Assembly: GCA_003222395.1 (NCBI GenBank)
Contig: QHWB01000040.1
Coordinates: forward strand, 322,488-386,487
Reading direction: 5' to 3'
Source: Acidobacteriota bacterium
GTDB taxonomy: Bacteria > Acidobacteriota > Vicinamibacteria > Vicinamibacterales > CAVVIG01
DNA length: 64,000 nucleotides
Under the pieces are notes generated by a model, which saw nothing but the letters and a program-made list of their open reading frames with translations, searched no databases and was not told where the DNA came from. Positions within the stretch are counted from its first letter, which is position 1, and each line of letters opens with the position of its first letter. A program made the position numbers and the translations under genes. Of the stretch, positions 1 through 64,000 are shown piece by piece.

Positions 1-720
1 GTTGCGCTTCACCTGCGCGATGAAGCGGCGAATCCACGGTCCGAACTCGACCCCCTTCGTATCGAACTGAATCTCGGGTCCGAATTGCCCGCCGCCGCCG
101 CCCTGATTGTCGAACTGCTCGTTCTGCACGTACCTCTGCAGGTTCCGCAGCGCATCGCCGAGCGATCCGCCGGCGGACGAGGCGCGGCCGTTCGCGCCAT
201 TGGGCGCCGCGCTCGGCTTTTGCGTCGGCAGTTGCAGCGTCGACTGCGATTCGGGGCTGTCGGGCTGCGGCTGATTGCGCGCCATCTGTCCCATTGATGG
301 CTCAGGCTGCGGACCCTGGCCGCGCGCCATCTGCTGTCGCTGCGCCGGTTCGTCGACGCGCTCGGGACTGTTGCCGCGCTGAAACGGCAGAGGGTTGGTC
401 GGCTTGTCCGAACGCTCCGGCGCGCGCGCCATGCGATCGCGATCCGACGGCTCGGCAACCTGCGGCGGTTTCGGCGCCGGCCGCTCGACGCGCGGCGCCA
501 CGAACACGAATTGCGTGCGGTCGCGCGGCGGCTGCTCCAGAATCGCCAAGGGCTTTGCCGGCGGCGACGCGAACAGCGCCGGAAAATACTTCGGCGAGAC
601 GAGGATCACGATGACCATCACCAGATGGAAGATGATCGAGAGCAGGATCACTTCCAGCCGCGTCAGTGCGCGCCCGACGGGATAGATGTCGGGGTGGTAG
701 TCCTCGAAATCGAAATACAT
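1..720 (-). CDS. TonB-family energy transducer, C-terminus beyond window edge
   Basis: Partial gene: 240 codons are visible from ATG (complement of 718-720) and the frame is still open at base 1. The protein starts MYFDFEDYHPDIYPVGRAL and has one inner-membrane helix at about residues 25-44. A Pro/Gln/Arg-rich periplasmic linker follows (about 45-170). Near residue 227 it enters the segment GPWIRRFIAQVKRN, which resembles the start of a TonB C-terminal domain. Such proteins couple the proton motive force to outer-membrane transport. It lies downstream of ubiE with a 160-nt gap, so it probably has its own promoter; a TATACT hexamer sits 12 nt before the ATG. No exbB/exbD is seen in the window. 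Confidence 0.75.
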   Translation of the reverse strand, partial: MYFDFEDYHPDIYPVGRALTRLEVILLSIIFHLVMVIVILVSPKYFPALFASPPAKPLAILEQPPRDRTQFVFVAPRVERPAPKPPQVAEPSDRDRMARAPERSDKPTNPLPFQRGNSPERVDEPAQRQQMARGQGPQPEPSMGQMARNQPQPDSPESQSTLQLPTQKPSAAPNGANGRASSAGGSLGDALRNLQRYVQNEQFDNQGGGGGQFGPEIQFDTKGVEFGPWIRRFIAQVKRN

Positions 721-880
721 CAGGAATTTAGCAGTATATCAGCTGGTTGCTGGTTGCCGGGGACTGGTTGCTGCGGTCGCTTGCTGGAGCGTGGACGCGA
801 GGGTCGTAAAGATCGTTACATGCATCGAAGCGTCCACTCCCCTCAACCAACTCGAGCGATCATTCACCAGCCACCAGCAA
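721..880. repeat. Spacer with CAACCAG-type word repeats
   Basis: A 160-nt intergenic stretch. Near 742-770 the minus strand carries CAACCAGCAACCAG-type words, and near 842-888 the plus strand carries CAACCAACTC, CACCAGCCACCAGC and similar words. The two clusters are in inverted orientation and could form a loose hairpin. Similar words recur at 44,650-44,700 and 53,080-53,110. Confidence 0.5.
733..738 (-). promoter_or_regulatory. -10-like hexamer of the TonB-family gene
   Basis: TATACT on the minus strand, 12 nt before the ATG at 720. No convincing -35 hexamer is visible; the region upstream is the repeat-rich spacer. Confidence 0.4.
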
Positions 881-1597
881 CTAGCTCCGACACGCCGTGT
901 ACAGGATGACGGATCCGAACGTGAGTGGGACGGGACGCACCTCCATAAAACCGTTTTGTCGAAGAAGTTTCACAAACTCATCCGGCGACACGAATGCATC
1001 TATCGAGGTCTGCAGGTATCGATACGCCCCGTCGTGTCGCGAGATCGCGCGCCCGATTCGCGGTAGCAGGTGCCGGAGGTACCAGAGGTACGCCTGGCGG
1101 AAGCCAGGCGTGCGCGGAATTGCGAACTCGAGAATCGCGAGGCGGCCGTGTGGTTTCAGGACGCGATGGATCTCCCCGCATGCCGCCGGCACGTCGTCGA
1201 CGTTGCGGATGCCGAAGCCGATCGCGACGGCATCGACCGAAGCGTCGGCCACCGGCAAGCGCGTCGCGTCGCCTCGGATCAGCGCGATCGCACGCTGGAG
1301 GCGCCGCGCGCCGACCTTTCGATTGCCGATGACCAGCATGGCGGCGGCAAAATCGACGCCGACCACGCGCGCGGCGCCCGGACGCGCGCGCATCGCGGCG
1401 ATGGCCAGGTCGCCGGTACCCGTGCACAAATCGAGCACGCGCTCGCGGCCGGTCAGGGCCAGCGAGGCCACTGCGCGCCTGCGCCACCGCCGATCGATGC
1501 CCGCGCTCAGGAAGTGATTGAGGAAGTCGTAGCGGCCCGCGATCGCGTCGAACATCCCGGAGATCCGCGCCGGCGATTTCGAAACGTCATCGGCCAT
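881..1597 (-). CDS. ubiE: UbiE/MenG: demethylmenaquinone C-methyltransferase
   Basis: 238 residues. SAM-dependent class I methyltransferase catalysing the last step of menaquinone synthesis, methylation of the demethylated naphthoquinone. The N-terminus (FDAIAGRYDFLNHFLSAGID) is the UbiE signature, and the SAM-binding glycine loop VLDLCTGTGDLAIA follows at about residues 55-68. Length fits the family (230-250). Its start overlaps the end of the UbiA-type prenyltransferase by 11 nt, so it is the last gene of the menaquinone operon. In a futalosine pathway this enzyme acts on the prenylated, decarboxylated intermediate made by the neighbouring genes. Confidence 0.93.
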   Translation of the reverse strand: MADDVSKSPARISGMFDAIAGRYDFLNHFLSAGIDRRWRRRAVASLALTGRERVLDLCTGTGDLAIAAMRARPGAARVVGVDFAAAMLVIGNRKVGARRLQRAIALIRGDATRLPVADASVDAVAIGFGIRNVDDVPAACGEIHRVLKPHGRLAILEFAIPRTPGFRQAYLWYLRHLLPRIGRAISRHDGAYRYLQTSIDAFVSPDEFVKLLRQNGFMEVRPVPLTFGSVILYTACRS

Positions 1598-2453
1598 ACA
1601 GCGCGACGACGAGTATCAGCAGATAGAGGAGCCCGACGTACCCGTTGAGATCGAACGCGCGCCTGACCTGCGACAGATCGTCGGCGCGTACGAGCGACTG
1701 CTCGTACGCGAGCAGTGCGGCCACGATCGCGACACCGGCCAGATAAATCGTTCCGAGCGGCGCCACGAACGCGAGCCCGACGAGGCAGGCGATGGCAACC
1801 GCGTGCATGACGCGCGAGATCGCCAGCGACGCGGCGACGCCGAATCGGACCGGGATCGAGCGCAGGCCGTGCGCGCGATCGAACTCGAGGTCCTGACAGG
1901 CGTACATCACGTCGAAGCCGCCGACCCAGCTGCCAATCGCAACGGCGAGCAGCCATGGCTCCCATCCTCCGCGCGCGCCAACGGCGAGCCACCCGCCGAC
2001 CGGCGCGACGGCCATCGAGAGGCCGAGAAACAGCTGCGTCCATGTCGTATAGCGCTTCGCGAGCGAATACCAGAAGACGATCGCCAGCGCCACGGGCGAT
2101 AACGCGAGACACAAGGGATTCAGCTGCCACGCCGCGAAGAGGAAGACCGCCGACGCGATCGTCACGAACGCGATCGCCTCGCCGATCGTCATCGCGCCGC
2201 GCGGCAGCTCGCGCGCCGCCGTGCGCGGGTTGAGCGCGTCCATCCGCGCGTCGACGAGCCGGTTGAACCCCATCGCCGCGCTGCGCGCGCCGACCATCGC
2301 CACGACGATCCACAAGACGATGCGCCAGGTGATTGGCGTGTGCTGCGCGGCGAGGAGCGCGCCGGCGAGCGCAAACGGCAGCGCGAACACCGAATGGCTG
2401 ACACGCACGAACGAGGCGTACGTTCGGAGTTTTGGAACGAGCACGGGTGTCAC
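1587..2453 (-). CDS. mqnP: UbiA-family prenyltransferase (MqnP-type)
   Basis: 288 residues starting at GTG (complement of 2451-2453). That GTG overlaps the upstream stop as GTGA, which decided the start; an open frame continues far upstream but is antisense-like. It is an integral membrane prenyltransferase with about eight helices. Both Asp-rich Mg/diphosphate motifs are present: NRLVDARMD (NxxxDxxxD) and DLEFD in YACQDLEFDRAHG. Placed among mqn genes it most likely attaches the polyprenyl tail to 1,4-dihydroxy-6-naphthoate (MqnP). A true UbiA with 4-hydroxybenzoate as substrate is unlikely here, but sequence alone does not exclude it. Confidence 0.85.
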   Translation of the reverse strand: MTPVLVPKLRTYASFVRVSHSVFALPFALAGALLAAQHTPITWRIVLWIVVAMVGARSAAMGFNRLVDARMDALNPRTAARELPRGAMTIGEAIAFVTIASAVFLFAAWQLNPLCLALSPVALAIVFWYSLAKRYTTWTQLFLGLSMAVAPVGGWLAVGARGGWEPWLLAVAIGSWVGGFDVMYACQDLEFDRAHGLRSIPVRFGVAASLAISRVMHAVAIACLVGLAFVAPLGTIYLAGVAIVAALLAYEQSLVRADDLSQVRRAFDLNGYVGLLYLLILVVALYGR

Positions 2454-3712
2454 GCTTCGATCCACCGCAACTGATCGGGCTGAATGCCGCTCACCAGATA
2501 TTCTTCCACATCGTCGATCATCGGCGGGAGAGCGACGGCGAGCAGTCGGGCGCGCTTTCCGGCTTCGATGGTGCCGTAATCGGCGTCGAAGCCGAGCGCA
2601 CGGGCGCCGACGATGGTCGCGCTCGCGAGAAGCGACGTCGCGGGGACGCGCGGCGCCAGCGCGCGCATCGTGGCGAGCTCGGCGAACACGTTGAGGTCGG
2701 GCGCGCTCGCGAGGCTGTCGGTGCCGACGGCGACAGCGACCCCGGATCGATAGAAGTCTTCGAGCGGTGGCGTCCCTGCGCCCGTATGGCCGTTGCTCCG
2801 CGGACAGGTGACGAGCGTGGCGCCGCGCTCCGCCAGGCGCCGCAGATCGCCGGTGGTCATCTGCACGCCGTGAACGACCAGCACGCGCCGATCGAGGAAG
2901 CCGCACTCTTCCAGAAACTGCACCGACGTGCCGCCTGGAGGCGACCACGCGGGATTCCAGACGCCGAGCTCCTCGAGCAGCGCACGCCAGGGCCCCCGTC
3001 CGGATCGCATGAACTCGACTTCCTCGGCCGATTCGGACACGTGCACGCTGCACGGTGCGAACGGATGCCGATCGATCGCCTGCCGGATGAACCGGAACAC
3101 CAAAGGCGCGACGGAATAGGGCGCGTGCGCCGCCAGCGTCGGGATGATGCGATCGCTGCGATCCTCGTCGGACCGCAGCGCTTCGATTTCGCGCTGCGCG
3201 CCGTCGACGAACGCCTCCGGATCGTCGGCGTTGAATCGAATCAGCTCGTAGAAGACGACAGCCGCCGACAGCGGACCGCGCGCGAGCGGCTCGTAGGTGG
3301 CGAGCGTATTGCTGATGTCGCCGACGATCGCGGTGCCGGTGGCGGTCGCTTCGACGATCGCGTCCTCGATCGCCTGCGTGATCTGGCGATCGCGCGGGTC
3401 CGGATGCTGTCGCCGCGCCGCCATCACCCCGCGGATCCAGGTGACGAACTCGGATGCCGGCGGCACTTCATCGCGCAGATACGACAGTTCGAGGTGCGTG
3501 TGGGCGTTGACGAGACCCGGCAACAGCGCGACGCGGCCGAGATCGACTTCGGGCTCGCTGCGGTTGGCCGATTGCCGGCCGACCGCGACGACACGACCCC
3601 GATCGACGGCGACCCACCCGTCGCGAATCGGCGACTCGGTGATGGGCAGAACCCAGGAGGCGTGGTACCGAATCAATGAGCGGAGCGGGGCGGCGGGGTC
3701 CCCGCGGAGCAT
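2450..3712 (-). CDS. mqnX: Amidohydrolase, probable aminofutalosine deaminase (MqnX-like)
   Basis: 420 residues from ATG at 3712. A TTG at 3676 overlapping the mqnC stop (TTGA) would give 408 residues and fits the usual family start (LIRYHASWVLPI) better. Metal-binding motifs of the amidohydrolase superfamily are visible: NAHTHLE (about 70), HAPYS, HVSESAEE and GTDSLAS. MqnX deaminates 6-amino-6-deoxyfutalosine to futalosine, the alternative to direct hydrolysis by MqnB. Assignment rests on superfamily motifs plus its position between mqnC and the prenyltransferase. Another adenosine or S-adenosylhomocysteine deaminase-type activity is possible. It overlaps mqnC by 40 nt (or 4 nt with the TTG start). 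Confidence 0.75.
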   Translation of the reverse strand: MLRGDPAAPLRSLIRYHASWVLPITESPIRDGWVAVDRGRVVAVGRQSANRSEPEVDLGRVALLPGLVNAHTHLELSYLRDEVPPASEFVTWIRGVMAARRQHPDPRDRQITQAIEDAIVEATATGTAIVGDISNTLATYEPLARGPLSAAVVFYELIRFNADDPEAFVDGAQREIEALRSDEDRSDRIIPTLAAHAPYSVAPLVFRFIRQAIDRHPFAPCSVHVSESAEEVEFMRSGRGPWRALLEELGVWNPAWSPPGGTSVQFLEECGFLDRRVLVVHGVQMTTGDLRRLAERGATLVTCPRSNGHTGAGTPPLEDFYRSGVAVAVGTDSLASAPDLNVFAELATMRALAPRVPATSLLASATIVGARALGFDADYGTIEAGKRARLLAVALPPMIDDVEEYLVSGIQPDQLRWIEA

Positions 3713-4941
3713 GTCCGGGGCGCAGCGGTCTCCGGATTGGGAATGACGCGAAGCTGCTTGCCCGCGCGGCTGCGCGCTTCGTAGTCCGCCAGCTCGTCGG
3801 GCACGTGCGTGTCGCCTGCGGCGCGAGCGGTGGCGAGCTCCAGCATGCGGGGCACGTCGCGGTCGCGGAAGATCGGATCACCGAGGATTTCGTAGTGCAT
3901 GTTCCGCCGCTTCGGGATGAAGCCGGCGTCCTCGACGTTGCGGACGATCTCGACTTCGTCCATGCAGTAGCTCGCGCCGGCGGCGCGGACGACATTCTCC
4001 TCGATCATCACACTGCCCATGTCGTTGGCGCCGTACGCGAGGCTCAGTTGTCCCACCTTCCCGCCCTGCGTGACCCACGAAGCCTGGAGGTTGTCGAAGT
4101 TGTCGAGCACGATGCGCGCGATGGCAAGCGTCCGGAGGTAGTCGACGCCGGTGGCCTCCGTTCCCCCCAGCTCGGTGTTCGCCGGCTGATAGCTCCACGT
4201 GATGAACGCGGTGAACCCGCCGGTCTCGTCCTGGAGCTCACGAAGGCGCAGCAGATGCTCGATCCGTTCCTCGTCGGTCTCGACCGTGCCGTACATCATG
4301 GTCGCGGTCGTGCGGAGACCCGCGCGGTGCGCGTGTCGCATGACGGCGAGCCATTCGTCCGCCGTCGCCTTGCCGTAACAGTGCAGCAGCCTGCGGACGC
4401 GGTCGACGAGGATTTCAGCGCCGCCGCCGGGAACGCTGTCGAGTCCGGCGGCGATCAACCGATCGATGACCGCAGGCACCGGCAACTGCGACAGCCGAGA
4501 CAGATGGATCACCTCGGGCGGCGAGAGCGCGTGCAGTTTGAAGGCGGGATATCGCTGCTTGACTGCGCGGAACAGATCTTCGTACCACGCCAGGGGCAGG
4601 TCAGGATTGTGACCGCCCTGCAGCAGCAGCTGCGCGCCGCCGACGGCAATCGTCTCGTCGATCTTGCGAAACAACTCCTCGAAGCCGAGTACGTATCCCT
4701 CCGAGGAACCGACGGAGCGATAGAACGCGCAGAAGTTACATTTCGCAACGCAGATGTTCGTGTAGTTGACGTTGCGATCGACGATGTACGTGACGATGCG
4801 GTCCGGGTGCTTGTGCGCGCGGACGTGGTCCGCAAGGCGTCCGAGCCGCGGCGTCGGCGCACGTCGATACAGCTCGAGCGCCTCGGCGCGATCGATGCGC
4901 GCTCCAGCCAGGGCTTTCGACGCAATCGCCTCCAGATCCAT
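3673..4941 (-). CDS. mqnC: Cyclic dehypoxanthine futalosine synthase MqnC
   Basis: 422 residues. Radical SAM enzyme that cyclises dehypoxanthine futalosine in the futalosine menaquinone pathway. The [4Fe-4S]-binding CxxxCxxC is present as CVAKCNFC at about residue 68, preceded by NVNYTNI, typical of MqnC. LLLQGGHNPDLPLAWYEDLF and LDSVPGGGAEI are conserved family blocks. The C-terminal 30 residues are Pro/Ser-rich and overlap the next gene. It starts one base after the mqnA stop, so translation is probably coupled. Confidence 0.95.
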   Translation of the reverse strand: MDLEAIASKALAGARIDRAEALELYRRAPTPRLGRLADHVRAHKHPDRIVTYIVDRNVNYTNICVAKCNFCAFYRSVGSSEGYVLGFEELFRKIDETIAVGGAQLLLQGGHNPDLPLAWYEDLFRAVKQRYPAFKLHALSPPEVIHLSRLSQLPVPAVIDRLIAAGLDSVPGGGAEILVDRVRRLLHCYGKATADEWLAVMRHAHRAGLRTTATMMYGTVETDEERIEHLLRLRELQDETGGFTAFITWSYQPANTELGGTEATGVDYLRTLAIARIVLDNFDNLQASWVTQGGKVGQLSLAYGANDMGSVMIEENVVRAAGASYCMDEVEIVRNVEDAGFIPKRRNMHYEILGDPIFRDRDVPRMLELATARAAGDTHVPDELADYEARSRAGKQLRVIPNPETAAPRTCSAGTPPPRSAH

Positions 4942-4942
4942 G

Positions 4943-5776
4943 TCAATAAAACTGCGGCGCTGCCGTCCGTTCCACGACGCCCGCTTCAGCCGCGTAGCGG
5001 AAAAAGGCTTCGAGACCTGCCTGTTCGTCGTCTCCGAGATAGTACTTGATATTGTCGCGCAGGTACCGCGCGCCGATCGCCTGCCGTTCCTGATTCGGGC
5101 CGACGTACTCTCGCGCGAGCTCCTCCGGCCGGCCGATGCCCGCGTCGCGCGCCCGCTGGAGCGCCTCGACGTCGGCTGCAGTCAGCGCGCTCGGCCGCCC
5201 GGCCCAGAACGCGTAGACGAACGGTAGCCCGGTCAATTTCTTCCAGGCGTGGCCGAGGTCAATTTTTTCGATTCCGCGGGCATTCTCATTCGTGGCCTCC
5301 GGCTTCCAGCGGACGTCGCCTGCATCTAGAAACAACGCGTTGTCGCCGATGAGGAGCGCCGCGTCGCAGTGCCGAAGCATGTCGTCCAGGTCGGGTCCGC
5401 GCGGCTCGAAGCGCGGCTCGATCTCGAACAGCCGCGCGCACAACACGCGCGTGAGCGCGACCGACGTGCGCGAGCTCGTATCCATCGCGATCGAGCGCAC
5501 GTCGGCCATCGGCCTCTTCGTGAAGATGGCCACCGATGCGACGGGACCGGCCGACGCAATCGCGAGATCCGGCACGATCCGATACGGCCCGCCGCGCAGG
5601 TATTCGATTGAAGGGATGAGGCCGACGTCGATCGCGTTCTCGTGCAGCAGCCGCGCGCATTCCGACGGGATGTCGTAGCGGACGTCGAATCGCGGCGATC
5701 GCTCGAGGCCGTACACAAGCGGGACGGCATTCAGATAGCCCACGGCACCCAGCCGCACGCGGTCCGACGAGGTCAC
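4943..5776 (-). CDS. mqnA: Chorismate dehydratase MqnA
   Basis: 277 residues, GTG start overlapping the upstream stop as GTGA. MqnA has a periplasmic-binding-protein fold and dehydrates chorismate to 3-enolpyruvylbenzoate, the entry step of the futalosine pathway. The N-terminus RLGAVGYLNAVPLVYGLE and the blocks CARLLHENAIDVGLIPSIEY and SIAMDTSSRTSVAL match the family, as does the length (270-290). The tail contains WKKLTGLPFVYAFW and a helical REEL-type segment, also usual. Confidence 0.94.
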   Translation of the reverse strand: MTSSDRVRLGAVGYLNAVPLVYGLERSPRFDVRYDIPSECARLLHENAIDVGLIPSIEYLRGGPYRIVPDLAIASAGPVASVAIFTKRPMADVRSIAMDTSSRTSVALTRVLCARLFEIEPRFEPRGPDLDDMLRHCDAALLIGDNALFLDAGDVRWKPEATNENARGIEKIDLGHAWKKLTGLPFVYAFWAGRPSALTAADVEALQRARDAGIGRPEELAREYVGPNQERQAIGARYLRDNIKYYLGDDEQAGLEAFFRYAAEAGVVERTAAPQFY

Positions 5777-6660
5777 CGCGAGCGCTCGTCCTGAGTCGTG
5801 AGCTCGTCGACGGCACGAAGAACGTCCCAGCGCCCCGTGCGCTGGACCGGCTCGTAACCGGCGGCGTGAATGTTGCGGCGGATCTCCTCGAGCGGCGAGC
5901 GGCGGTAGCCCTGCGACACATCATCGTCTGCGGAGACGCCGTCCACATCGTCGGCGCCGACGGTGAGCGCCACCTGCGCGAGCTTCGGTCCGTACAGCGA
6001 CCAATCGACCTGAATCGAGGGGACGTTGTCGGCTACGATGCGCGCGAGGGCGACGCGCCTGATGTCTTCGTAGCCGGTCGTCGGCACGGCCGGGTTGACG
6101 CGGCGTGGGAGCGGCGCGAACGCGCGTATCACCGCGACCGCTCGCTGCAGCTCCGCGACCGTTTTCAACTGCGACATCGGATCGGTCGACTGCGGCTGAT
6201 GAATGGTGACGCGCGCGAGTGCGAGGCCGGCGATGTTCACTTCCTCGATCGATCGTCGGGCGTCGCGCAGGCGGTCGATCGGCGCTTCAGAGACGATCTC
6301 GAGCCCCGCCGCCCGCAGCTGCTCGAGCAGCGCGCGCAGCGTGACGCCTTCGCGTGCGGCGAGCTCCTCGAGATCCGCGAGCGAGAAGCCGGACACGGCG
6401 ACACCGTTGGCGGATGCGGCGACTTGCGCGACGCGATCGGCGGCGGCCGCGCGTGTCGGCGGCGCGCCGACGATGCGCGCTTCGCCGGCCGCCGGCGCGA
6501 TGGCGATCGGCGCCGATGGATCGGCCGCAATTTCGGCGACGCGCACGAACGTCGCGTTCGTCCCGTGGCGCTGCCGGCGCAGGCCGTCGGCGATGGCGCC
6601 GAGGCTGATGATGTCGTGCGACGCCGCGAGGCTCGTGAGCTCCTGTTCCGTAATCGTCAT
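5773..6660 (-). CDS. MqnE-like protein lacking the radical-SAM cysteines
   Basis: 295 residues from ATG at 6660. The C-terminal half resembles aminofutalosine synthase MqnE: RRVALARIVADNVPSIQVDW, then YGPKLAQVALTVGADDVDG, then IRRNIHAAGYEPVQR. The N-terminus (LGAIADGLRRQRHG) also aligns with MqnE. Where MqnE carries NPTNVC...CxxC this protein has an Ala-rich segment, and it contains no cysteine at all, so it cannot ligate a radical-SAM cluster. It is first in the overlapping run with mqnA and mqnC. A genuine MqnE would have to be encoded elsewhere. The start is preceded by four 24-bp repeats whose AAAGG lies 10 nt before the ATG; a TTG at 6774 would translate the repeats as ARLK/NGSRY units. 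Confidence 0.8.
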   Translation of the reverse strand: MTITEQELTSLAASHDIISLGAIADGLRRQRHGTNATFVRVAEIAADPSAPIAIAPAAGEARIVGAPPTRAAAADRVAQVAASANGVAVSGFSLADLEELAAREGVTLRALLEQLRAAGLEIVSEAPIDRLRDARRSIEEVNIAGLALARVTIHQPQSTDPMSQLKTVAELQRAVAVIRAFAPLPRRVNPAVPTTGYEDIRRVALARIVADNVPSIQVDWSLYGPKLAQVALTVGADDVDGVSADDDVSQGYRRSPLEEIRRNIHAAGYEPVQRTGRWDVLRAVDELTTQDERSR

Positions 6661-6756
6661 GTAGCGCGAGCCTTTCAGGCGAGCGTAGCGCGAGCCTTTC
6701 AGGCGAGCGTAGCGCGAGCCATTCAGGCGAGCGTAGCGCGAGCCATTCAGGCGAGC
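6661..6756. repeat. Four tandem copies of a 24-bp REP-like unit
   Basis: Four head-to-tail 24-bp copies at 6661, 6685, 6709 and 6733, sharing the core GCGCGAGCCTTTCAGGCGAG. The last two have ATTC in place of TTTC. Each unit holds a small palindrome (GCCT-TTC-AGGC). The array sits directly before the MqnE-like start. Dispersed copies occur near 25,173, 25,202, 57,108, 57,155 and 60,848. Confidence 0.92.
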
Positions 6757-6775
6757 GTGTCCGCAGCACTTCAAT

Positions 6776-7327
6776 TTACGACGGGGTCGGTCCGAACAAC
6801 AAGCCGAGGACGATCGCGATGGCGATGGCGAGCGACCACCCGAGCACGCACACCGCGGCCGCGCGCGTAGTGCTCGTGTAATCGAGGGCCTGGCGGACGG
6901 CGACGACCGTCGCGACCAGCATCCACACCGCAGTCGCAGCGAACACCGGCACCGTCACGCCCGGCATGATGCCGAATATGCGGAAGAGTCCGGGGGTTGA
7001 CGCGAAACCGATCGTGCGCAGCAGCTCACCGACGTCGACGCGCGTCTGCGGCTCCGGCATCAGGCGCGATCCGATTTCGAACGTGACGAGCGCCCACGCC
7101 GCCCACGCGATGAGCGCGACGGTGCTGATGAACAGGATGTTCGCGAGCGACAGGCCGCCGAGGCCGCGCGCGCCCACGCCGGCCGCGAGGCTCGACATCA
7201 CGACGATGGTCAACGCCTGACCCGTCGCACCGCGATCCGCTTCGACTTCCTCGTAGATCGCCGCGTCGAGCGAAATCGCTCCGATGAGCCGCATGAAGAA
7301 TCCGTTCGTCGCGGATCTGGTAGCCAT
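6776..7327 (-). CDS. YIP1-family membrane protein
   Basis: 183 residues from ATG at 7327 (MATRSATNGFFMRLIGAISLD); an in-frame start farther upstream would add a non-conserved tail. The pattern is typical of bacterial Yip1-domain proteins: a short polar N-terminus, then about five hydrophobic helices (LTIVVMSSLAAGVGA, ILFISTVALIAWAAWALV, GLFRIFGIMPGVTVPVFAATAVWMLV and so on), with the helix-breaking motif RTIGFASTPGLFRI in the middle. Function unknown; probably an inner-membrane protein. It ends two bases before a TTG that could start an extended MqnE-like protein, so the two may be co-transcribed. Confidence 0.75.
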   Translation of the reverse strand: MATRSATNGFFMRLIGAISLDAAIYEEVEADRGATGQALTIVVMSSLAAGVGARGLGGLSLANILFISTVALIAWAAWALVTFEIGSRLMPEPQTRVDVGELLRTIGFASTPGLFRIFGIMPGVTVPVFAATAVWMLVATVVAVRQALDYTSTTRAAAVCVLGWSLAIAIAIVLGLLFGPTPS

Positions 7328-7426
7328 ACCGCTACGGTATGCAAACGGCCTGCTCGATACAAGGTCCTGTGGACTTGCGGCATCCGGCTTCAGCCGGCTA
7401 ACGTGCACGCCTCGCTCACCAGGGCG

Positions 7427-7894
7427 TTATGGTGTGTTCTCGAACACGAGATCGAACGCCGTGTCGCCAAAACCCGGCATTGCGTAAGTGAATTCATAGC
7501 GGCGCGGCAACAGGCTGCTCACGTCGATCCACACGGTGCCGGTCGCTTCGATCTCGGACTGCGGCGACGTCGCGGGCGCGCGAACGCCGCGGACCATCGC
7601 GCCGTCGACGGCGCGAAGGCCGGCGTCGGCGAGACCGCGTGGATCGCCGAGGACGTTGAACAACTGCGCCCGTTCCTGCTCGTCGAGCTGCCGCATGAGG
7701 GCGCCGTGCTTGACGCGCGGTGCCTTGCCGCTCATCGCACGCCCCACCGCGTCGAACGCGCGCGCGATGTCGTCCTCGGTCAGCGGTTCGCTCGCTCTCA
7801 ATCGATCCTTGATCGGTCGGTCTTGGTCGCGACCGCAGGCGGCGGCGACGAGCGCGACGATGAGCAGAGCGGCAAATTCTTTCGTGGCATTCAT
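7427..7894 (-). CDS. Putative lipoprotein of unknown function
   Basis: 155 residues. The N-terminus MNATKEFAALLIVALVAAAC is a lipoprotein signal with a plausible lipobox ending at Cys20, followed by a charged mature start (GRDQDRPIKDRLRA). The mature part has no recognisable catalytic motif; it ends YEFTYAMPGFGDTAFDLVFE. Not recognised as a named family. It lies between the UbiD-type gene and the YIP1 gene on the same strand. Confidence 0.65.
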   Translation of the reverse strand: MNATKEFAALLIVALVAAACGRDQDRPIKDRLRASEPLTEDDIARAFDAVGRAMSGKAPRVKHGALMRQLDEQERAQLFNVLGDPRGLADAGLRAVDGAMVRGVRAPATSPQSEIEATGTVWIDVSSLLPRRYEFTYAMPGFGDTAFDLVFENTP

Positions 7895-7976
7895 TGTGCA
7901 CCAAAGCGCGCGGAGGCCTGATCGAGGGCGTCGCGATGGTCAGCTGGCGCAGCGGCCGAGCGACGCTCGATCGAAT

Positions 7977-9425
7977 TCATCGCCGAGGCATCACGCGGTC
8001 GAGAATCGCGTCGGCGCGATGCCGCGCCGCCTCGGTCGTGATCAGACGCGCGGGCCAGTTGCGCGTGTAGCCTTCGGACGCCCATTTCTTCGTCGCGTCG
8101 ATCCCCATCTTTCCGCCGTATGCCGGCAGATCGGCCGCATCGTCGAGATCGTCGACCGGGCCTTTCGTCAACTGGATGTCGCGCAGCGGATCCATGTGCG
8201 TGCCGACGATCCACGCGACCTGGCTCACGTCGTGGACGTCGACGTCGCTGTCGACGACAACGATCGTCTTCGAGAACATCAACTGGCCAAGCCCCCAGAA
8301 GGCATTCATGATCTTGCGCGCGTGGCCGGGGTAGCGCTTGTCGATCGATACGATCACGAGATTGTGGAAGATGCCCTCGGCCGGGAAATGCATGTCGACG
8401 ATCTCGGGCAGCGTCTTCCTGATCATCGGCAGGAAGATCCGCTCGCTCGCGAGCCCGAGGTAGTAGTCCTCCATCGGGGGCACGCCGACGACAGTCGTCA
8501 AATACGTCGGCCGTTTTCGCTGCGTGACGCAGGTGAGATGGAACACTGGAAAGTCGTCGGGCTGCGAATACAGGCCCGTGTGGTCGCCGAACGGTCCTTC
8601 GCGGCGCCGCTCCCCCGGTTCGACGTAGCCCTCGAGCACGATATGGGAGCTCGCCGGCACTTCGAGATCGACCGTCACGCATTTCACCATCTCGATTCGC
8701 CGCCGCGCCAGGAAACCGGCAAGGAGCAGTTCGTCGAGACCTTCGGGCATCGGTGCCGTCGCGCAGTACGGCAGCACCGGCTCGCAGCTCAGCGCGACGG
8801 CGACGTCGAGCCTCCGGCGCAGCCGTTCCGCCACGCGGTAATGCTGCGCGCCGCCCTTGTGTCGCTGCCAATGCATGCCGGTCGACCGGCCGTCGAACAC
8901 CTGCATGCGATACGTGCCGACGTTTCGCATCGCGGTCTCGGGATCCTTGGTGAAGACGAGCGGAAACGTGATGTATTTGCCGCCGTCCTCCGGCCAGCAT
9001 TTCAGGATCGGCAGCGCGTCGAGCGTGCCCTCCCGAGCGACCACCTCGTGACAGGCTGCATCGTTGACCGTCTTCGGCACAAGATCACGAAGGCGTCCGA
9101 CCATCGGCAGCATCTTCAGCGCGTCCATGATGCCGGCCGGCATCTGCGGCGTCATCAGCTCGTCGATCTCGGCCGCGAGATCGTCGAGGGTCTTCACGCC
9201 GAGCGCGAGGCACATCCGCTCGTACGAGCCGTAGACGTTGCTGGCGACCGGCATGTCGTGGCCGGTGGGCGCCTCGAACAGCAGCGCGGGGCCGCCGCCG
9301 GGAGACTTGCAGGCGCGATCGGTCACCGCCGCGATTTCGAGATTCGGACTGACGGGTTCAGTGATGCGCGCGAGCAGCTTGCGTCGATCGAGGTCTGCGA
9401 GGAAGTCGTCGAGATCTGAGTACAT
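7977..9425 (-). CDS. UbiD-family decarboxylase (MqnL-type)
   Basis: 482 residues. UbiD enzymes use prenylated FMN to decarboxylate aromatic acids. The family blocks are present: an N-terminal MYSDLDDFLADLDRRKLLARI, the metal/prFMN region with GTYRMQVFDGRSTGMHW, and the E-R-E-type region EGPFGDHTGLYS. Beside mqnA, mqnC and the prenyltransferase it most likely acts in menaquinone synthesis (the MqnL role) on the naphthoate intermediate. A ubiX-type prenyltransferase that would make its cofactor is not in this window. Length fits the family (about 480-500). Confidence 0.88.
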   Translation of the reverse strand: MYSDLDDFLADLDRRKLLARITEPVSPNLEIAAVTDRACKSPGGGPALLFEAPTGHDMPVASNVYGSYERMCLALGVKTLDDLAAEIDELMTPQMPAGIMDALKMLPMVGRLRDLVPKTVNDAACHEVVAREGTLDALPILKCWPEDGGKYITFPLVFTKDPETAMRNVGTYRMQVFDGRSTGMHWQRHKGGAQHYRVAERLRRRLDVAVALSCEPVLPYCATAPMPEGLDELLLAGFLARRRIEMVKCVTVDLEVPASSHIVLEGYVEPGERRREGPFGDHTGLYSQPDDFPVFHLTCVTQRKRPTYLTTVVGVPPMEDYYLGLASERIFLPMIRKTLPEIVDMHFPAEGIFHNLVIVSIDKRYPGHARKIMNAFWGLGQLMFSKTIVVVDSDVDVHDVSQVAWIVGTHMDPLRDIQLTKGPVDDLDDAADLPAYGGKMGIDATKKWASEGYTRNWPARLITTEAARHRADAILDRVMPRR

Positions 9426-9539
9426 AGGTGGCGCTGCGACTCGCTCCGTGCCCTCGGTGCTGGCGAGCCGAATTCTGCAACGTGCTCAGTTATTTCGTGT
9501 GTTTCGTCGTTTCGTGTTTTCGTGGATTCGGTGCCGCGG
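9426..9539. repeat. Spacer with TTTCGTG word repeats
   Basis: 114-nt spacer between ubiD and the Gfo/Idh/MocA gene. Around 9493-9524 the words TTTCGTG, TTTCGTC, TTTCGTG and TTTTCGTGG follow one another. They complement the CACGAA words at 10,481-10,505. No gene seen. Confidence 0.5.
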
Positions 9540-10472
9540 TTACGTCGTCGCGGTCATTCTATCCGTAATCTGCTGCGCGAGCGCCAGCGCGCGGCGCCCC
9601 TGCGCACCATCGACTCGCGGCGGGCGGTTCGCGGCGATCGCATCGACGAAATCGGCGAGCTCGCGCTTCAGCGGTTCTTCGTTCGCGACCATCACCTCGC
9701 CGCCCTCGATCGACGGCGTCTTCGCGGTACCCTTCACGAGGCGGTACGCTTCCAGCTTCTGCAGCGCGTAATCGATCGACACGTACGCGGCGGTCTCGAA
9801 GAAGCGGATCTTCCGCACCCGCTCGCGGCTGATGCGGCTCGCGGTCAGGTTCGCGATGCAGCCGTTCGCGAACCGCACGCGCGCGTTCGCGATGTCGACG
9901 CGGCCGGTGAGCACCGGAACGCCCACCGCGTCGATCGACTCGACCTCGGCCCTGACGACGGAAAGCACGACGTCGAGATCGTGAATCATCAGGTCGAAGA
10001 CGACGTCGATATCGAGGCTGCGCTCTGGAAACGTACCGAGACGGTGGACTTCGATGAAACGCGGATCACGGAGCATCGGACGCGCGGCATCGACCGCTGG
10101 ATTGAAGCGCTCCGTGTGGCCGACGGCCAGAATCGTTCCCGCGCGCGCGGCGGCTTCGATCATCGCGTCCGCTTCGGCGAGACTGCGCGCCATCGGTTTC
10201 TCGACGAGGACCGGCAGACCCGACACGAGAAATGGCGCCGCGACGTCGCGATGACGCTCGGTTGGAACCGCAATCGTCACCGCGTCGACGCGCCCGAGCA
10301 CGTCGCGGAAATCGAAAGCCGCCTCCGTCCTGCTGGCGCGCGCGATCTCGTCCGCGCGCGCTCGATTCGTATCGACGACGCCAACGAGGTCGACGCCGGG
10401 GAGCGTCGACAGAATGCGGGCGTGATGGCGGCCGAGATGGCCGACGCCGACCACTGCGACGCGCAGCTTCAT
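9540..10472 (-). CDS. Gfo/Idh/MocA-family oxidoreductase in the lpx cluster
   Basis: 310 residues from ATG at 10472 (MKLRVAVVGVGHLGRHHARI). An N-terminal Rossmann fold (GVGHLGRHH) is followed by the family motif EKPMA and the downstream HTERFNPA block, which carries residues that contact substrate in this family. Genes of this type often sit next to lpxA/lpxI, and the position suggests a role on a UDP-sugar in lipid A synthesis. GnnA, which oxidises C3 of UDP-GlcNAc, is one candidate. No GnnB-type aminotransferase is visible, so the substrate remains open. Confidence 0.82.
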   Translation of the reverse strand: MKLRVAVVGVGHLGRHHARILSTLPGVDLVGVVDTNRARADEIARASRTEAAFDFRDVLGRVDAVTIAVPTERHRDVAAPFLVSGLPVLVEKPMARSLAEADAMIEAAARAGTILAVGHTERFNPAVDAARPMLRDPRFIEVHRLGTFPERSLDIDVVFDLMIHDLDVVLSVVRAEVESIDAVGVPVLTGRVDIANARVRFANGCIANLTASRISRERVRKIRFFETAAYVSIDYALQKLEAYRLVKGTAKTPSIEGGEVMVANEEPLKRELADFVDAIAANRPPRVDGAQGRRALALAQQITDRMTATT

Positions 10473-10480
10473 GAATCCAA

Positions 10481-10545
10481 CCACGAAGACACGAAGACAC
10501 GAAGAAGAGCTCGATGGTTTTCCTCGTGGCTTCGCGTCTTCGTGG
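10481..10545. repeat. CACGAAGA word array forming a 10-bp perfect hairpin
   Basis: Between lpxI and the Gfo gene. CCACGAAGAC (10481-10490) is the exact reverse complement of GTCTTCGTGG (10536-10545). The left arm continues as repeated ACACGAAGA words. It may act as an mRNA hairpin within the minus-strand operon; there is no clear T-run. Confidence 0.7.
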
Positions 10546-10560
10546 CCAAAGACGGCGGGA

Positions 10561-11388
10561 TCATCCGCGCCGCTCGGATCGACCGACGATACAGATGTCA
10601 GCGGCATCGGCGGCTTTCATGATCGCCTCGCCGTCGATCATCAGGGTCTTCCCGGCGTCGACCGACAGCGCCGTCGCGCCGACGGCCTTCATCGCCTCGA
10701 TCGTCGACACACCGACCACCGGCACGTCGAATCGCATGTCCTGGTTCGGCTTCGCCACCTTGACAATCCGTACGCCTCGGCCGGCGAGCTGTCCGGCTCG
10801 CGCGATGACGGCGTCGGTTCCCTCCATCGCTTCCACGGCGACGACGGCCGCGGACTTCACGGCGACGGTCTGGCCGATGTCGAGCCGCGCGACGGCGTCA
10901 GCGATGGAGCATCCGAACTCGAGGTCGCGCTGCTCGTCCTCGTCCGGCGCGCGCCGCGTCATGACGCCGTCGCGCGCGAGGAGCGGACCGAGAAACGCGG
11001 TCGAGTCGATCAGTTCGATGCCATGTTCGGCCAGCACGTCCGCGACGCCCGAAATCAACGAGTCGGTGTTCTTCGCCGCGAGTCGCATGAGGACTTTGCC
11101 GAGCATCAGGTCGGGCATGATGTCGGCGAACAGCTTGGTGTGTCTGACCTGCCCCGCCATCACCGCCCGCGTGACGCCGGCGTTCTTCAGCAGGCTGATG
11201 CACGTGCCGAGCTGTCCGAGCGAGATCCAGTGAAGGGGCGCAGCAGGCGCGCGCGCGGCGGCGTCGGCGAGATCGGGAAAGGTTTCCTCCTTCAGCGCGA
11301 TGACCGTAACGTCGTGGCCCGCGCCGCGAGCCGCGTCCAGCACCAGAAACGGAAACCGACCGTTGCCCGCGATCAAGCCAAGCTTCAC
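10561..11388 (-). CDS. lpxI: UDP-2,3-diacylglucosamine pyrophosphatase LpxI
   Basis: 275 residues from GTG at 11388 ([20 protein letters not shown]). LpxI hydrolyses UDP-2,3-diacylglucosamine to lipid X, replacing LpxH. Characteristic blocks are [43 protein letters not shown] and the C-terminal [26 protein letters not shown]. The family length is about 270-285. It follows the fused fabZ-lpxA gene after 53 nt and precedes the oxidoreductase, the usual lipid A gene order. Confidence 0.93.
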
Positions 11389-11397
11389 CGAAGATCT

Positions 11398-11440
11398 ACC
11401 ACGAAGTCGCGAAGGCACACGAAGGACACGGAGGATTCTA
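11398..11440. repeat. CACGAAG word repeats between lpxA and lpxI
   Basis: Near-tandem words ACCACGAAGT, CGCGAAGGC, ACACGAAGG, ACACGGAGG in the 53-nt spacer; same family as the array at 10,481. Confidence 0.5.
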
Positions 11441-11441
11441 A

Positions 11442-12701
11442 TTACTCATCCGCCATTACTTCCTCGGCGCGACGCGTCGCCCGGCGCAGGATGACGCCGC
11501 GCTGAGACGTGCGGATGAAATCGAGAATGTGCTGCACTTCGTCGCACGCGAGCGCTCGGTCTTTCTGAATCTGCTGCAGCGCGCGCGATGTGTTCAGCTT
11601 CGACTGGAGCAGGTACCGGAACGTCCGCTTCAACTTCTCGATGACGTCCGGTGGAATGCCGCGGCGCATGAGGCCGATGCTGTTGGCGCCGAAGATCCGC
11701 GCGGGCCGGCTGCCGACCGTCCGCGCGTACGGCAGCGCGTCTTTGGTGATGACCGAATAGCCGCCGACGAAGCCGTGGCGGCCGACGCGGCAGAACTGAT
11801 GCACCGCGGATCCGGCGCTGATGTTCGCGAAGTCCTCGACCGACACGTGACCGCCGAGCGTCGCATGCGGTCCGAAAATCGTATTGTCACCGACGTGGCA
11901 GTCGTGTGCGACGTGCACGTACGCCATGAACACGTTGCGATCGCCGATCGACGTCACGCCGCCGCCCCCGCGCGTCCCGCGATTGATCGTGACGAATTCG
12001 CGAAAAATGTTCTTCCGCCCGATCATGAGGCGCGTCTCCTCGCCCTGATACTTCAGGTCCTGCGGCGCGAGGCCGATCGACGCGAACGGATAGATGTCGG
12101 TGTCGTCGCCGATCTCGGTCCAGCCGTCGACGACGGCGGAGGCGCCGATCCGGCAGTTCGTGCCGATTCGAACGTTCGCGCCGATGCTCGCGTGCGGACC
12201 GACCGTCGTCCCCTCGCCGATCCGCGCGCGCGGATCGACGATGGCTGTCGGATCGATGCTGGTTTCGTCGAGGCGGATGGCAAGGAGCAGCTCGGCTTCC
12301 GCGACGACCTGCTCGCCGACGTACGCCGTCGCCTGCGCCCTTGCAAGCGGCATCCGCCGGCGCCCCAACGAGACTTCGAGGCGCAGTCGATCGCCGGGCA
12401 CCACCTGGCGCCGGAACTTCGCGTTGTTGACACCGCGCAGGTACACGCGCGCGTTCGGACGCGCGTCCTCGCGCTTCAACAGTAGCAGCGCGGCGACCTG
12501 CGACAACGACTCGAGCATCAGCACGGCCGGCAGCAGCGGCGCGCCGGGAAAATGACCCTGGAAGAATTCTTCATTGACGGTGACGTTCTTGACCGCGACG
12601 AGCCGCCGGCCGGGGTCGTGCTCGGCGATCGCGTCCACGAGCACGGACGGATACCGGTAGCAGTGTCGGTCCAGGAGGATGGGGATGTTGATGTCAGACA
12701 C
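11442..12701 (-). CDS. Fused FabZ dehydratase and LpxA acyltransferase
   Basis: 419 residues, GTG start. Residues about 1-145 are a hotdog-fold (3R)-hydroxyacyl-ACP dehydratase (FabZ) with [17 protein letters not shown], keeping the His and Glu that are catalytic in the family, although the usual PGV is PAV. Residues about 150-419 are a left-handed beta-helix LpxA (UDP-GlcNAc O-acyltransferase): hexapeptide repeats, then [15 protein letters not shown] with the presumed catalytic His, [20 protein letters not shown], and a C-terminal helical domain ([19 protein letters not shown]). FabZ and LpxA compete for the same hydroxyacyl-ACP. No lpxD is seen between skp and this gene. Confidence 0.9.
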
Positions 12702-12702
12702 G

Positions 12703-12776
12703 ATTCGGGACTTGGGATTTGGGATTCTCAGGGGATTCTATCAACCCGAATCCCGAATCCCGAATCCCAAATCCCG
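12703..12776. repeat. GGGATTC word array forming an inverted repeat
   Basis: In the skp to fabZ-lpxA spacer: CGGGACTTGGGATTTGGGA-type words (12706-12738) face AATCCCGAATCCCGAATCCC-type words (12746-12776). The arms are partly self-complementary and would form a long imperfect hairpin just upstream of the fabZ-lpxA GTG. Confidence 0.75.
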
Positions 12777-12788
12777 ACTCGCGTCAGC

Positions 12789-13499
12789 TTACTGCTTCGG
12801 AGCGGCTGCCGGCTTCGCAGCGGCGTCGAGCGCTTTGATGACGTCGGGCGTCAGGTCGAGGCCCGGAGCAGCCCACGCCAGCCCGGCTTCCCCGGCGTTG
12901 AAGACGAGGTAGAGTCCTTTTTCGTTGGCGAGCTTGTCGATGATCGGCGACAGCTTCTTGACGAACTCGTTCTGAACTTCCTGCTGCAGCTCCTGGATTT
13001 CGGCCTGCGCGTCCTGCTGGAAACGCTGCATGTCGACCTGCTGCTTCTCGATATCCTTCTCGAGCTGCGCGCGCGCCGCGTCGTTGAGCATGCTGCCACT
13101 GGTCTGCAGCTTCTGCTGATCCGCCGCGAGCTTCTTCTGCCTGTCGGCGTTCTCGGTCTGTTTCTTCTGCGTGAGCGCGTTCACACGCGTGAGCGCCGCC
13201 TTGCCTTCCGCCGACTGCTGGAACACGGCCTGCGGCGTGAAGAAGGCGATCTTCGCGCCCGCCGGGAACGGCGCCGGCGGCTGCGGCGGCGGCTGCGTAA
13301 CGGGCGGCTGCGCGATCGCGGGCGGCTGCTGTGCGGGCTGCGCCGGCCTGGGTTGCCCGGCGGGCGGCTGCGTGGTCGCGGGCGGCTGCTGTGCGGGCTG
13401 CGCCGGCCTGGGTTGTCCGGCCGGCGGCTGCTGTTGCGCGAACACAGGGGCGGCGCCCATTATCAGTACAAGCGTCGCGACAAGTGCGGAACCTTTCAT
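12789..13499 (-). CDS. skp: OmpH/Skp-family periplasmic chaperone
   Basis: 236 residues. The signal peptide MKGSALVATLVLIMGAAPVFA is followed by an unusual Pro/Gln linker (about residues 23-77) containing two copies of a QQPPAGQPRPAQPA-type unit. The Skp domain comes next (KIAFFTPQAVFQQSAEGKAA), then a long charged coiled coil (about 100-190) and a short beta segment (GLYLVFNAGEAGLAWA). Skp holds unfolded outer-membrane proteins in the periplasm and delivers them to BamA, encoded immediately upstream. The start is supported by GAAAGGA 10 nt before the ATG. The Pro/Gln insert is absent from typical Skp proteins (about 160-180 residues). Confidence 0.88.
   Translation of the reverse strand: MKGSALVATLVLIMGAAPVFAQQQPPAGQPRPAQPAQQPPATTQPPAGQPRPAQPAQQPPAIAQPPVTQPPPQPPAPFPAGAKIAFFTPQAVFQQSAEGKAALTRVNALTQKKQTENADRQKKLAADQQKLQTSGSMLNDAARAQLEKDIEKQQVDMQRFQQDAQAEIQELQQEVQNEFVKKLSPIIDKLANEKGLYLVFNAGEAGLAWAAPGLDLTPDVIKALDAAAKPAAAPKQ
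13320..13436. repeat. Two ~57-bp tandem repeats in the skp linker
   Basis: In-frame tandem duplication inside skp encoding the Pro/Gln linker. The unit GGGCGGCTGCTGTGCGGGCT recurs 60 nt apart with few changes, which suggests slippage or recent duplication. Confidence 0.75.
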
Positions 13500-13520
13500 T
13501 ACGCTGAATCCTTTCGTGAG

Positions 13521-13597
13521 CTAGTGGAAAATCAAAGACTTGCCGGCCGATCGTGTTACCACCTCGACCATCCGGCAAGTGTTTGATTTTACACTAG
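13521..13597. repeat. 26-nt imperfect hairpin between bamA and skp
   Basis: The left arm (13521-13546) begins CTAGTGGAAAATCAAA and the right arm (13572-13597) ends TTTGATTTTACACTAG. The arms pair at about 23 of 26 positions around a 25-nt loop. The right arm contains the bamA stop codon. No T-run follows on the minus strand, so a processing or mRNA-stabilising stem between bamA and skp is more likely than a classic terminator. Confidence 0.85.
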
Positions 13598-16281
13598 AAG
13601 GTCGAGCCGACCGCGAACCGGAACTGGAACTTGCTCTGAGGCTGCAGCGTGTTGTCGAGCACGCCGCTCCGCTGCGGATTCACTGCAAAAATGAGGCGGA
13701 ACGGAACGTTCAGCACCGGCATGAAGAACCGGACTTCGGCACCGGTCGACGTCTTGAAATCCTGCCAGTTGAAGTTCTTCCCCGGTACGTTCACCACGTT
13801 CAGGTCGTTGAGGCCGACGAAGGGCCGGCTCTGTACTTGGTCGCCTGCCTGCACCTGGCCGGCGTCGTAGAACAGAATGAGCCGCACCGGACCGGCAATC
13901 GTAATCTGCTCCTCGACGTTGAAGTTCAGCAGCTTGTTGCCGCCGAGGACGAGGCCGGTGACCGGATCCGCAGGACCGATCGATCGGATATCGAATCCGC
14001 GCACGCTGTACTCGCCGCCGAGGAACAGCTTCTCGAAGATCGGCAGATCGGCAGAGCCCTTGAACTGGTGGATGTACTGGTACTGCGCGCGAAGGCCGAG
14101 CGTCAGCCGGCTCGCGTGCTTCAAGTACCACACGCCCTCGACGAATGGCTTGTAGAAATTGGTGTTGCCGCCGAGACCGGCGAGATCCATCGACAGCGTG
14201 TAGCGCTTGCCGGTCGTCGGAAAGATCGGCTGGTCGACGGTGTTGTACACGTAGCTCGGGACGATCTTGCTGACGATGCGTTCGCCACCCTGACCGATAA
14301 GCAACGAATCGCGCAGGAACGGGTTGCGCGCGAGAATCAGCGGGTCCGTGTACGACTCGTTGATCTCCGTCACGCGGACGCGCTGGTAACTGTAGTTCGT
14401 GAACACGCGCGACCACGCGCTGAGCGGGAACCCGAAGGTCAGCACCGCGCCGGCCGACTTCTGCGTGAACTGGCCGATGTAGCGGATGTCGGTCTTGAAA
14501 ATCTGCGCGCCGCCCGTGATGTTGCGATCGAAGAGGAACGGCTCGGTGAACGACAGCGAGTAGTTCTGCGCGCGCGAGCCGCTCTGGACCGACATCAGCA
14601 GGCTCTCGCCGCGTCCGAGGAAGTTCGCCGTCTGGAACGACAGCTGACCGAAGACGCCTTCGAACTCCGACACGCCGGCGCCGAAGGTCAGTGAATTGCG
14701 GTTCTGCTCTTCGAGCTTGAGCTTGACGTCGACCTTGTTGGTCTCGGGGGGCGGCGTCTTCTGCACGTCGACTTCGCCCGGCTTGCCTTCGAGCGCCTTG
14801 AAGTACCCGAGCTGATTCAGACGTTTGACGCTGTACTTCAACGCTTCGGTGTTGAAGGGGGCGCCTTCCACGAGCCGCATCTCACGACGGATCACGTTGT
14901 CGTGCGTCGTGGTGTTGCCGACGAACGTGATGCGGTTCACGAAGAACTGTTCTCCTTCCTTCATCCGCATCGTGACGTGCACGGTCGGCTCGGCGGACGC
15001 CTTGACGTCGTGGCCGTCGCCGTCGACCGGCTTGAGCGCCGCCGGCGCCTCGGGCGCGTTCTGAACGGGATCGTCGCTGAACTTGTATTCCGGGAAGCCG
15101 GTGAACTCGAAGTAGCCGCCGGTGCCGTAGATCTCGCGCGCCTTCTCGATGCCTTTGCGGATTTTCTTCTCCGAGTAGTACTCGCCGACGCTGGTCTTGA
15201 ACAGCGGCTTCAGGAACTCGCTCTTGACGACCGTATTGCCCGCGATCTCGAAGTCGCTGACCTTGTACCGCTCGCCTTCGTTGACCGGAATCCGCAGCTC
15301 GATCCAGCGCGTCTTCTTGTCCTCCGTGTCCTGCAGGACCTTCAGCTCCGGGACGCCGACGTTCGCCTTCACGTAGCCGTGGTCGCGGTAGAAGGACATG
15401 ATCTTCTCCGCGTCCTCGTCGAACTTCGTCTCCTGAAACGTGCCGCGGTCGCCGAGCGCGCCGGCGATCCAGTCCCACAGGTGCACGGCGTCCTCGAAAC
15501 CGGGACGCTCCTTGTTGTCCTTCAACTGACGCTTGAGCGTGCCGTCGCTCATCGCCTTGTTGCCGACGAAATCGAGCTTCCTGATCTTCACCTTCGGACC
15601 TTCGTCCATGTGAAACGTCAGGTGCACCAGCTTCGGGCCGCCGGAAATCTCCTTGATCTCGGGCGTGACGCTCGCGAACTGAAAGCCCTTCTCCTTCATC
15701 ATGTCCAGGACGATGCCCTGAACCTTGCGCACCAGTCCGGGATCGATGAAGGTGTCGAGCCGAATCTGCGCGTCAGCCTCCTTCAGCTTTTCGTCGATCT
15801 TCGACGTCTCGATTTTCTTCGAGCCGAGGTAGTCGACGATCTTGACGCGCTGCCGCTCCTCCAGGTTGTAGGTGACGATCTTGCCGATCGTGCCGTTGGG
15901 GAACTTGTAGTCGCTGACGTCGATCCACAGGTTGTCGAGGAACTTCGTGTTCCACAGCCGGTGAAAGTCTTCTTCGAGCGTTTTCTCCGCGTTCGCGTCG
16001 TAAGGCAGCCACACGCCCTGCGACGGCTGGCTCTGTTTCAGCTGGATGTAATAGAGGTAAGTCTGCGGCTCGATGACGGACTGGTTGCCCTGGGCCTCGA
16101 AGCACGGCGCGATGAACAGCACGACCGCTGGCGATCCGGCCGGCGGCTGGGCCAGAGGCCGCGCCGGCACGCCACAGACGGTGACTGTCGGAAGAGGTTG
16201 CGCCGATTGATCCTGAGCAAACAACGGCGACGCGGCCAGAACCAGCGCCGCGGCCAGTAGCCGGAACAGACGATTCACCAT
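13594..16281 (-). CDS. bamA: Outer membrane assembly factor BamA
   Basis: 895 residues from ATG at 16281, giving a signal peptide MVNRLFRLLAAALVLAASPLFA. It is the central pore of the BAM complex that inserts beta-barrel proteins. POTRA-type repeats occupy roughly residues 90-560 (for example PKVKIRKLDFVGNKAMSDGTLKRQL, KVSDFEIAGNTVVKSEFLK, FFVNRITFVGNTTTHDNVIRRE). The C-terminal 16-strand barrel contains the conserved lid motif VRGF in GGEYSVRGFDI and ends in the aromatic residue F. It is first in the run bamA-skp-fabZ/lpxA-lpxI. About 90 residues precede the first clear POTRA, longer than in E. coli BamA. Confidence 0.95.
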   Translation of the reverse strand: MVNRLFRLLAAALVLAASPLFAQDQSAQPLPTVTVCGVPARPLAQPPAGSPAVVLFIAPCFEAQGNQSVIEPQTYLYYIQLKQSQPSQGVWLPYDANAEKTLEEDFHRLWNTKFLDNLWIDVSDYKFPNGTIGKIVTYNLEERQRVKIVDYLGSKKIETSKIDEKLKEADAQIRLDTFIDPGLVRKVQGIVLDMMKEKGFQFASVTPEIKEISGGPKLVHLTFHMDEGPKVKIRKLDFVGNKAMSDGTLKRQLKDNKERPGFEDAVHLWDWIAGALGDRGTFQETKFDEDAEKIMSFYRDHGYVKANVGVPELKVLQDTEDKKTRWIELRIPVNEGERYKVSDFEIAGNTVVKSEFLKPLFKTSVGEYYSEKKIRKGIEKAREIYGTGGYFEFTGFPEYKFSDDPVQNAPEAPAALKPVDGDGHDVKASAEPTVHVTMRMKEGEQFFVNRITFVGNTTTHDNVIRREMRLVEGAPFNTEALKYSVKRLNQLGYFKALEGKPGEVDVQKTPPPETNKVDVKLKLEEQNRNSLTFGAGVSEFEGVFGQLSFQTANFLGRGESLLMSVQSGSRAQNYSLSFTEPFLFDRNITGGAQIFKTDIRYIGQFTQKSAGAVLTFGFPLSAWSRVFTNYSYQRVRVTEINESYTDPLILARNPFLRDSLLIGQGGERIVSKIVPSYVYNTVDQPIFPTTGKRYTLSMDLAGLGGNTNFYKPFVEGVWYLKHASRLTLGLRAQYQYIHQFKGSADLPIFEKLFLGGEYSVRGFDIRSIGPADPVTGLVLGGNKLLNFNVEEQITIAGPVRLILFYDAGQVQAGDQVQSRPFVGLNDLNVVNVPGKNFNWQDFKTSTGAEVRFFMPVLNVPFRLIFAVNPQRSGVLDNTLQPQSKFQFRFAVGSTF

Positions 16282-16294
16282 TAAAGCTTTAATG
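16279..16294. promoter_or_regulatory. 16-bp perfect palindrome covering the bamA start codon
   Basis: CATTAAAGCTTTAATG is its own reverse complement and includes the bamA ATG. About 25 bp farther upstream, ACGGCCG and CGGCCGT form a second hairpin (16311-16335 region). It could affect translation initiation or bind a protein; nothing more can be said from sequence. Confidence 0.5.
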
Positions 16295-16424
16295 TTACTG
16301 GATCTTAGACGGCCGAGTGACAATTTCGGCCGTTAGGTCGAGCCTGAGCAGCGCCTGCGGCTCGAGCAAGCGCGGATGCGCGAGCGAGGCGAGCGGGTGG
16401 GGCCCCCCGCGAGCGTTGAGAAAG

Positions 16425-16449
16425 GCGCGTGGGGTGGAACTCCACGCGC
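16425..16449 (-). terminator. GC-rich hairpin after clpC
   Basis: GCGCGTGG (16425-16432) pairs exactly with CCACGCGC (16442-16449), eight bases downstream of the clpC stop. On the minus strand CTTTCTC follows, and on the plus strand GTTTT. A similar GCGCGTGGGG...CTCCACGCG segment lies at 42,224-42,249 downstream of the acyl-CoA dehydrogenase gene, so this may be a recurring terminator-like element. Confidence 0.6.
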
Positions 16450-16456
16450 GTTTTGG

Positions 16457-18892
<2,436 letters not shown>

Positions 18893-19174
18893 CCGGGTAA
18901 CCTACGTGAAAGCCGATGAAATTGTGGTCACGGATACGATGGCCACATTATACGGCATCGGTTGACTGCAGCCCAACGTCAATCTGCGATAAATCGCTGT
19001 TACGCCTAGGGTTCTCGCCCCACCAACTTAGACGCTTCGATCGCAACTCGCGTGCCTGAGGTAATCGCGACCGATCTAGTTATCGGCAGTTATGCGTCCA
19101 CCGCGACGGTGGACCTCGCGATCGAAGTTCATGGTGACCCGGATGTGGCTGAACAGTTCGCTCGAACCGTGCGC
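18893..19174. other. 282-nt spacer between clpC and lolD
   Basis: The longest gene-free stretch. Apart from the clpC promoter at its left end it holds no convincing ORF, RNA gene or hairpin terminator. A short perfect inverted repeat GTCCACCGCGACGGTGGAC lies near 19,096-19,114. Confidence 0.5.
18923..18952 (-). promoter_or_regulatory. clpC promoter: TATAAT with overlapping palindrome
   Basis: On the minus strand a perfect -10 TATAAT lies at 18947-18952. Immediately downstream, TGTGGTCA-N9-TGGCCACA (18923-18947) is an almost perfect inverted repeat that would cover the transcription start, a good position for a repressor. The match to known CtsR sites is poor. The -35 is weak (TTGGGC with an 18-nt spacer). 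Confidence 0.55.
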
Positions 19175-19849
19175 TCAGGCCTGATGCAGCTTCCCGCTTT
19201 CGAGCCGCAGGATGCGATCGCACGCGGCGGCCAGACGGGGATTGTGCGTGGCGATGATCGACGTCAGTCCGAAATCGCGGTGCATGTCTCGAAGGAGGGC
19301 GTGCAGCGACTCGGCGGTCGCTTCGTCGAGATCGCCGGTCGGCTCGTCGGCGAGCAGCAGCGCCGGACGCATCACGAGCGCGCGCGCCACCGCGACACGC
19401 TGCTGTTCTCCACCCGACAGCATGCCGGGCCGATGCGTGAGCCGATCGCCGAGCCCGACGCGGCGCAGCAGGTCTTCCGCGCGCGGCCGCGCCTCGTCCA
19501 TCGGGACCCGGGCGATCCGCATCGGCATCTCGGCGTTCTCGGAGGCGTTGAACTCCGGGAGCAGATGATGGAACTGGAACACGAAGCCGACCTGTCGGTT
19601 GCGGAACGCGACGACCTCCTGATCGGGCAGCGACGTGACCTCGGTGCTCGCGATGGTGACGGTTCCCTGGTCGACGCGATCCAGACCGCCGAGCACGTGC
19701 AGCAGCGTGCTCTTTCCGACGCCCGACGCACCGACGATCGCGACCATCTCGCCCGCGTCGACCTGCAGATCGAGATCGCGCAGCACGACGAGCGAACGTC
19801 CGGTGACGTCGTAGCTTTTGACGATGCCGCGGGCGTCGACTAACGCCAT
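19175..19849 (-). CDS. lolD: LolD: ABC ATPase for lipoprotein release
   Basis: 224 residues from ATG at 19849 (MALVDARGIVKSYDV). Cytoplasmic ATPase of the LolCDE complex that extracts outer-membrane lipoproteins. Walker A GASGVGKST, signature LSGGEQQRV, Walker B ALLLADEPTGDLD and the H-loop ATHN are all intact. It follows lolC on the same strand after 104 nt. Its family (MacB/FtsE/LolD) is told apart here by the VFQFHHLLPEFNASENAEMP block and the partner gene. The 104-nt gap holds CACGAA-type words near 19,866-19,892. Confidence 0.9.
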   Translation of the reverse strand: MALVDARGIVKSYDVTGRSLVVLRDLDLQVDAGEMVAIVGASGVGKSTLLHVLGGLDRVDQGTVTIASTEVTSLPDQEVVAFRNRQVGFVFQFHHLLPEFNASENAEMPMRIARVPMDEARPRAEDLLRRVGLGDRLTHRPGMLSGGEQQRVAVARALVMRPALLLADEPTGDLDEATAESLHALLRDMHRDFGLTSIIATHNPRLAAACDRILRLESGKLHQA

Positions 19850-19953
19850 GGCAGCGCGGTCATCCACGGAACACACGAAAACACGAAATCCTCTGTGGCT
19901 GACTCCCGTCGAAGCGACATGAAAGTTCGAAGTGCGAAGGCGGCGGACTGAGA

Positions 19954-21183
19954 TTACTCATATCGAAGGGCCTGGGCCGGATCGAGCCGTGCCGCCTGCC
20001 GCGATGGATAAATCGTCGCGACGAAGCAGATCAGCACGGCGACGACGACGACGAGGAGGAAGTCGGTCGCGAGCACGGTGAACGGCAGATACGGCACTTG
20101 ATACACATCGATCGGCACGCGAATCAGCCGGTAGCGGTCGAAGACGAACGACAGCGCATAGCCCGCGGTCGCGCCTACGGTGGTCCCGACGACGCCGATG
20201 ATCAGTCCCTGCATGATGAAGATCAGCGTCACGCTGCGAGAGGTCGCGCCCATGGTCTTGAGGATTGCGATGTCGCGGCTCTTCTCCATCACCAGCAGAA
20301 TGAGCGACGCGACGATGTTGAGCGCCGCCACCATGACGATGAGGCCGATTGCGAGCGACACGGCGATCTTCTCGAGCGTCAGCGCCGCGAAGAGCGGCTT
20401 GTTCATGTCGGACCAGTCGTTGGCGATGTAGGCCGACCCGAGCTGCGGCGCGATCGACGCCGCCACCTCCGGCGCGCGGAAGATGTCGTCGAGCCGCAGC
20501 TCCATGTAGTCGACCGAGTCGCGCGAGAGCAGCCGCTTCGCGGTGTCGAGCGACGCGAAGCCGTAGCTCGAATCGAACTCGTACAGTCCGAGGCTGAAAA
20601 TCCCCGCCATGCGCAGCCGCCGCGTCCGCGGAATCATGCCCATCGGCGAGAGCGTTCCCTGCGGCGTCAGGAGCGTCACGGAATCGCCGATGCCGACGCC
20701 GAGCTGCGCCGCCAGATCCTTTCCGAGCAGGATCGCATCGGGCGCGTCCGGGTTCGGCGCGCGCAGTGCGTCGAGGCTCCCCTGCTGCATCGCACGGCCG
20801 ATGTCGGTCACCGTCGGCTCGAGCACCGGATCGATTCCCTTGACGGTGATGAACTGCTCGCTACGCGCCGCGGAAATGAGCGCCTTGCCGTTGATCGCCG
20901 GCGCCGCGCCGACCACGTGCGGCACCTTCAGCAGTTTGTCGACCTCCACGTGGTAATCGGCGATGCCGTTCGTCTTGAACACATACACGTGCGCGTTCGA
21001 TCCGAGGATGCGATCGCGCAGCTCCTGCTGGAGCCCGGTCATGACCGCGAGCGCGATGATCACCGCCATCACGCCGACGCTGACGCCGAGCGTCGAGATG
21101 AGCGAGATGACGGAGATGAACGCCTGCTTGCGTTTCGCGAGCAGATAGCGGAGCGCGATGTGCAGTTCGAACGGGACATCCAT
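19954..21183 (-). CDS. lolC: LolC/LolE-type lipoprotein-releasing permease
   Basis: 409 residues with four membrane helices: one at about 20-50 and three in the C-terminal third (KIAVSLAIGLIVMVAALNIVASLILLV; FIMQGLIIGVVGTTVGATAGYAL; FLLVVVVAVLICFVATIYPSR). A large periplasmic MacB-like core domain lies between. The ending YPSRQAARLDPAQALRYE is the family signature. A single LolC/E gene beside lolD suggests a homodimeric LolF-type transporter, common outside gammaproteobacteria. It starts 13 nt after the lysS stop, so it is probably in the same operon. Confidence 0.9.
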   Translation of the reverse strand: MDVPFELHIALRYLLAKRKQAFISVISLISTLGVSVGVMAVIIALAVMTGLQQELRDRILGSNAHVYVFKTNGIADYHVEVDKLLKVPHVVGAAPAINGKALISAARSEQFITVKGIDPVLEPTVTDIGRAMQQGSLDALRAPNPDAPDAILLGKDLAAQLGVGIGDSVTLLTPQGTLSPMGMIPRTRRLRMAGIFSLGLYEFDSSYGFASLDTAKRLLSRDSVDYMELRLDDIFRAPEVAASIAPQLGSAYIANDWSDMNKPLFAALTLEKIAVSLAIGLIVMVAALNIVASLILLVMEKSRDIAILKTMGATSRSVTLIFIMQGLIIGVVGTTVGATAGYALSFVFDRYRLIRVPIDVYQVPYLPFTVLATDFLLVVVVAVLICFVATIYPSRQAARLDPAQALRYE

Positions 21184-21196
21184 AAAGCTATGCGAG

Positions 21197-22699
21197 CTAT
21201 TCTCTTTTTCTCATGAGCGGAAACAGGATCACATCCCGAATCGACGGGCTGTTGGTGAGCAGCATCACGAGCCGATCGACGCCGACCCCTTCGCCGCCGG
21301 TGGGCGGCAGCCCGTACTCGAGTGCGCGGACGTAATCGTCGTCCATCTCGTGCGCCTCGAGGTCGCCGCGCGCGCGGCTGGTCAGCTGCGCCTCGAACCG
21401 GCGCCGCTGCTCGTCGGGATCGTTCAGCTCGCTGAACGCGTTGGCGATCTCGAAGCCGCCGGTGTACAGCTCGAAGCGCTCGACGGTGTCGGGATCGTCG
21501 GGCTTCTGCTTCGAGAGCGGCGAGACCTCCGTCGGAAAGTCGTAGACGAAGGTCGGCTGAATCAGCCGATCTTCGCAGAGCTTCTCGAAGATCGTCATCG
21601 TGATCGCGCCCGCGCCGCTGCTGTGCTCGATCTCGATGCCGAGCTGCTGTGCGAGGGCCGCAGCCGTGGCGCGATTTCGGAGATCGGCGTCCGCAACCTC
21701 GCGGTGAAGCTGCCGCGAGGCAGCGCTTCGCGTCGCTGCTCTGAGCGACAAGCGCTCGAACGGCGCCGCCAGCGAAATCCGATGCTCGCCGAACGTGATC
21801 TGATCGGTGCCGATCGCCTCGCGCGCGACGGTTCCGATCATCTGCTCGGTCATCGTCATCAGCGCCTGGTAATCGGCGTACGCCTCGTAGAACTCCATCA
21901 TCGTGAACTCGGGGTTGTGCTGCGTCGAAATCCCCTCGTTGCGGAAGTTCCGGTTGATTTCGAACACGCGCTCGAGTCCGCCGACCGTGAGCCGCTTCAG
22001 GTACAGCTCGGGCGCGATCCGCAGATAGAGATCCATCTCGAGCGTGTTGTGATGCGTGACGAACGGCCGCGCGAGCGCGCCGCCGGCGATCGGCTGCATC
22101 ATCGGCGTCTCGACCTCGAGGTATCCGCGCGCCGTCATGAAATCGCGAATCGCGGCGATGATGCGGCTGCGCGTCTCGAACACCCGCCGCGAGTCCGGAT
22201 TCACGATCAAATCGAGGTACCTCTGACGATACCGGATCTCGACATCGGTGAGGCCGTGCCACTTTTCCGGCAGCGGCAACAGGCACTTCGCGAGGAAGTG
22301 CAGCCGCGACGCCCAGATGGTGAACTCGTTGGTCCGCGTCCGGAACAGCCGCCCCTCCACGCCGACCCAGTCGCCGAAGTCGAGCAGCTTGTAGATCTTG
22401 AAATCGAGATCGGGCACCGAGTCCTGGCGGATGTAGACCTGGACCTTCGCGCGGCCGTCGGACAGCACGAGGAAGTTCGCCTTGCCGAACGCGCGGATGC
22501 CGAGGATGCGTCCGCTGGTGACGGTCTCGATCCGCTCGGCCTCGAGCTCGTCGTGCGTGCGCTGACCGTAGGCGTCGACGAGCGCCGCAATCGTATGCGT
22601 GCGGGCGAACGCCCGCGGGTAGACGTCGATGCCCAGCGCCTTCAGATCCGCGAGGTTCGCGCGGCGCTGATGGATTTGTTCTTCGAGTGAGATGGACAT
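21197..22699 (-). CDS. lysS: Lysyl-tRNA synthetase, class II
   Basis: 500 residues from ATG at 22699 (MSISLEEQIHQRRANLADLKALGI); the open frame extends upstream without conservation. An N-terminal OB-fold anticodon-binding domain (about 50-160) precedes the class II catalytic core: motif 1 FMTARGYLEVETPMMQ, motif 2 FEINRNFRNEGISTQHNPEFTMMEFY, and motif 3 GVGVDRLVMLL. A segment at about 325-350 (SLRAATRSAASRQLHREVADADLRN) is less conserved and Arg/Ala-rich. It lies one base downstream of nusB, tightly coupled. Confidence 0.96.
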   Translation of the reverse strand: MSISLEEQIHQRRANLADLKALGIDVYPRAFARTHTIAALVDAYGQRTHDELEAERIETVTSGRILGIRAFGKANFLVLSDGRAKVQVYIRQDSVPDLDFKIYKLLDFGDWVGVEGRLFRTRTNEFTIWASRLHFLAKCLLPLPEKWHGLTDVEIRYRQRYLDLIVNPDSRRVFETRSRIIAAIRDFMTARGYLEVETPMMQPIAGGALARPFVTHHNTLEMDLYLRIAPELYLKRLTVGGLERVFEINRNFRNEGISTQHNPEFTMMEFYEAYADYQALMTMTEQMIGTVAREAIGTDQITFGEHRISLAAPFERLSLRAATRSAASRQLHREVADADLRNRATAAALAQQLGIEIEHSSGAGAITMTIFEKLCEDRLIQPTFVYDFPTEVSPLSKQKPDDPDTVERFELYTGGFEIANAFSELNDPDEQRRRFEAQLTSRARGDLEAHEMDDDYVRALEYGLPPTGGEGVGVDRLVMLLTNSPSIRDVILFPLMRKRE

Positions 22700-22700
22700 A

Positions 22701-23141
22701 TCAGCTCTTCGCGTCCAGCTTCTTCCTGATCGCATCCAGCATGCCGTTGATGAATTTGACGGCGTCCTCGGTGCTGAACGTACGCGCCAGCTCCAGCGCC
22801 TCGTTGATGACCACGGCATGCGGCGTGTCGGCGCCGCGCGTCAGCTCGCAAATCGCCATGCGGAGGATCAACCGATCGATCACCGCCATCCGCTCCGGCC
22901 GCCACCGCTCGGCGGTGCCGGCAATCAGCGGATCGATGGCCGGCAGCCGCTCGACCGTCTCGCGCGCGAGCGTCGCCGCGAACTGGCGCAGTTCCTCCGG
23001 CGGCTCGTCGGCGTCGGGCCACTGCAGATTGAAGAACGTCGCCGTCGCGTGCGCGACGTCGGTCTTGCCGATCTCCCATTGATAAAGGATTTGCAGCGCC
23101 GCCTCGCGCGCGCGGTGGCGAGGATCTTTTCTCTTTTTCAC
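22701..23141 (-). CDS. nusB: Transcription antitermination factor NusB
   Basis: 146 residues, all-helical. NusB with NusE (S10) binds boxA RNA to prevent termination in rRNA operons. Family blocks: RHRAREAALQILYQWEIG, IDRLILRMAICELTRG, VVINEALELARTFSTEDAVKFINGMLDAI. It is located between ribH and lysS; ribH-nusB is a very common pair. 14 nt separate it from the ribH stop. Confidence 0.95.
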   Translation of the reverse strand: MKKRKDPRHRAREAALQILYQWEIGKTDVAHATATFFNLQWPDADEPPEELRQFAATLARETVERLPAIDPLIAGTAERWRPERMAVIDRLILRMAICELTRGADTPHAVVINEALELARTFSTEDAVKFINGMLDAIRKKLDAKS

Positions 23142-23155
23142 GCTCGCGCCATGCG

Positions 23156-23641
23156 TCAGGTTTTCGCGTCCGCCTGCCGGGTGAGCTGCGCGACGACTTC
23201 CGCCATCTCGATTGCGGCCACCGCCGCCTCGCGCCCTTTGTTGGACGGACCGTCACCGGCGCGCGCGAGCGCCTCTTCAACCGAATTCGTGGTGAGCACG
23301 CCGAATGCCATCGGGACCCCGGTGGCGGCCGAACCGGCGGCGAGTCCGTGCGCTACCGCCGAGCAGATGTAGTCGAAATGCGGCGTCTCGCCGCGGATCA
23401 CGCAGCCGAGGCAGACGATCGCGTCGAAGCGCCCGCTCTCTGCGGCGTGCTGCGCGGCGATCGGGATCTCGAACGCGCCGGGGACGCGCACGACGGTGAT
23501 GTCGCTCGCCGCCACGTCCGCCGCCTCGAGCACGGCGAGCGCGCCGGCCTGCAGCCGATCGGTCACGAAGTCGTGGTACTTCGAGACGATGACGGCGAAG
23601 CAGAATCCCCTCGCGCGGCCGCTGCCCTCAATCGTTGGCAA
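23156..23641 (-). CDS. ribH: 6,7-dimethyl-8-ribityllumazine synthase RibH
   Basis: 161 residues from TTG at 23641, two bases after the enoyl-CoA hydratase stop. This start gives MPTIEGSGRARGFCFAVIVSKYHDF, the usual N-terminus; no ATG or GTG fits. It catalyses the penultimate step of riboflavin synthesis and forms icosahedral or pentameric assemblies. Conserved: VPGAFEIPIAA, the RGETPHFDYI block with the catalytic His, and PMAFGVLTTNSVEEALARAG. The rest of the rib pathway is not in the window. Confidence 0.93.
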   Translation of the reverse strand: MPTIEGSGRARGFCFAVIVSKYHDFVTDRLQAGALAVLEAADVAASDITVVRVPGAFEIPIAAQHAAESGRFDAIVCLGCVIRGETPHFDYICSAVAHGLAAGSAATGVPMAFGVLTTNSVEEALARAGDGPSNKGREAAVAAIEMAEVVAQLTRQADAKT

Positions 23642-23643
23642 GG

Positions 23644-24426
23644 CTACCTGCCCTTGAACTCCGGCTTGCGCTTCTCCAGAAACGCCGCCGTGCCCTCGCG
23701 CATGTCTTCGGTGGAGGCGACGAGGCCGAACAGCGTCGCTTCGTACTGGCACGCTTCGGCGAACGGCATCTCGACGCCTTTGTTCACAGCGCTGATGATG
23801 TATCGCATGGCGACCGGCGCGCCCGTGGCAAGCTTCGCGGCGAGCGCGCGGGCTTCCGTCATCAATTCCGCGGCTGCGACGACTCGATTCACGAGGCCGA
23901 TCCGCTGGGCCTCCTCGGCGGAAATGGGAGCGCCGGTCACGATTATTTCCATCGCGCGTCCTTTGCCGACGAGCCGAGGCAGACGCTGCGTGCCGGCGTA
24001 GCCCGGCATCAGACCGAGGTTGATTTCCGGCTGGCCGAGCCTCGCGGTGTCGGCAGCCAGCCGGAGCGTGCACGCCATGGCGAGCTCGCAGCCGCCGCCG
24101 AGCGCGAAGCCGTTGATTGCCGCGATGACCGGCTTGCCGAGGTTCTCGATGACGTCGAACACGTGCTGCCCCGTCAGCGCGTGCTCGCGGCCGCCCGTCG
24201 GCGTCTGGACCGCGAGCTCGTTGATGTCGGCGCCGGCCACGAATGCCTTCCCGCCCGCCCCGGTCAGCACGATGGCGCCGACTGCGGCGTCGTGCTTCAA
24301 CTCGAGCATCAGGCGCCGCAGCTCGTCGACCGTGTGCGAGTTGAGCGCGTTGAGCACGTTCGGACGATTGATCGTGACGATCGCCACGGCGCCGTCGCGC
24401 TCGAGCAGCAGGTTGTCGAACGCCAT
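23644..24426 (-). CDS. Enoyl-CoA hydratase (crotonase)
   Basis: 260 residues. Crotonase superfamily; hydrates 2-enoyl-CoA in beta-oxidation or related routes. The oxyanion-hole block VAGADINEL and both catalytic glutamates are present: GFALGGGCELAMA and GQPEINLGLMPGYAGTQRL. The C-terminal FLEKRKPEFKGR is typical of short-chain hydratases. It sits directly upstream of ribH; the physiological link is unclear. Confidence 0.93.
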   Translation of the reverse strand: MAFDNLLLERDGAVAIVTINRPNVLNALNSHTVDELRRLMLELKHDAAVGAIVLTGAGGKAFVAGADINELAVQTPTGGREHALTGQHVFDVIENLGKPVIAAINGFALGGGCELAMACTLRLAADTARLGQPEINLGLMPGYAGTQRLPRLVGKGRAMEIIVTGAPISAEEAQRIGLVNRVVAAAELMTEARALAAKLATGAPVAMRYIISAVNKGVEMPFAEACQYEATLFGLVASTEDMREGTAAFLEKRKPEFKGR

Positions 24427-24435
24427 GGTGTTGTC

Positions 24436-24609
24436 CTACAGGGGGAATGGGAACATCAGCCACCCGAGCACGAGGGCAGACACGATGAAGCCGGCGAACA
24501 TCAGTCCACCGAACCGCAGCTGCTCGCGCGCGTCGTCTTTTGCGATGACGGCAAAGACGAGCGAGACGAAGAACGCAAAGACGATGAGGAGGAACAGATG
24601 GCTGTGCAT
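24436..24609 (-). CDS. Small two-helix membrane protein
   Basis: 57 residues from ATG at 24609 (a GTG at 24618 is also possible). Two hydrophobic segments, HLFLLIVFAFFVSLVFAVI and LMFAGFIVSALVLGWLMFPFP, are separated by a charged loop KDDAREQLRFG. It lies between the enoyl-CoA hydratase gene and the next membrane protein with almost no spacing, supporting real translation. Function unknown. Confidence 0.65.
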   Translation of the reverse strand: MHSHLFLLIVFAFFVSLVFAVIAKDDAREQLRFGGLMFAGFIVSALVLGWLMFPFPL

Positions 24610-24619
24610 CACGCGCACA

Positions 24620-25012
24620 TCACTTCCGGCCGAGCGCGACGTCGTACGCGTCGATGACGACGAGCAGGTTCAGCAGGCCGGCGACGATGAGAAAGGTGTT
24701 GCCGTACTCGTAGGTGACCGCGCGAACGTCGCCGCTGCCGTAGCCGAGCGCCCGTGCGACGAAATAGGTGGCGCCGATGCCGCGGTCGGCGAGCGCCGCG
24801 AGCGCGAGCAGCGGATCGGTGAGCTCGATCGGGGCCAGACGGCCCTGGAGCGCGAGGCCGATCGCGAACATCAATGGCAACGTGACGAGAAAGATGAGGC
24901 CCTTCGCGCGGCGGCCGAGCCACAGGTGACCGGCGCCCGGAATGAGCCACGACGCGAGGCAAAGCAGCACGAGGCCACCCGACTGCGTTTCTTCGGCGGC
25001 GGTGGCGCGCAC
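24620..25012 (-). CDS. Conserved membrane protein (DUF6677-like)
   Basis: 130 residues with about three helices. The N-terminal LLCLASWLIPGAGHLWLGRRAKGLIF resembles TM2-type proteins (PGxGH/QxxLGR). The C-terminus LLNLLVVIDAYDVALGRK is the most conserved-looking part. The DUF assignment is from memory of similar acidobacterial proteins and is tentative. It shares a start/stop junction with the small membrane protein downstream. Confidence 0.65.
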   Translation of the reverse strand: MRATAAEETQSGGLVLLCLASWLIPGAGHLWLGRRAKGLIFLVTLPLMFAIGLALQGRLAPIELTDPLLALAALADRGIGATYFVARALGYGSGDVRAVTYEYGNTFLIVAGLLNLLVVIDAYDVALGRK

Positions 25013-25018
25013 GATCGG

Positions 25019-25480
25019 TTAGTTTACCCGAACAACGAGGGCCGACACGACGACGCCGAGCGGTAGACCGGCCGCGAAACGGATCCAGTTGGACGGTACG
25101 TCGCCGGTCGTCCATTCGTAGATGAGCGTCGCGAGCGAAGGCATGGCCGCGGCGACCAGCACGGCGCGCCGGAGCGCGAGGCTTTCAGCCGAGCGTCCCT
25201 CGCTCGCCTGAAAGGCTCGCGCTACGGGAGCGAGAGCGCAGACTGCCGCTCCTGCATAGATCCCCGTACATCGCGCGCACACCGGAAGCTGCGCCGCCCA
25301 GAGGTGGAACGAACGCTCAGGAAGCTGATGACAGACGATGCCGCCGATACCGTAGATCGCGATCGTCATCGCCGACAGGACAGGCGTCGTATGGGGGCGC
25401 GACGCGATCCACGCCGCCAGCGGCAGCGCAATCGCCCACGCGATCGCCGTGACGACGAACGCCCGACGCAGGACGACCAC
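25019..25480 (-). CDS. DUF2085-type membrane protein with an embedded repeat hairpin
   Basis: 153 residues from GTG at 25480, chosen because a TACCAT hexamer lies 6 nt upstream and it gives the expected N-terminus; GTG at 25495 is an alternative. The diagnostic motif CHQLPERSFHLWAAQLPVCARCTGIYAGA is present (about residues 48-76). A pair of the 24-bp REP-like elements in inverted orientation (25173-25194 and 25202-25225) lies inside the gene and stays in frame, translated as ARAFQASEGRSAESLALR between two helices. The gene is divergent from the spermidine-synthase-like gene, and the two -10 hexamers overlap. Confidence 0.75.
   Translation of the reverse strand: MVVLRRAFVVTAIAWAIALPLAAWIASRPHTTPVLSAMTIAIYGIGGIVCHQLPERSFHLWAAQLPVCARCTGIYAGAAVCALAPVARAFQASEGRSAESLALRRAVLVAAAMPSLATLIYEWTTGDVPSNWIRFAAGLPLGVVVSALVVRVN
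25173..25225. repeat. Inverted pair of REP-like units inside a coding region
   Basis: AGCGCGAGGCTTTCAGCCGA-type copy at 25173-25194, then 7 nt, then the reverse-oriented copy at 25202-25225 (core CTCGCCTGAAAGGCTCGCGC). Together they can fold into a long hairpin in the DUF2085 mRNA. Confidence 0.88.
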
Positions 25481-25490
25481 GGTCGAATGG

Positions 25491-25496
25491 TACACT
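25491..25496 (+). promoter_or_regulatory. -10-like TACACT seven bases before the start codon
   Basis: TACACT followed by CTGCGCG and ATG at 25504, implying a leaderless or nearly leaderless transcript. It overlaps TACCAT on the minus strand (25487-25492) serving the divergent gene. Confidence 0.45.
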
Positions 25497-25503
25497 CTGC
25501 GCG

Positions 25504-27870
25504 ATGCGTCGCGACCTGCCTTCGACCGCCCAACTCCTCGGCGTCGCACTGATCTCGTGCGCCCTGCTCATGACCGAGCTCGCGCTGACGCGCATCTTCT
25601 CGGTCACGATGTATTACCACTTCGCGTTTCTCGCGATCTCGATCGCGCTGTTCGGCGTCAGCGCCAGCGGCGTGACGGCCTACATCGCGCGCCGGCGCCT
25701 CGCGGCGCGGTCGACGCAAATCCTGCTCGCGACCGAATCGGTCGCGTATGCCGCCGCGACGGTGGTCGCGCTGTACTTTCTCGTTCGCCTCCGCGTGGGC
25801 CTCAATTACTCGCCGCGAAATCTGGCGCTGATGCTGACGATCTACGCGCTCGCGGCGATTCCGTTCTTCACGGGCGGACTCGTCGTTACGCTCGCGATTT
25901 CCCGCTTCGCGGCACGCATCAACGCCGTCTATGCCGCCGATTTGATCGGCGCCGCGGCCGGCTGCCTGATGCTGATTCCGCTGCTGAACCGTCTCGGAGC
26001 GCCCGGCGTCGTGCTCACGGCGGCGACGCTTGCGGTAGCCGCGGCGGCATTGTTTGCAGCCGAGCATCGCGCGAGCATCTCCGCGATCGGCGTCGTCCTC
26101 GTCGGTGCGACGCTCGCCGGTCAGCTCACGGGCGTGGCAACCTTCGACGTAGTCGACACCAAAGGACACCAGGGCGATCACATTCTCTTCAGCAAATGGA
26201 ACTCGTTCTCGCGCGTCGCGGTGTACGAGCGTCCACACGGCGACTGGTCGGTCAGCCCGGCTTACAACGGTCCGCGGCCCGACACGCGCTTCATGGACAT
26301 CGATTCGGCCGCGTCCACGCCGATCCTCGGGCTCCAGGCCAATCTGTCGAACGCGGGGTATCTGAGGTACGAGCTGACGGCGCTGGCCTATCAACTGAAG
26401 AATCCCGGCTTCACGGCGCTCGTCATCGGACCCGGCGGTGGGCGCGACCTCGCGTCGGCCCTCGTCTTCGGCGCAGCTCACGTCGACGGCATCGAGATCA
26501 ATCCGATCATTGCCGACGATGTGATGCGGGATCGATTCGCCGCCTTTTCCGGCGACATCTACACCAATCAGCGCATCCGCATCGTCGTCGACGACGGGCG
26601 CAGCTTCGTCCGCCGATCGCCGGACAAGTACGACGTCATCCAGGCATCGCTCGTCGATACGTGGGCGGCGACGGCAGCCGGCGCATATACACTGACCGAG
26701 AACACGCTATATACGGTCGAAGCGTTCGAGGATTACCTCGATCATCTCAGGGACGATGGCGTGCTGACGATCACGCGGTGGGTGTTCGACGGCCTGCGGC
26801 TCGTGTCGCTCGCGCAGGAGGCGTGCGAGGCGCGCGGCTGGTCGGCGGCGTCACAGCTCGCGATCGTGCGCTACGACCGCGTGGCGACGTTTCTGCTGAA
26901 GAAGACGCCATTCACGCCTTCCGAAGTCGCGCGACTTCGCGACACCGCCGCGCGGCTGGAGTTCGACGTGTTGTACGCACCGTCGATGGCGGCCGACGAC
27001 GCCGACGTGGACGAGTGGGTGGACGGGACGTCGACCGGCGATTACGCGCGGCTGGTTCTCGCCCGCGATCGCAAGGCGTTCTACGACGCGTATGACTACG
27101 ACGTCCGCGCGACGAGCGACGATCGACCGTTCTTCTTCCACACCACCAAGCTGAAGAATCAGTTCGAGGTCGCGTTCGGCCGCGCGATGCTGTTCGGCAA
27201 CGGTCTCAGCGCGTTGATGACGCTGCTCGCCATCTCGGGATTGCTCGTGGCGCTCTTCGTCATCGGTCCGCTTGCGATCGCCGATCGCGGCGTTGCGCAC
27301 CCGCGCGGCTGGGTCGCGTGGCTCGTGTACTTCGCCGCGCTCGGCGCCGGCTTCATGCTGATCGAAGTGTCGGTGCTGCAGCGCTTCGTGCTGCTGCTCG
27401 GGCACCCGGTGTACTCGCTCACCGTCACACTGTTTTCGCTGCTGCTCGGCACCGGCCTCGGCGCCTCATGGAGTCGCCGCGTTCCGGACGAATCACTGCC
27501 GCGCGCCGGTGCGATCGCCATCGCGTCGGTTGCAGTCATTGCACTGCTGCTCGTCGCGATCGCGACGCCGATTGTGGCGTGGGCCATTCCCTTTTCGCGC
27601 CCCGTGCGAATCGCGATCTCCATCGTCCTGCTGTTGCCGATCGGCGTGGTCCTCGGAGTTCCAATGCCCACCGGCCTGCGGCTCCTCAGCCGCCGCGCTC
27701 CGGATCTGGTTGCGTGGGCATGGGGGATGAACGGCGCGTTGTCGGTCGTCGGCGCGACGCTCGCGATCTTCATCGCGATGAACTGGGGCTTTCGAACGAC
27801 GTTGGCTGCGGCCGCCGCGACGTACCTCATCGGGCTGGCGGCATTCCGGCAAGCGGCTTCTCAGCAATAA
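25504..27870 (+). CDS. Membrane-embedded spermidine-synthase-like protein
   Basis: 788 residues in three parts. An N-terminal block of about six helices (residues 10-225) is followed by a Rossmann methyltransferase/aminopropyltransferase domain (about 290-480) with the SAM-type loop ALVIGPGGGRDLASALVFGA, the acidic strand end VDGIEINPII and DVIQASLVDTW. A second block of about seven helices closes the protein (about 575-788, for example GPLAIADRGVAHP, LLGHPVYSLTVTLFSLLLGTGLG). This architecture is common for SpeE-like proteins in environmental bacteria, but the substrate is not established. It stands alone, divergent from DUF2085. Confidence 0.82.
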   Translation: MRRDLPSTAQLLGVALISCALLMTELALTRIFSVTMYYHFAFLAISIALFGVSASGVTAYIARRRLAARSTQILLATESVAYAAATVVALYFLVRLRVGLNYSPRNLALMLTIYALAAIPFFTGGLVVTLAISRFAARINAVYAADLIGAAAGCLMLIPLLNRLGAPGVVLTAATLAVAAAALFAAEHRASISAIGVVLVGATLAGQLTGVATFDVVDTKGHQGDHILFSKWNSFSRVAVYERPHGDWSVSPAYNGPRPDTRFMDIDSAASTPILGLQANLSNAGYLRYELTALAYQLKNPGFTALVIGPGGGRDLASALVFGAAHVDGIEINPIIADDVMRDRFAAFSGDIYTNQRIRIVVDDGRSFVRRSPDKYDVIQASLVDTWAATAAGAYTLTENTLYTVEAFEDYLDHLRDDGVLTITRWVFDGLRLVSLAQEACEARGWSAASQLAIVRYDRVATFLLKKTPFTPSEVARLRDTAARLEFDVLYAPSMAADDADVDEWVDGTSTGDYARLVLARDRKAFYDAYDYDVRATSDDRPFFFHTTKLKNQFEVAFGRAMLFGNGLSALMTLLAISGLLVALFVIGPLAIADRGVAHPRGWVAWLVYFAALGAGFMLIEVSVLQRFVLLLGHPVYSLTVTLFSLLLGTGLGASWSRRVPDESLPRAGAIAIASVAVIALLLVAIATPIVAWAIPFSRPVRIAISIVLLLPIGVVLGVPMPTGLRLLSRRAPDLVAWAWGMNGALSVVGATLAIFIAMNWGFRTTLAAAAATYLIGLAAFRQAASQQ

Positions 27871-27893
27871 GTTAAGTTCAACTGCGGAACGTA

Positions 27894-27920
27894 AACATCG
27901 TTTTTGCGTCTAACGATGTT
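27894..27920. promoter_or_regulatory. Candidate TetR operator upstream of the efflux operon
   Basis: AACATCGT (27894-27901) and ACGATGTT (27913-27920) form a perfect 8-bp inverted repeat with an 11-nt centre, about 90 nt before the tetR start. It lies in the only spacer of the operon. It could alternatively be a weak terminator for the upstream gene, though no T-run follows. Confidence 0.5.
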
Positions 27921-28005
27921 AAACTGGTGAACACCGTTCAATCAAGACGACGTTTCAACAGCCACTCGTGCGTGCTGCGGAACCTTCACCAGAGATACAG
28001 ACCAA

Positions 28006-28686
28006 ATGGGGATCAAAGAACGCCAGGAACGCGACCGCGAAGCCGTGCGCCGCTCGATTCTCGACGCCGCGCGCGATCTGTTCGTGACCGAGGGCTTTCA
28101 ACACGTTTCGATTCGCAAGATTGCCGAGCGCATCGAATACAGCCCGGCCGCGATCTACAGCTACTTCCCGAGCAAGGACGACATCTTCTATGCGCTCGCG
28201 GAGGAAGGTTTCCGTCTGCTTGGCGATCCTGCCGGCGCATCGGCGCACGGACGCACGCCGCTCGATCGCGTTCGCGCGATCTTCTGGCGCATCTACGAAT
28301 TCAGCCGCGAACAGCCGCAGTACTTCGCGCTGATGTTCATGGAGCGGTCGGTGCCGCGCATCAGCCGCGAGTACGAGCGCTTCGCGGTGGCGCGGACGCG
28401 GAAACAGCAGGTCACCGCGGCTATCCAGGCGTGCATCGATTCCGGCGACCTGCCGCGATCGGTGAAACCGCTCGTGGCGCTGCGCGTGTTGATGGCCGGG
28501 CTGCTGGGAATTGCGGCGATGCGCCTCTCGGAGCGGCTCGCTCCCGGTGAAAACGCCGACGATCTCGCGGCGGACGCGCTCGACGTCGCGATCGCCGGCC
28601 TGCGCAGCGGCGTCGCGCTGCGCTCGGCGGCCGAGGCGACCGCATGTCCGCTCGACGACCCGATGACGACCGAACAGGCTTCTTAA
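28006..28686 (+). CDS. TetR/AcrR-family repressor
   Basis: 226 residues. The N-terminal helix-turn-helix (ILDAARDLFVTEGFQHVSIRKIAERIEYSPAAIYSYFPSKDDIFYALAEEG) is a textbook TetR DNA-binding domain. The rest is the ligand/dimerisation domain, ending in an acidic, poorly conserved tail. It is followed 9 nt later by an RND efflux operon, which it probably represses; the inverted repeat at 27894-27920 is a candidate operator. Confidence 0.92.
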   Translation: MGIKERQERDREAVRRSILDAARDLFVTEGFQHVSIRKIAERIEYSPAAIYSYFPSKDDIFYALAEEGFRLLGDPAGASAHGRTPLDRVRAIFWRIYEFSREQPQYFALMFMERSVPRISREYERFAVARTRKQQVTAAIQACIDSGDLPRSVKPLVALRVLMAGLLGIAAMRLSERLAPGENADDLAADALDVAIAGLRSGVALRSAAEATACPLDDPMTTEQAS

Positions 28687-28695
28687 GAGGACGTG

Positions 28696-29814
28696 ATGAG
28701 ACGTGTAATCGTGAAACCAGGGCTCGCTCTGCTGCTCGCCGCTGCGGCGCTCGTGTCGGCGTGCAGTGCCGGCGACGCAAAAACCAAGGATGCAGCGGTC
28801 GCGCAGCGGCCCCCGCTATCGGTGTCGCCCGTCGCGGCGATGGAACAGCCCATGGCCCGCTACATCCGCGCGACGGGGACACTGATGGCGGAAGAACAGG
28901 CCGACGTCGCGGCCGAAACGCCCGGCCGCGTGATCGCGGCGCCGGTCGAGCGCGGCACGCCGGTGGCGCAGGGGGCCGAGCTCATTCGCATCTCGCCGAC
29001 CGAAGCCGATGCGCAGCTGAAGGAAGCCGAAGCCAACGCCGCGCAGATCGAGGCGCGCCTCGGGCTGACGCCGGGCGCGCCGCTCGACATCAACAAGGTG
29101 CCCGAAGTGCAGACGGCCAAGGCGTCGTACGATCTCGCGCAGTCCGAGTTCGCGCGGATTCAGTCGCTGCTCGATCAGCGCGTCGTGTCGCAATCGGACC
29201 AATCGTTGCAGGCGGCCCGGGCGCGGGTCGACCTGGCGCGCAAGGCCTTTTCCGACACGGTCGTGCGCTCGCCGTTCGCCGGCGCCGTGGCGCAGCGCCT
29301 CGTCTCGGTCGGCGATTACGTGACGCGCGGGATGAAAGTCGCCGTCGTCGTCCGCGTCAACCCGCTGCGCGTGCAGCTCACGGTTCCGGAGCAGTTCGTC
29401 GCCGCAGTCTCCGCCGGGTCCCCGGTCAGCTTCGAAGTTGATGCGTACCCAGGACGGAAGTTCGAGGGCAAAGTCCGTTACGTGTCGCCGGCGCTGCAGG
29501 CCGAGCAGCGCGCGCTAACGATTGAAGCGATCGTGCCCAATGCCAGCGGCGATCTGAAGCCGGGCTTCTTCGCGACGGCGCGCATCGAGCAGCCGGCGAA
29601 GACGCTTGGCATTGTCATCCCCGCCGCCGCCGTGCAGACAACGTCCGGCACGAGCCGGGTCTTCATCGTCAACGGCGACCGAGTCGAAGAGCGGATCGTG
29701 ACGACCGGTCAGGCCGTGGGCGATCTCATCGAGGTTACGAAAGGTCTCAAGGCCGGAGAGCGCGTCGCGACGGCCAACGTTGCGCAGCTCGCCGATGGAA
29801 TGAAGGTCAGCTGA
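28696..29814 (+). CDS. RND efflux periplasmic adaptor (membrane fusion protein)
   Basis: 372 residues from ATG at 28696 with AAGAGG five bases upstream. Lipoprotein-type signal ALLLAAAALVSAC. The lipoyl half-domain, helical hairpin (LKEAEANAAQIEARLG ... LAQSEFARIQSLLDQRVVSQSDQSLQAARARVDLA) and beta-barrel are in HlyD/AcrA order. It bridges the RND pump and the TolC channel encoded by the next two genes. Two bases separate it from the permease gene. Confidence 0.93.
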   Translation: MRRVIVKPGLALLLAAAALVSACSAGDAKTKDAAVAQRPPLSVSPVAAMEQPMARYIRATGTLMAEEQADVAAETPGRVIAAPVERGTPVAQGAELIRISPTEADAQLKEAEANAAQIEARLGLTPGAPLDINKVPEVQTAKASYDLAQSEFARIQSLLDQRVVSQSDQSLQAARARVDLARKAFSDTVVRSPFAGAVAQRLVSVGDYVTRGMKVAVVVRVNPLRVQLTVPEQFVAAVSAGSPVSFEVDAYPGRKFEGKVRYVSPALQAEQRALTIEAIVPNASGDLKPGFFATARIEQPAKTLGIVIPAAAVQTTSGTSRVFIVNGDRVEERIVTTGQAVGDLIEVTKGLKAGERVATANVAQLADGMKVS

Positions 29815-29816
29815 TC

Positions 29817-32800
29817 ATGCAGTGGCTTGCCGAACTCTGCGTCAAACGACCGGTCTTCGCGACCGTTCTCATCCTCTCGCTCACCGTGATCGGCGCGTTC
29901 GCGTTCACGCGGCTCGGCGTCGATCGCTTTCCGAAGGTCGATTTTCCGACGGTGCTCGTGACCACGGTGCAACCCGGCGCGGCGCCGGAGCAGATCGAAA
30001 CGGAAATCACCGACAAGATCGAGCAGGCGGTCAACACGATCAGCGGCATCGACGAGCTGCGCTCGACATCGTCGGAAGGCGTCTCGCAGGTCGCGATCAG
30101 CTTCGTGCTCGAAAAAGAGACCGACGTCGCCGCGCAGGAGGTGCGCGACAAGGTCAACAGCGTGCTGCCGCTGCTCCCGAAAACGATCCAGCAGCCGCGC
30201 GTCGACAAGATGGACCCGGACGCGGCGCCTGTGCTGAGCCTCGCGCTCAGCGCCAACAAACCGATCCGCGACATCACGGAGTACGCCGACAAGGTGCTGC
30301 GGCGCCAGCTCGAAAGCATCAACGGCGTCGGTCAGGTCCTGATCCTCGGCGGGCGCCAGCGTCAGGTGAACGTGTGGCTGGACGCGGATCGGCTGCGCGC
30401 CTACAACGTCACCGTCACCGATGTCTCGCGCGCGCTGCAGGCGCAGAACGCGGAGATTCCCGGGGGGCGCGTCGACCAGGGTCCGCAGTCGCTAACGCTT
30501 CGGACGCGCGGCCGCGTGCAGACGGTGGCCGAATTCAATGACATCGTCGTGCGCGAGAAGGACGGCCATCCCGTCCGGATTGGCGACGTCGCGCAGGTGG
30601 AAGACGGTCAGGCCGATTCCGACACGGTCGCGAACGTCGACGGCACAGACACGGTGCTGCTATCCGTCCGCCGGCAGTCGGGCACGAACACTGTCGAGGT
30701 CGTCGACGCCGTGCTCGAACGCGTCCAGGAACTGAAAGGGACTCTGCCGCCCGGCTACGACGTGCGCATCGTGCGCGACACGTCGGAGTTCATCAAGGCG
30801 TCGATCCACAACGTCGAGGAGCACCTCATCGTCGGATCGATTCTCGCCGCGCTCGTCGTGCTGCTGTTCCTCATGAACATGCGCTCGACGATCATCGCGG
30901 CCATCGCCATTCCGACGTCGATCATCGCGACGTTCGGCCTCATCTGGTACATGGGGTTCACGCTCAACGTGATGACGATGCTCGCGCTCACGCTCTCGGT
31001 CGGCATCGTGATCGACGACGCGATCGTCGTGCTCGAGAACATCTACCGGTTCATCGAGGAGAAGCACGACAATCAGCTGCAGGCGGCCGTCGATGCGACG
31101 AAAGAGATCGGGCTCGCCGTGCTCGCGACGACGCTGTCGCTCGTGGCCATCTTCGTCCCGGTCGGCTTCATGGGCGGCATCGTCGGACGCTTCATGAAGA
31201 GCTTCGGCCTGACCATGGCGTTCGCCATCATGGTGTCGCTGCTGGTCAGCTTCACGCTGACGCCGATGCTGTCGGCGCGCTGGCTGAAGGTCGACCCGCA
31301 CGGAAAGGACAAGCACTCGTCGAAGGACTCGAAGATCTTCCACGCGATCGACGTGTTCTATACGCGACTGCTCACGTGGGCGATGCGCTACCGCTGGCTG
31401 GTGGCCGGCCTCGCGGCGCTCGTGCTGCTGTCGAGCGCCCCGCTCTTCATGGTTGCGAACAAGAATTTCATGCCGCTCGATGACCAGTCGGAATTCGAGA
31501 TCAACCTGCGCGCGCCCGAAGGCACCAGTCTCGAAGCGACCGAGGTGATCACCAATCGCGTGGCGAACACGCTTCGGCAGCGGATACCGGAAGTGGCCTA
31601 CACGCTGGTCACGGTCGGCGGCGACGCCGCCAAGACTCGAAACCTCGGCAACATCTACGTGAAGCTGAAGCCGATCGAGGAGCGGACGCGCGATCAGTTT
31701 GCGCTCATGGAGATGACGCGCAAAGAGATCCTTCCGCCCCTGTCGAAGGATCTGCGTACATCGGTGCAGCCGCCCGCTGTCATCGGCGGCGGCGGCGCGC
31801 AGGCGGCCGACGTGCAATTCATCATCAACGGCCCGGATCTCAACAAGCTCGATGAAATCAGCCGTCAGCTGGTGCGGCGCATCAGCGGCCTGCGCGGCGT
31901 CGTCGACGCCGACACGTCGCTCAACGTCGGCAAGCCGGAGCTGTCGGTCCACGTGAATCGCCCCAAGGCGTCGGACATGGGCGTACAGATCGCCGATGCC
32001 GCCGAAGCGCTCCGGCTGCTGGTCGGCGGCGATCAGGTGTCGACGTATTTCGAAGGCGGCGAACAGTACGAGGTTCATCTGCGGGCGCAGGAACGCGATC
32101 GAACGACGCAGGAAAGGATCGGGAGCCTGACGGTGCCCTCGTCGCGGCTCGGCAGCGTGTCGCTCGACAACGTGGCCGACTTCGCGCCTTCGTCGGCGCC
32201 GTCGGACATCAGCCGGCTCGCGCGGCAGCGACAGGTCACGGTGTTCTGCAATCTGCTGCCGACCGCGTCGCAGGCGACCGTCCAGCAGGCGATTCAAACC
32301 GAGTTCGCGAAGATGCGGGGGGCCAGCGAGTACAGCGGCCGCTTCACCGGACGCTCGCGCGAGCTCGGACGTGCGGCACAGAACTTCGTCCTCGCGTTCC
32401 TGCTGTCGCTCGTCTTCATGTATCTGATTCTCGCGGCGCAGTTCGAATCGTGGCTGCATCCGATCACGATCCTGCTGTCGCTGCCGCTCACGCTGCCCTT
32501 CGCGCTGCTGTCGATCATCCTGTTCCGGCAGTCGCTGAACATCTTCTCGGCGCTCGGGCTGCTGGTGCTCTTCGGCGTCGTGAAGAAGAACTCGATTCTG
32601 CAGATCGATCATGCGAACCAGCTGAAGGAGACCGGCCTGTCGACGCGCGACGCGATCATTCAGGCGAGCCGCGACCGCCTGCGGCCGATTCTGATGACGA
32701 CGTTCGCGTTCGTGGCCGGCATGCTGCCGCTCATCACCTCGCGCGGTCTCGGCGCCGGCACGAACCACGCGATCGGCTTCGTCATCTTCGGCGGCCAGTC

Positions 32801-32963
32801 GCTGGCGCTCCTGCTGACGCTCGTCGTGACGCCGGTTGCCTATTCGCTGTTCGACGACGCATCGAAGGTACGCCTGTTCCGCCGAAGGACGGCACGGTCC
32901 GAGGACCGCGCCGTACCCGTCAGAGATCGAATCGTCCAACCCGAACTCCAGACCGGCCGGTAA
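29817..32963 (+). CDS. RND-family multidrug efflux permease (HAE1 type)
   Basis: 1048 residues, usual for AcrB/MexB relatives. Twelve membrane helices with two large periplasmic loops. The proton-relay Asp pair lies in TM4 (SVGIVIDDAIVVLENIYRF); MALTLS-like motifs precede it and TM10-12 contain LGLLVLFGVVKKNSILQIDHANQL. The N-terminus LCVKRPVFATVLILSLTVIGAFAFTRLGVDRFPKVDFPTV is canonical. The substrate cannot be predicted. Confidence 0.95.
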   Translation: MQWLAELCVKRPVFATVLILSLTVIGAFAFTRLGVDRFPKVDFPTVLVTTVQPGAAPEQIETEITDKIEQAVNTISGIDELRSTSSEGVSQVAISFVLEKETDVAAQEVRDKVNSVLPLLPKTIQQPRVDKMDPDAAPVLSLALSANKPIRDITEYADKVLRRQLESINGVGQVLILGGRQRQVNVWLDADRLRAYNVTVTDVSRALQAQNAEIPGGRVDQGPQSLTLRTRGRVQTVAEFNDIVVREKDGHPVRIGDVAQVEDGQADSDTVANVDGTDTVLLSVRRQSGTNTVEVVDAVLERVQELKGTLPPGYDVRIVRDTSEFIKASIHNVEEHLIVGSILAALVVLLFLMNMRSTIIAAIAIPTSIIATFGLIWYMGFTLNVMTMLALTLSVGIVIDDAIVVLENIYRFIEEKHDNQLQAAVDATKEIGLAVLATTLSLVAIFVPVGFMGGIVGRFMKSFGLTMAFAIMVSLLVSFTLTPMLSARWLKVDPHGKDKHSSKDSKIFHAIDVFYTRLLTWAMRYRWLVAGLAALVLLSSAPLFMVANKNFMPLDDQSEFEINLRAPEGTSLEATEVITNRVANTLRQRIPEVAYTLVTVGGDAAKTRNLGNIYVKLKPIEERTRDQFALMEMTRKEILPPLSKDLRTSVQPPAVIGGGGAQAADVQFIINGPDLNKLDEISRQLVRRISGLRGVVDADTSLNVGKPELSVHVNRPKASDMGVQIADAAEALRLLVGGDQVSTYFEGGEQYEVHLRAQERDRTTQERIGSLTVPSSRLGSVSLDNVADFAPSSAPSDISRLARQRQVTVFCNLLPTASQATVQQAIQTEFAKMRGASEYSGRFTGRSRELGRAAQNFVLAFLLSLVFMYLILAAQFESWLHPITILLSLPLTLPFALLSIILFRQSLNIFSALGLLVLFGVVKKNSILQIDHANQLKETGLSTRDAIIQASRDRLRPILMTTFAFVAGMLPLITSRGLGAGTNHAIGFVIFGGQSLALLLTLVVTPVAYSLFDDASKVRLFRRRTARSEDRAVPVRDRIVQPELQTGR

Positions 32964-32969
32964 ATCGAT

Positions 32970-34661
32970 ATGCGCAAAGCCTTTTTCGTCACACTCGCGG
33001 CAGCCGCCCTCGCAGCCACTGCTTCCGCTCAGACGCCGGCGACGCTCCGCCTCTCGGTCGACGAGGCGGTCAACATGGCGCTCGAGCACAACGTCGATCT
33101 GAACGCGGACCGGCTCGATCCGCAGATCAGCGACACCCGTGTGGCCGCGGCGGCCGGCGTGTTCAAGCCGACGCTCAACACGGCCGTCAATTCGAACAAC
33201 CAGCTCGTGCCGCCGTCGAACTTCCTCATTCCAACGCCGACGCGCACCGACCTCGTCACGTCGACGGCGGGCGTGAGCCAGCGGCTGCCGTGGTACGGCA
33301 CGACCTACAGCTTGTCGTGGTCGGCGACGCACACCAACAGCAACAGCTTTCTGAACAGCTACAACCCGCTGCTGCAGTCGGGTCTTGGCGCCAACGTGTC
33401 GCAGCCGCTGCTGCGCGACCTCAAGATCGACTTCGCGCGCCAGCAGCTCGCGACGAGCAAGACCAACCGCGACATCGCCGACACGCGCCTGCGCGAAAGC
33501 GTCATCCACACGACCGCCTCGGTGAAGGCGGCGTACTGGAACCTCGTGTCGGCGCGCGGCAACGTCGACGCGCGGCGATCGGTACTCGATCTCGCGCAGG
33601 AGCTCGTGCGGGTCAACAAGGCCAAGGTCGACGTCGGCACTTCGCCGCCGCTCGATCTCGTGTCGGCGCAGGCGGAAGTCGCCGCCGATCAGGAGCAGCT
33701 GATCATCGCCGAGACCAGCGTGAAGCAGGCCGAGGATCGGCTGCGGATGCTCATCCTCGATCCGACACAGCGCGACAACTGGAACGTCGCGATCGAGGCG
33801 ATCGATTCGCCGCCGATCGCCACGCCGACGCTCGACGTCGATCGGGCGATCACGCGCGCGCTCGCCGATCGCGCCGACCTCCAGCGCGCGCGCAAGGACA
33901 TCGACAACGCGAAGATCGGCGTCGTGTATACGGACAACCAGAAGCTGCCTGACGTCCGCCTCAACGCGAACTATCAGGCGAGCGGATTGGGTGGTACGCA
34001 GGTGCGGCGCGATCTTGCAAATGGATTTCCCGGCACGATCCTGGGGCCGGGCCAGATCACCGATTTCGGCAGCGTCCTCGGCCAGCTGTTCGGCCGCGAC
34101 TACCCGACGTGGAGCGTCGGCCTCAGCGTGTCGTATCCGATCGGCGAAAATGCCGACCAGGCCAACGCCGCACGCGCGCGGCTCGAACAACAGCAGTCCG
34201 AGCAGCGGCTGAAAGGCGCCGAATCGCGCGCCATCCAGCAGATCCGCAACGCGGCGTGGCAGGTGGAGATGAATGGGAAGCGCATCGAGACGACGCGCGC
34301 GGCGCGCACGCTCGCCGAGCAGCGTCTCGATGCGGAGCGCAAGCGGCTCGACGTCGGCATGTCGACGAGCTTCCTCGTCATTCAGGCGCAGCGCGATCTG
34401 GCACAGGCGACCACCAACGAGCTCGGCGCCGTGCTCGCCTACGATTTGTCGCTCGTCGACTTCGAGGCGCTGCAGCTCGCGGGTCCAGTCTCGCAGGGAT
34501 CGCAGAGCGCGCAAGGTGCGCAGAGCGCGCAGGCCTCGTCCGGTTCGCCGGCGGCGGCGGCTTCTCAAGGGTCACCGCCCGCGGCGGCCTCGCAAGGTTC
34601 TGCCGGCCGCGGCGTCGCCACGGGTGGCGTCGCCATTCCGGGCATCGGAACACCTCAATGA
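32970..34661 (+). CDS. TolC-family outer-membrane efflux channel
   Basis: 563 residues with a signal peptide (MRKAFFVTLAAAALAATASA). Two long TolC-type helical hairpin repeats (DEAVNMALEHNVDLN... and VDRAITRALADRADLQRARKDIDNAKIGVVYTDNQKLPDVRLNANYQASG). The last 60 residues are a low-complexity Ser/Gln/Ala-Gly tail (SQGSQSAQGAQSAQASSG and two ASQGSPPAAASQGS-type copies) that most TolC proteins lack. It ends in ATGA overlapping the start of the next small gene. Confidence 0.92.
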   Translation: MRKAFFVTLAAAALAATASAQTPATLRLSVDEAVNMALEHNVDLNADRLDPQISDTRVAAAAGVFKPTLNTAVNSNNQLVPPSNFLIPTPTRTDLVTSTAGVSQRLPWYGTTYSLSWSATHTNSNSFLNSYNPLLQSGLGANVSQPLLRDLKIDFARQQLATSKTNRDIADTRLRESVIHTTASVKAAYWNLVSARGNVDARRSVLDLAQELVRVNKAKVDVGTSPPLDLVSAQAEVAADQEQLIIAETSVKQAEDRLRMLILDPTQRDNWNVAIEAIDSPPIATPTLDVDRAITRALADRADLQRARKDIDNAKIGVVYTDNQKLPDVRLNANYQASGLGGTQVRRDLANGFPGTILGPGQITDFGSVLGQLFGRDYPTWSVGLSVSYPIGENADQANAARARLEQQQSEQRLKGAESRAIQQIRNAAWQVEMNGKRIETTRAARTLAEQRLDAERKRLDVGMSTSFLVIQAQRDLAQATTNELGAVLAYDLSLVDFEALQLAGPVSQGSQSAQGAQSAQASSGSPAAAASQGSPPAAASQGSAGRGVATGGVAIPGIGTPQ

Positions 34662-34903
34662 TCACGCGCGGGACCGCGGAGGCCGCCGGTTCCGTCGAAC
34701 GGATCTGGCGCGTCCGCAAGAGTCACACGTGGATCGACGCGCGCATCCGCGATCGTCGGAGATCGGCGCGCGTCGAGCTCGCGTTCTTCTACGACGGCGA
34801 GCGCATCTTCTCGACCGAGTGTCCTTCGCGCGAGGTCGCGATCGACGAAGCGGCGTTCAGGCTTCGCGACCTGCAGCGCGCGGGTTGGAACACGCACTGG
34901 TGA
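34658..34903 (+). CDS. 81-residue protein translationally coupled to tolC
   Basis: ATG at 34658 overlaps the tolC stop (ATGA). The sequence is compact and charged: VERIWRVRKSHTWIDARIRDRRRSARVELAFFYDGERIFSTECPSR, then a helix AIDEAAFRLRDLQRAGWNTHW. No signal peptide or membrane segment, so cytoplasmic. Not recognised as a family. The coupling to the efflux operon argues that it is real. Confidence 0.65.
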   Translation: MITRGTAEAAGSVERIWRVRKSHTWIDARIRDRRRSARVELAFFYDGERIFSTECPSREVAIDEAAFRLRDLQRAGWNTHW

Positions 34904-34924
34904 GAGCGGCGGGTCCGATCCGCG

Positions 34925-34930
34925 TACAAT
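34925..34930 (+). promoter_or_regulatory. -10-like TACAAT before the winged-helix gene
   Basis: TACAAT 11 nt before ATG at 34942, consistent with a short-leader transcript starting between the small gene and the regulator. Confidence 0.4.
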
Positions 34931-34941
34931 CTCCGCCGCCG

Positions 34942-36166
34942 ATGGCAGGCGCGTCGTTTCGATTCGGACCTTTCGTCGCCGACCGTACCGGATATCGCGT
35001 GCTGCGCGGCGATCGCGCCGTAGACGTCACGCCCAAGCTCCTCGACCTTCTCTTCCACCTGCTCGATCACGCCGGCGATCTCGTCACGAAGGAAGCGCTG
35101 CTCGATGCGCTGTGGCCGGGCGCGAACGTCACGGAGAACGCGCTGGCGCAGGCTGTGTCCGAGCTGCGTCAGGCGCTTGGAGACGACGCCGCGTCGCCGC
35201 GATTCATCAAGACGATCGCGCGGCGAGGCTATCGCTTCATCGCGCCCGTCGAGCAGATGGAGAGCGGAAGGGCGGCAGCTCAGGGCGCCGCCGAGCCCGG
35301 TCGAAGGGGCGGACGTCACCGGGAGGACAGCGAGGGCGATCGCGCGATCGCGGTCATGGATTTCGCGAACGTGAGCGGCGATGCCGACGCGGCGTGGCTG
35401 TCGGCCGGCATCGCGGAAACGGTGACGAGCGATCTTCGCGCCCTCGGCCATTTCCGCGTCGTCGATCGGTGGCGCGTCGTCGAGGTGGCGAGACGGACGG
35501 ATGGATCGCTCGCGCAGGTCGCCGCCGATCTCCACGCGCGCCTCGCCGTCGTCGGCAGCTTTCAGCGAACGCGCGATCGCATCCGGATCACTGCGCGCCT
35601 CGTCGACGCGCTCTCCGGAGAAGCGCTCGCCGACGCGAAGGTCGATGGCCCGATGGACGGCATCTTCGCGCTGCAGGATCAAGTGGTGGCGCAGTTTGCG
35701 AGCGAGCTCGGCCTGGGCCGCGCGCCGCAGGAGCGGTCTGTCGGCCGCGACACGGCGAGCCTCGACGCGTATCGCGCGTTCTCCGAAGGCTGGCTGCGGC
35801 TCGAATCGCTCGACGTCCGCGAGATGCCGGGCGCCATTGCCGATTTCGCTGGAGCTGTATCCGGATCATGCGCCGACGCATCTGGGCCTCGCCATCGCGC
35901 GCGGCGCCTCCGATTTCGCGCCCGTCGAACGCGCGCTTGCGACGCTGACCCGTACGAAGCCGATCGAATCGGCCATCGTGCAGGCGCAGCTGCTGGCGGC
36001 GAAGGGCGACCCGGAGGCGGCCGCTGCGACCCTGAGCGGCGCGCTCGCGACCGCACCGGCGGGCTTTGCCGGCTGGACGATCCCGGTGGAACCGTTCCTC
36101 AACCAACTCGGGACGTCACAATCGTTTACGCCGGTTCTGCGCCTCCTCGCCGACCGCGCGGCGTAG
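34942..36166 (+). pseudogene. Winged-helix/TolB-like/TPR regulator with a frameshift
   Basis: From ATG 34942 (MAGASFRFGPFVADRTGYRV) the gene encodes an OmpR-type winged-helix domain (about residues 1-98: VTKEALLDALWPGANVTENALAQAVSELRQALG...KTIARRGYRF). A FlgO/TolB-like domain follows (about 130-260: GDRAIAVMDFANVSGD...IAETVTSDLRALG...VVGSFQRTRDRIRITARLVDA). The sequence should then enter TPR repeats, but near 35,845-35,855, after MPGAIADF, the frame shifts by +1. The TPR text (LELYPDHAPTHLGLAIARG...) continues in the other frame to the stop at 36166. Spacing to homologous text suggests about 8 nt were lost. The region is either broken or contains a sequencing error. Confidence 0.72.
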
Positions 36167-36187
36167 TAGAGACGGCCGACGGGGTCT

Positions 36188-36275
36188 GACACGGATTCGA
36201 CACGGTCTCACACTGGTCCGACACGTGTCGGACGCCAGCCTCAGCGTTTCTCAGGCTTTCTCAGGGCTCGCTCAG
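36188..36275. promoter_or_regulatory. Two helically phased direct-repeat arrays and an 18-bp palindrome
   Basis: GACACG or close variants start at 36188, 36199, 36209 and 36220 (spacing 11, 10, 11); the last lies in the perfect palindrome GTCCGACACGTGTCGGAC (36216-36233). CTCAG then starts at 36240, 36250, 36260 and 36271 (spacing 10, 10, 11). Both arrays place their units on one face of the helix, upstream of the Aas-like gene and downstream of the winged-helix gene. OmpR-type winged-helix proteins typically bind such phased direct repeats; which protein binds here is unknown. Confidence 0.7.
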
Positions 36276-36310
36276 GACAGGGCGCCGCCGGGTGCCCTAT
36301 CGTGTCTTCC

Positions 36311-38140
36311 ATGAGCGCAGGGACCTATCGCGAGACGCTGAAACGACAAGGACTGCAGCCGTTTCTCTGGACGCAGTTCCTCGGCGCCTTCAACGACAAC
36401 CTGTTCAAGATGGTCGTGTCGCTCGTCGCGGCGCGCATGGCAACGGGCGATCCGGGACGCGATCTCTCGATCGTCAGTGCGGTCTTCATCCTCCCGTTCA
36501 TCCTCTTCTCCGGGTATGCCGGCCAGCTCGCCGACGTCTACAGCAAGCGGACCGCGCTCGTCGTGACCAAGTCGCTCGAGATCGTTGCGACCGCGCTCGG
36601 CCTGATCGCGTTTCTCATCGGCCACCTTCACCTCACCTACGCGGTCCTGTTCGCGCTGCAGGCGACGTTCTTCAGCCCGGCGAAGTACGGAATCCTTCCC
36701 GAGATGCTGCCGGATCGCGACCTGTAGCGCGCGAACGGCATCCTCGAGATGAGCACGTTCGTCGCGATCGTCGTCGGCGTCGCCGCCGGCGGCGCGATGT
36801 TCGATCTGTGGCAGGACCGGCTGTGGCTGATCGGGATCATCGTGATGGCGATCGCGCTGATCGGCACCGCGGTCAGCTTTCGCATCCCGCGCGTGCGCGC
36901 GTCGGCGCCTGGCGCGCGCATCGACTTCAATCCGTGGCGCCAGATCGGCCTCGGCCTGAAGCGTCTCCGCCGCGACCGCGTCCTGTCGCTGACCGTCGCC
37001 GGCATTTCGTACTTCTGGTTCCTCGGCGCGCTGCTGCAGCTCGTGATCATTCTGTTCGGCACGCAGGTGATGCACCTGAACGACCGCTGGGTCGGCGTGC
37101 TGACCGCGTTCGCCGCCATTGGCATCGGCGCCGGCAGCATGGCCGCTGGACGGTTGTCGGGCGACAAAGTGGAGCTCGGGCTGGCGCCGATCGGATCGAT
37201 CGGCATGGGCTTGTTCGCGATCGCGCTCGCGCATTCGGGCGGATCGTTCGCGCTCGCCGCGCTGAACCTGACGCTCGTCGGCTTCTTCGGCGGTCTGTTC
37301 GCCGTGCCGCTCAACGCGCTGCTGCAGCAGCGCAGCGGCGATCGGGAGAAGGGCCGCCTCATGGCGACCAACAACTTCCTGAACATGATCGGCATCCTCG
37401 TCGCGTCGGGCGCGCTCTCGCTGTGCACCAACGTGTTCGGGCTGCCGGCGGATCGCATCATCTTCATCTTCGGCGTGCTGACGCTCGAGCTCCTCGAAGG
37501 CTACGGATGCACCGAGATGGCGCCGATCGTCGCGGTCAACGTCCCCGACGTGAACGATCGCGGCGAGCATCAGCGCGGCGCGCGGCGCGGCACCGTCGGC
37601 CATCCGCTGCCCGGCGTGGTCGCGAAGATCGTCGATCCCGCCACGGGCGAAGGACCGTTGTTCAACATCGAGGGGTTGCTGCTCGTGCGCGGACCGAACC
37701 GCATGAAGGGTTACCTCGGCGATCCGGAGTCGACGAGCGACGTCTTCCGCGACGGGTGGTACGTCACAGGCGACATCGCCACGATCGACGAGAGCGGCTT
37801 CATCACCATCACCGATCGGCTTTCGCGCTTCAGCAAGATTGCCGGCGAGATGGTGCCGCACATGAAGATCGAGCAGCAGATCCACTCGCTGCTCGACGAG
37901 CACTACGCCTGCGTCGTCACGGCCGTTCCCGATCCGGCAAAAGGCGAGCGGCTGATCGCGTTCTATACGGATCCCTCGCTCGCTCCCCACGAGTTGTGGG
38001 AACGCTTGTGCCTGACCGAGTTGCCGCGTCTGTGGCTCCCGAAACGAGAAGACCTGCGCATCATCGATGCGATTCCGACCCTCGGCACCGGCAAGGTCGA
38101 TCTGCGGGCAATCCGTCGACTCGCGATGGGACAGGTATGA
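36311..38140 (+). pseudogene. Degenerate Aas: MFS transporter joined to an acyl-ACP synthetase C-terminus
   Basis: Reads from ATG 36311. An LplT/Aas-type MFS domain begins LKRQGLQPFLWTQFLGAFNDNLFK. After EMLPDRDL an in-frame TAG (36725-36727) interrupts; the frame then continues RANGILEMSTFVAIVVGV, so TAG probably replaced a Ser codon (TCG). After the MFS helix IIFIFGVLTL (near 37,490) the text jumps directly to ELLEGYGCTEMAP, the late AMP-binding motif of acyl-ACP synthetase, and runs to LGTGKVDLRAIRR. The PlsC acyltransferase and the front of the ligase, roughly 400-500 residues in usual Aas proteins, are absent. Probably non-functional. Confidence 0.8.
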
Positions 38141-38283
38141 ACGACGAATCGCTCGAAACGCGCATCGGGTCGCGCTGGCTCCTCTACGTCGGCATCGTCG
38201 CCATCGTATCAACGATTCCGCGTGCTATCCCGTCACGAGGCGCAGTAGCAGCGGTTGCCACGCGGGCGCGAGCAGCCATTTGA
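38137..38283 (+). pseudogene. N-terminal scrap of a DUF2339-like membrane protein
   Basis: ATG overlaps the Aas stop (ATGA), the mark of a former operon. MNDESLETRIGSRWLLYVGIVAIV resembles the LExRIGGRWLLxVG segment of DUF2339 membrane proteins. After about residue 24 the sequence is simply the reverse complement of the 3' end of the convergent membrane-protein gene, with no similarity. The remainder of the gene appears deleted at about 38,205-38,225. Confidence 0.6.
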
Positions 38284-38959
38284 GCACGACGTCGGCTACG
38301 AGCCCAGCGGCTGCGACCGCAAGCGGCGTCTGGGTGGAGGTCCAGTTCACGCGAAATCCGAAAACGCGCGCCAACAACGGCGTCGACAGGACGACGCCAA
38401 TGGCGACGAAGCTCGCAATACGAATGACGGCCCACGGAGGCCAGGCCAGCACCATCGTCAGGAGCGGTCGTCGCCGACTCATCGCGGCCAGCGTGCCGAC
38501 GTAATACCCCATGTCATTCATCAGCACTGCGCCCATCGGCATCGCGAGCGTCCCGCCGCTCGCGAGCGCGAGCGCGCTGAAGACCGCGGTTTGTCGCGCC
38601 TGCTGCGGAATGAACACCGACGGTGTGCTTTCCGCGCCGCGGCCGGTCATCACCCACGCCACCATCTCGTTTCGATACGCCGCGGCGCGTACGAACAATC
38701 GAGCCGTTTCCACCGGACGCGCGTACGACAGCAGCGTGGCGCACACCGTCATCGTCGCCGCCCACACCAGCATGCGCGCGATCGCGCGGCCGACGTCGCC
38801 CCGCTTCAGCGCGAGCACCATGAACGGAAAGCTCGCCAGCGTGTTGAGGAACGGAACGAGGATCGGAATCGAGAGCACCCGGCCGAGAGCGTAGGAGGCC
38901 AGCGTCGTGCCGACGATGATCGCGGCGATCAACGCTTCCTCTGGAGTGGACAGCTTCAT
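38225..38959 (-). CDS. Conserved-looking integral membrane protein, unknown function
   Basis: 244 residues, about six or seven helices (AALIAAIIVGTTLASYALG..., LVPFLNTLASFPFMVLAL, MLVWAATMTVCATLLSY, FSALALASGGTLAMPMGAVLMNDMGYYVG, VIRIASFVAIGVVLS, LAVAAAGLVADVVLKWLL). No catalytic motif or family recognised. It sits four bases upstream of the PfkB kinase stop in coordinates and is transcribed after it; its 3' end abuts the decay zone. Confidence 0.7.
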   Translation of the reverse strand: MKLSTPEEALIAAIIVGTTLASYALGRVLSIPILVPFLNTLASFPFMVLALKRGDVGRAIARMLVWAATMTVCATLLSYARPVETARLFVRAAAYRNEMVAWVMTGRGAESTPSVFIPQQARQTAVFSALALASGGTLAMPMGAVLMNDMGYYVGTLAAMSRRRPLLTMVLAWPPWAVIRIASFVAIGVVLSTPLLARVFGFRVNWTSTQTPLAVAAAGLVADVVLKWLLAPAWQPLLLRLVTG

Positions 38960-38963
38960 GTCT

Positions 38964-39902
38964 TCATCGCACCGGCATCGCCCCGAAGTGCTGCTCGAAC
39001 CGATTCTGGAATTCCTCCCATGTGTACGAGTGGCTCAGGCCGCCCAGATGCTCGAGTACGTACGCGGCGGCGACGCTGCCCATTCGCGCACACGTCTCAT
39101 ATGGAAGGCCCAGCACGATCCCTTTCATCAGGCCGCCGCGGTACGCATCGCCGACGCCCGTCGGATCGACGATGCGGTGCGGCGTCACGGCCGCGACATC
39201 GATCCATTCGTCCTCGGTAGCGACGGTCGAACCGTGTTCGCCGCGCGTGATGACGAGCGCGCGTGCCTCGCGAAGGATGTCGGCCTCGCTCAGACCGGTC
39301 TTCTGCCGCAGCAGCTCCAGCTCGTAGTCGTTGACGATCACGATTGCCGCGCCCGACACGCCGTCGCGCAGGTCGTCGCCCGACATCCGCGCGCATTGCT
39401 GACCGGGATCGAAGATGAACGGAATGTCGAGCGTGCGGCACTCCTCGGCGTACTGCACCATCGCGCCGGGATCGTTCGGCGCGATGATCGCGAGACCGCA
39501 GTCGTGGACGGTCCGAAACGAGAGCTGCCCGGCATCGGCCATGGCGCCCGTGTAGAACGACGCGATCTGATTGTTGTCCTGATCGGTGCTGCAGAAGAAA
39601 GATGCGCAGAACTTGCCGTCGATTTCGACGACCAGCGACGTATCGATGCCCGCCGCCTCGAGCCAGCGCCGGTACTCGCCGAAATCCTCGCCGGCCGTCG
39701 CCATCAGCAGCGGACGCTCGCCGAGCAGCGCGAGCGTGTACGCGATGTTCGGCGCGCAGCCGCCGCGCCGCTTCACCATCGAGTCGACGAGGAAGCTGAG
39801 ACTGACGCGGTTCATGTGCTCCGGCAGGAAGTGCTCGGTGAATTTGCCGGGGAACGACATCAGATAGTCGTACGCGATCGATCCGGTGACGACCGTGTTC
39901 AT
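38964..39902 (-). CDS. PfkB-family nucleoside/carbohydrate kinase
   Basis: 312 residues from ATG at 39902, overlapping the MTA phosphorylase stop as ATGA. Ribokinase fold with GGCAPNIAYTLALLGERPLLMATAGEDFGEY near the N-terminus and the catalytic-Asp motif DPTGVGDAYRGGLMKGI near the C-terminus. The TGVGDA variant and the SYTWEEF tail resemble adenosine/nucleoside kinases of the PfkB family. With MTA phosphorylase it may recycle adenine nucleosides or methylthioribose-type products; the substrate is inference. Confidence 0.85.
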   Translation of the reverse strand: MNTVVTGSIAYDYLMSFPGKFTEHFLPEHMNRVSLSFLVDSMVKRRGGCAPNIAYTLALLGERPLLMATAGEDFGEYRRWLEAAGIDTSLVVEIDGKFCASFFCSTDQDNNQIASFYTGAMADAGQLSFRTVHDCGLAIIAPNDPGAMVQYAEECRTLDIPFIFDPGQQCARMSGDDLRDGVSGAAIVIVNDYELELLRQKTGLSEADILREARALVITRGEHGSTVATEDEWIDVAAVTPHRIVDPTGVGDAYRGGLMKGIVLGLPYETCARMGSVAAAYVLEHLGGLSHSYTWEEFQNRFEQHFGAMPVR

Positions 39903-40762
39903 TTCATGTACTTGCCGACGATGGGCGCGAGCTCGCGTTTCGTCCGGTCCGGCACCTGTTCGGGCCGCGTGATGATGGCGGTCGCCAGAGCATCCTTGCA
40001 CGCGCACGTGCGCGGCCCCGTGAGCCGTCCGACGGCTTCGGCAATCGTCTTCTGCGCCGTCGCGGCGTTCTGCATCAGGTTGGCGATGATCAGATCGACC
40101 GTCACCGAGTCGTGATCCGGGTGCCAGCAGTCGTAGTCGGTCACCAGCGCCAGCGTCGCGTAGCAGATCTCCGCCTCGCGCGCGAGCTTGGCTTCCTGCA
40201 GGTTCGTCATGCCGATGACGTCCATGCCCCACGCGCGATACAGCTTCGATTCGGCGAGCGTCGAGAACTGCGGTCCTTCCATGTTCACGTACGTGCCGCC
40301 GCGATGCACGGTCGCGCCGACGGCGGATGCCGAGTCGGCTGCGACTGTGGCCAGATCGCCGCACACGGGATGGGCGAACGCCACGTGCGCGACGAGGCCG
40401 CGGCCGAAAAACGTGCTGATGCGTCCTCTCGTCCGATCGAAGAACTGATCCGGCACGACGATGTCCAGCGGCTGGTATTCGTGCTTCAGGCTGCCGACGG
40501 CGCTCGCCGAGAGGATGCGCTCGACGCCGAGCACCTTGAAGCCATAGATGTTCGCGCGGAAATTGAGCTCGGACGGCAGAATCCGGTGGCCTCCGCCGTG
40601 CCGCGCCAGGAACGCGACCCGCTGACCGCGCAGCGTCGCGAGAATGTACGGACCTGAGGGATCGCCGAACGGCGTTTCGATCTTCTTCTCTTCGCGGTCG
40701 GTCAGCTCCGCCATGTCGTACAGACCGCTGCCGCCAATGATTCCGATGGTCGCAGTTGGCAT
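39899..40762 (-). CDS. mtnP: S-methyl-5'-thioadenosine phosphorylase
   Basis: 287 residues. Cleaves MTA with phosphate to adenine and methylthioribose-1-phosphate (methionine salvage). Motifs: IGIIGGSGLYDM, ETPFGDPSGPY, FLARHGGGHRILPSELNFRANIYG, the substrate-site GGTYVNMEGPQFSTLAESKLYRAWGMDVIGMTNLQEAKLAREAEICYATLALVTDYD. Length fits MTAP (about 280-290). Purine nucleoside phosphorylase activity cannot be fully excluded. It is co-transcribed with the PfkB kinase. Confidence 0.93.
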   Translation of the reverse strand: MPTATIGIIGGSGLYDMAELTDREEKKIETPFGDPSGPYILATLRGQRVAFLARHGGGHRILPSELNFRANIYGFKVLGVERILSASAVGSLKHEYQPLDIVVPDQFFDRTRGRISTFFGRGLVAHVAFAHPVCGDLATVAADSASAVGATVHRGGTYVNMEGPQFSTLAESKLYRAWGMDVIGMTNLQEAKLAREAEICYATLALVTDYDCWHPDHDSVTVDLIIANLMQNAATAQKTIAEAVGRLTGPRTCACKDALATAIITRPEQVPDRTKRELAPIVGKYMK

Positions 40763-40766
40763 CTTT

Positions 40767-41183
40767 TTATGCGCGCGCGTGGGGACCGTTCTGTTTCAGC
40801 TCGATGAGAACCCCGCCGGTGCCGGCGGGATGAACGAATGCGATCAGCGATCCTTCGGCGCCGGAGCGCGGCTCCTCGTCGACGAGCCGTACGCCGCGCG
40901 CCTTCAGGCGCGCGAGCGCCTGCGCGATGTCGTCGACGCGCAGCGTGATGTGGTGCAACCCCGGCCCGCGCTTCTCGATGTATTTCGCGATGGCGGAATC
41001 CGCCGACGTCCCTTCGAGCAACTCCAGCTTCGCGCCGCCGACCGCGACGAAGTGGGCGCGCACGCGCTGCGACGCGACCTCCTCGGGCGCCTCGACCTCC
41101 AACCCGAGCGCGTCGCGATAGAAGGCGAGCGCGGCGGACAGGTCTTTCACGGCAATGCCGATGTGATCGAGAACGGCTTTCAT
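40767..41183 (-). CDS. mce: Methylmalonyl-CoA epimerase (VOC family)
   Basis: 138 residues from ATG at 41183 (MKAVLDHIGIAVKDLSAALAFYRDALG). Two betaalphabetabetabeta VOC modules with the metal ligands expected at H (LDHIGIAV), the H-H block GLHHITLRVDD and E in GGVLIELKQ. It interconverts the two methylmalonyl-CoA epimers on the propionyl-CoA to succinyl-CoA route. The adjacent meaB supports this; mutase genes are not in the window. Confidence 0.92.
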   Translation of the reverse strand: MKAVLDHIGIAVKDLSAALAFYRDALGLEVEAPEEVASQRVRAHFVAVGGAKLELLEGTSADSAIAKYIEKRGPGLHHITLRVDDIAQALARLKARGVRLVDEEPRSGAEGSLIAFVHPAGTGGVLIELKQNGPHARA

Positions 41184-41245
41184 ATACCAGTCGCAGTACA
41201 AGAATTTTTACGTGGGTTTCGCGTTCTTATGTGTTTCGTGGCGAC

Positions 41246-42193
41246 TCACCGCGTCGCCCTCCGCAATAAGTCCGTCGCCGCGGAATACGGATCGAGCTCG
41301 CGCGCCGCAATCCGCTCGACCATCGACGCGAGCTCGCCGGGCGCAAGTATGTCACGCTCGAGGTGATCCATGAACCGCTGCGACACGAGCTCGCGCAGCC
41401 TGTACTCGCTCCGCGATCGGCGGCGCGACGCCTGCGCGCCCGCGGAGCGCTCGCGAAATCGCCAGATCGTGTCGACGAGCTCGGCGACGCCCTTGCCCGC
41501 AGTGGCCGTCGTCCTCAGAACGGGAGGACGCCATGCGTTCGGCGCGGCCGTCTCGAGCGCGAGGTTCGCCTCGACGGCGGCGACCAGCCGATCCGCTCCT
41601 TCACGATCCGCTTTGTTGATCACGAAGATGTCGGCGATCTCCATGATGCCGGCCTTGAGCGCCTGCACCTCGTCGCCGGTGCCTGGCACGAGCGTCACGA
41701 CCGACACGTCGGCGGTGCGGACGATGTCCACTTCGTCCTGGCCGACGCCGACCGTTTCGATCACGATGACCTCGCAGCCGGCGGCGTCGAGAACGAGCGC
41801 CGCGTCGCCGGTCGCGCGCGCGAGGCCGCCAAGATGCCCGCGCGTCGCCATGCTGCGAATGAAGACGCCGTCGTCCGCGGCGTGTGCCTGCATGCGGAGA
41901 CGATCGCCGAGTACGGCGCCGCCGCTGAACGGGCTCGTCGGATCCACGGCGAGGACGCCAAGTTTTGTTGCATGGGCAGAACGTCGCTGACGCAACTCAT
42001 GCACAACGCGATCGACGAGCGTGCTTTTTCCGGCTCCCGGCGGACCGGTGACGCCGATCACATAGGCGCGGCCGGTCGATCCGAAGATTGCGCGCACGAG
42101 CTCCGCGCTCGAAGGATCGTCGTCTTCGATGAGCGAGATGCCGCGCGCGATCGCCCGCGGATCGCCTGCCAGTACCCGATCGGCAAGGGTCAT
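41246..42193 (-). CDS. meaB: MeaB/ArgK-type GTPase, chaperone of methylmalonyl-CoA mutase
   Basis: 315 residues. A G3E-family GTPase that protects and reloads B12-dependent methylmalonyl-CoA mutase. Walker A GVTGPPGAGKSTLVDRV, the switch region IVIETVGVGQDEVDIVRTADVSVVTLVPGTGDEVQALKAGIMEIADIFVINKADREGAD with base-specificity NKAD. The C-terminal helical dimerisation part carries Arg-rich VAPPIAE-like sequence and ends at a short DLLRRATR. It is 62 nt from the epimerase gene. Confidence 0.93.
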   Translation of the reverse strand: MTLADRVLAGDPRAIARGISLIEDDDPSSAELVRAIFGSTGRAYVIGVTGPPGAGKSTLVDRVVHELRQRRSAHATKLGVLAVDPTSPFSGGAVLGDRLRMQAHAADDGVFIRSMATRGHLGGLARATGDAALVLDAAGCEVIVIETVGVGQDEVDIVRTADVSVVTLVPGTGDEVQALKAGIMEIADIFVINKADREGADRLVAAVEANLALETAAPNAWRPPVLRTTATAGKGVAELVDTIWRFRERSAGAQASRRRSRSEYRLRELVSQRFMDHLERDILAPGELASMVERIAARELDPYSAATDLLRRATR

Positions 42194-42347
42194 TGCTTAC
42201 TTTCGCGCGGGGCGCATTTCTCAGGCGCGTGGGGCGCCACCTCCACGCGTCGGCTCAAGGCTGCCCCCGCGCGCTGCCGTCGCTGACGCTCCGGATCTTG
42301 ATTCCAACGCCCGCCCGCTCGGTCACCATTCCGAGCCAGGCAGGCGC
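42194..42347. other. 154-nt spacer with a GCGCGTGG-type hairpin
   Basis: Contains GCGCGTGGGGCGCC and CTCCACGCG near 42,224-42,249, resembling the hairpin after clpC. It may terminate the acyl-CoA dehydrogenase transcript. No ORF of interest. Confidence 0.45.
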
Positions 42348-43490
42348 TCATCGAGAAAGGAGCTGGCGGGCGATGACGAGGCGCTGGATCTCGCTCGTGC
42401 CTTCGCCGATCGTCGTCAGCTTCACGTCGCGGAAGTACTTCTCGGCGGGATAGTCTTTCACGAAGCCGTAGCCGCCGTGGATCTGCACGCAGTCGTCGGC
42501 GACCCTCACCGCGATCTCGCTCGCGTACAGCTTGGCCATCGCCGATTCGAGCGTCGTGCGCTTTCCTTGTTCCTTCAGATAGGCGGCGCGGTACGTCAGC
42601 AGGCGCGCCGCTTCGATGCGCGTTGCCGCGTCGGCGAGCTTCCACTGGATGGCCTGAAAGCCCGCAATCGTTCTGCCGAACGCGCGCCGCTCGCGCGCGT
42701 AGTTCAGCGCCGCCTCGTACGCGCCCTGCGCGAGGCCGACGGCCAGCGCCGCGATGCCGATCCGTCCGGCGTCGAGCACCTGCATCGTGTTGACGAAGCC
42801 GAAGCCTTCTTCGCCCAGCAGCTGTTCGGCGGGGATGCGGCAGTTTTCGAACAGCACCTCGCTCGTGTCGCTTGCGCGCATGCCGAGCTTGTCTTCCTTC
42901 TTGCCGGGCGTCATGCCGGGCGTCCCGTGCTCGACGATGAACGCCGACACGCCTTTCGTGCCCGCCGCGCGGTTGGTCACTGCCATCACGACCATCGTCT
43001 GGCCGACGCGGCCGTGCGTCGTGAACGTCTTCGATCCGTTGATGACCCAGCAGACGCCGGCGCGAGCCGCAGTCGTGCGCATGCCGGCGGCGTCGCTGCC
43101 CGACGTCGATTCGGTGAGCCCCCACGCGCCGATCTTCTCGCCGCGCGCGAGCGGCGTCAGGAACCGCTTCTTCTGATCGGCGGTGCCGAACAGGAAAATG
43201 TGCGACGCGCACAGGCCGTTGTGCGCGGCAACCGACAGCGCCACGCCCGGATCGACGCGCGCGAGCTCCTCGATGCACAGGCAGTAATCGATCGCCGACA
43301 TCGCCGCGCCACCGTACTCTTCAGGGAACTGAATGCCGAGGAGGCCGAGCGACGCCAGCTTCGGCATCAGCTCGGTCGGGAAATGCTGATCCTGATCCCA
43401 CTCGCGCACGTACGGACGGATTTCCGTTTCGGCGAACTCACGCACCGTACGGCGCAGCAGCGCCTGCTCTTCCGTCAGGCGAAAATCCAT
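42348..43490 (-). CDS. Acyl-CoA dehydrogenase
   Basis: 380 residues, FAD-dependent. Family blocks: [32 protein letters not shown] (FAD/substrate contact), [82 protein letters not shown], with the catalytic Glu in the GEGTSEI region. Short/branched-chain type likely. Next to the methylmalonyl-CoA genes it fits branched-chain or odd-chain acyl-CoA breakdown. TACTAT lies 8 nt before the ATG. Confidence 0.93.
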
Positions 43491-43628
43491 ACGTCGAAAT
43501 AGTACTTCAGACCGTCGTCGTCACGCGCGGTCGTTCGCGCGTCCTGCTTCGGACTTCCGACTTCGTACTTTCACTTCGCCAGAGTCACGCACATCAGCGG
43601 GTGCGGCGACGATCATTTTCAACAGGCG
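43491..43628. repeat. Spacer with CTTCGGACTTC word repeats
   Basis: 138 nt between the desaturase and acyl-CoA dehydrogenase genes. Near 43,547-43,580 the words CTTCGGACTTCC, GACTTCGTACTTTC and ACTTCGCC follow one another; the same words occur at 45,938-45,990. No gene seen. Confidence 0.45.
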
Positions 43629-44630
43629 CTACAGCGTGTTGCGGGCGGGCATGGCCGCGGGCGTTTGCTGAGACCAGTCACTGTGGGGCGGACGGTTTTC
43701 GACCAACCACCCGTAGAGAAGGCCGGAGTAGTTCTGCCATCGCATGCCGTGGCGCTCGTAAAAGGGCACGAGCGCGCGCTGCAGCGCGGGCAGTCGGTAG
43801 AACGGCACGCCCGCGAAATAGTGATGTTCGAGGTGATAGTTGGAGTTGAGGAACGCGAAATCCCAGAACCACTGACCGCGCATCAGCGTGCCCCACTTCG
43901 CCGGATCCGCGGGATCGATGTCGTAGTGCTGTCCAAGACGGTTCAGCGTGAACGCGATCGGGAAGACGAAGAACACGGGAATCACGTACGCGCGCGCCGC
44001 CGCGTAGAAGCCGAACGAAATCCAGACGGTGGCGAGCGCAGCGAGGTGCGTGGCGATCGACACGCGGCGCTCGAATGCGATCTGCCGCTGCAGCGCCACG
44101 GGATAGGTCGCGCCCTCCCTGCGCGCCGCGCGGAAGTAGATCGGGAAGAGCGCCGGCGAACAGTACAACAGCTTGTACCAACGAGCGTTGATCTTCGGCG
44201 ACAGATGATGCCGCTTCGGATCGTCCTCGTCCGATCCAAGCTCCGCGTGATGATCCAGATGCCACCGCGTGAACTGGCTCGACGAGATGCCGCTTGGCAC
44301 CGCGTAGAGCCACGCGAGCGCGCGTTCGGCCCGCGGATGGCGGCGATCGAAGATCGTGTGGTGGACGACTTCGTGCAGCAGGACGGTGAAGTTGAAGATC
44401 GTGAAGCCCTGGACGAACGCCAGCGGAATCCAGATCAAAGGATTCGCGACCGCGATGAGTCCCCACGTCGCCAGCGCGAGGATCGCGAACTGACGCGCGG
44501 TGATGGCGAGATGCCGCGGCGCGTTCTTCACGTGGAGCGCCTTCAGTTGCTCGCGCGTCAACGCGCGGCTGAGCTCCGCGCGGAGCTCGACCGCGTGCTG
44601 ACTGAAATAGTGTTCTTTCACGGACGTCAT
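43629..44630 (-). CDS. Membrane fatty-acid desaturase
   Basis: 333 residues from ATG at 44630 (MTSVKEHYFSQHAVEL); a GTG three codons later is a possible start. The three di-iron His boxes of the membrane desaturase family are present: HEVVHH, HLDHHAE and HLEHH, separated by four helices. It introduces double bonds into lipid acyl chains or modifies a related lipid; regiospecificity unknown. Adjacent spacer at 44,631-44,703 has CAACCAG words. Confidence 0.85.
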   Translation of the reverse strand: MTSVKEHYFSQHAVELRAELSRALTREQLKALHVKNAPRHLAITARQFAILALATWGLIAVANPLIWIPLAFVQGFTIFNFTVLLHEVVHHTIFDRRHPRAERALAWLYAVPSGISSSQFTRWHLDHHAELGSDEDDPKRHHLSPKINARWYKLLYCSPALFPIYFRAARREGATYPVALQRQIAFERRVSIATHLAALATVWISFGFYAAARAYVIPVFFVFPIAFTLNRLGQHYDIDPADPAKWGTLMRGQWFWDFAFLNSNYHLEHHYFAGVPFYRLPALQRALVPFYERHGMRWQNYSGLLYGWLVENRPPHSDWSQQTPAAMPARNTL

Positions 44631-44639
44631 CGATTCTAC

Positions 44640-44703
44640 AGGGCCTGTGGGTTGCAGGCTACGAGCAACCAACCCAAGCAACCAGCCCGCCAACAACCAG
44701 TCG
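44640..44703. repeat. CAACCAAC/CAACCAG word repeats
   Basis: Near-tandem words GCAACCAACC, AAGCAACCAGC, CCGCCAACAACCAGTCGC in the spacer between the desaturase and the lectin-domain gene. Same word class as at 721-880 and 53,080. Confidence 0.5.
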
Positions 44704-45360
44704 CTAGTAATACACCGTTACCCGAAAGCTTCCTGTGTTGTCCCTGAGGTAATCGTCGTTGACGCCGAGATACAGACGTCCACCGGACCTCATCCGAATC
44801 GGCCCCTCGTCGTCGCCGATGAAGAAGTACTCAGTGCCCTCGCCGACGCGGCCGATGAGCGCTGCCGCCGGCCGGCTCGGGATCGGGCGGCTGTCATTAC
44901 GCGGCGAGTTCGGTTCGCCTTGGGGACCGTCCTGACGATTCGGTCCCCAGCGCACGCGGCCCGTCGCGCTGAAATAGAGCATCTGGCCGGCGCGGACGTC
45001 GACGCCCGTGTCCTTCCACGCCGTCCACGAATCGACGCTCACGTCGCGTTCTCGCAGCCCCGACGGCCGGCCGCGGCGGGCATCGTCCCGCTCACGATCG
45101 CGGTCGCGATCACGATCTCGATCGCGATCGAAGCGATCGCCGGAACGATTGGCGTAGCGATCGAGCTCGATGCGTACGACGTCATCGCGATCGAGCCGCA
45201 GGCGTTCGCGGCCGCCGAACGGCCCCCGCTGCCCGTCGAACTCGATCACGTCGTCGCGCACGCTGACGAGCGTGCCTTCGACGCGCCGTCCGTCGCGCAG
45301 CACGAGCGTATCGGCGCGAAGCGACACCGCCCAGGCGGTCACACACAGAGCAACGATCAC
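44704..45360 (-). CDS. Secreted protein with LecA-like lectin domain
   Basis: 218 residues from GTG at 45360, giving a signal peptide VIVALCVTAWAVSLRAD. An ATG at 45423 would prepend MVLSRWSLVVSRWSS, which is encoded by spacer-type repeats. The N-terminal part reads TLVLRDGRRVEGTLVSVRDDVIEFDG (an SH3-like segment). A (DR)n tract (RDRDRDRDRDRERD) follows, then a C-terminal PA-IL/LecA-like domain: WTAWKDTGVDVRAGQMLYFSATGRVRWG, ALIGRVGEG, YFFIGDDEG, GRLYLGVNDDYLRDNTGSFRVTV. LecA-type domains bind galactosides with Ca2+ through the late NDD/DN motif, conserved here. Ligand unknown. Confidence 0.75.
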   Translation of the reverse strand: MIVALCVTAWAVSLRADTLVLRDGRRVEGTLVSVRDDVIEFDGQRGPFGGRERLRLDRDDVVRIELDRYANRSGDRFDRDRDRDRDRDRERDDARRGRPSGLRERDVSVDSWTAWKDTGVDVRAGQMLYFSATGRVRWGPNRQDGPQGEPNSPRNDSRPIPSRPAAALIGRVGEGTEYFFIGDDEGPIRMRSGGRLYLGVNDDYLRDNTGSFRVTVYY

Positions 45361-45423
45361 CGACCGGCGACTGGTGATTGACGACCAGCGACTCACCACC
45401 AACGACCAACGACTAAGGACCAT
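45356..45423. repeat. CGACCAGCGACT word repeats
   Basis: Near-tandem words ACCGGCGACTGG, GACGACCAGCGACTC, ACCAACGACCAACGACT in the divergent spacer. They run into the apparent N-terminus of the lectin-domain gene. Confidence 0.5.
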
Positions 45424-45432
45424 GAAGGGTAT

Positions 45433-45450
45433 TATCGATCGGGAGGCTCC
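45433..45450 (+). promoter_or_regulatory. -10 TATTAT and GGGAGG ribosome-binding site
   Basis: TATTAT followed by a short leader and GGGAGG 5 nt before ATG at 45451. Unlike several genes here, this one has a leader with a clear SD. Confidence 0.45.
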
Positions 45451-45933
45451 ATGCCGACGACCCGCATCATCGCGCTCGCTGCACTCCTTTGCGCACTGTG
45501 TCCTACGGCGGCGTTTGCGGACGTGACGGCCTTCATAGGCGCGAATACGACGCCGGCCAATCGCCAGGTGCGCGGCGCCGCCGGAGGAATCTCGCTGCTG
45601 ATCGTGGCGTTCGAATTCGAGTACGCGTTCACGCCGGATGATCCGACGGTGTCGGCGCCGTCGCTCAAGACAGGGATGGGCAACGTGCTGCTGCAGACGC
45701 CGTTTCCCGTCGCCGGCTTTCAGCCGTACGTCACTGCCGGCGGCGGAATCTACAACGAGTCGCTCGGCGCCCACTCCGACACCAACTTCGGCAGCAACGC
45801 CGGCGGCGGCCTAAAGCTGACGTTGATTGGCCCGTTGCGGCTGCGGGTGGATTACCGAGTGTTCAAGCTGGGAAGCGGTGCGCTGAACTCACCAGCGCAC
45901 CGCATCTACGCAGGACTGAATCTGAACTTCTAA
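45451..45933 (+). CDS. Small outer-membrane beta-barrel protein
   Basis: 160 residues. Signal peptide MPTTRIIALAALLCALCPTAAFA. The mature part is an alternating beta pattern (VTAFIGANTTPANRQVRGAAGGISLLIVAFEFEYAF..., FQPYVTAGGGIYNE, AGGGLKLTLIGPLRLRVDYRVFKL, HRIYAGLNLNF) ending in the aromatic residue recognised by BamA. Probably a six- to eight-stranded barrel of the OmpA/OmpW-like type; function unknown. Confidence 0.75.
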   Translation: MPTTRIIALAALLCALCPTAAFADVTAFIGANTTPANRQVRGAAGGISLLIVAFEFEYAFTPDDPTVSAPSLKTGMGNVLLQTPFPVAGFQPYVTAGGGIYNESLGAHSDTNFGSNAGGGLKLTLIGPLRLRVDYRVFKLGSGALNSPAHRIYAGLNLNF

Positions 45934-45989
45934 TGCCCGACTTCGTCGTTCCGATCTCTTCCGACTTCGTACTTTCGATTCCGCACTTC
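45934..45989. repeat. Convergent spacer with CCGACTTCG words
   Basis: CCCGACTTCGTCGTTCCGA, CCGACTTCGTACTTTCGA and CCGCACTTCC occur in a row between two convergent genes. No T-run hairpin is evident. Confidence 0.5.
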
Positions 45990-46520
45990 CTATTTCGAGA
46001 GGTCCTGAATCGTCGTGAGGTTCAGAATGTTCTGGGCCGGCTGGCCGAAGCACTCCGAGTAGGTCTTGTAAAGCGCCTGAACTTCGTTCGGGAAGGCTTC
46101 GTTTAGGATCGTCGTGACGTTGTACTCGGCGCCTTTGACGACTGGTTGCATCAGCGAGACGTAGATGACAGAACCACCCGGTCCGCCTTCGGCGGCTTTG
46201 AAGATCTTCCAGCCGGCCGCCTGCTGTTTGCGTTCAGGCTTCTCGCTCTTAGCGAGCGCTTCCTTGAGCTTCCCGATCACCATTTCGAAGTCGGCCGTCT
46301 TGTCCGCCTTGACGAAATTCAGAATCGCCGCACCGTCGCCCGAGAAGACATACGGACTCTTTTGCGCTTGCGCCTGTTGAGCGGGCTGGGCGGGCTGAGC
46401 GGGCTGCTGCGCCGGCGGCTGCTGCGCGTACGCCGCGCCCACCGACAGCATGCCGACGACAACTGCAACAGCGATCCATCCTGCCCGGCCCCCGACAGCC
46501 GGTACGGCGTTTCGAAACAT
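45990..46520 (-). CDS. Secreted or membrane-anchored protein of unknown function
   Basis: 176 residues from ATG at 46520, with GGAGG five bases upstream. Signal or anchor segment WIAVAVVVGMLSVGAAYAQ, then a short Pro/Gln/Ala tract (QQPPAQQPAQPAQPAQQAQA) like that of the Skp protein, then a compact domain (FSGDGAAILNFVKADKTADFEMVIGKLKEALAKSEKPERKQQAAGWKIFKA...). Family not recognised. Its composition suggests a periplasmic protein. Confidence 0.65.
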   Translation of the reverse strand: MFRNAVPAVGGRAGWIAVAVVVGMLSVGAAYAQQPPAQQPAQPAQPAQQAQAQKSPYVFSGDGAAILNFVKADKTADFEMVIGKLKEALAKSEKPERKQQAAGWKIFKAAEGGPGGSVIYVSLMQPVVKGAEYNVTTILNEAFPNEVQALYKTYSECFGQPAQNILNLTTIQDLSK

Positions 46521-46564
46521 CACGGCCTCCTTCGCGAAAGGGCGTTACTTTAACGTACTCGGGG

Positions 46565-47704
46565 CTACACGAAAACGGTCATCACCTCGTGAGCAAGAAG
46601 CATTCCCCGGCGCGTCAGGCGAAGCCGGTGGCCCTCGTGCAATAGACACCCTTCGTCGACAAACGGCTCCAGGTCCGCGCCAAATCGCGCCCAAACGTCG
46701 ACGTTATAGCGCCGGCGCATCGCGTCCAGGTCGATGCCGTCGACCAGGCGCAGACCGGTGAAGAGGGCATCGCCGAGCGCTTCGTCCGGCGCCATCCGGC
46801 GCTCGTCGATCGCCGTCGGCTGACCCTTTCCGATGCGCTCGACGTAGTCTTCTGTGGACGCGACATTCTTCCATCGCACGCCCGCGCGCGTCGAGTGCGC
46901 GCCGCAGCCGAATCCGAGCCACTCGCCGTCGATCCAGTATTTGAGGTTGTGCCGCGATCGCCGGCCCGGACGCGCCACGTTGGAGATCTCGTACTGCATC
47001 AGACCTGCAGTCTCGAGCCGCTCCATCGCCTCGAGATACATCGCCGCGGCATCGTCATCGGGCGCCTGCGACCAGCGCAAGCGCGCCATGTCCTCTTTGA
47101 GCGGTGCGTTCGGGTACACCTCGAGCAGGTACAGCGAGAGATGCTCGGGCTCGAGGGCAATTGCGGCGTCCACCGATTCGAGCCACTGCGCGACGCTCTG
47201 CCCGGGCAGCCACATCATCAAATCGAGGCTGACGTTGTCGAAGGCCGCCGATCGCGCCTCGGCAAGCGCCTGGCGCGCGCGGTCGGCGGTGTGCAGCCGC
47301 GACAGACGCCGCAGTTCGTCTTCGCGAAACGACTGAACGCCGAAGCTGATGCGATTGATGCCGGCGTCGCGGAACGCGCGGAGCCGTGACTCGGTCACCG
47401 TCTCCGGGTTCGCCTCGAGCGTAACCTCGCGATCGTCGGCGACATCGAACGCGTCGTCGCACGCGCCGATGATGCGAGCGACTTCGTCGGGCTCGAGCAG
47501 CGACGGCGTGCCGCCGCCGAAGTAGATCGTGTCGGCGCCGCGTTCTTGATTCGTGGCGCGGGCCTTTAGGCTTGCCTCCCGAACCTCCGCGATCAACGCA
47601 TCGACGTACCGCTCCTTCAACGCGGCGTCGAACAGCCCGCGGTTGAAATTGCAGTAGTTGCAGATGGCAGAACAGAACGGAACGTGAACGTACAGCCCGA
47701 GCAT
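46565..47704 (-). CDS. hemW: HemW: radical-SAM heme chaperone
   Basis: 379 residues. Radical SAM motif CSAICNYC within VHVPFCSAICNYCNFNRG. IYFGGGTPSLL, EANPE and INRISFGVQSF are family blocks, and the C-terminal HemN domain includes LKYWIDGEWLGFGCGAHS. The Phe following CxxC and the shorter N-terminus match HemW rather than coproporphyrinogen dehydrogenase HemN, so a heme-insertion role is more likely than decarboxylation. Confidence 0.9.
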   Translation of the reverse strand: MLGLYVHVPFCSAICNYCNFNRGLFDAALKERYVDALIAEVREASLKARATNQERGADTIYFGGGTPSLLEPDEVARIIGACDDAFDVADDREVTLEANPETVTESRLRAFRDAGINRISFGVQSFREDELRRLSRLHTADRARQALAEARSAAFDNVSLDLMMWLPGQSVAQWLESVDAAIALEPEHLSLYLLEVYPNAPLKEDMARLRWSQAPDDDAAAMYLEAMERLETAGLMQYEISNVARPGRRSRHNLKYWIDGEWLGFGCGAHSTRAGVRWKNVASTEDYVERIGKGQPTAIDERRMAPDEALGDALFTGLRLVDGIDLDAMRRRYNVDVWARFGADLEPFVDEGCLLHEGHRLRLTRRGMLLAHEVMTVFV

Positions 47705-47830
47705 GGGAATTTGGTAATTGGCTAATCGGGTGATCGGGTAATCGCGTAATCGGGTAATCGCGTAATTGTTCGCGAATCCGCCTCAGATCAAAATGCCCGA
47801 TTACCCGATTACCCGATTACCCGATCCCGA
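47705..47830. repeat. Inverted arrays of CGGGTAAT / ATTACCCG words
   Basis: The left array (about 47711-47767) is AATCGGGTGATCGGGTAATCG-type words. The right array (about 47795-47832) is CCCGATTACCCGATTACCCG words. The arms are complementary and would form a long hairpin between the DnaC-like gene and hemW. The right-hand word also fills the dnaK-dnaJ spacer. Confidence 0.85.
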
Positions 47831-48673
47831 TTATGACCCGGCGCGTCCGCCCGGCCACCTGAGGTCGGCCCGATTGTCTCGCAGCTGAGCGCGCGCCGGG
47901 CGGCCCCCGCGCGGCGACGGGAGCGTCGCCTTGCGGCGCAACTTCCACATCGCGATGAGGTCGTCGGTGCCGGCATTCGCCGGGCGCTCGCGGTAATCGG
48001 CGGCGTCCAGGACGATGAACTCGCACATTTCGTGGAGGCGCGAGCGCATGCGATCGCCGATGCGGAACAGGAGCGAGTTCGGCTCGGTGTCGTCGGGAAT
48101 GTCCGGATAATTCGACGTGAAGATCGTCAGCCGCCGCTCGCTGTAGCGGGTGTTCACGATCAGGTTCATCGTCTCTTCGACCCACTCGGACGTTTTCTCT
48201 GCGCCGAGGTCGTCGAGCACCAGCAGATCGGCCGTCATCACCGGCCGCAGAATTTCCAGCTCGGTCGTCCGAATCGACGGATCGTACGTGCTGCGGATGA
48301 TGCGGAGGAGATCGCGCGTATCGTAGAAGAGTCCGCGCGCGCCGGTCTGCTGAACGATCTCCTTCAGCACCGCCACGGCCAGGTGCGTCTTGCCGACGCC
48401 CGGCTGCCCTTCGAAAAACAGACCGACCGTGACCGCGGGAAACGCCTGGACGAGACGCCGTGCGTGCGCGACGGCGCGGTCGAGCGATTCGTTGTAGGCG
48501 AGGAAGCTGTCGAGCGTGCAGTGCTGATATCGCTTCGGAATGTTCGCGTCGGCCAGCCGTTGCTGCCCGACCTGCTCGCGCCAGCAATCGCAGCGGGCGA
48601 CGCGTCGCGCTCCGGTCGACGCCTCGTCGATCGGCCTCCAGCCGGTATCGTCGCAGAGCGGGCAAGGCGTCAT
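47831..48673 (-). CDS. DnaC/IstB-like AAA+ ATPase with zinc finger
   Basis: 280 residues from ATG at 48673. An N-terminal Cys motif (CPLCDDTGW...CDCW) resembles the zinc finger of DnaC/DnaI-like helicase loaders. The AAA+ core has Walker A EGQPGVGKTHLAVA, Walker B LLVLDDLGAEKTSEW and sensor ITFTSNYP-like IFTSNYPDIPDD. The tail is Arg-rich. It could load the replicative helicase or serve another ATPase role; without a neighbouring transposase an IstB function is unlikely. It is co-oriented with the sigma-factor and heat-shock genes. Confidence 0.8.
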   Translation of the reverse strand: MTPCPLCDDTGWRPIDEASTGARRVARCDCWREQVGQQRLADANIPKRYQHCTLDSFLAYNESLDRAVAHARRLVQAFPAVTVGLFFEGQPGVGKTHLAVAVLKEIVQQTGARGLFYDTRDLLRIIRSTYDPSIRTTELEILRPVMTADLLVLDDLGAEKTSEWVEETMNLIVNTRYSERRLTIFTSNYPDIPDDTEPNSLLFRIGDRMRSRLHEMCEFIVLDAADYRERPANAGTDDLIAMWKLRRKATLPSPRGGRPARAQLRDNRADLRWPGGRAGS

Positions 48674-48698
48674 CGCAGCCAACTGGAGATGACGCGCA

Positions 48699-49454
48699 TC
48701 AGTTCAGATGCGTCCGGAGCTTCTCGGACCGACGCAGCTTGTCTTTCGCACGCGATTCGATCTGACGGACGCGCTCGCGCGTCAGGTGGAGACGATCGCC
48801 GATCTCCTGCAGCGTGTGCGGCTCGTCGTCTTCGAGGCCGAAGCGGAGGCGCATCACCTCGCGCTCCTTACCATCGAGGTCGAGGAGCGCCGCGGCGAGC
48901 TCGTCGAGGTCGGCCTGACGGATCATCTCGTGGTCGATCGGCGGTTGATCGAGGGCGAGCAGGTCGCCGAGCTCGCGCGCCGGGCCGTCGCGCCGCGCCG
49001 GATCGACGGGATGACTGAGCGACACGTCTTCGGTGGCGTTGTGCAGCGAGGCGAACAGCTTCGGCGGGAACGAGAACGCGCGCGTCTGATCGGCGAGCAC
49101 GTGCATCATCGCCTCGCGCACCCACCAGACGGCGTAGGTGATGAACTTCACGTTGCGCGACGGATCGAAACGCCGTGCCGCTTCGATCAGTCCGAGGTTG
49201 CCTTCGTGGATGAGATCGAGGAACGAGACGCCGAGGCCGCGATACCGTTTGGCGTACGACACGACGAATCGCAGGTTGGCTTCGACGAGACGCGTGACGG
49301 CCGCCTGATCGGCGTCGTGCCGGATGCGCGCGCCGAGCGCGCGCTCTTCGTCGGCGGTCAGACGCGACAGCTTTGAGATTTCGCGCAGGTACGCAGCGAG
49401 CGCACTCGCATCGTCGCTGGCCGCGAACCGTTTCGACACGCCGGTAGCATACAT
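48699..49454 (-). CDS. Sigma-70 family RNA polymerase sigma factor
   Basis: 251 residues. Region 1.2/2.1 LAAYLREISKLSRLTADEERALGARI, region 2 EANLRFVVSYAKRYRGLGVSFLDLIHEGNLGLIEAARRFDPSRNVKFITYAVWWVREAMMHVLADQTR, region 3 short, and region 4 LQEIGDRLHLTRERVRQIESRAKDKLRRS. RpoD-like but much smaller than a housekeeping sigma, so a group 2/3 alternative sigma. It lies 39 nt downstream of hspR, which suggests a stress role by association only. Confidence 0.85.
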   Translation of the reverse strand: MYATGVSKRFAASDDASALAAYLREISKLSRLTADEERALGARIRHDADQAAVTRLVEANLRFVVSYAKRYRGLGVSFLDLIHEGNLGLIEAARRFDPSRNVKFITYAVWWVREAMMHVLADQTRAFSFPPKLFASLHNATEDVSLSHPVDPARRDGPARELGDLLALDQPPIDHEMIRQADLDELAAALLDLDGKEREVMRLRFGLEDDEPHTLQEIGDRLHLTRERVRQIESRAKDKLRRSEKLRTHLN

Positions 49455-49463
49455 CAAACGGCA

Positions 49464-49525
49464 AACTGAAAAGTGAAAAGTGAAAACCCGTTTTTAGTTT
49501 TGACTCTTCACTTTTGAATTTTCAG
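49464..49525. repeat. GTGAAAAGTGAAAA inverted words
   Basis: GAAAAGTGAAAAGTGAAAA on the left faces TCTTCACTTTTGAATTTTCA on the right between hspR and the sigma gene. The right arm also encodes the HspR tail NSKVKSQN. Confidence 0.7.
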
Positions 49526-49910
49526 GTTGATGCGAGGAGCGGACCAGATCAGTTGGCGACGATTTCACGAGCGCGGTGGACAGCCGCTGTTCCCAGTCGT
49601 CGATGCCGCGCGCCATTTCGCGCTTGACGTACTCCATGAACTCGTTCACTTCGCGCTGCATCTGCTCGATCTTCCGCCGCATGTTGAGAATGATCTCGAC
49701 GCCGGCCAGGTTGACGCCAAGGTCTCGGGTAAGTGACAAAATCGTTTCGAGCTGTTCGAGGTCCTCTTCCGAGTACAAGCGAGTGTTTCCTTCCGTGCGC
49801 GACGGCTTGAGCAGTCCCTCGCGCTCGTACAGGCGCAGCGTCTGCGGGTGGATGTTGTACTTCTGCGCCACCGCGCTGATCATGTAGAACGCTTTGCCGC
49901 TCTTCTTCAC
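49494..49910 (-). CDS. hspR: MerR-family heat-shock repressor HspR
   Basis: 138 residues, ATG overlapping the dnaJ stop as ATGA. MerR-type helix-turn-helix YMISAVAQKYNIHPQTLRLYEREGLLKPSRTEGNTRLYSEEDLEQLETI, then a coiled coil. HspR represses dnaK operons by binding HAIR sites, with DnaK as co-repressor in actinomycetes. A HAIR-like site sits over the dnaK promoter here. The C-terminus HQPENSKVKSQN is encoded by a spacer-type repeat. Confidence 0.9.
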   Translation of the reverse strand: MKKSGKAFYMISAVAQKYNIHPQTLRLYEREGLLKPSRTEGNTRLYSEEDLEQLETILSLTRDLGVNLAGVEIILNMRRKIEQMQREVNEFMEYVKREMARGIDDWEQRLSTALVKSSPTDLVRSSHQPENSKVKSQN

Positions 49911-51007
49911 TGGCCTTCGTGTCCTTTGTATCTTTCTCGCAGATCCTCGTTGTTGATCCTGCCGAACTCCCTCAACAACTCCTTCGATCGTTCGTCGAGC
50001 ACCCGCGGCAGTACGAGCGTCACTTCGACCACGAGATCGCCACGACGGCCGTCGCGCGGCGACACGACGCCGCGCTCGCGCAGCCGGAACCGCTGACCGC
50101 TTTGGGTGCCGGGCGGCACGCGCAGCCGCGCCGGCCCCTCGAGCGAGGGCACTTCGATCTTCGCGCCGAGCGCCGCTTCGTGAATCGCGATCGGCACGCT
50201 GATGCGCAGATCGTCGCCTTCACGCGAGAACAGCGGATGCGGCTGCACCTTCACCATGATGAAGAGATCGCCGGTGTCGCCGCCGTTGCGGCCAACGTGT
50301 CCCTTGCCCGGAACCCGGATCCGCGCGCCATCGACGAGACCCGGCGGAATCTGGATCGTCAGCGCCTCGGTGCGGACTTCGATCTGGCCGCCGCCGCATG
50401 TCCGGCAGTGTATCTGCCGCTGCCGTCCGGAACCGCCGCACTGCGCGCACGGCTTCGAGAACACCATGTGGCCGCGCGCCGATTTGACGACGCCCGAGCC
50501 GTGGCAATGCTGGCAGCGCATCTCCGCGACGTTCAGGCGGCCGAGGCCGCCGCACGCGTGGCAGTGCTCCTGTCGGGTGACGGCGACCGATCGCTCGCCG
50601 CCGCGCGCCGCTTCTTCAAAGCTGAGCGTGACCATCTGATGAAGATCGGCGCCGCGCTCGGCGCCTTCCTGCCGCCGCTGTTCGCGCTGATGAAGGATAT
50701 CGGCAAAGAGATCGCCGAACGTCGATGCGTCGGCGCCGCCGACGCTCGCCGAGAAGTCGAAGCCTTCGAACCCGTACGTGCGATCGACAGTCAAGTATCC
50801 GGTCGACCCGGTAGTGTCGTAGCGGCGCCGCCGATCCGGGTCGCTCAGCGTTTCGTACGCTTCGACGATCTGCCGGAACTGCGCCGCCGCCCGCCGATCG
50901 CCCGGGTTGATGTCGGGATGGTATTTACGCGCAAGCCGCTTGTACGCCCGCTTCACGTCGACGAGCGTCGCGTCCCGATCGAGCCCGAGCACAATGTAGA
51001 GGTCCAT
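49907..51007 (-). CDS. dnaJ: Chaperone DnaJ
   Basis: 366 residues. J-domain with the HPD motif (RKYHPDINPGD), a short G/F-like stretch, then a zinc region with CxxCxGxG repeats (CHACGGLG, CQHCHGSG, CAQCGGSG, CRTCGGG), and two C-terminal substrate-binding modules. Co-chaperone stimulating DnaK ATPase. It follows dnaK by 23 nt. No grpE lies in this operon. Confidence 0.95.
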   Translation of the reverse strand: MDLYIVLGLDRDATLVDVKRAYKRLARKYHPDINPGDRRAAAQFRQIVEAYETLSDPDRRRRYDTTGSTGYLTVDRTYGFEGFDFSASVGGADASTFGDLFADILHQREQRRQEGAERGADLHQMVTLSFEEAARGGERSVAVTRQEHCHACGGLGRLNVAEMRCQHCHGSGVVKSARGHMVFSKPCAQCGGSGRQRQIHCRTCGGGQIEVRTEALTIQIPPGLVDGARIRVPGKGHVGRNGGDTGDLFIMVKVQPHPLFSREGDDLRISVPIAIHEAALGAKIEVPSLEGPARLRVPPGTQSGQRFRLRERGVVSPRDGRRGDLVVEVTLVLPRVLDERSKELLREFGRINNEDLRERYKGHEGQ

Positions 51008-51030
51008 TACCCGATTACCCGATTACCCGA

Positions 51031-51032
<2 letters not shown>
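51008..51032. repeat. ATTACCCG word repeats in the dnaK-dnaJ spacer
   Basis: Three consecutive ATTACCCG units occupying nearly the whole 23-nt gap, identical to the word at 47,795-47,832. Confidence 0.75.
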
Positions 51033-52965
<1,933 letters not shown>

Positions 52966-53000
52966 CTGAACCTCGTCGTTTCGTCGTTGATATCCTTCAG

Positions 53001-53030
53001 ATTATGAAATTTGAGTCTAGGAGTGTCAAT
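53001..53030 (-). promoter_or_regulatory. dnaK promoter with overlapping HAIR-like operator
   Basis: Minus-strand -35 TTGACA (53024-53029), 17-nt spacer, -10 CATAAT (53001-53006), about 40 nt before the dnaK ATG. Within it the plus strand reads TTTGAGT-N7-TGTCAAT (53010-53030), matching 10 of 14 half-site positions of the HAIR consensus CTTGAGT-N7-ACTCAAG bound by HspR, whose gene is third in this operon. Confidence 0.72.
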
Positions 53031-53117
53031 GTTGTTCGTGCCGCAATGGGGCGCCCGCGTCGCCCCGCACGACCAGCCCCAGCCCCCAGCTCCAAGCAAC
53101 CAGCCCCCAGACCTTAG

Positions 53118-53123
53118 TACACT
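53118..53123 (+). promoter_or_regulatory. -10-like TACACT six bases before the PBP1A start
   Basis: TACACT-GACCTC-GTG. Consistent with leaderless transcription; upstream are CAACCAGCCCCCAG-type words at 53,080-53,113. Confidence 0.45.
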
Positions 53124-53129
53124 GACCTC

Positions 53130-55427
53130 GTGGCCCATTACGTCATCCGCGTCGCCCGCAACGCCGGCATCGTGGCGCTCTTCATCGTCGCGGCGATGCT
53201 CGGCATCCTGAGCGGAGTGATGTTCGCGTACGCCGACGACCTCCCGCAGGTCTCCGCGCTCGACGACTATTCGCCCAGCACCATCACGCGCGTCTACGCC
53301 GCGAAGGGACAGCTGATCGGGGAATTCGCGACGCAGCGGCGCGTTGTCGTCGGATACGACGACATCAATCCGATGCTGCGCCAGGCGATCATCGCCACCG
53401 AAGACGCCGATTTCGACAGGCATTTCGGCATCAACATCTGGCGCATCTTTGCCGCGGCGTTCGTCGACATCGTGGAGCGGCGGCGGGAGCAGGGCGCGAG
53501 CACGCTCACGCAGCAGGTCGCGCGCAACCTCGATCAGTTCGGGTTGACCAAACAGAAGCTGTTCGAGCGCAAGGTTCGCGAAGCGATCCTCGCGATCCAG
53601 ATCGAGAAGCGGTACACGAAGAAGGAAATCTTCACGATCTACTGCAATCAGATGTACCTCGGTCACGGCGCGTACGGTGTCGAGGCGGCTTCGCGGCTGT
53701 ACTTCAACAAATCGAACAAGCAACTGAATCTCGAGGAAGCGGCGCTCATTGCCGGCATCTTCCAGACGCCGGAGCGCCAGAGTCCGTTCATCGACATGAG
53801 GCGCGCCACGCAGCGGCGCAACGTCGTGCTGCAGCGCATGGCGGACGAGCACTACATCACGCAGGACCAGGCCGAGGCGGCGAGGAAGCGGCCAATCGTC
53901 ACGCGCGGCGCGCCAAACCAGCCGCCGGGCATCGCGCCCTTCTTCGTCGAGGAAGTGCGCAAGCACCTCGAACGGCATTACGGCGCGAAGACGCTGTACG
54001 AGAATGGTCTCGCGGTGACGACGACGCTCGATCCGAAGCTGCAGGAGATTGGCAACAAGGCGATCGAGCACGGGCTGCGCGCGTACGACAAACGTCATGG
54101 ATGGCGCAAGCCGGCGCGCAACGTGCTCGCCGAGGGGCACACGATCGACGGGTTCAAAGAGGAACGGTGGAGTCGACCGATGGCCGTCGGCGACGTCGTC
54201 CCCGCGGTGGTCGTCACGGCGCCGAAAACCGGTCCTGCGCGGCTGCGCATCGGAACCTACCACGCCGACCTCGGTCGCGAAGGGTTCACGTGGACCCGCA
54301 AGGCGTCAACGGCCGATCTGTTCAAGCCCGGCGATCTCGTCGACGTCGCGATTGTGAAGATCGACGACGGCGCGGGAGCGCTCACCGTGACGCTCGATCA
54401 GACGCCGCTCGCCGAGGGCGCGCTGCTCGCGATCGAGAACCGCACGGGACAGGTCAAGGCGATGATCGGCGGATGGAGCTTCAGCCGCAGCAAATTCAAT
54501 CGAGCGGTGCAGGCGTACCGGCAGCTCGGATCGACGTTCAAGCCGATCGTCTACACAGCGGCGATCGATCGCGGCTTCACACCGACCTCCACGATTGTCG
54601 ACGCGCCGGTGAGCTATCCCGCCGGGAACGGACAGATCTACAGCCCGCACAACTACGATCACAAGTTCCTCGGTCCGATTACGCTTCGCTACGCCCTCGA
54701 GGAATCGCGCAACATCCCGGCGATCAGGATGATGGACACGCTCGGGCCGAAGAACGTGCTCGACTATGCCAAGCGGTTCGGGTTCGAGGAAGACTTTCCG
54801 CCGTACCTGCCGATTGCGCTCGGCGCCGGCGACGCGACGCTCCTCGATATCACGAGCGCGTACACGACGTTTCCGAATCAGGGCGTGCGCATGAAGCCGT
54901 ACTTCGTGCTCAACGTGAAGGATCGCGACGGCAACCTGCTCGAGGAAAACCGCGGTGAGCCGAGCGACGTGATCCGCGCCGACACGGCGTACGTGATGAC
55001 GAACATGCTGCGCGGCGTCCTCAGCACGCGAGGCACCGGCGCCAGAGCCGCGAGCCTCGCTGCACAATGGCCGCTCGCCGGCAAGACCGGCACGGTCGAC
55101 GACAACACCGACGCCTGGTTCGTCGGCTTCGATCCCGACCTGACCGTCGGCATCTGGATTGGGAACGACGACAAGCGGAAGTCGCTCGGATACGACGAGC
55201 AGGGATCGAAGGCGGCGCTGCCGATGTGGATGGAGTTCATGAAGGCTTACATCGACGGCAGGCCCGACAAAGACGATCCGCCCGAGTTCCCGGCGCCGGG
55301 GAACATCGTGTTCCTGAACGTCGATCAATCCAACGGTGCGATCGTGTCACCCGATACGCCCGCGTCTATCCGCGAGGCGTTCATCTCCGGCACACAGCCG
55401 GGAGCGAACAGCTTCGCAAAACAGTAG
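53130..55427 (+). CDS. Class A penicillin-binding protein 1A
   Basis: 765 residues from GTG at 53130. One N-terminal membrane anchor, then a GT51 glycosyltransferase domain (about 55-230) with the catalytic region ATEDADFDRHFG and GASTLTQQVARNL, RKVREAILAIQIEKRYTKKEIFTIYCNQMYLGHGAYG. An OB-like insert follows. The transpeptidase domain has SxxK STFK in RQLGSTFKPIVYTAA, SRN in EESRNIPAIRM and KTG in GKTGTVDDNTDAWFVG. Builds and cross-links peptidoglycan in the periplasm. Confidence 0.94.
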   Translation: MAHYVIRVARNAGIVALFIVAAMLGILSGVMFAYADDLPQVSALDDYSPSTITRVYAAKGQLIGEFATQRRVVVGYDDINPMLRQAIIATEDADFDRHFGINIWRIFAAAFVDIVERRREQGASTLTQQVARNLDQFGLTKQKLFERKVREAILAIQIEKRYTKKEIFTIYCNQMYLGHGAYGVEAASRLYFNKSNKQLNLEEAALIAGIFQTPERQSPFIDMRRATQRRNVVLQRMADEHYITQDQAEAARKRPIVTRGAPNQPPGIAPFFVEEVRKHLERHYGAKTLYENGLAVTTTLDPKLQEIGNKAIEHGLRAYDKRHGWRKPARNVLAEGHTIDGFKEERWSRPMAVGDVVPAVVVTAPKTGPARLRIGTYHADLGREGFTWTRKASTADLFKPGDLVDVAIVKIDDGAGALTVTLDQTPLAEGALLAIENRTGQVKAMIGGWSFSRSKFNRAVQAYRQLGSTFKPIVYTAAIDRGFTPTSTIVDAPVSYPAGNGQIYSPHNYDHKFLGPITLRYALEESRNIPAIRMMDTLGPKNVLDYAKRFGFEEDFPPYLPIALGAGDATLLDITSAYTTFPNQGVRMKPYFVLNVKDRDGNLLEENRGEPSDVIRADTAYVMTNMLRGVLSTRGTGARAASLAAQWPLAGKTGTVDDNTDAWFVGFDPDLTVGIWIGNDDKRKSLGYDEQGSKAALPMWMEFMKAYIDGRPDKDDPPEFPAPGNIVFLNVDQSNGAIVSPDTPASIREAFISGTQPGANSFAKQ

Positions 55428-55444
55428 GGCCTTCCCACCTACTG
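55422..55444. terminator. Hairpin shared by two convergent stops
   Basis: CAGTAGG (55422-55428) and CCTACTG (55438-55444) are exact complements; each arm contains one gene's stop codon (PBP1A on plus, the propeller gene on minus). A short stem without T-run, so termination is tentative. Confidence 0.4.
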
Positions 55445-56467
55445 TGACGTCTTCGGCGTCGTGATGGTGACCCTCGCGATCTTGCCGACGCCGCTCTCCG
55501 CGAGCCACAGGTTCCCGTTCTTGTCGAGCTCCATGTTGCGCACGGTGCCTCCGCCGCTCGGGATCGGCCACGTCAGGAATTTCTTCGTCTCGGGATTGAA
55601 CCGCACCAGCACGTTCTTCGCATCGTCGCCGGTCTCGACGTACCACACAGCGCCGTCAGGCGTGACATCGATCGCGTAGGGACGCGAGTCCGCTCCGCCG
55701 GGCGACGCGAACTCCTCGACCTTGCCCGTCTTCGGATCCAGATGACCGAGATAACCGCGCGCGTAGTCGCCGTACCAGACGGTGTCGTCTTTGCCGATCG
55801 CGATGCGCCGCGGACGCGCGTCCTTGTTCGGCAGCGGATACTCCCTGATGATCAGCGTCTTCGGATCGGCGCTCGCGATCTTGTTCGAGTTGAACTCGTC
55901 GAAGAACGGCGTCCCCCGCGAATCGATCCGTACGCCGTACGGGCGCGAGTTGACCGTCGGTGATTCCACGAGCTTGATCGCGCCGTCCGGCGCCTTCGGA
56001 TCGAGCGTGCCGACGAAGTTGCCGCCTTGCACGGTGAAGAACAAACGGCCGTCGCGCAGGAAGGCGATCGTGTGCGGATCGCGCGCTTTCGGATTCGGCA
56101 TCTTGTACTCGGTCACCTTGCCGGTCTTCGCGTCGACTTTGCCGATGAGTCCGGCGGCGTTGCCCGTGTACCAGATGTTGCCGTCTTTGTCGGGCTGCAG
56201 CCCGTGCGGTCCGGAATTCGGCGTCGGCAGCGCGAATTCCTTGAACTGCTGCGTCGCAGGATCGAACCGCCCGATCGTGCTCGCGCGCTGCGCGGTGTAC
56301 CAGATCGATCCGTCGGGTGCGACTGTCGGATCGTGCGGATATGCCGGCCTGCTCGGCGTCATCCACTCGTCGAATTTCACGTCGATGGCGTCGCTGATCG
56401 ATGCTGCGCCGGCGAGCTGGCCGAGCACGACAGCGGCAAGGACGATCGCGAAGGCTTTGAGGCGCAT
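55439..56467 (-). CDS. Secreted Vgb-like beta-propeller protein
   Basis: 342 residues with a signal peptide (MRLKAFAIVLAAVVLGQLAGAA). Repeated propeller blades of the type DPKTGKVEEFASPGG, with GPHGLQPDKDGNIWYTGNAAGLIGKVDAKTGKVTEY and similar, resemble virginiamycin B lyase/SMP-30 lactonase-like proteins. Secreted Vgb-like proteins seldom are true streptogramin lyases; function here unknown. Confidence 0.8.
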   Translation of the reverse strand: MRLKAFAIVLAAVVLGQLAGAASISDAIDVKFDEWMTPSRPAYPHDPTVAPDGSIWYTAQRASTIGRFDPATQQFKEFALPTPNSGPHGLQPDKDGNIWYTGNAAGLIGKVDAKTGKVTEYKMPNPKARDPHTIAFLRDGRLFFTVQGGNFVGTLDPKAPDGAIKLVESPTVNSRPYGVRIDSRGTPFFDEFNSNKIASADPKTLIIREYPLPNKDARPRRIAIGKDDTVWYGDYARGYLGHLDPKTGKVEEFASPGGADSRPYAIDVTPDGAVWYVETGDDAKNVLVRFNPETKKFLTWPIPSGGGTVRNMELDKNGNLWLAESGVGKIARVTITTPKTSQ

Positions 56468-56472
56468 ATACT
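56467..56472 (+). promoter_or_regulatory. -10-like TATACT before the choice-of-anchor-V gene
   Basis: TATACT 27 nt before ATG at 56500, in the spacer with the divergent propeller gene. Confidence 0.35.
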
Positions 56473-56499
56473 GACCTCCAGGTCGAGCTTCGATCCCTG

Positions 56500-57105
56500 A
56501 TGCGGATTGTAGTCCCGGTCGCGCTGTTTCTTCTCAGCCTCCCGCTCGCGGCGCTCGCGTTCAAGGAAGGTCCCTATCCGAACGTCACCGGTGGTTTCGG
56601 CGAGCAGTCGTGTCACCTCTGCCATCTCGACAACCCGATCAACGCGCCGGGCGGATCGCTGACGGTGGAGGGCGTGCCGCAGACGTTCGTACCGGGCGAC
56701 AAGTACGGAATCACCGTCACGATCAGCCGTGACGGGCTGCGCCGCGGCGGATTCGAGATTGCCGCGCGCTTCGCGAGCGGCAAACAGAAAGGACGCCAGG
56801 CCGGCACGTGGCGGCTGCTCGACGATCGAGTGCAGTTGATTCCGGGTGCCGTCGACCGCGTCCTGACGCCCGGATCCCCACCGCGTGTTTCCGACCGCGG
56901 TGGAGTGGTTTTCGTGCAGCACAACCTCGCGGGATCGCGCGCCGCCGCGAGCGGCAGGAACACGTGGACGATCGAATGGACCGCGCCTGCACCTGCGGCG
57001 TCGCCCGTGCAGTTCAACGTCGCCGCGAACGCGTCGAACAACGACGACTCCCCGCTCGGCGATTACATCTACTTGAAGGCGGTGAGAAGCTCACCGCAGA
57101 AGTAG
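56500..57105 (+). CDS. Secreted choice-of-anchor-V-like protein with CxxCH motif
   Basis: 201 residues. Signal peptide MRIVVPVALFLLSLPLAALA. A single heme-type motif CHLCH is in GGFGEQSCHLCHLDNPIN. Later come a beta-rich domain (GDKYGITVTISRDGLRRGGFEIAARFASG) and a late VQFNVAANASNNDDSPLGDYIYL block typical of this group. These proteins are found in environmental diderms; a role in extracellular electron transfer or metal binding is possible but unproven. The stop codon sits three bases before a REP-like unit. Confidence 0.7.
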   Translation: MRIVVPVALFLLSLPLAALAFKEGPYPNVTGGFGEQSCHLCHLDNPINAPGGSLTVEGVPQTFVPGDKYGITVTISRDGLRRGGFEIAARFASGKQKGRQAGTWRLLDDRVQLIPGAVDRVLTPGSPPRVSDRGGVVFVQHNLAGSRAAASGRNTWTIEWTAPAPAASPVQFNVAANASNNDDSPLGDYIYLKAVRSSPQK

Positions 57106-57107
57106 GC

Positions 57108-57178
57108 GCTCGCCTGAAAGGCTCGCGCTACTGTCCAGACTTTCTTCCGGACGTGTAGCGCGAGGCTTTTAGCCGAGC
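57108..57178. repeat. Inverted pair of REP-like units between convergent genes
   Basis: Core CTCGCCTGAAAGGCTCGCGC at 57108-57131 and an inverted copy with GCGCGAGGCTTTTAGCCGAG at 57155-57178, 23 nt apart. The left unit supplies the murJ stop (TAG, complement of 57128-57130) and the right unit encodes part of the MurJ tail RLKASRYTSG. Confidence 0.88.
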
Positions 57179-58723
57179 GACCGCGTTGGACGCTTCCGGA
57201 ATCCGCAGCGCGAACGTCATCGCGAAGAACACGACGCCGTACGGACCGAGCACGAGGATCGCGGTCGTGATGGGGTGAAACGCTGGAACCGCCAACTTGA
57301 CGGCCCACGCCGCCGCCGCGCCCGCGAACGCCGACGCCCACAGCTTCACGACGTACTGTGCGGGCAGTCCGGTCGGACCGATGCGCGCATTCAGCGTGGA
57401 TCGCAGCAGCAGCAGCTCCACCCAGCCGGCCATGCCCGCCGACGCCGTCAACCCGGCTGCACCCCACATGCTGGCGACGCCGAGCCAACGCGGCAGCGGA
57501 ATCGCAAAGAGGTACCCAAGCACCGTCGTCAACACGACGCGCACGATCGCGTAGGTGAGCGGCGTTCGCGTGTCGCGCAGCGCGTAGTAGGTGGAGGAAT
57601 ACAGACGCCCGAGCGTCGAGGCCAACAGGCCGACGGCGGATCCCGCGAGGATCGCCCACACATATACCGACTCCTCGCGACGGAATCGTCCGGTCTGCAG
57701 CACCGCGGCGGCAACGATGTCGCCGAGCGCGAGGAACGCGACGGCGGAGGGAATGACGAAGAACGCGATCTGGCGCAGACCGCCGTCGAGCCGCTTTCGC
57801 AGCGGATCGGTCGCGCCCGAATCGATGTGCGCCACGCCCGACATGGCCGGCAGTTCGGCGGCCGACACCGACATGCCGAACAAGCTCACCGGCAGCAGGT
57901 ACAGCAGCTGTGCGTTCAACAGACCGGCAACCGCGCCGGTCGGCAGCAGGCTCGCCAGCAGGGTGTCGATGTACGCGCTCACCTGCACCGCGCCGCGGCT
58001 GATGAACACCGGCCCGAAGTTACGCACGACGGTACGGACCTCCTGCGACGCGACATCGAGCGCAAACCGAACATCGGGCGCGACGCGAAACACCGGAGGC
58101 AGCTGGATGGCGATCATCGCCGCGCTGCCGACGACCGATCCCCAGCCCAGAGTCACTGCGAGGCGCGGAAGCGAATCGCGCGGGCCGAAGAACAGCAGCG
58201 TCGCAATCATCGCGACGTTCCAGATGACCGGCGCCGTGTACGACAGCAGAAAGCGATGATGGCTGTTCAGCACGCCGAGACACCACGCCGACAGCACGAG
58301 CAGCCCTGCTCCAGGGAAGAGCACGCGAACGATCCGGATCGTCAGCTCGCGCTTGCCGCCTTCGAAGCCCGGCGCGATGAGGTCGATGAGCAGCGGCGTC
58401 GCGACGACGCCGACGAGCACGATCACGCCGACCACCAGCGCGAGCAGCGACGCGACGGCGCCCGCGACGCGGTCCGCGTGGCGCTGCTCGCCTTTCGCAA
58501 CGAGCGATGCGTACACAGGGATGAACGACGCCGACAGCGCGCCTTCGCCGAAGAGGGTCTGCAGGAAGTTGGGAATGCGGAACGCCGCGAAAAACGCGTC
58601 GGCCTCGAGGCCGAGGCCGAAGTAATGCGCGAAAACGCGCTGGCGGATCAGGCCGGCGATACGCGAGAGCAGGATGCCGAGGGCGACGAAAAAGGCCGAT
58701 CGTCGTGTGCTGGCCGGCTTCAC
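57128..58723 (-). CDS. murJ: Lipid II flippase MurJ
   Basis: 531 residues, about 14 helices, MOP-exporter fold. Begins RRSAFFVALGILLSRIAGLIRQRVFAHYFGLGLEADAFFAAFRIPNFLQTLFGEGALSASFIPVYA, the family signature. Flips lipid II for peptidoglycan synthesis. It ends in RLKASRYTSGRKSGQ, translated from a REP-like unit, with its TAG stop inside a second unit. It starts 6 nt downstream of the prfB stop. Confidence 0.93.
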   Translation of the reverse strand: MKPASTRRSAFFVALGILLSRIAGLIRQRVFAHYFGLGLEADAFFAAFRIPNFLQTLFGEGALSASFIPVYASLVAKGEQRHADRVAGAVASLLALVVGVIVLVGVVATPLLIDLIAPGFEGGKRELTIRIVRVLFPGAGLLVLSAWCLGVLNSHHRFLLSYTAPVIWNVAMIATLLFFGPRDSLPRLAVTLGWGSVVGSAAMIAIQLPPVFRVAPDVRFALDVASQEVRTVVRNFGPVFISRGAVQVSAYIDTLLASLLPTGAVAGLLNAQLLYLLPVSLFGMSVSAAELPAMSGVAHIDSGATDPLRKRLDGGLRQIAFFVIPSAVAFLALGDIVAAAVLQTGRFRREESVYVWAILAGSAVGLLASTLGRLYSSTYYALRDTRTPLTYAIVRVVLTTVLGYLFAIPLPRWLGVASMWGAAGLTASAGMAGWVELLLLRSTLNARIGPTGLPAQYVVKLWASAFAGAAAAWAVKLAVPAFHPITTAILVLGPYGVVFFAMTFALRIPEASNAVARLKASRYTSGRKSGQ

Positions 58724-58729
58724 GCGCGG

Positions 58730-59864
58730 TTAATCGACATCTTCGTCCGGCGCGGCGACGAGGGTGCCGCTCGAACGCTTCATCAGATAGGACTTGATGA
58801 ACTGATCGATGTCGCCGTCGAGCACGCGATTGATGTCGCCGACCTGCTCTTTCGTCCGGTGATCCTTCACGAGCTGATACGGGTGCAGCACGTAGCTGCG
58901 AATCTGGCTGCCGAAGGCGATCTGCTGTTTCGCGCCGCCGATCTGTTCGAGCTTCGCCTGCTGCTCCTTCAGCTTCAGGTCGTAGAGCCTCGCCTTCAGC
59001 ACTTTCATCGCCGAATCGCGATTGCGATGCTGCGATCGCTCGTTTTGACACGAGACGACGATGCCGGTCGGGATGTGGGTGATGCGGACGGCGGAGTCGG
59101 TCACGTTCACGTGCTGTCCGCCCGCGCCGCTCGATCGGTAGGTGTCGATGCGGATGTCCTTGTCCTCGATCTCGACATCCACGTCTTCGGTCACTTCGGG
59201 CCAGACGTAGACGGAGGCGAACGACGTGTGGCGCCGCGCCGCCTGATCGAACGGCGAGATGCGCACCAGCCGGTGAACGCCCGCTTCGGCCGACAGGAGC
59301 CCGTACGCGTACTCGCCGGTGACGGTGACGGTCGCGCTCTTGAGGCCCGCTTCTTCGCCGGGCTGATGGTCGATCACTTCGCGTTTGAAGCCGCGCCGCT
59401 CCATCCACCGCATGTACATGCGCAGCAGCATCTCGGCCCAGTCCTGCGATTCGGTTCCTCCGGCGCCCGGATGGATCGTGAGGATGGCGTTCTTGCGATC
59501 GTGCTCGCCGCCGAGCATCTTCTTGATCTCGCCGGCCTGCACTTCCTGATCGAGCGATTCGAGCGCCTGCGAGAGCTCGGCGTCGACGGCTTCGCCGGCC
59601 TCCGCCCATTCGACGAGCACGGCGAGGTCGTCGGCTCTCTTCCTGAGCGAGAGCATCAGATCGCGATCCTGTTCGAGGCGGCGGCGGCGCTGCAGGACTC
59701 TCTGCGCTTCGGCCTGGTCTTTCCAGAAATCGGGCGCAGCGGTGCGCGCCTCGAGGCGGGTCAGCTCGTCTTCGGGGCGGGCGGCTTCAAAGATAGCTCC
59801 GGAGATCGCCAGCGCGCTTGCTGAGATCCTCGTAGCGGCGCATCAACTCGTCGACAGTTCGCAT
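58730..59864 (-). CDS. prfB: Peptide chain release factor 2 with programmed +1 frameshift
   Basis: Starts at ATG 59864 with a 25-codon leader ending RSYL and an in-frame TGA at 59787-59789. A +1 shift at CTT-TGA continues as EAARPEDELTRLEARTAAPDFWKDQ and yields the full 377-residue factor. The main frame contains GGQ (GAGGQHVNVTDSAVR) and the RF2 recognition domain. Without the shift only a truncated N-terminus would be read; the leader matches classical prfB autoregulation by low RF2. TACAAT lies 5 nt before the ATG. Confidence 0.92.
59787..59792 (-). other. prfB frameshift site CTTTGA
   Basis: CTT (59790-59792) followed by TGA, preceded by CGGAGCTAT, a Shine-Dalgarno-like stimulator as in E. 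coli prfB. The following GAA is read in the +1 frame. Confidence 0.88.
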
Positions 59865-59867
59865 AAC

Positions 59868-61427
59868 TCATTGTACACGCCGCCTCATCGGCCATGATGC
59901 AATGACGAGCGCCACGGCCGCGAGCGTGGCGGCGTAGGCGAGGATGTCGCCGTGGCGCGCGTAGAACGTCGAGGTCCTGAGGAAGCGCGCCTCGCCGACG
60001 AGCACCGCCTGCTGGAAGATCGACGTCTTCTCCACCACGCGACCGTACGGATCGACGATGCCGCTGATTCCAGTGTTGGCCGAGCGCACGAGATAGCGCC
60101 CCTCCTCGATCGCCCGCATCGACGATTGCTCGAAGTGCTGATACGGCGCCGAGGTCTCGCCGAACCATGCGTCGTTGGTGATCGTCGTCAGCATCTCGCT
60201 GCCGCCGCGGACGAACTCGCGCACGAGCGCGGGATACACCACCTCGTAGCAGATCGCGACGCTGATCGGATGGCCGTTCACCGGCAGCAGCTCGGGCGTC
60301 TCGCCGGGCGCGAACGTGCCCACCTGCTCGGTGAGCGGCGCGGCGAAGAACAGCACCCGCTGCAGCGGCACGTACTCGCCGAACGGCACGAGGTGCATCT
60401 TGCGATACACGCCGCCCGTCGTTCCGTCGGGACGGACGAGGAACGCCGAGTTGAAGTACTTGTCGGGGATGCGGCGGTTGCCGGCGATGCGCCAGACGAT
60501 CTGATCGCTGCCGAACAGAATCGGAACGTGCGCCTGCACGGCAAGCGTCCGAATCCGCTCAGCGCCGGCCGGCTCCTCCTCGAAGAGAAACGGCGTCGAT
60601 GATTCCGGCCACAATACGAACTGCGCGCGTTCGGCAATCGCCCGCCGCGTCATCTGCAGATAGTCGTCGAAGATCACCGCCGCGCGCGTCGCATCCCACT
60701 TCTGCGCCTGATCGACGTTGCCCTGAATCAGCCCGACGCGGATCGGATCGCCCGAGCGCGTCCACTCGCTCGCCGCAACGCGCCGACTGCCCCACAGCGC
60801 GACGACAACGACGATTGCGATCGTGACGCTCGCGAACACGTACGTGGAGCGCGAGGCCTCAGCCGAGCGAAACGACGAGCGGAACGCGAGCAGCGCCACG
60901 GCCGCGCTCACCGCAACGATGAGCATCGATACGCCGTACACGCCGAACACGCTCGCGAGCTGCGCGATCGGCAGGACGGTCGCCTGACTGTAGCCGAGCA
61001 GGACCCAGGGAAAGCCGGTGAGCAGATGCGTGCGTCCGAGCTCGGTCGCGATCCAGACGAGTGGCGCCGCCATCAACGCCGCAGGACCGTGCACCATCGT
61101 CAGGCGGCGGACGACGAGCGCGAAGAGGCCGGGAAAGAGCGCGAGGTAAGCGATGAGCGCCGCGTTCACCGGAACGGCGATCCACCCCTGCAGGCCGCCG
61201 TACACGACCATCACGCGGGTGATCCAGTACAGCGTCCCGGTGAAGTAGATGCCGCCGGTCAGCAGCCCGAGCAGAAAGGCGTGACGCAGACGGCCGGCGC
61301 AGAGCGCCGCAAGCAGCGGCGCAAGGGCAATCCACGCGAGTGCGGGGTGGCCGAACCTGGGAAAACTGAACGCGAGAAGGAGGCCGGCGACGGCCGCGCG
61401 GAGAACGTCGGCGGAACGCGTGAGCAA
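59868..61427 (-). CDS. lnt: Apolipoprotein N-acyltransferase
   Basis: 519 residues, start TTG at 61427 (an ATG is absent near the expected N-terminus). Membrane N-terminal half, then a nitrilase-like periplasmic domain whose triad is visible as E in LWPESSTPF, K in RKMHLVPFGEYVPL and C in VAICYEVVYPAL. Completes triacylation of lipoproteins in concert with the Lol system seen earlier. A REP-like half unit encodes FRSAEASRST at about residues 190-200. Confidence 0.9.
   Translation of the reverse strand: MLTRSADVLRAAVAGLLLAFSFPRFGHPALAWIALAPLLAALCAGRLRHAFLLGLLTGGIYFTGTLYWITRVMVVYGGLQGWIAVPVNAALIAYLALFPGLFALVVRRLTMVHGPAALMAAPLVWIATELGRTHLLTGFPWVLLGYSQATVLPIAQLASVFGVYGVSMLIVAVSAAVALLAFRSSFRSAEASRSTYVFASVTIAIVVVVALWGSRRVAASEWTRSGDPIRVGLIQGNVDQAQKWDATRAAVIFDDYLQMTRRAIAERAQFVLWPESSTPFLFEEEPAGAERIRTLAVQAHVPILFGSDQIVWRIAGNRRIPDKYFNSAFLVRPDGTTGGVYRKMHLVPFGEYVPLQRVLFFAAPLTEQVGTFAPGETPELLPVNGHPISVAICYEVVYPALVREFVRGGSEMLTTITNDAWFGETSAPYQHFEQSSMRAIEEGRYLVRSANTGISGIVDPYGRVVEKTSIFQQAVLVGEARFLRTSTFYARHGDILAYAATLAAVALVIASWPMRRRVQ
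60848..60868. repeat. REP-like unit inside lnt
   Basis: AGCGCGAGGCCTCAGCCGAG, a single variant copy with an intact reading frame, at the junction of the membrane part and the nitrilase domain. Confidence 0.65.
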
Positions 61428-61442
61428 GCTGTTTTCAGTTTA

Positions 61443-61889
61443 CTACCGCGGCTGCACCTTCGATGCGTTGCGCGCCGCGACGATGCCCATCGTCACGTTG
61501 GCGACGAGCAGGGTGGCGATCGCCTGAGTCTTGTGATGCTGCCGCCACAGCTGCTCGGCCGCGTAGATCGTCGTGAGCGTGCTGACCGCCTTCAGAGTCA
61601 GAAACGCGGCCGGCTGTTTCGCCAGACCGCCAACGAGCGGATTCTGTTCGCTGCCGCCACGGCCGACGCCGCGAAGCGTCGAGTAGCCGTCGTACGCCTG
61701 CAGGCCGGTCAACCCGACGTACATCGGCAACAGCGAGGCCGGCCGCACCGTCGCCGGCGTCTGATCGGGAATCGTAATCACGATGCGCGGCGCGCCGTCG
61801 GCCGGGTGTTCGTCCTTCTTCTCATCAGCCGCGTAGAGCGACGATGCCGGAACGAGGAGCGTGAGCGTGAGTGCAATCGTGCGAATCAT
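61443..61889 (-). CDS. Small secreted or membrane protein, unknown (DUF5658-like)
   Basis: 148 residues. Signal peptide MIRTIALTLTLLVPASSLYA, then a charged stretch and a block of two hydrophobic segments (SLLPMYVGLTGLQAYDGYSTL, AIATLLVANVTMGIVAA). The GLTGLQAYDGYSTLRGVGRGGSEQNPLVG part recalls DUF5658-type membrane proteins; tentative. It is transcribed toward lnt; the spacer of 140 nt upstream (61890-62029) contains only short inverted repeats. Confidence 0.6.
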   Translation of the reverse strand: MIRTIALTLTLLVPASSLYAADEKKDEHPADGAPRIVITIPDQTPATVRPASLLPMYVGLTGLQAYDGYSTLRGVGRGGSEQNPLVGGLAKQPAAFLTLKAVSTLTTIYAAEQLWRQHHKTQAIATLLVANVTMGIVAARNASKVQPR

Positions 61890-62029
61890 GCGTACAGGAG
61901 GAGCCAGGAGCGTGCCACACGGTCACGGCTGCAACTACGCATTGGTATGCGGACTTACCGATTTGGCAGAATGTGCGCGGTGTGCGGCTGCAGACGCGTG
62001 CGCCGGAAGCGCACGGTGAGAGCGATCGC

Positions 62030-62653
62030 CTAGCGCGTGACCCAGGGCTTGAACTGCTCTTCTTTTTGCAATTTCGCGGCGACCGCGTCGGCCTCGCGCC
62101 GCGTGGTGAACTTGCCGACGCGCACGCGGTACACCGACGGCGTGCCGGTGGCCGGCGAGAGCACGTACGCCGCGTAACCTTTCGACGTCAGACGCTTCGC
62201 AATCGCTTCCGCCTCGCCTCGCACGTTGAGCGCGGCGATCTGCACGGCATAGCCCTGACCTGTCGGCTCGCTCGACGCGGACGCGGGTTGCGCCGACGCG
62301 TTGGGCGTTTTTGCCGACGACGTCTTCAGCTCGTCGACCGGCGTTTTCCGCTTCTCGAGGCGATTGAAGTAGCTGAGATCTTCGGCGGCCGGCGGCGGCG
62401 CGGCGGTCGTGGGATCGGATCCGCCAGACGTCGGCGCCGGCGCTGCAGTGGGTTGCTGAGGTGTCGTCTCCGCGATCGCGTTCGCGGCTGACGAGTCGAC
62501 GACGGCGCGCTCGGCGCGAACGCCGCGTCCTACGAGGACGCCACAGAGGAAGATGACGACCGACACGACCGTCGCAGCCATGAACAGAAAGACGAGCTGC
62601 TTACCGTTCAGCTGGATCTCGTGAAAGCCGTCGTCCTGAAACTCTGACGCCAC
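62030..62653 (-). CDS. SPOR-domain membrane protein
   Basis: 207 residues, GTG start. One membrane helix (LVFLFMAATVVSVVIFLCGVLVGRGV), a Pro/Ala/Thr-rich linker, and a C-terminal SPOR domain (GYAVQIAALNVRGEAEAIAKRLTSKGYAAYVLSP..VYRVRVGKFTTRREADAVAAKLQKEEQFKPWV). SPOR domains bind denuded septal peptidoglycan, so a role at the division site is plausible. TAAAAT lies 10 nt before the start. Confidence 0.85.
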   Translation of the reverse strand: MASEFQDDGFHEIQLNGKQLVFLFMAATVVSVVIFLCGVLVGRGVRAERAVVDSSAANAIAETTPQQPTAAPAPTSGGSDPTTAAPPPAAEDLSYFNRLEKRKTPVDELKTSSAKTPNASAQPASASSEPTGQGYAVQIAALNVRGEAEAIAKRLTSKGYAAYVLSPATGTPSVYRVRVGKFTTRREADAVAAKLQKEEQFKPWVTR

Positions 62654-62663
62654 AACTGCAGCG

Positions 62664-62669
62664 ATTTTA
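62664..62669 (-). promoter_or_regulatory. -10-like TAAAAT before the SPOR gene
   Basis: TAAAAT 10 nt before the GTG; a short leader is likely. It lies in the 21-nt gap after the TPR gene. Confidence 0.4.
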
Positions 62670-62674
62670 GCACG

Positions 62675-64000
62675 TTAGCGCGCATCCAGCCGCGCTAAGA
62701 GCTGCTTCGCTTCCGGCGAGGCCGGGTCGAGCGCGAGCGCGCGCTGCGCCTCGGCGCGCGCGGCATCGAATTCCTTCGCCTGACGATATGCTTCGCCGAG
62801 CGCGATGTGCGCGTCAACCGTTTCCGCGCTCCACAGCGCGATCTTGAAAGCGTCGATCGCATCGCGAAGGCGGCCGTTTCGCAGATGGATACGGCCCAGC
62901 AGCAGATGCGCGTCGCCGAGATACGGTGACAGATAGAGCGCGCGATTCAGCTCGTCGACCGCGACTCGATCGTTTTCCTGCTCGAACTGTCGGCGCGCGC
63001 TGTCGAGATAAAACTTCGCGAGCTCTTCCTGGCTCTTCTGCTCGCTCGATGTCACCTTCGTTTCGAGCCGCCGCGCGTGCGGCAGCTCGGTCTCGTCCTT
63101 GAGGCGTTCAAGCCCCTTCGGCACCGCGTCGCCACCCGGCCGCTTCTCGCGTTCCTCGTACGTGGCCGACAATCGTTTCGCAAGCTCCTTCTCGCGCGCC
63201 GCCTCGACGCCGTTGCCGGCCGCCGCGAGCGCGGCGCCGAGCACGAAATGCGCGTCGCCGTCGGCAGGATTTCTCCTGACCGCCTCGCGCAGCCAGTAGA
63301 TGGCGGCCTGGGTATCGCGATCGAGCCAGTACGCGTATCCGAGGTTGAAGACGTAGTCGGGATCGTCGGGATCGAGATCGGCCGCTTTGGTGAAGTAGTA
63401 CGTCGGGAGCCCCGTTTGCGGCGTCGCGCTGCGTCGAAGCTGGATGATGCCGAGATTATTGAGCGCCGTCGGCGTCGCCTGCGCATCGGCCAGCGCCTTG
63501 AACGTGCTGTACGCGTCGTCGTACTTCCTGAGATACAGCTGCGACAGGCCGACCAGAAAACGCGCGCGCCGCGCGTAGGGAGAGTCCGCGGGCACCTGCG
63601 CCACGACCGCCAGCGCCTCGTCGTGGTCCCCTTGTTCGTCGTACACGTCCCACAGCGCGAGGCGCGCGCGGTCGAACGTCGGCTGCAGTTTCAGCGCGGC
63701 GTTCAGGTATTCGATCGCCGTGAAAGGTGTCTCCGCGAGCAGCCCCTTGATGAAGTTCTCGAACGCGGCGAGCGAGGGCTGCTGGCGAACGACGTCAGCC
63801 GACGGCATCGCGCCGGCGGGCGCGAGGCGCACGGCAATGCGATCGACTGTCGCGAAGAGATCGGACAGCGGACCGCGCTCGGCGACGTCAACCTGCACCT
63901 TCCCCGTGTCGAGCGCGATGCTGCGTGTGTGCAGCACCAGCGTGTCGTTCTCGATCTGCAGATCGCCGACCACGACCTGCGCCGCGCCGACGATTTGGCC
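62675..64000 (-). CDS. TolB-like/TPR protein, N-terminus beyond window edge
   Basis: 442 codons including the stop, open to the window end; a GTG at 63973 lies inside the coding sequence and is probably not the true start, because upstream codons GQIVGAAQVVVGDL continue the fold. The first part (VVGDLQIENDTLVLHTRSIALDTGKV) resembles the FlgO/TolB-like domain of the broken regulator at 34942. At least five TPR units follow (FENFIKGLLAETPFTAIEYLNAALKLQP; ALNNLGIIQLRRS; PDYVFNLGYAYWLDRDTQAAIYWLREAVRRNP; GDAHLLLGRIHLRNGRLRDAIDAF). A sensory or protein-binding role; no DNA-binding domain is visible in the window. Confidence 0.75.
   Translation of the reverse strand, partial: GQIVGAAQVVVGDLQIENDTLVLHTRSIALDTGKVQVDVAERGPLSDLFATVDRIAVRLAPAGAMPSADVVRQQPSLAAFENFIKGLLAETPFTAIEYLNAALKLQPTFDRARLALWDVYDEQGDHDEALAVVAQVPADSPYARRARFLVGLSQLYLRKYDDAYSTFKALADAQATPTALNNLGIIQLRRSATPQTGLPTYYFTKAADLDPDDPDYVFNLGYAYWLDRDTQAAIYWLREAVRRNPADGDAHFVLGAALAAAGNGVEAAREKELAKRLSATYEEREKRPGGDAVPKGLERLKDETELPHARRLETKVTSSEQKSQEELAKFYLDSARRQFEQENDRVAVDELNRALYLSPYLGDAHLLLGRIHLRNGRLRDAIDAFKIALWSAETVDAHIALGEAYRQAKEFDAARAEAQRALALDPASPEAKQLLARLDAR

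Follow-up and report, generated by a model that had tools for sequence, protein, structure and literature searches.

A cluster-free protein of CofH type encoded upstream of mqnA and mqnC in Vicinamibacterales (Acidobacteriota)

The closest described systems are two radical-SAM enzymes of the futalosine pathway: MqnE, aminofutalosine synthase (TIGR03700; PDB 6xi9/6xig, Pedobacter heparinus), and MqnC, cyclic dehypoxanthinyl futalosine synthase (TIGR03699). The name 'mqnEAC operon' is given to a locus of four genomes in a passage of a published genome comparison (PMC4746308). An active enzyme paired with an inactive related subunit that is needed for activity is found in the eukaryotic tRNA-guanine transglycosylase (QTRT1/QTRT2; PMC6165067). 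The latter system belongs to an unrelated family and is used here as a working analogy only: the complex was shown there, whereas for the protein described below it is presumed. A description of this protein was not found among the open-licence PubMed Central papers listed in the searches. Its kind is known, i.e. a pseudoenzyme derived from a known enzyme family; what is unusual is its conservation throughout an order and the independent, parallel loss of the same site in another lineage.

The gene under study (the subject) is located at 5773..6660 on the minus strand of the window, i.e. the whole stretch of 64,000 nucleotides that was analysed. It encodes a cluster-free MqnE/MqnC-type protein of 295 aa that contains no cysteine. 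The open reading frame is real: the start codon is at 6660 and the stop codon ends at 5773. The segment YGPKLAQVALTVGADDVDG lies within the C-terminal half of the protein. All the neighbouring genes given here are also on the minus strand. The downstream gene is of mqnA type (4943..5776; PF02621, 4.5e-57), and its GTG start overlaps the subject stop by 4 bases. It is followed, one base past its end, by mqnC (3673..4941), which encodes a full radical-SAM enzyme with the cluster motif (TIGR03699, 492 bits; cut-off, 428.1). The overlapping run with mqnA and mqnC reported in the first-pass annotation is thus confirmed. The position at the head of the operon, reported at the same time, is wrong: a menaquinone-type UbiD decarboxylase gene (7977..9425; TIGR03701, over cut-off) and two small genes are located upstream of the subject. 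These two genes, lying between ubiD and the subject, encode predicted proteins of 210 aa (6776..7408) and 155 aa (7427..7894), neither of which matches a family in Pfam or NCBIfam; the 210-aa protein is taken, by eye only, to be Yip1-like. A 24-bp tandem repeat (6661-6758; 4.1 copies, 98% match) ends directly before the subject start codon. Downstream of mqnC are found an amidohydrolase gene, possibly encoding an aminofutalosine deaminase (2450..3712; its top-scoring models, TRZ/ATZ hydrolase and aminofutalosine deaminase family, do not reach their cut-offs), a gene assumed to be of UbiA type in the 3' portion of the ORF 1587-3053 (judged by eye), and a putative UbiE/MenG-type methyltransferase gene that closes the run (881..1597; translation judged by eye).

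Over its whole length, the subject is homologous to two radical-SAM enzymes, MqnE and MqnC, with a similarity far beyond chance. In a Pfam scan, the CofH_C domain (PF19288) was found at 4.5e-11 (43.1 bits; gathering threshold, 27). The radical SAM domain PF04055 was not found, CofH_C being the only Pfam match up to E 1, whereas the same scan detected it in the MqnC of the window at 2.5e-21. The NCBIfam models of MqnC (6.4e-26, 91 bits vs a cut-off of 428.1) and MqnE (2.3e-18, 66.2 bits vs 434.55) both match the subject far under their curated cut-offs, and the MqnC model outscores the MqnE model. Comparison with solved MqnE by phmmer gave 3.2e-8. Profile-profile comparison, using 50 members of the family, aligned nearly the whole length (E 2.5e-34 to MqnE, 4.1e-31 to MqnC). 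The C-terminal half had been said to read as aminofutalosine synthase; homology of CofH/MqnE type is supported. According to structure prediction (20 sequences; best of five models: pLDDT 87.6, pTM 0.86), the radical-SAM-type barrel with its N-terminal helices is kept. Among solved structures, MqnE is closest to this model (Z 27.4, 283 residues, 2.8 A; next, PylB, 19.4). A second model, led by a divergent member (pLDDT 91.3), also has MqnE as best match (Z 26.5, 295 residues, 3.1 A; next, 19.1); the two models have different lead sequences and a largely shared alignment. The check proposed earlier on similarity and barrel therefore came out in favour of both: the profiles are significant to MqnE and MqnC, and the predicted fold is closest to MqnE.

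The features shared with MqnE are the predicted barrel, the homology over the full length, the N-terminal LGxLA..R...HG motif, the residues E60/L184/D240, the C-terminal W...Q....G..D block and the operon slot, which is the same as in several other Acidobacteriota families. Those shared with MqnC are the full-length homology, Q217 and the operon. The subject differs from each of the two enzymes by the lack of the CX3CX2C loop, of the following helix and of the PGGGAE motif, and is roughly 60-80 residues shorter. It also lacks the MqnC residues P, W and G, which align with its G33, L184 and D240.

The cluster motif CX3CX2C is absent from 53/53 aligned family members (own copies L002-L004, the fragment L072, sequences shorter than 240 aa and identical duplicates were left out). 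In the profile-profile alignment, the deletion in the subject falls on the cluster loop and the helix after it. A short Ala/Pro-rich stretch (about residues 43-60) replaces the CX3CX2C segment, so that the loss of the cluster site and its Ala-rich replacement are as first described. The statement that the protein has no cysteine holds for the 295-aa subject but not for the family, which is cluster-free rather than cysteine-free: 24 of the 53 aligned members lack Cys, and the Cys positions of the remaining ones are scattered. The PGGGAE-type SAM motif is degenerate: columns 124, 125 and 127-129 are each retained by no more than 9% of 22 members. MqnE and MqnC have 46 conserved columns in common, of which the family retains 17 (same 22 members): 4/26 in the middle (SAM/cluster) part, where the alignment spans a deletion, vs 13/20 in the two terminal parts (Fisher p 0.0008). 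Identity in the C-terminal part is 35% to MqnE and 31% to MqnC (MqnE vs MqnC, 36%); in the middle part, it is 18% to the enzymes (MqnE vs MqnC, 44%).

The strongest conservation of the barrel is found in its C-terminal half, presumably the substrate side, as general knowledge of the fold suggests. Nineteen columns are invariant in 50 of the 53 aligned members, including E60, D199, R207, W220, Q229, D238, D240 and R274. Other residues (R62, D129, Y197, R253/R254), conserved among the family members, occur seldom or not at all in MqnE and MqnC. These charged or polar residues could equally form a new active site, the subject then being a neofunctionalised enzyme that acts on an intermediate of the futalosine pathway by a different, non-radical reaction in its cluster-free barrel; retention of E60, D199, R207, W220, Q229, D238 and D240 is consistent with such an enzyme, which is the chief alternative to the explanation preferred below but is considered unlikely in view of the gene content given further on. 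The conservation of the presumed substrate side would also suit a metabolite sensor or regulator, which would adjust pathway flux on binding a quinone precursor or an intermediate and would form no stable complex with MqnC. The 4-base overlap of the subject gene with mqnA goes in the same direction. No DNA-binding or signalling domain was detected in the subject by Pfam, which argues against such a sensor.

A copy of the cluster-free protein was found at E <1e-40 in 50/60 relatives, home genome (that of the window) included, with the subject as query; one copy is partial (G028). A 61-residue fragment is present in an additional one of the 60 (G006). Within Vicinamibacterales, the protein is found in 137/162 genomes, most matches covering nearly the full profile (seven are clear in part of it only, some of them at contig ends), and MqnC is over cut-off in 134/162. 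Both proteins are found in 131 genomes, the cluster-free protein only in 6, MqnC only in 3 and neither in 22 (n=162; Fisher p 9e-19, genome relatedness ignored). In the three genomes with MqnC only, either the contig ends within mqnA (G002) or the assembly is fragmented (G433 and G513). Two copies of the cluster-free protein were detected in G458 (contigs C233 and C89), which may be an assembly mixture.

Both genes are on one contig in 125/131 genomes; they are on the same strand with the cluster-free protein upstream in 125/125, and within 5 kb in 124. Only 45-77 nt separate the profile matches of the two proteins in three genomes (G001, G018, G432), leaving no room for mqnA between them. Co-inheritance with mqnC, even where mqnA is not in between, points to the enzyme itself and makes the sensor or regulator distinctly improbable. 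In a pattern test of the overlap with mqnA, only 8/36 starts were recognised, and 7 of these 8 overlap or are at most 20 nt apart; no conclusion is drawn from this test. In four genomes, the PF02621 matches of mqnA are split in two pieces, as if an insertion were present: both pieces share the same open frame in G010, G016 and G023 but occupy two frames in G013.

When 396 genomes drawn from the phylum were scanned (E up to 1e-20), the whole-profile matches outside the order were, among the matches listed, three proteins of family f24. A separate scan of named genomes gave 19 loci, whose titles are acidobacterial except for one titled Acidimicrobiia. The record concerned (L041, VFZL01000010.1) carries an acidobacterial operon.

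The dN/dS ratios (Nei-Gojobori) are 0.09-0.37 in 14 congeneric pairs, two rows of which are shared, so that independence is incomplete. The lost catalytic motifs and the high divergence from the enzymes (long branch) might suggest a decaying, functionless relic of a duplicated gene. Such a relic is contradicted by the selection and conservation results (dN/dS, presence in 137/162 genomes of the order, 19 invariant columns in 50 members) and is hardly credible. The subject thus combines the predicted retention of the fold with loss of the catalytic site and purifying selection, the features of a pseudoenzyme derived from a CofH-type enzyme. It is, with very little doubt, a conserved cluster-free protein of CofH type that is under selection.

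The home genome encodes a full-length MqnE, scoring above the curated cut-off, on another contig, which also carries a gene for a second PF02621 protein, a candidate MqnD; the search for a complete MqnE, proposed as a check with the first observation of the gene, was therefore positive. True MqnE with an intact motif occupies the slot of the subject (mqnE-mqnA-mqnC) in three f16 genomes, of the same class, and in one f65 genome. Its gene immediately precedes mqnC in families f54, f86 and f52 (one genome each). The four published genomes with an mqnEAC operon belong to the Firmicutes. This slot is not universal, since mqnC is within the fetched flanks in only 7/31 fetched true-MqnE loci outside the order, and since one genome of the same class (G417, family f17) has a true MqnE without mqnC in the fetched flanks.

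Three residues nearly fixed in the family (E60, L184, D240) are present in MqnE and absent or rare in MqnC; one (Q217), also nearly fixed, is common to MqnC only. The discriminating columns are mixed (mean over 19 columns: 24% MqnE-type vs 20% MqnC-type). In a tree of 86 rows, the long branch of the cluster-free family arises at the midpoint root. In a tree of 75 rows, from which the f24 cluster-free rows, the MqnE-like row P0003 and two divergent rows of the subject family were dropped (281 shared columns), it is placed beside MqnC (SH-aLRT 95). In the AU test, grouping of the family with same-class MqnE (p 0.56) or with Vicinamibacterales MqnE (p 0.51) was not rejected. Because the placement is unstable with 281 shared columns, the trees were set aside for ancestry. 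Descent from MqnE rather than MqnC is likely according to the gene position and E60, L184 and D240. The initial term 'MqnE homologue' is kept for homology to the CofH/MqnE type; as to descent, the AU test does not decide between MqnE and MqnC, and the MqnC model gives the higher score.

The same three residues would fit a partner of the separate full MqnE, i.e. a hetero-oligomer of that enzyme with its own paralogue and not with MqnC. An MqnE-type gene was found in 20/20 relatives with a fetched locus, in addition to the full MqnE of the home genome. However, MqnE is encoded far away, and four genomes with an MqnE-like gene and no MqnC over cut-off (G329, G015, G022, G047; the last two fragmented and <90% complete) also lack the cluster-free protein. 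Partnership with MqnE is on this evidence very doubtful.

The explanation preferred here, although held tentatively and at slightly less than an even chance, is that the subject is a cluster-free pseudoenzyme formed in place, which now serves another enzyme, most likely MqnC, as a ligand-binding subunit or as a partner without catalysis of its own. The CofH-type copy that became the subject would most likely be the MqnE of an ancestral mqnE-mqnA-mqnC operon. This copy would have lost the iron-sulfur loop and the SAM site in place, aminofutalosine being made by the separate full MqnE. The remaining barrel would have been kept by selection as a non-catalytic partner, probably in complex with the neighbouring MqnC, possibly also with MqnA or MqnE. 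Its conserved C-terminal half (strands 6-8) may hold a pathway intermediate or shape the partner enzyme. Its origin from MqnE, its association in a complex, the binding of a ligand and the lack of own catalysis are inferred. The linkage with MqnC could follow simply from membership of the same operon. Outside Vicinamibacterales, MqnE and MqnC function in the absence of the cluster-free protein, which counts against a partner role. The first-pass annotation regarded the gene as a catalytically dead paralogue retained in the operon: the cluster site is indeed lost, the gene is retained in the operon and a true MqnE is encoded elsewhere, but the lack of catalysis is deduced from these features. 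The scaffold, regulator or new activity suggested for it has the same conjectural status.

Under automatic annotation, such a gene could be mistaken for mqnE or mqnC or receive no name. Should the protein prove to be an essential helper, then in this widespread soil order the futalosine pathway would be a multi-protein assembly that could not be rebuilt from the known enzymes alone.

A second in-place loss of the cluster is found in f24 and concerns MqnC. Eighteen f24 genomes carry a cluster-free protein (L175-L192, L245), mostly of about 290-320 aa, the least typical being that of G310. MqnC is over cut-off in none of these 18. The protein branches with true MqnC of the same family in the 86-row tree (SH-aLRT 100), and, by eye, the flanking genes of L245 are common to L246 and L247, which are true MqnC loci. 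Like the subject, it is a CofH-type protein that stands where the true gene would and no longer has the cluster loop. Unlike the subject, it derives from MqnC, its SAM region is less degenerate and it co-occurs with another radical-SAM MqnC-like protein. The latter is found in all 18 genomes (about 300-317 bits to the MqnC model), has CX3CX2C in 10/10 fetched sequences (L235-L244) and is absent from two f24 genomes with true MqnC; the association thus opposes 18/18 genomes with cluster-free MqnC to only 2 genomes without it. This additional protein may have taken over the MqnC reaction.

An MqnE-like protein of another genome, G232 (L169:382-1539; P0003 from 496), has its first motif Cys replaced and a degenerate SAM motif, and is encoded directly upstream of mqnC; no other MqnE-type match was found in this genome among the matches listed (E up to 1e-25).

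Extended to the three cases (MqnE slot in Vicinamibacterales, MqnC of f24, MqnE of G232), the proposal would be that the futalosine pathway of Acidobacteriota repeatedly turns a CofH-type radical enzyme into a cluster-free subunit; each such protein would be the obligate non-catalytic half of a heteromeric radical-SAM complex, binding unstable intermediates or handing them on. This generalization is speculative and rather unlikely to hold. To our knowledge, obligate non-catalytic halves of this type are described in no other bacterial radical-SAM pathway. With two independent in-place losses of the cluster in one pathway, the evolution of radical-SAM pseudoenzymes would become directly testable on pairs of active and inactive relatives.

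No futalosine hydrolase (MqnB) reaches the cut-off in the home genome, leaving a pathway step open there that a neofunctionalised subject might fill. However, candidates for MqnA, MqnE, MqnC, MqnD and the deaminase are already present in this genome, and genomes with the cluster-free protein may either have or lack MqnB. MqnB is over cut-off in 20/60 relatives within the order vs 6/80 Acidobacteriota genomes outside (hand-picked, one to eight per family, from those with an MqnE-type match); any match with E up to 1e-3 was found in 34/60 and 38/80, respectively. MqnB is thus missing more often where the cluster-free protein is absent, so the protein does not complement that gap, and gene complementarity gives no support to a role of the subject as a replacement for futalosine hydrolase. 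With MqnB over cut-off in so few genomes, many of them have no nucleosidase assigned to this pathway. Two other genes of the home genome were recorded: a methylthioadenosine phosphorylase gene at 39899-40762 of the window (TIGR01694, over cut-off) and a gene for a nucleosidase close to the MTA/SAH type (L256, G000:C34:317300-319100), which is just below the TIGR01704 cut-off and has, by eye, an apparent signal peptide.
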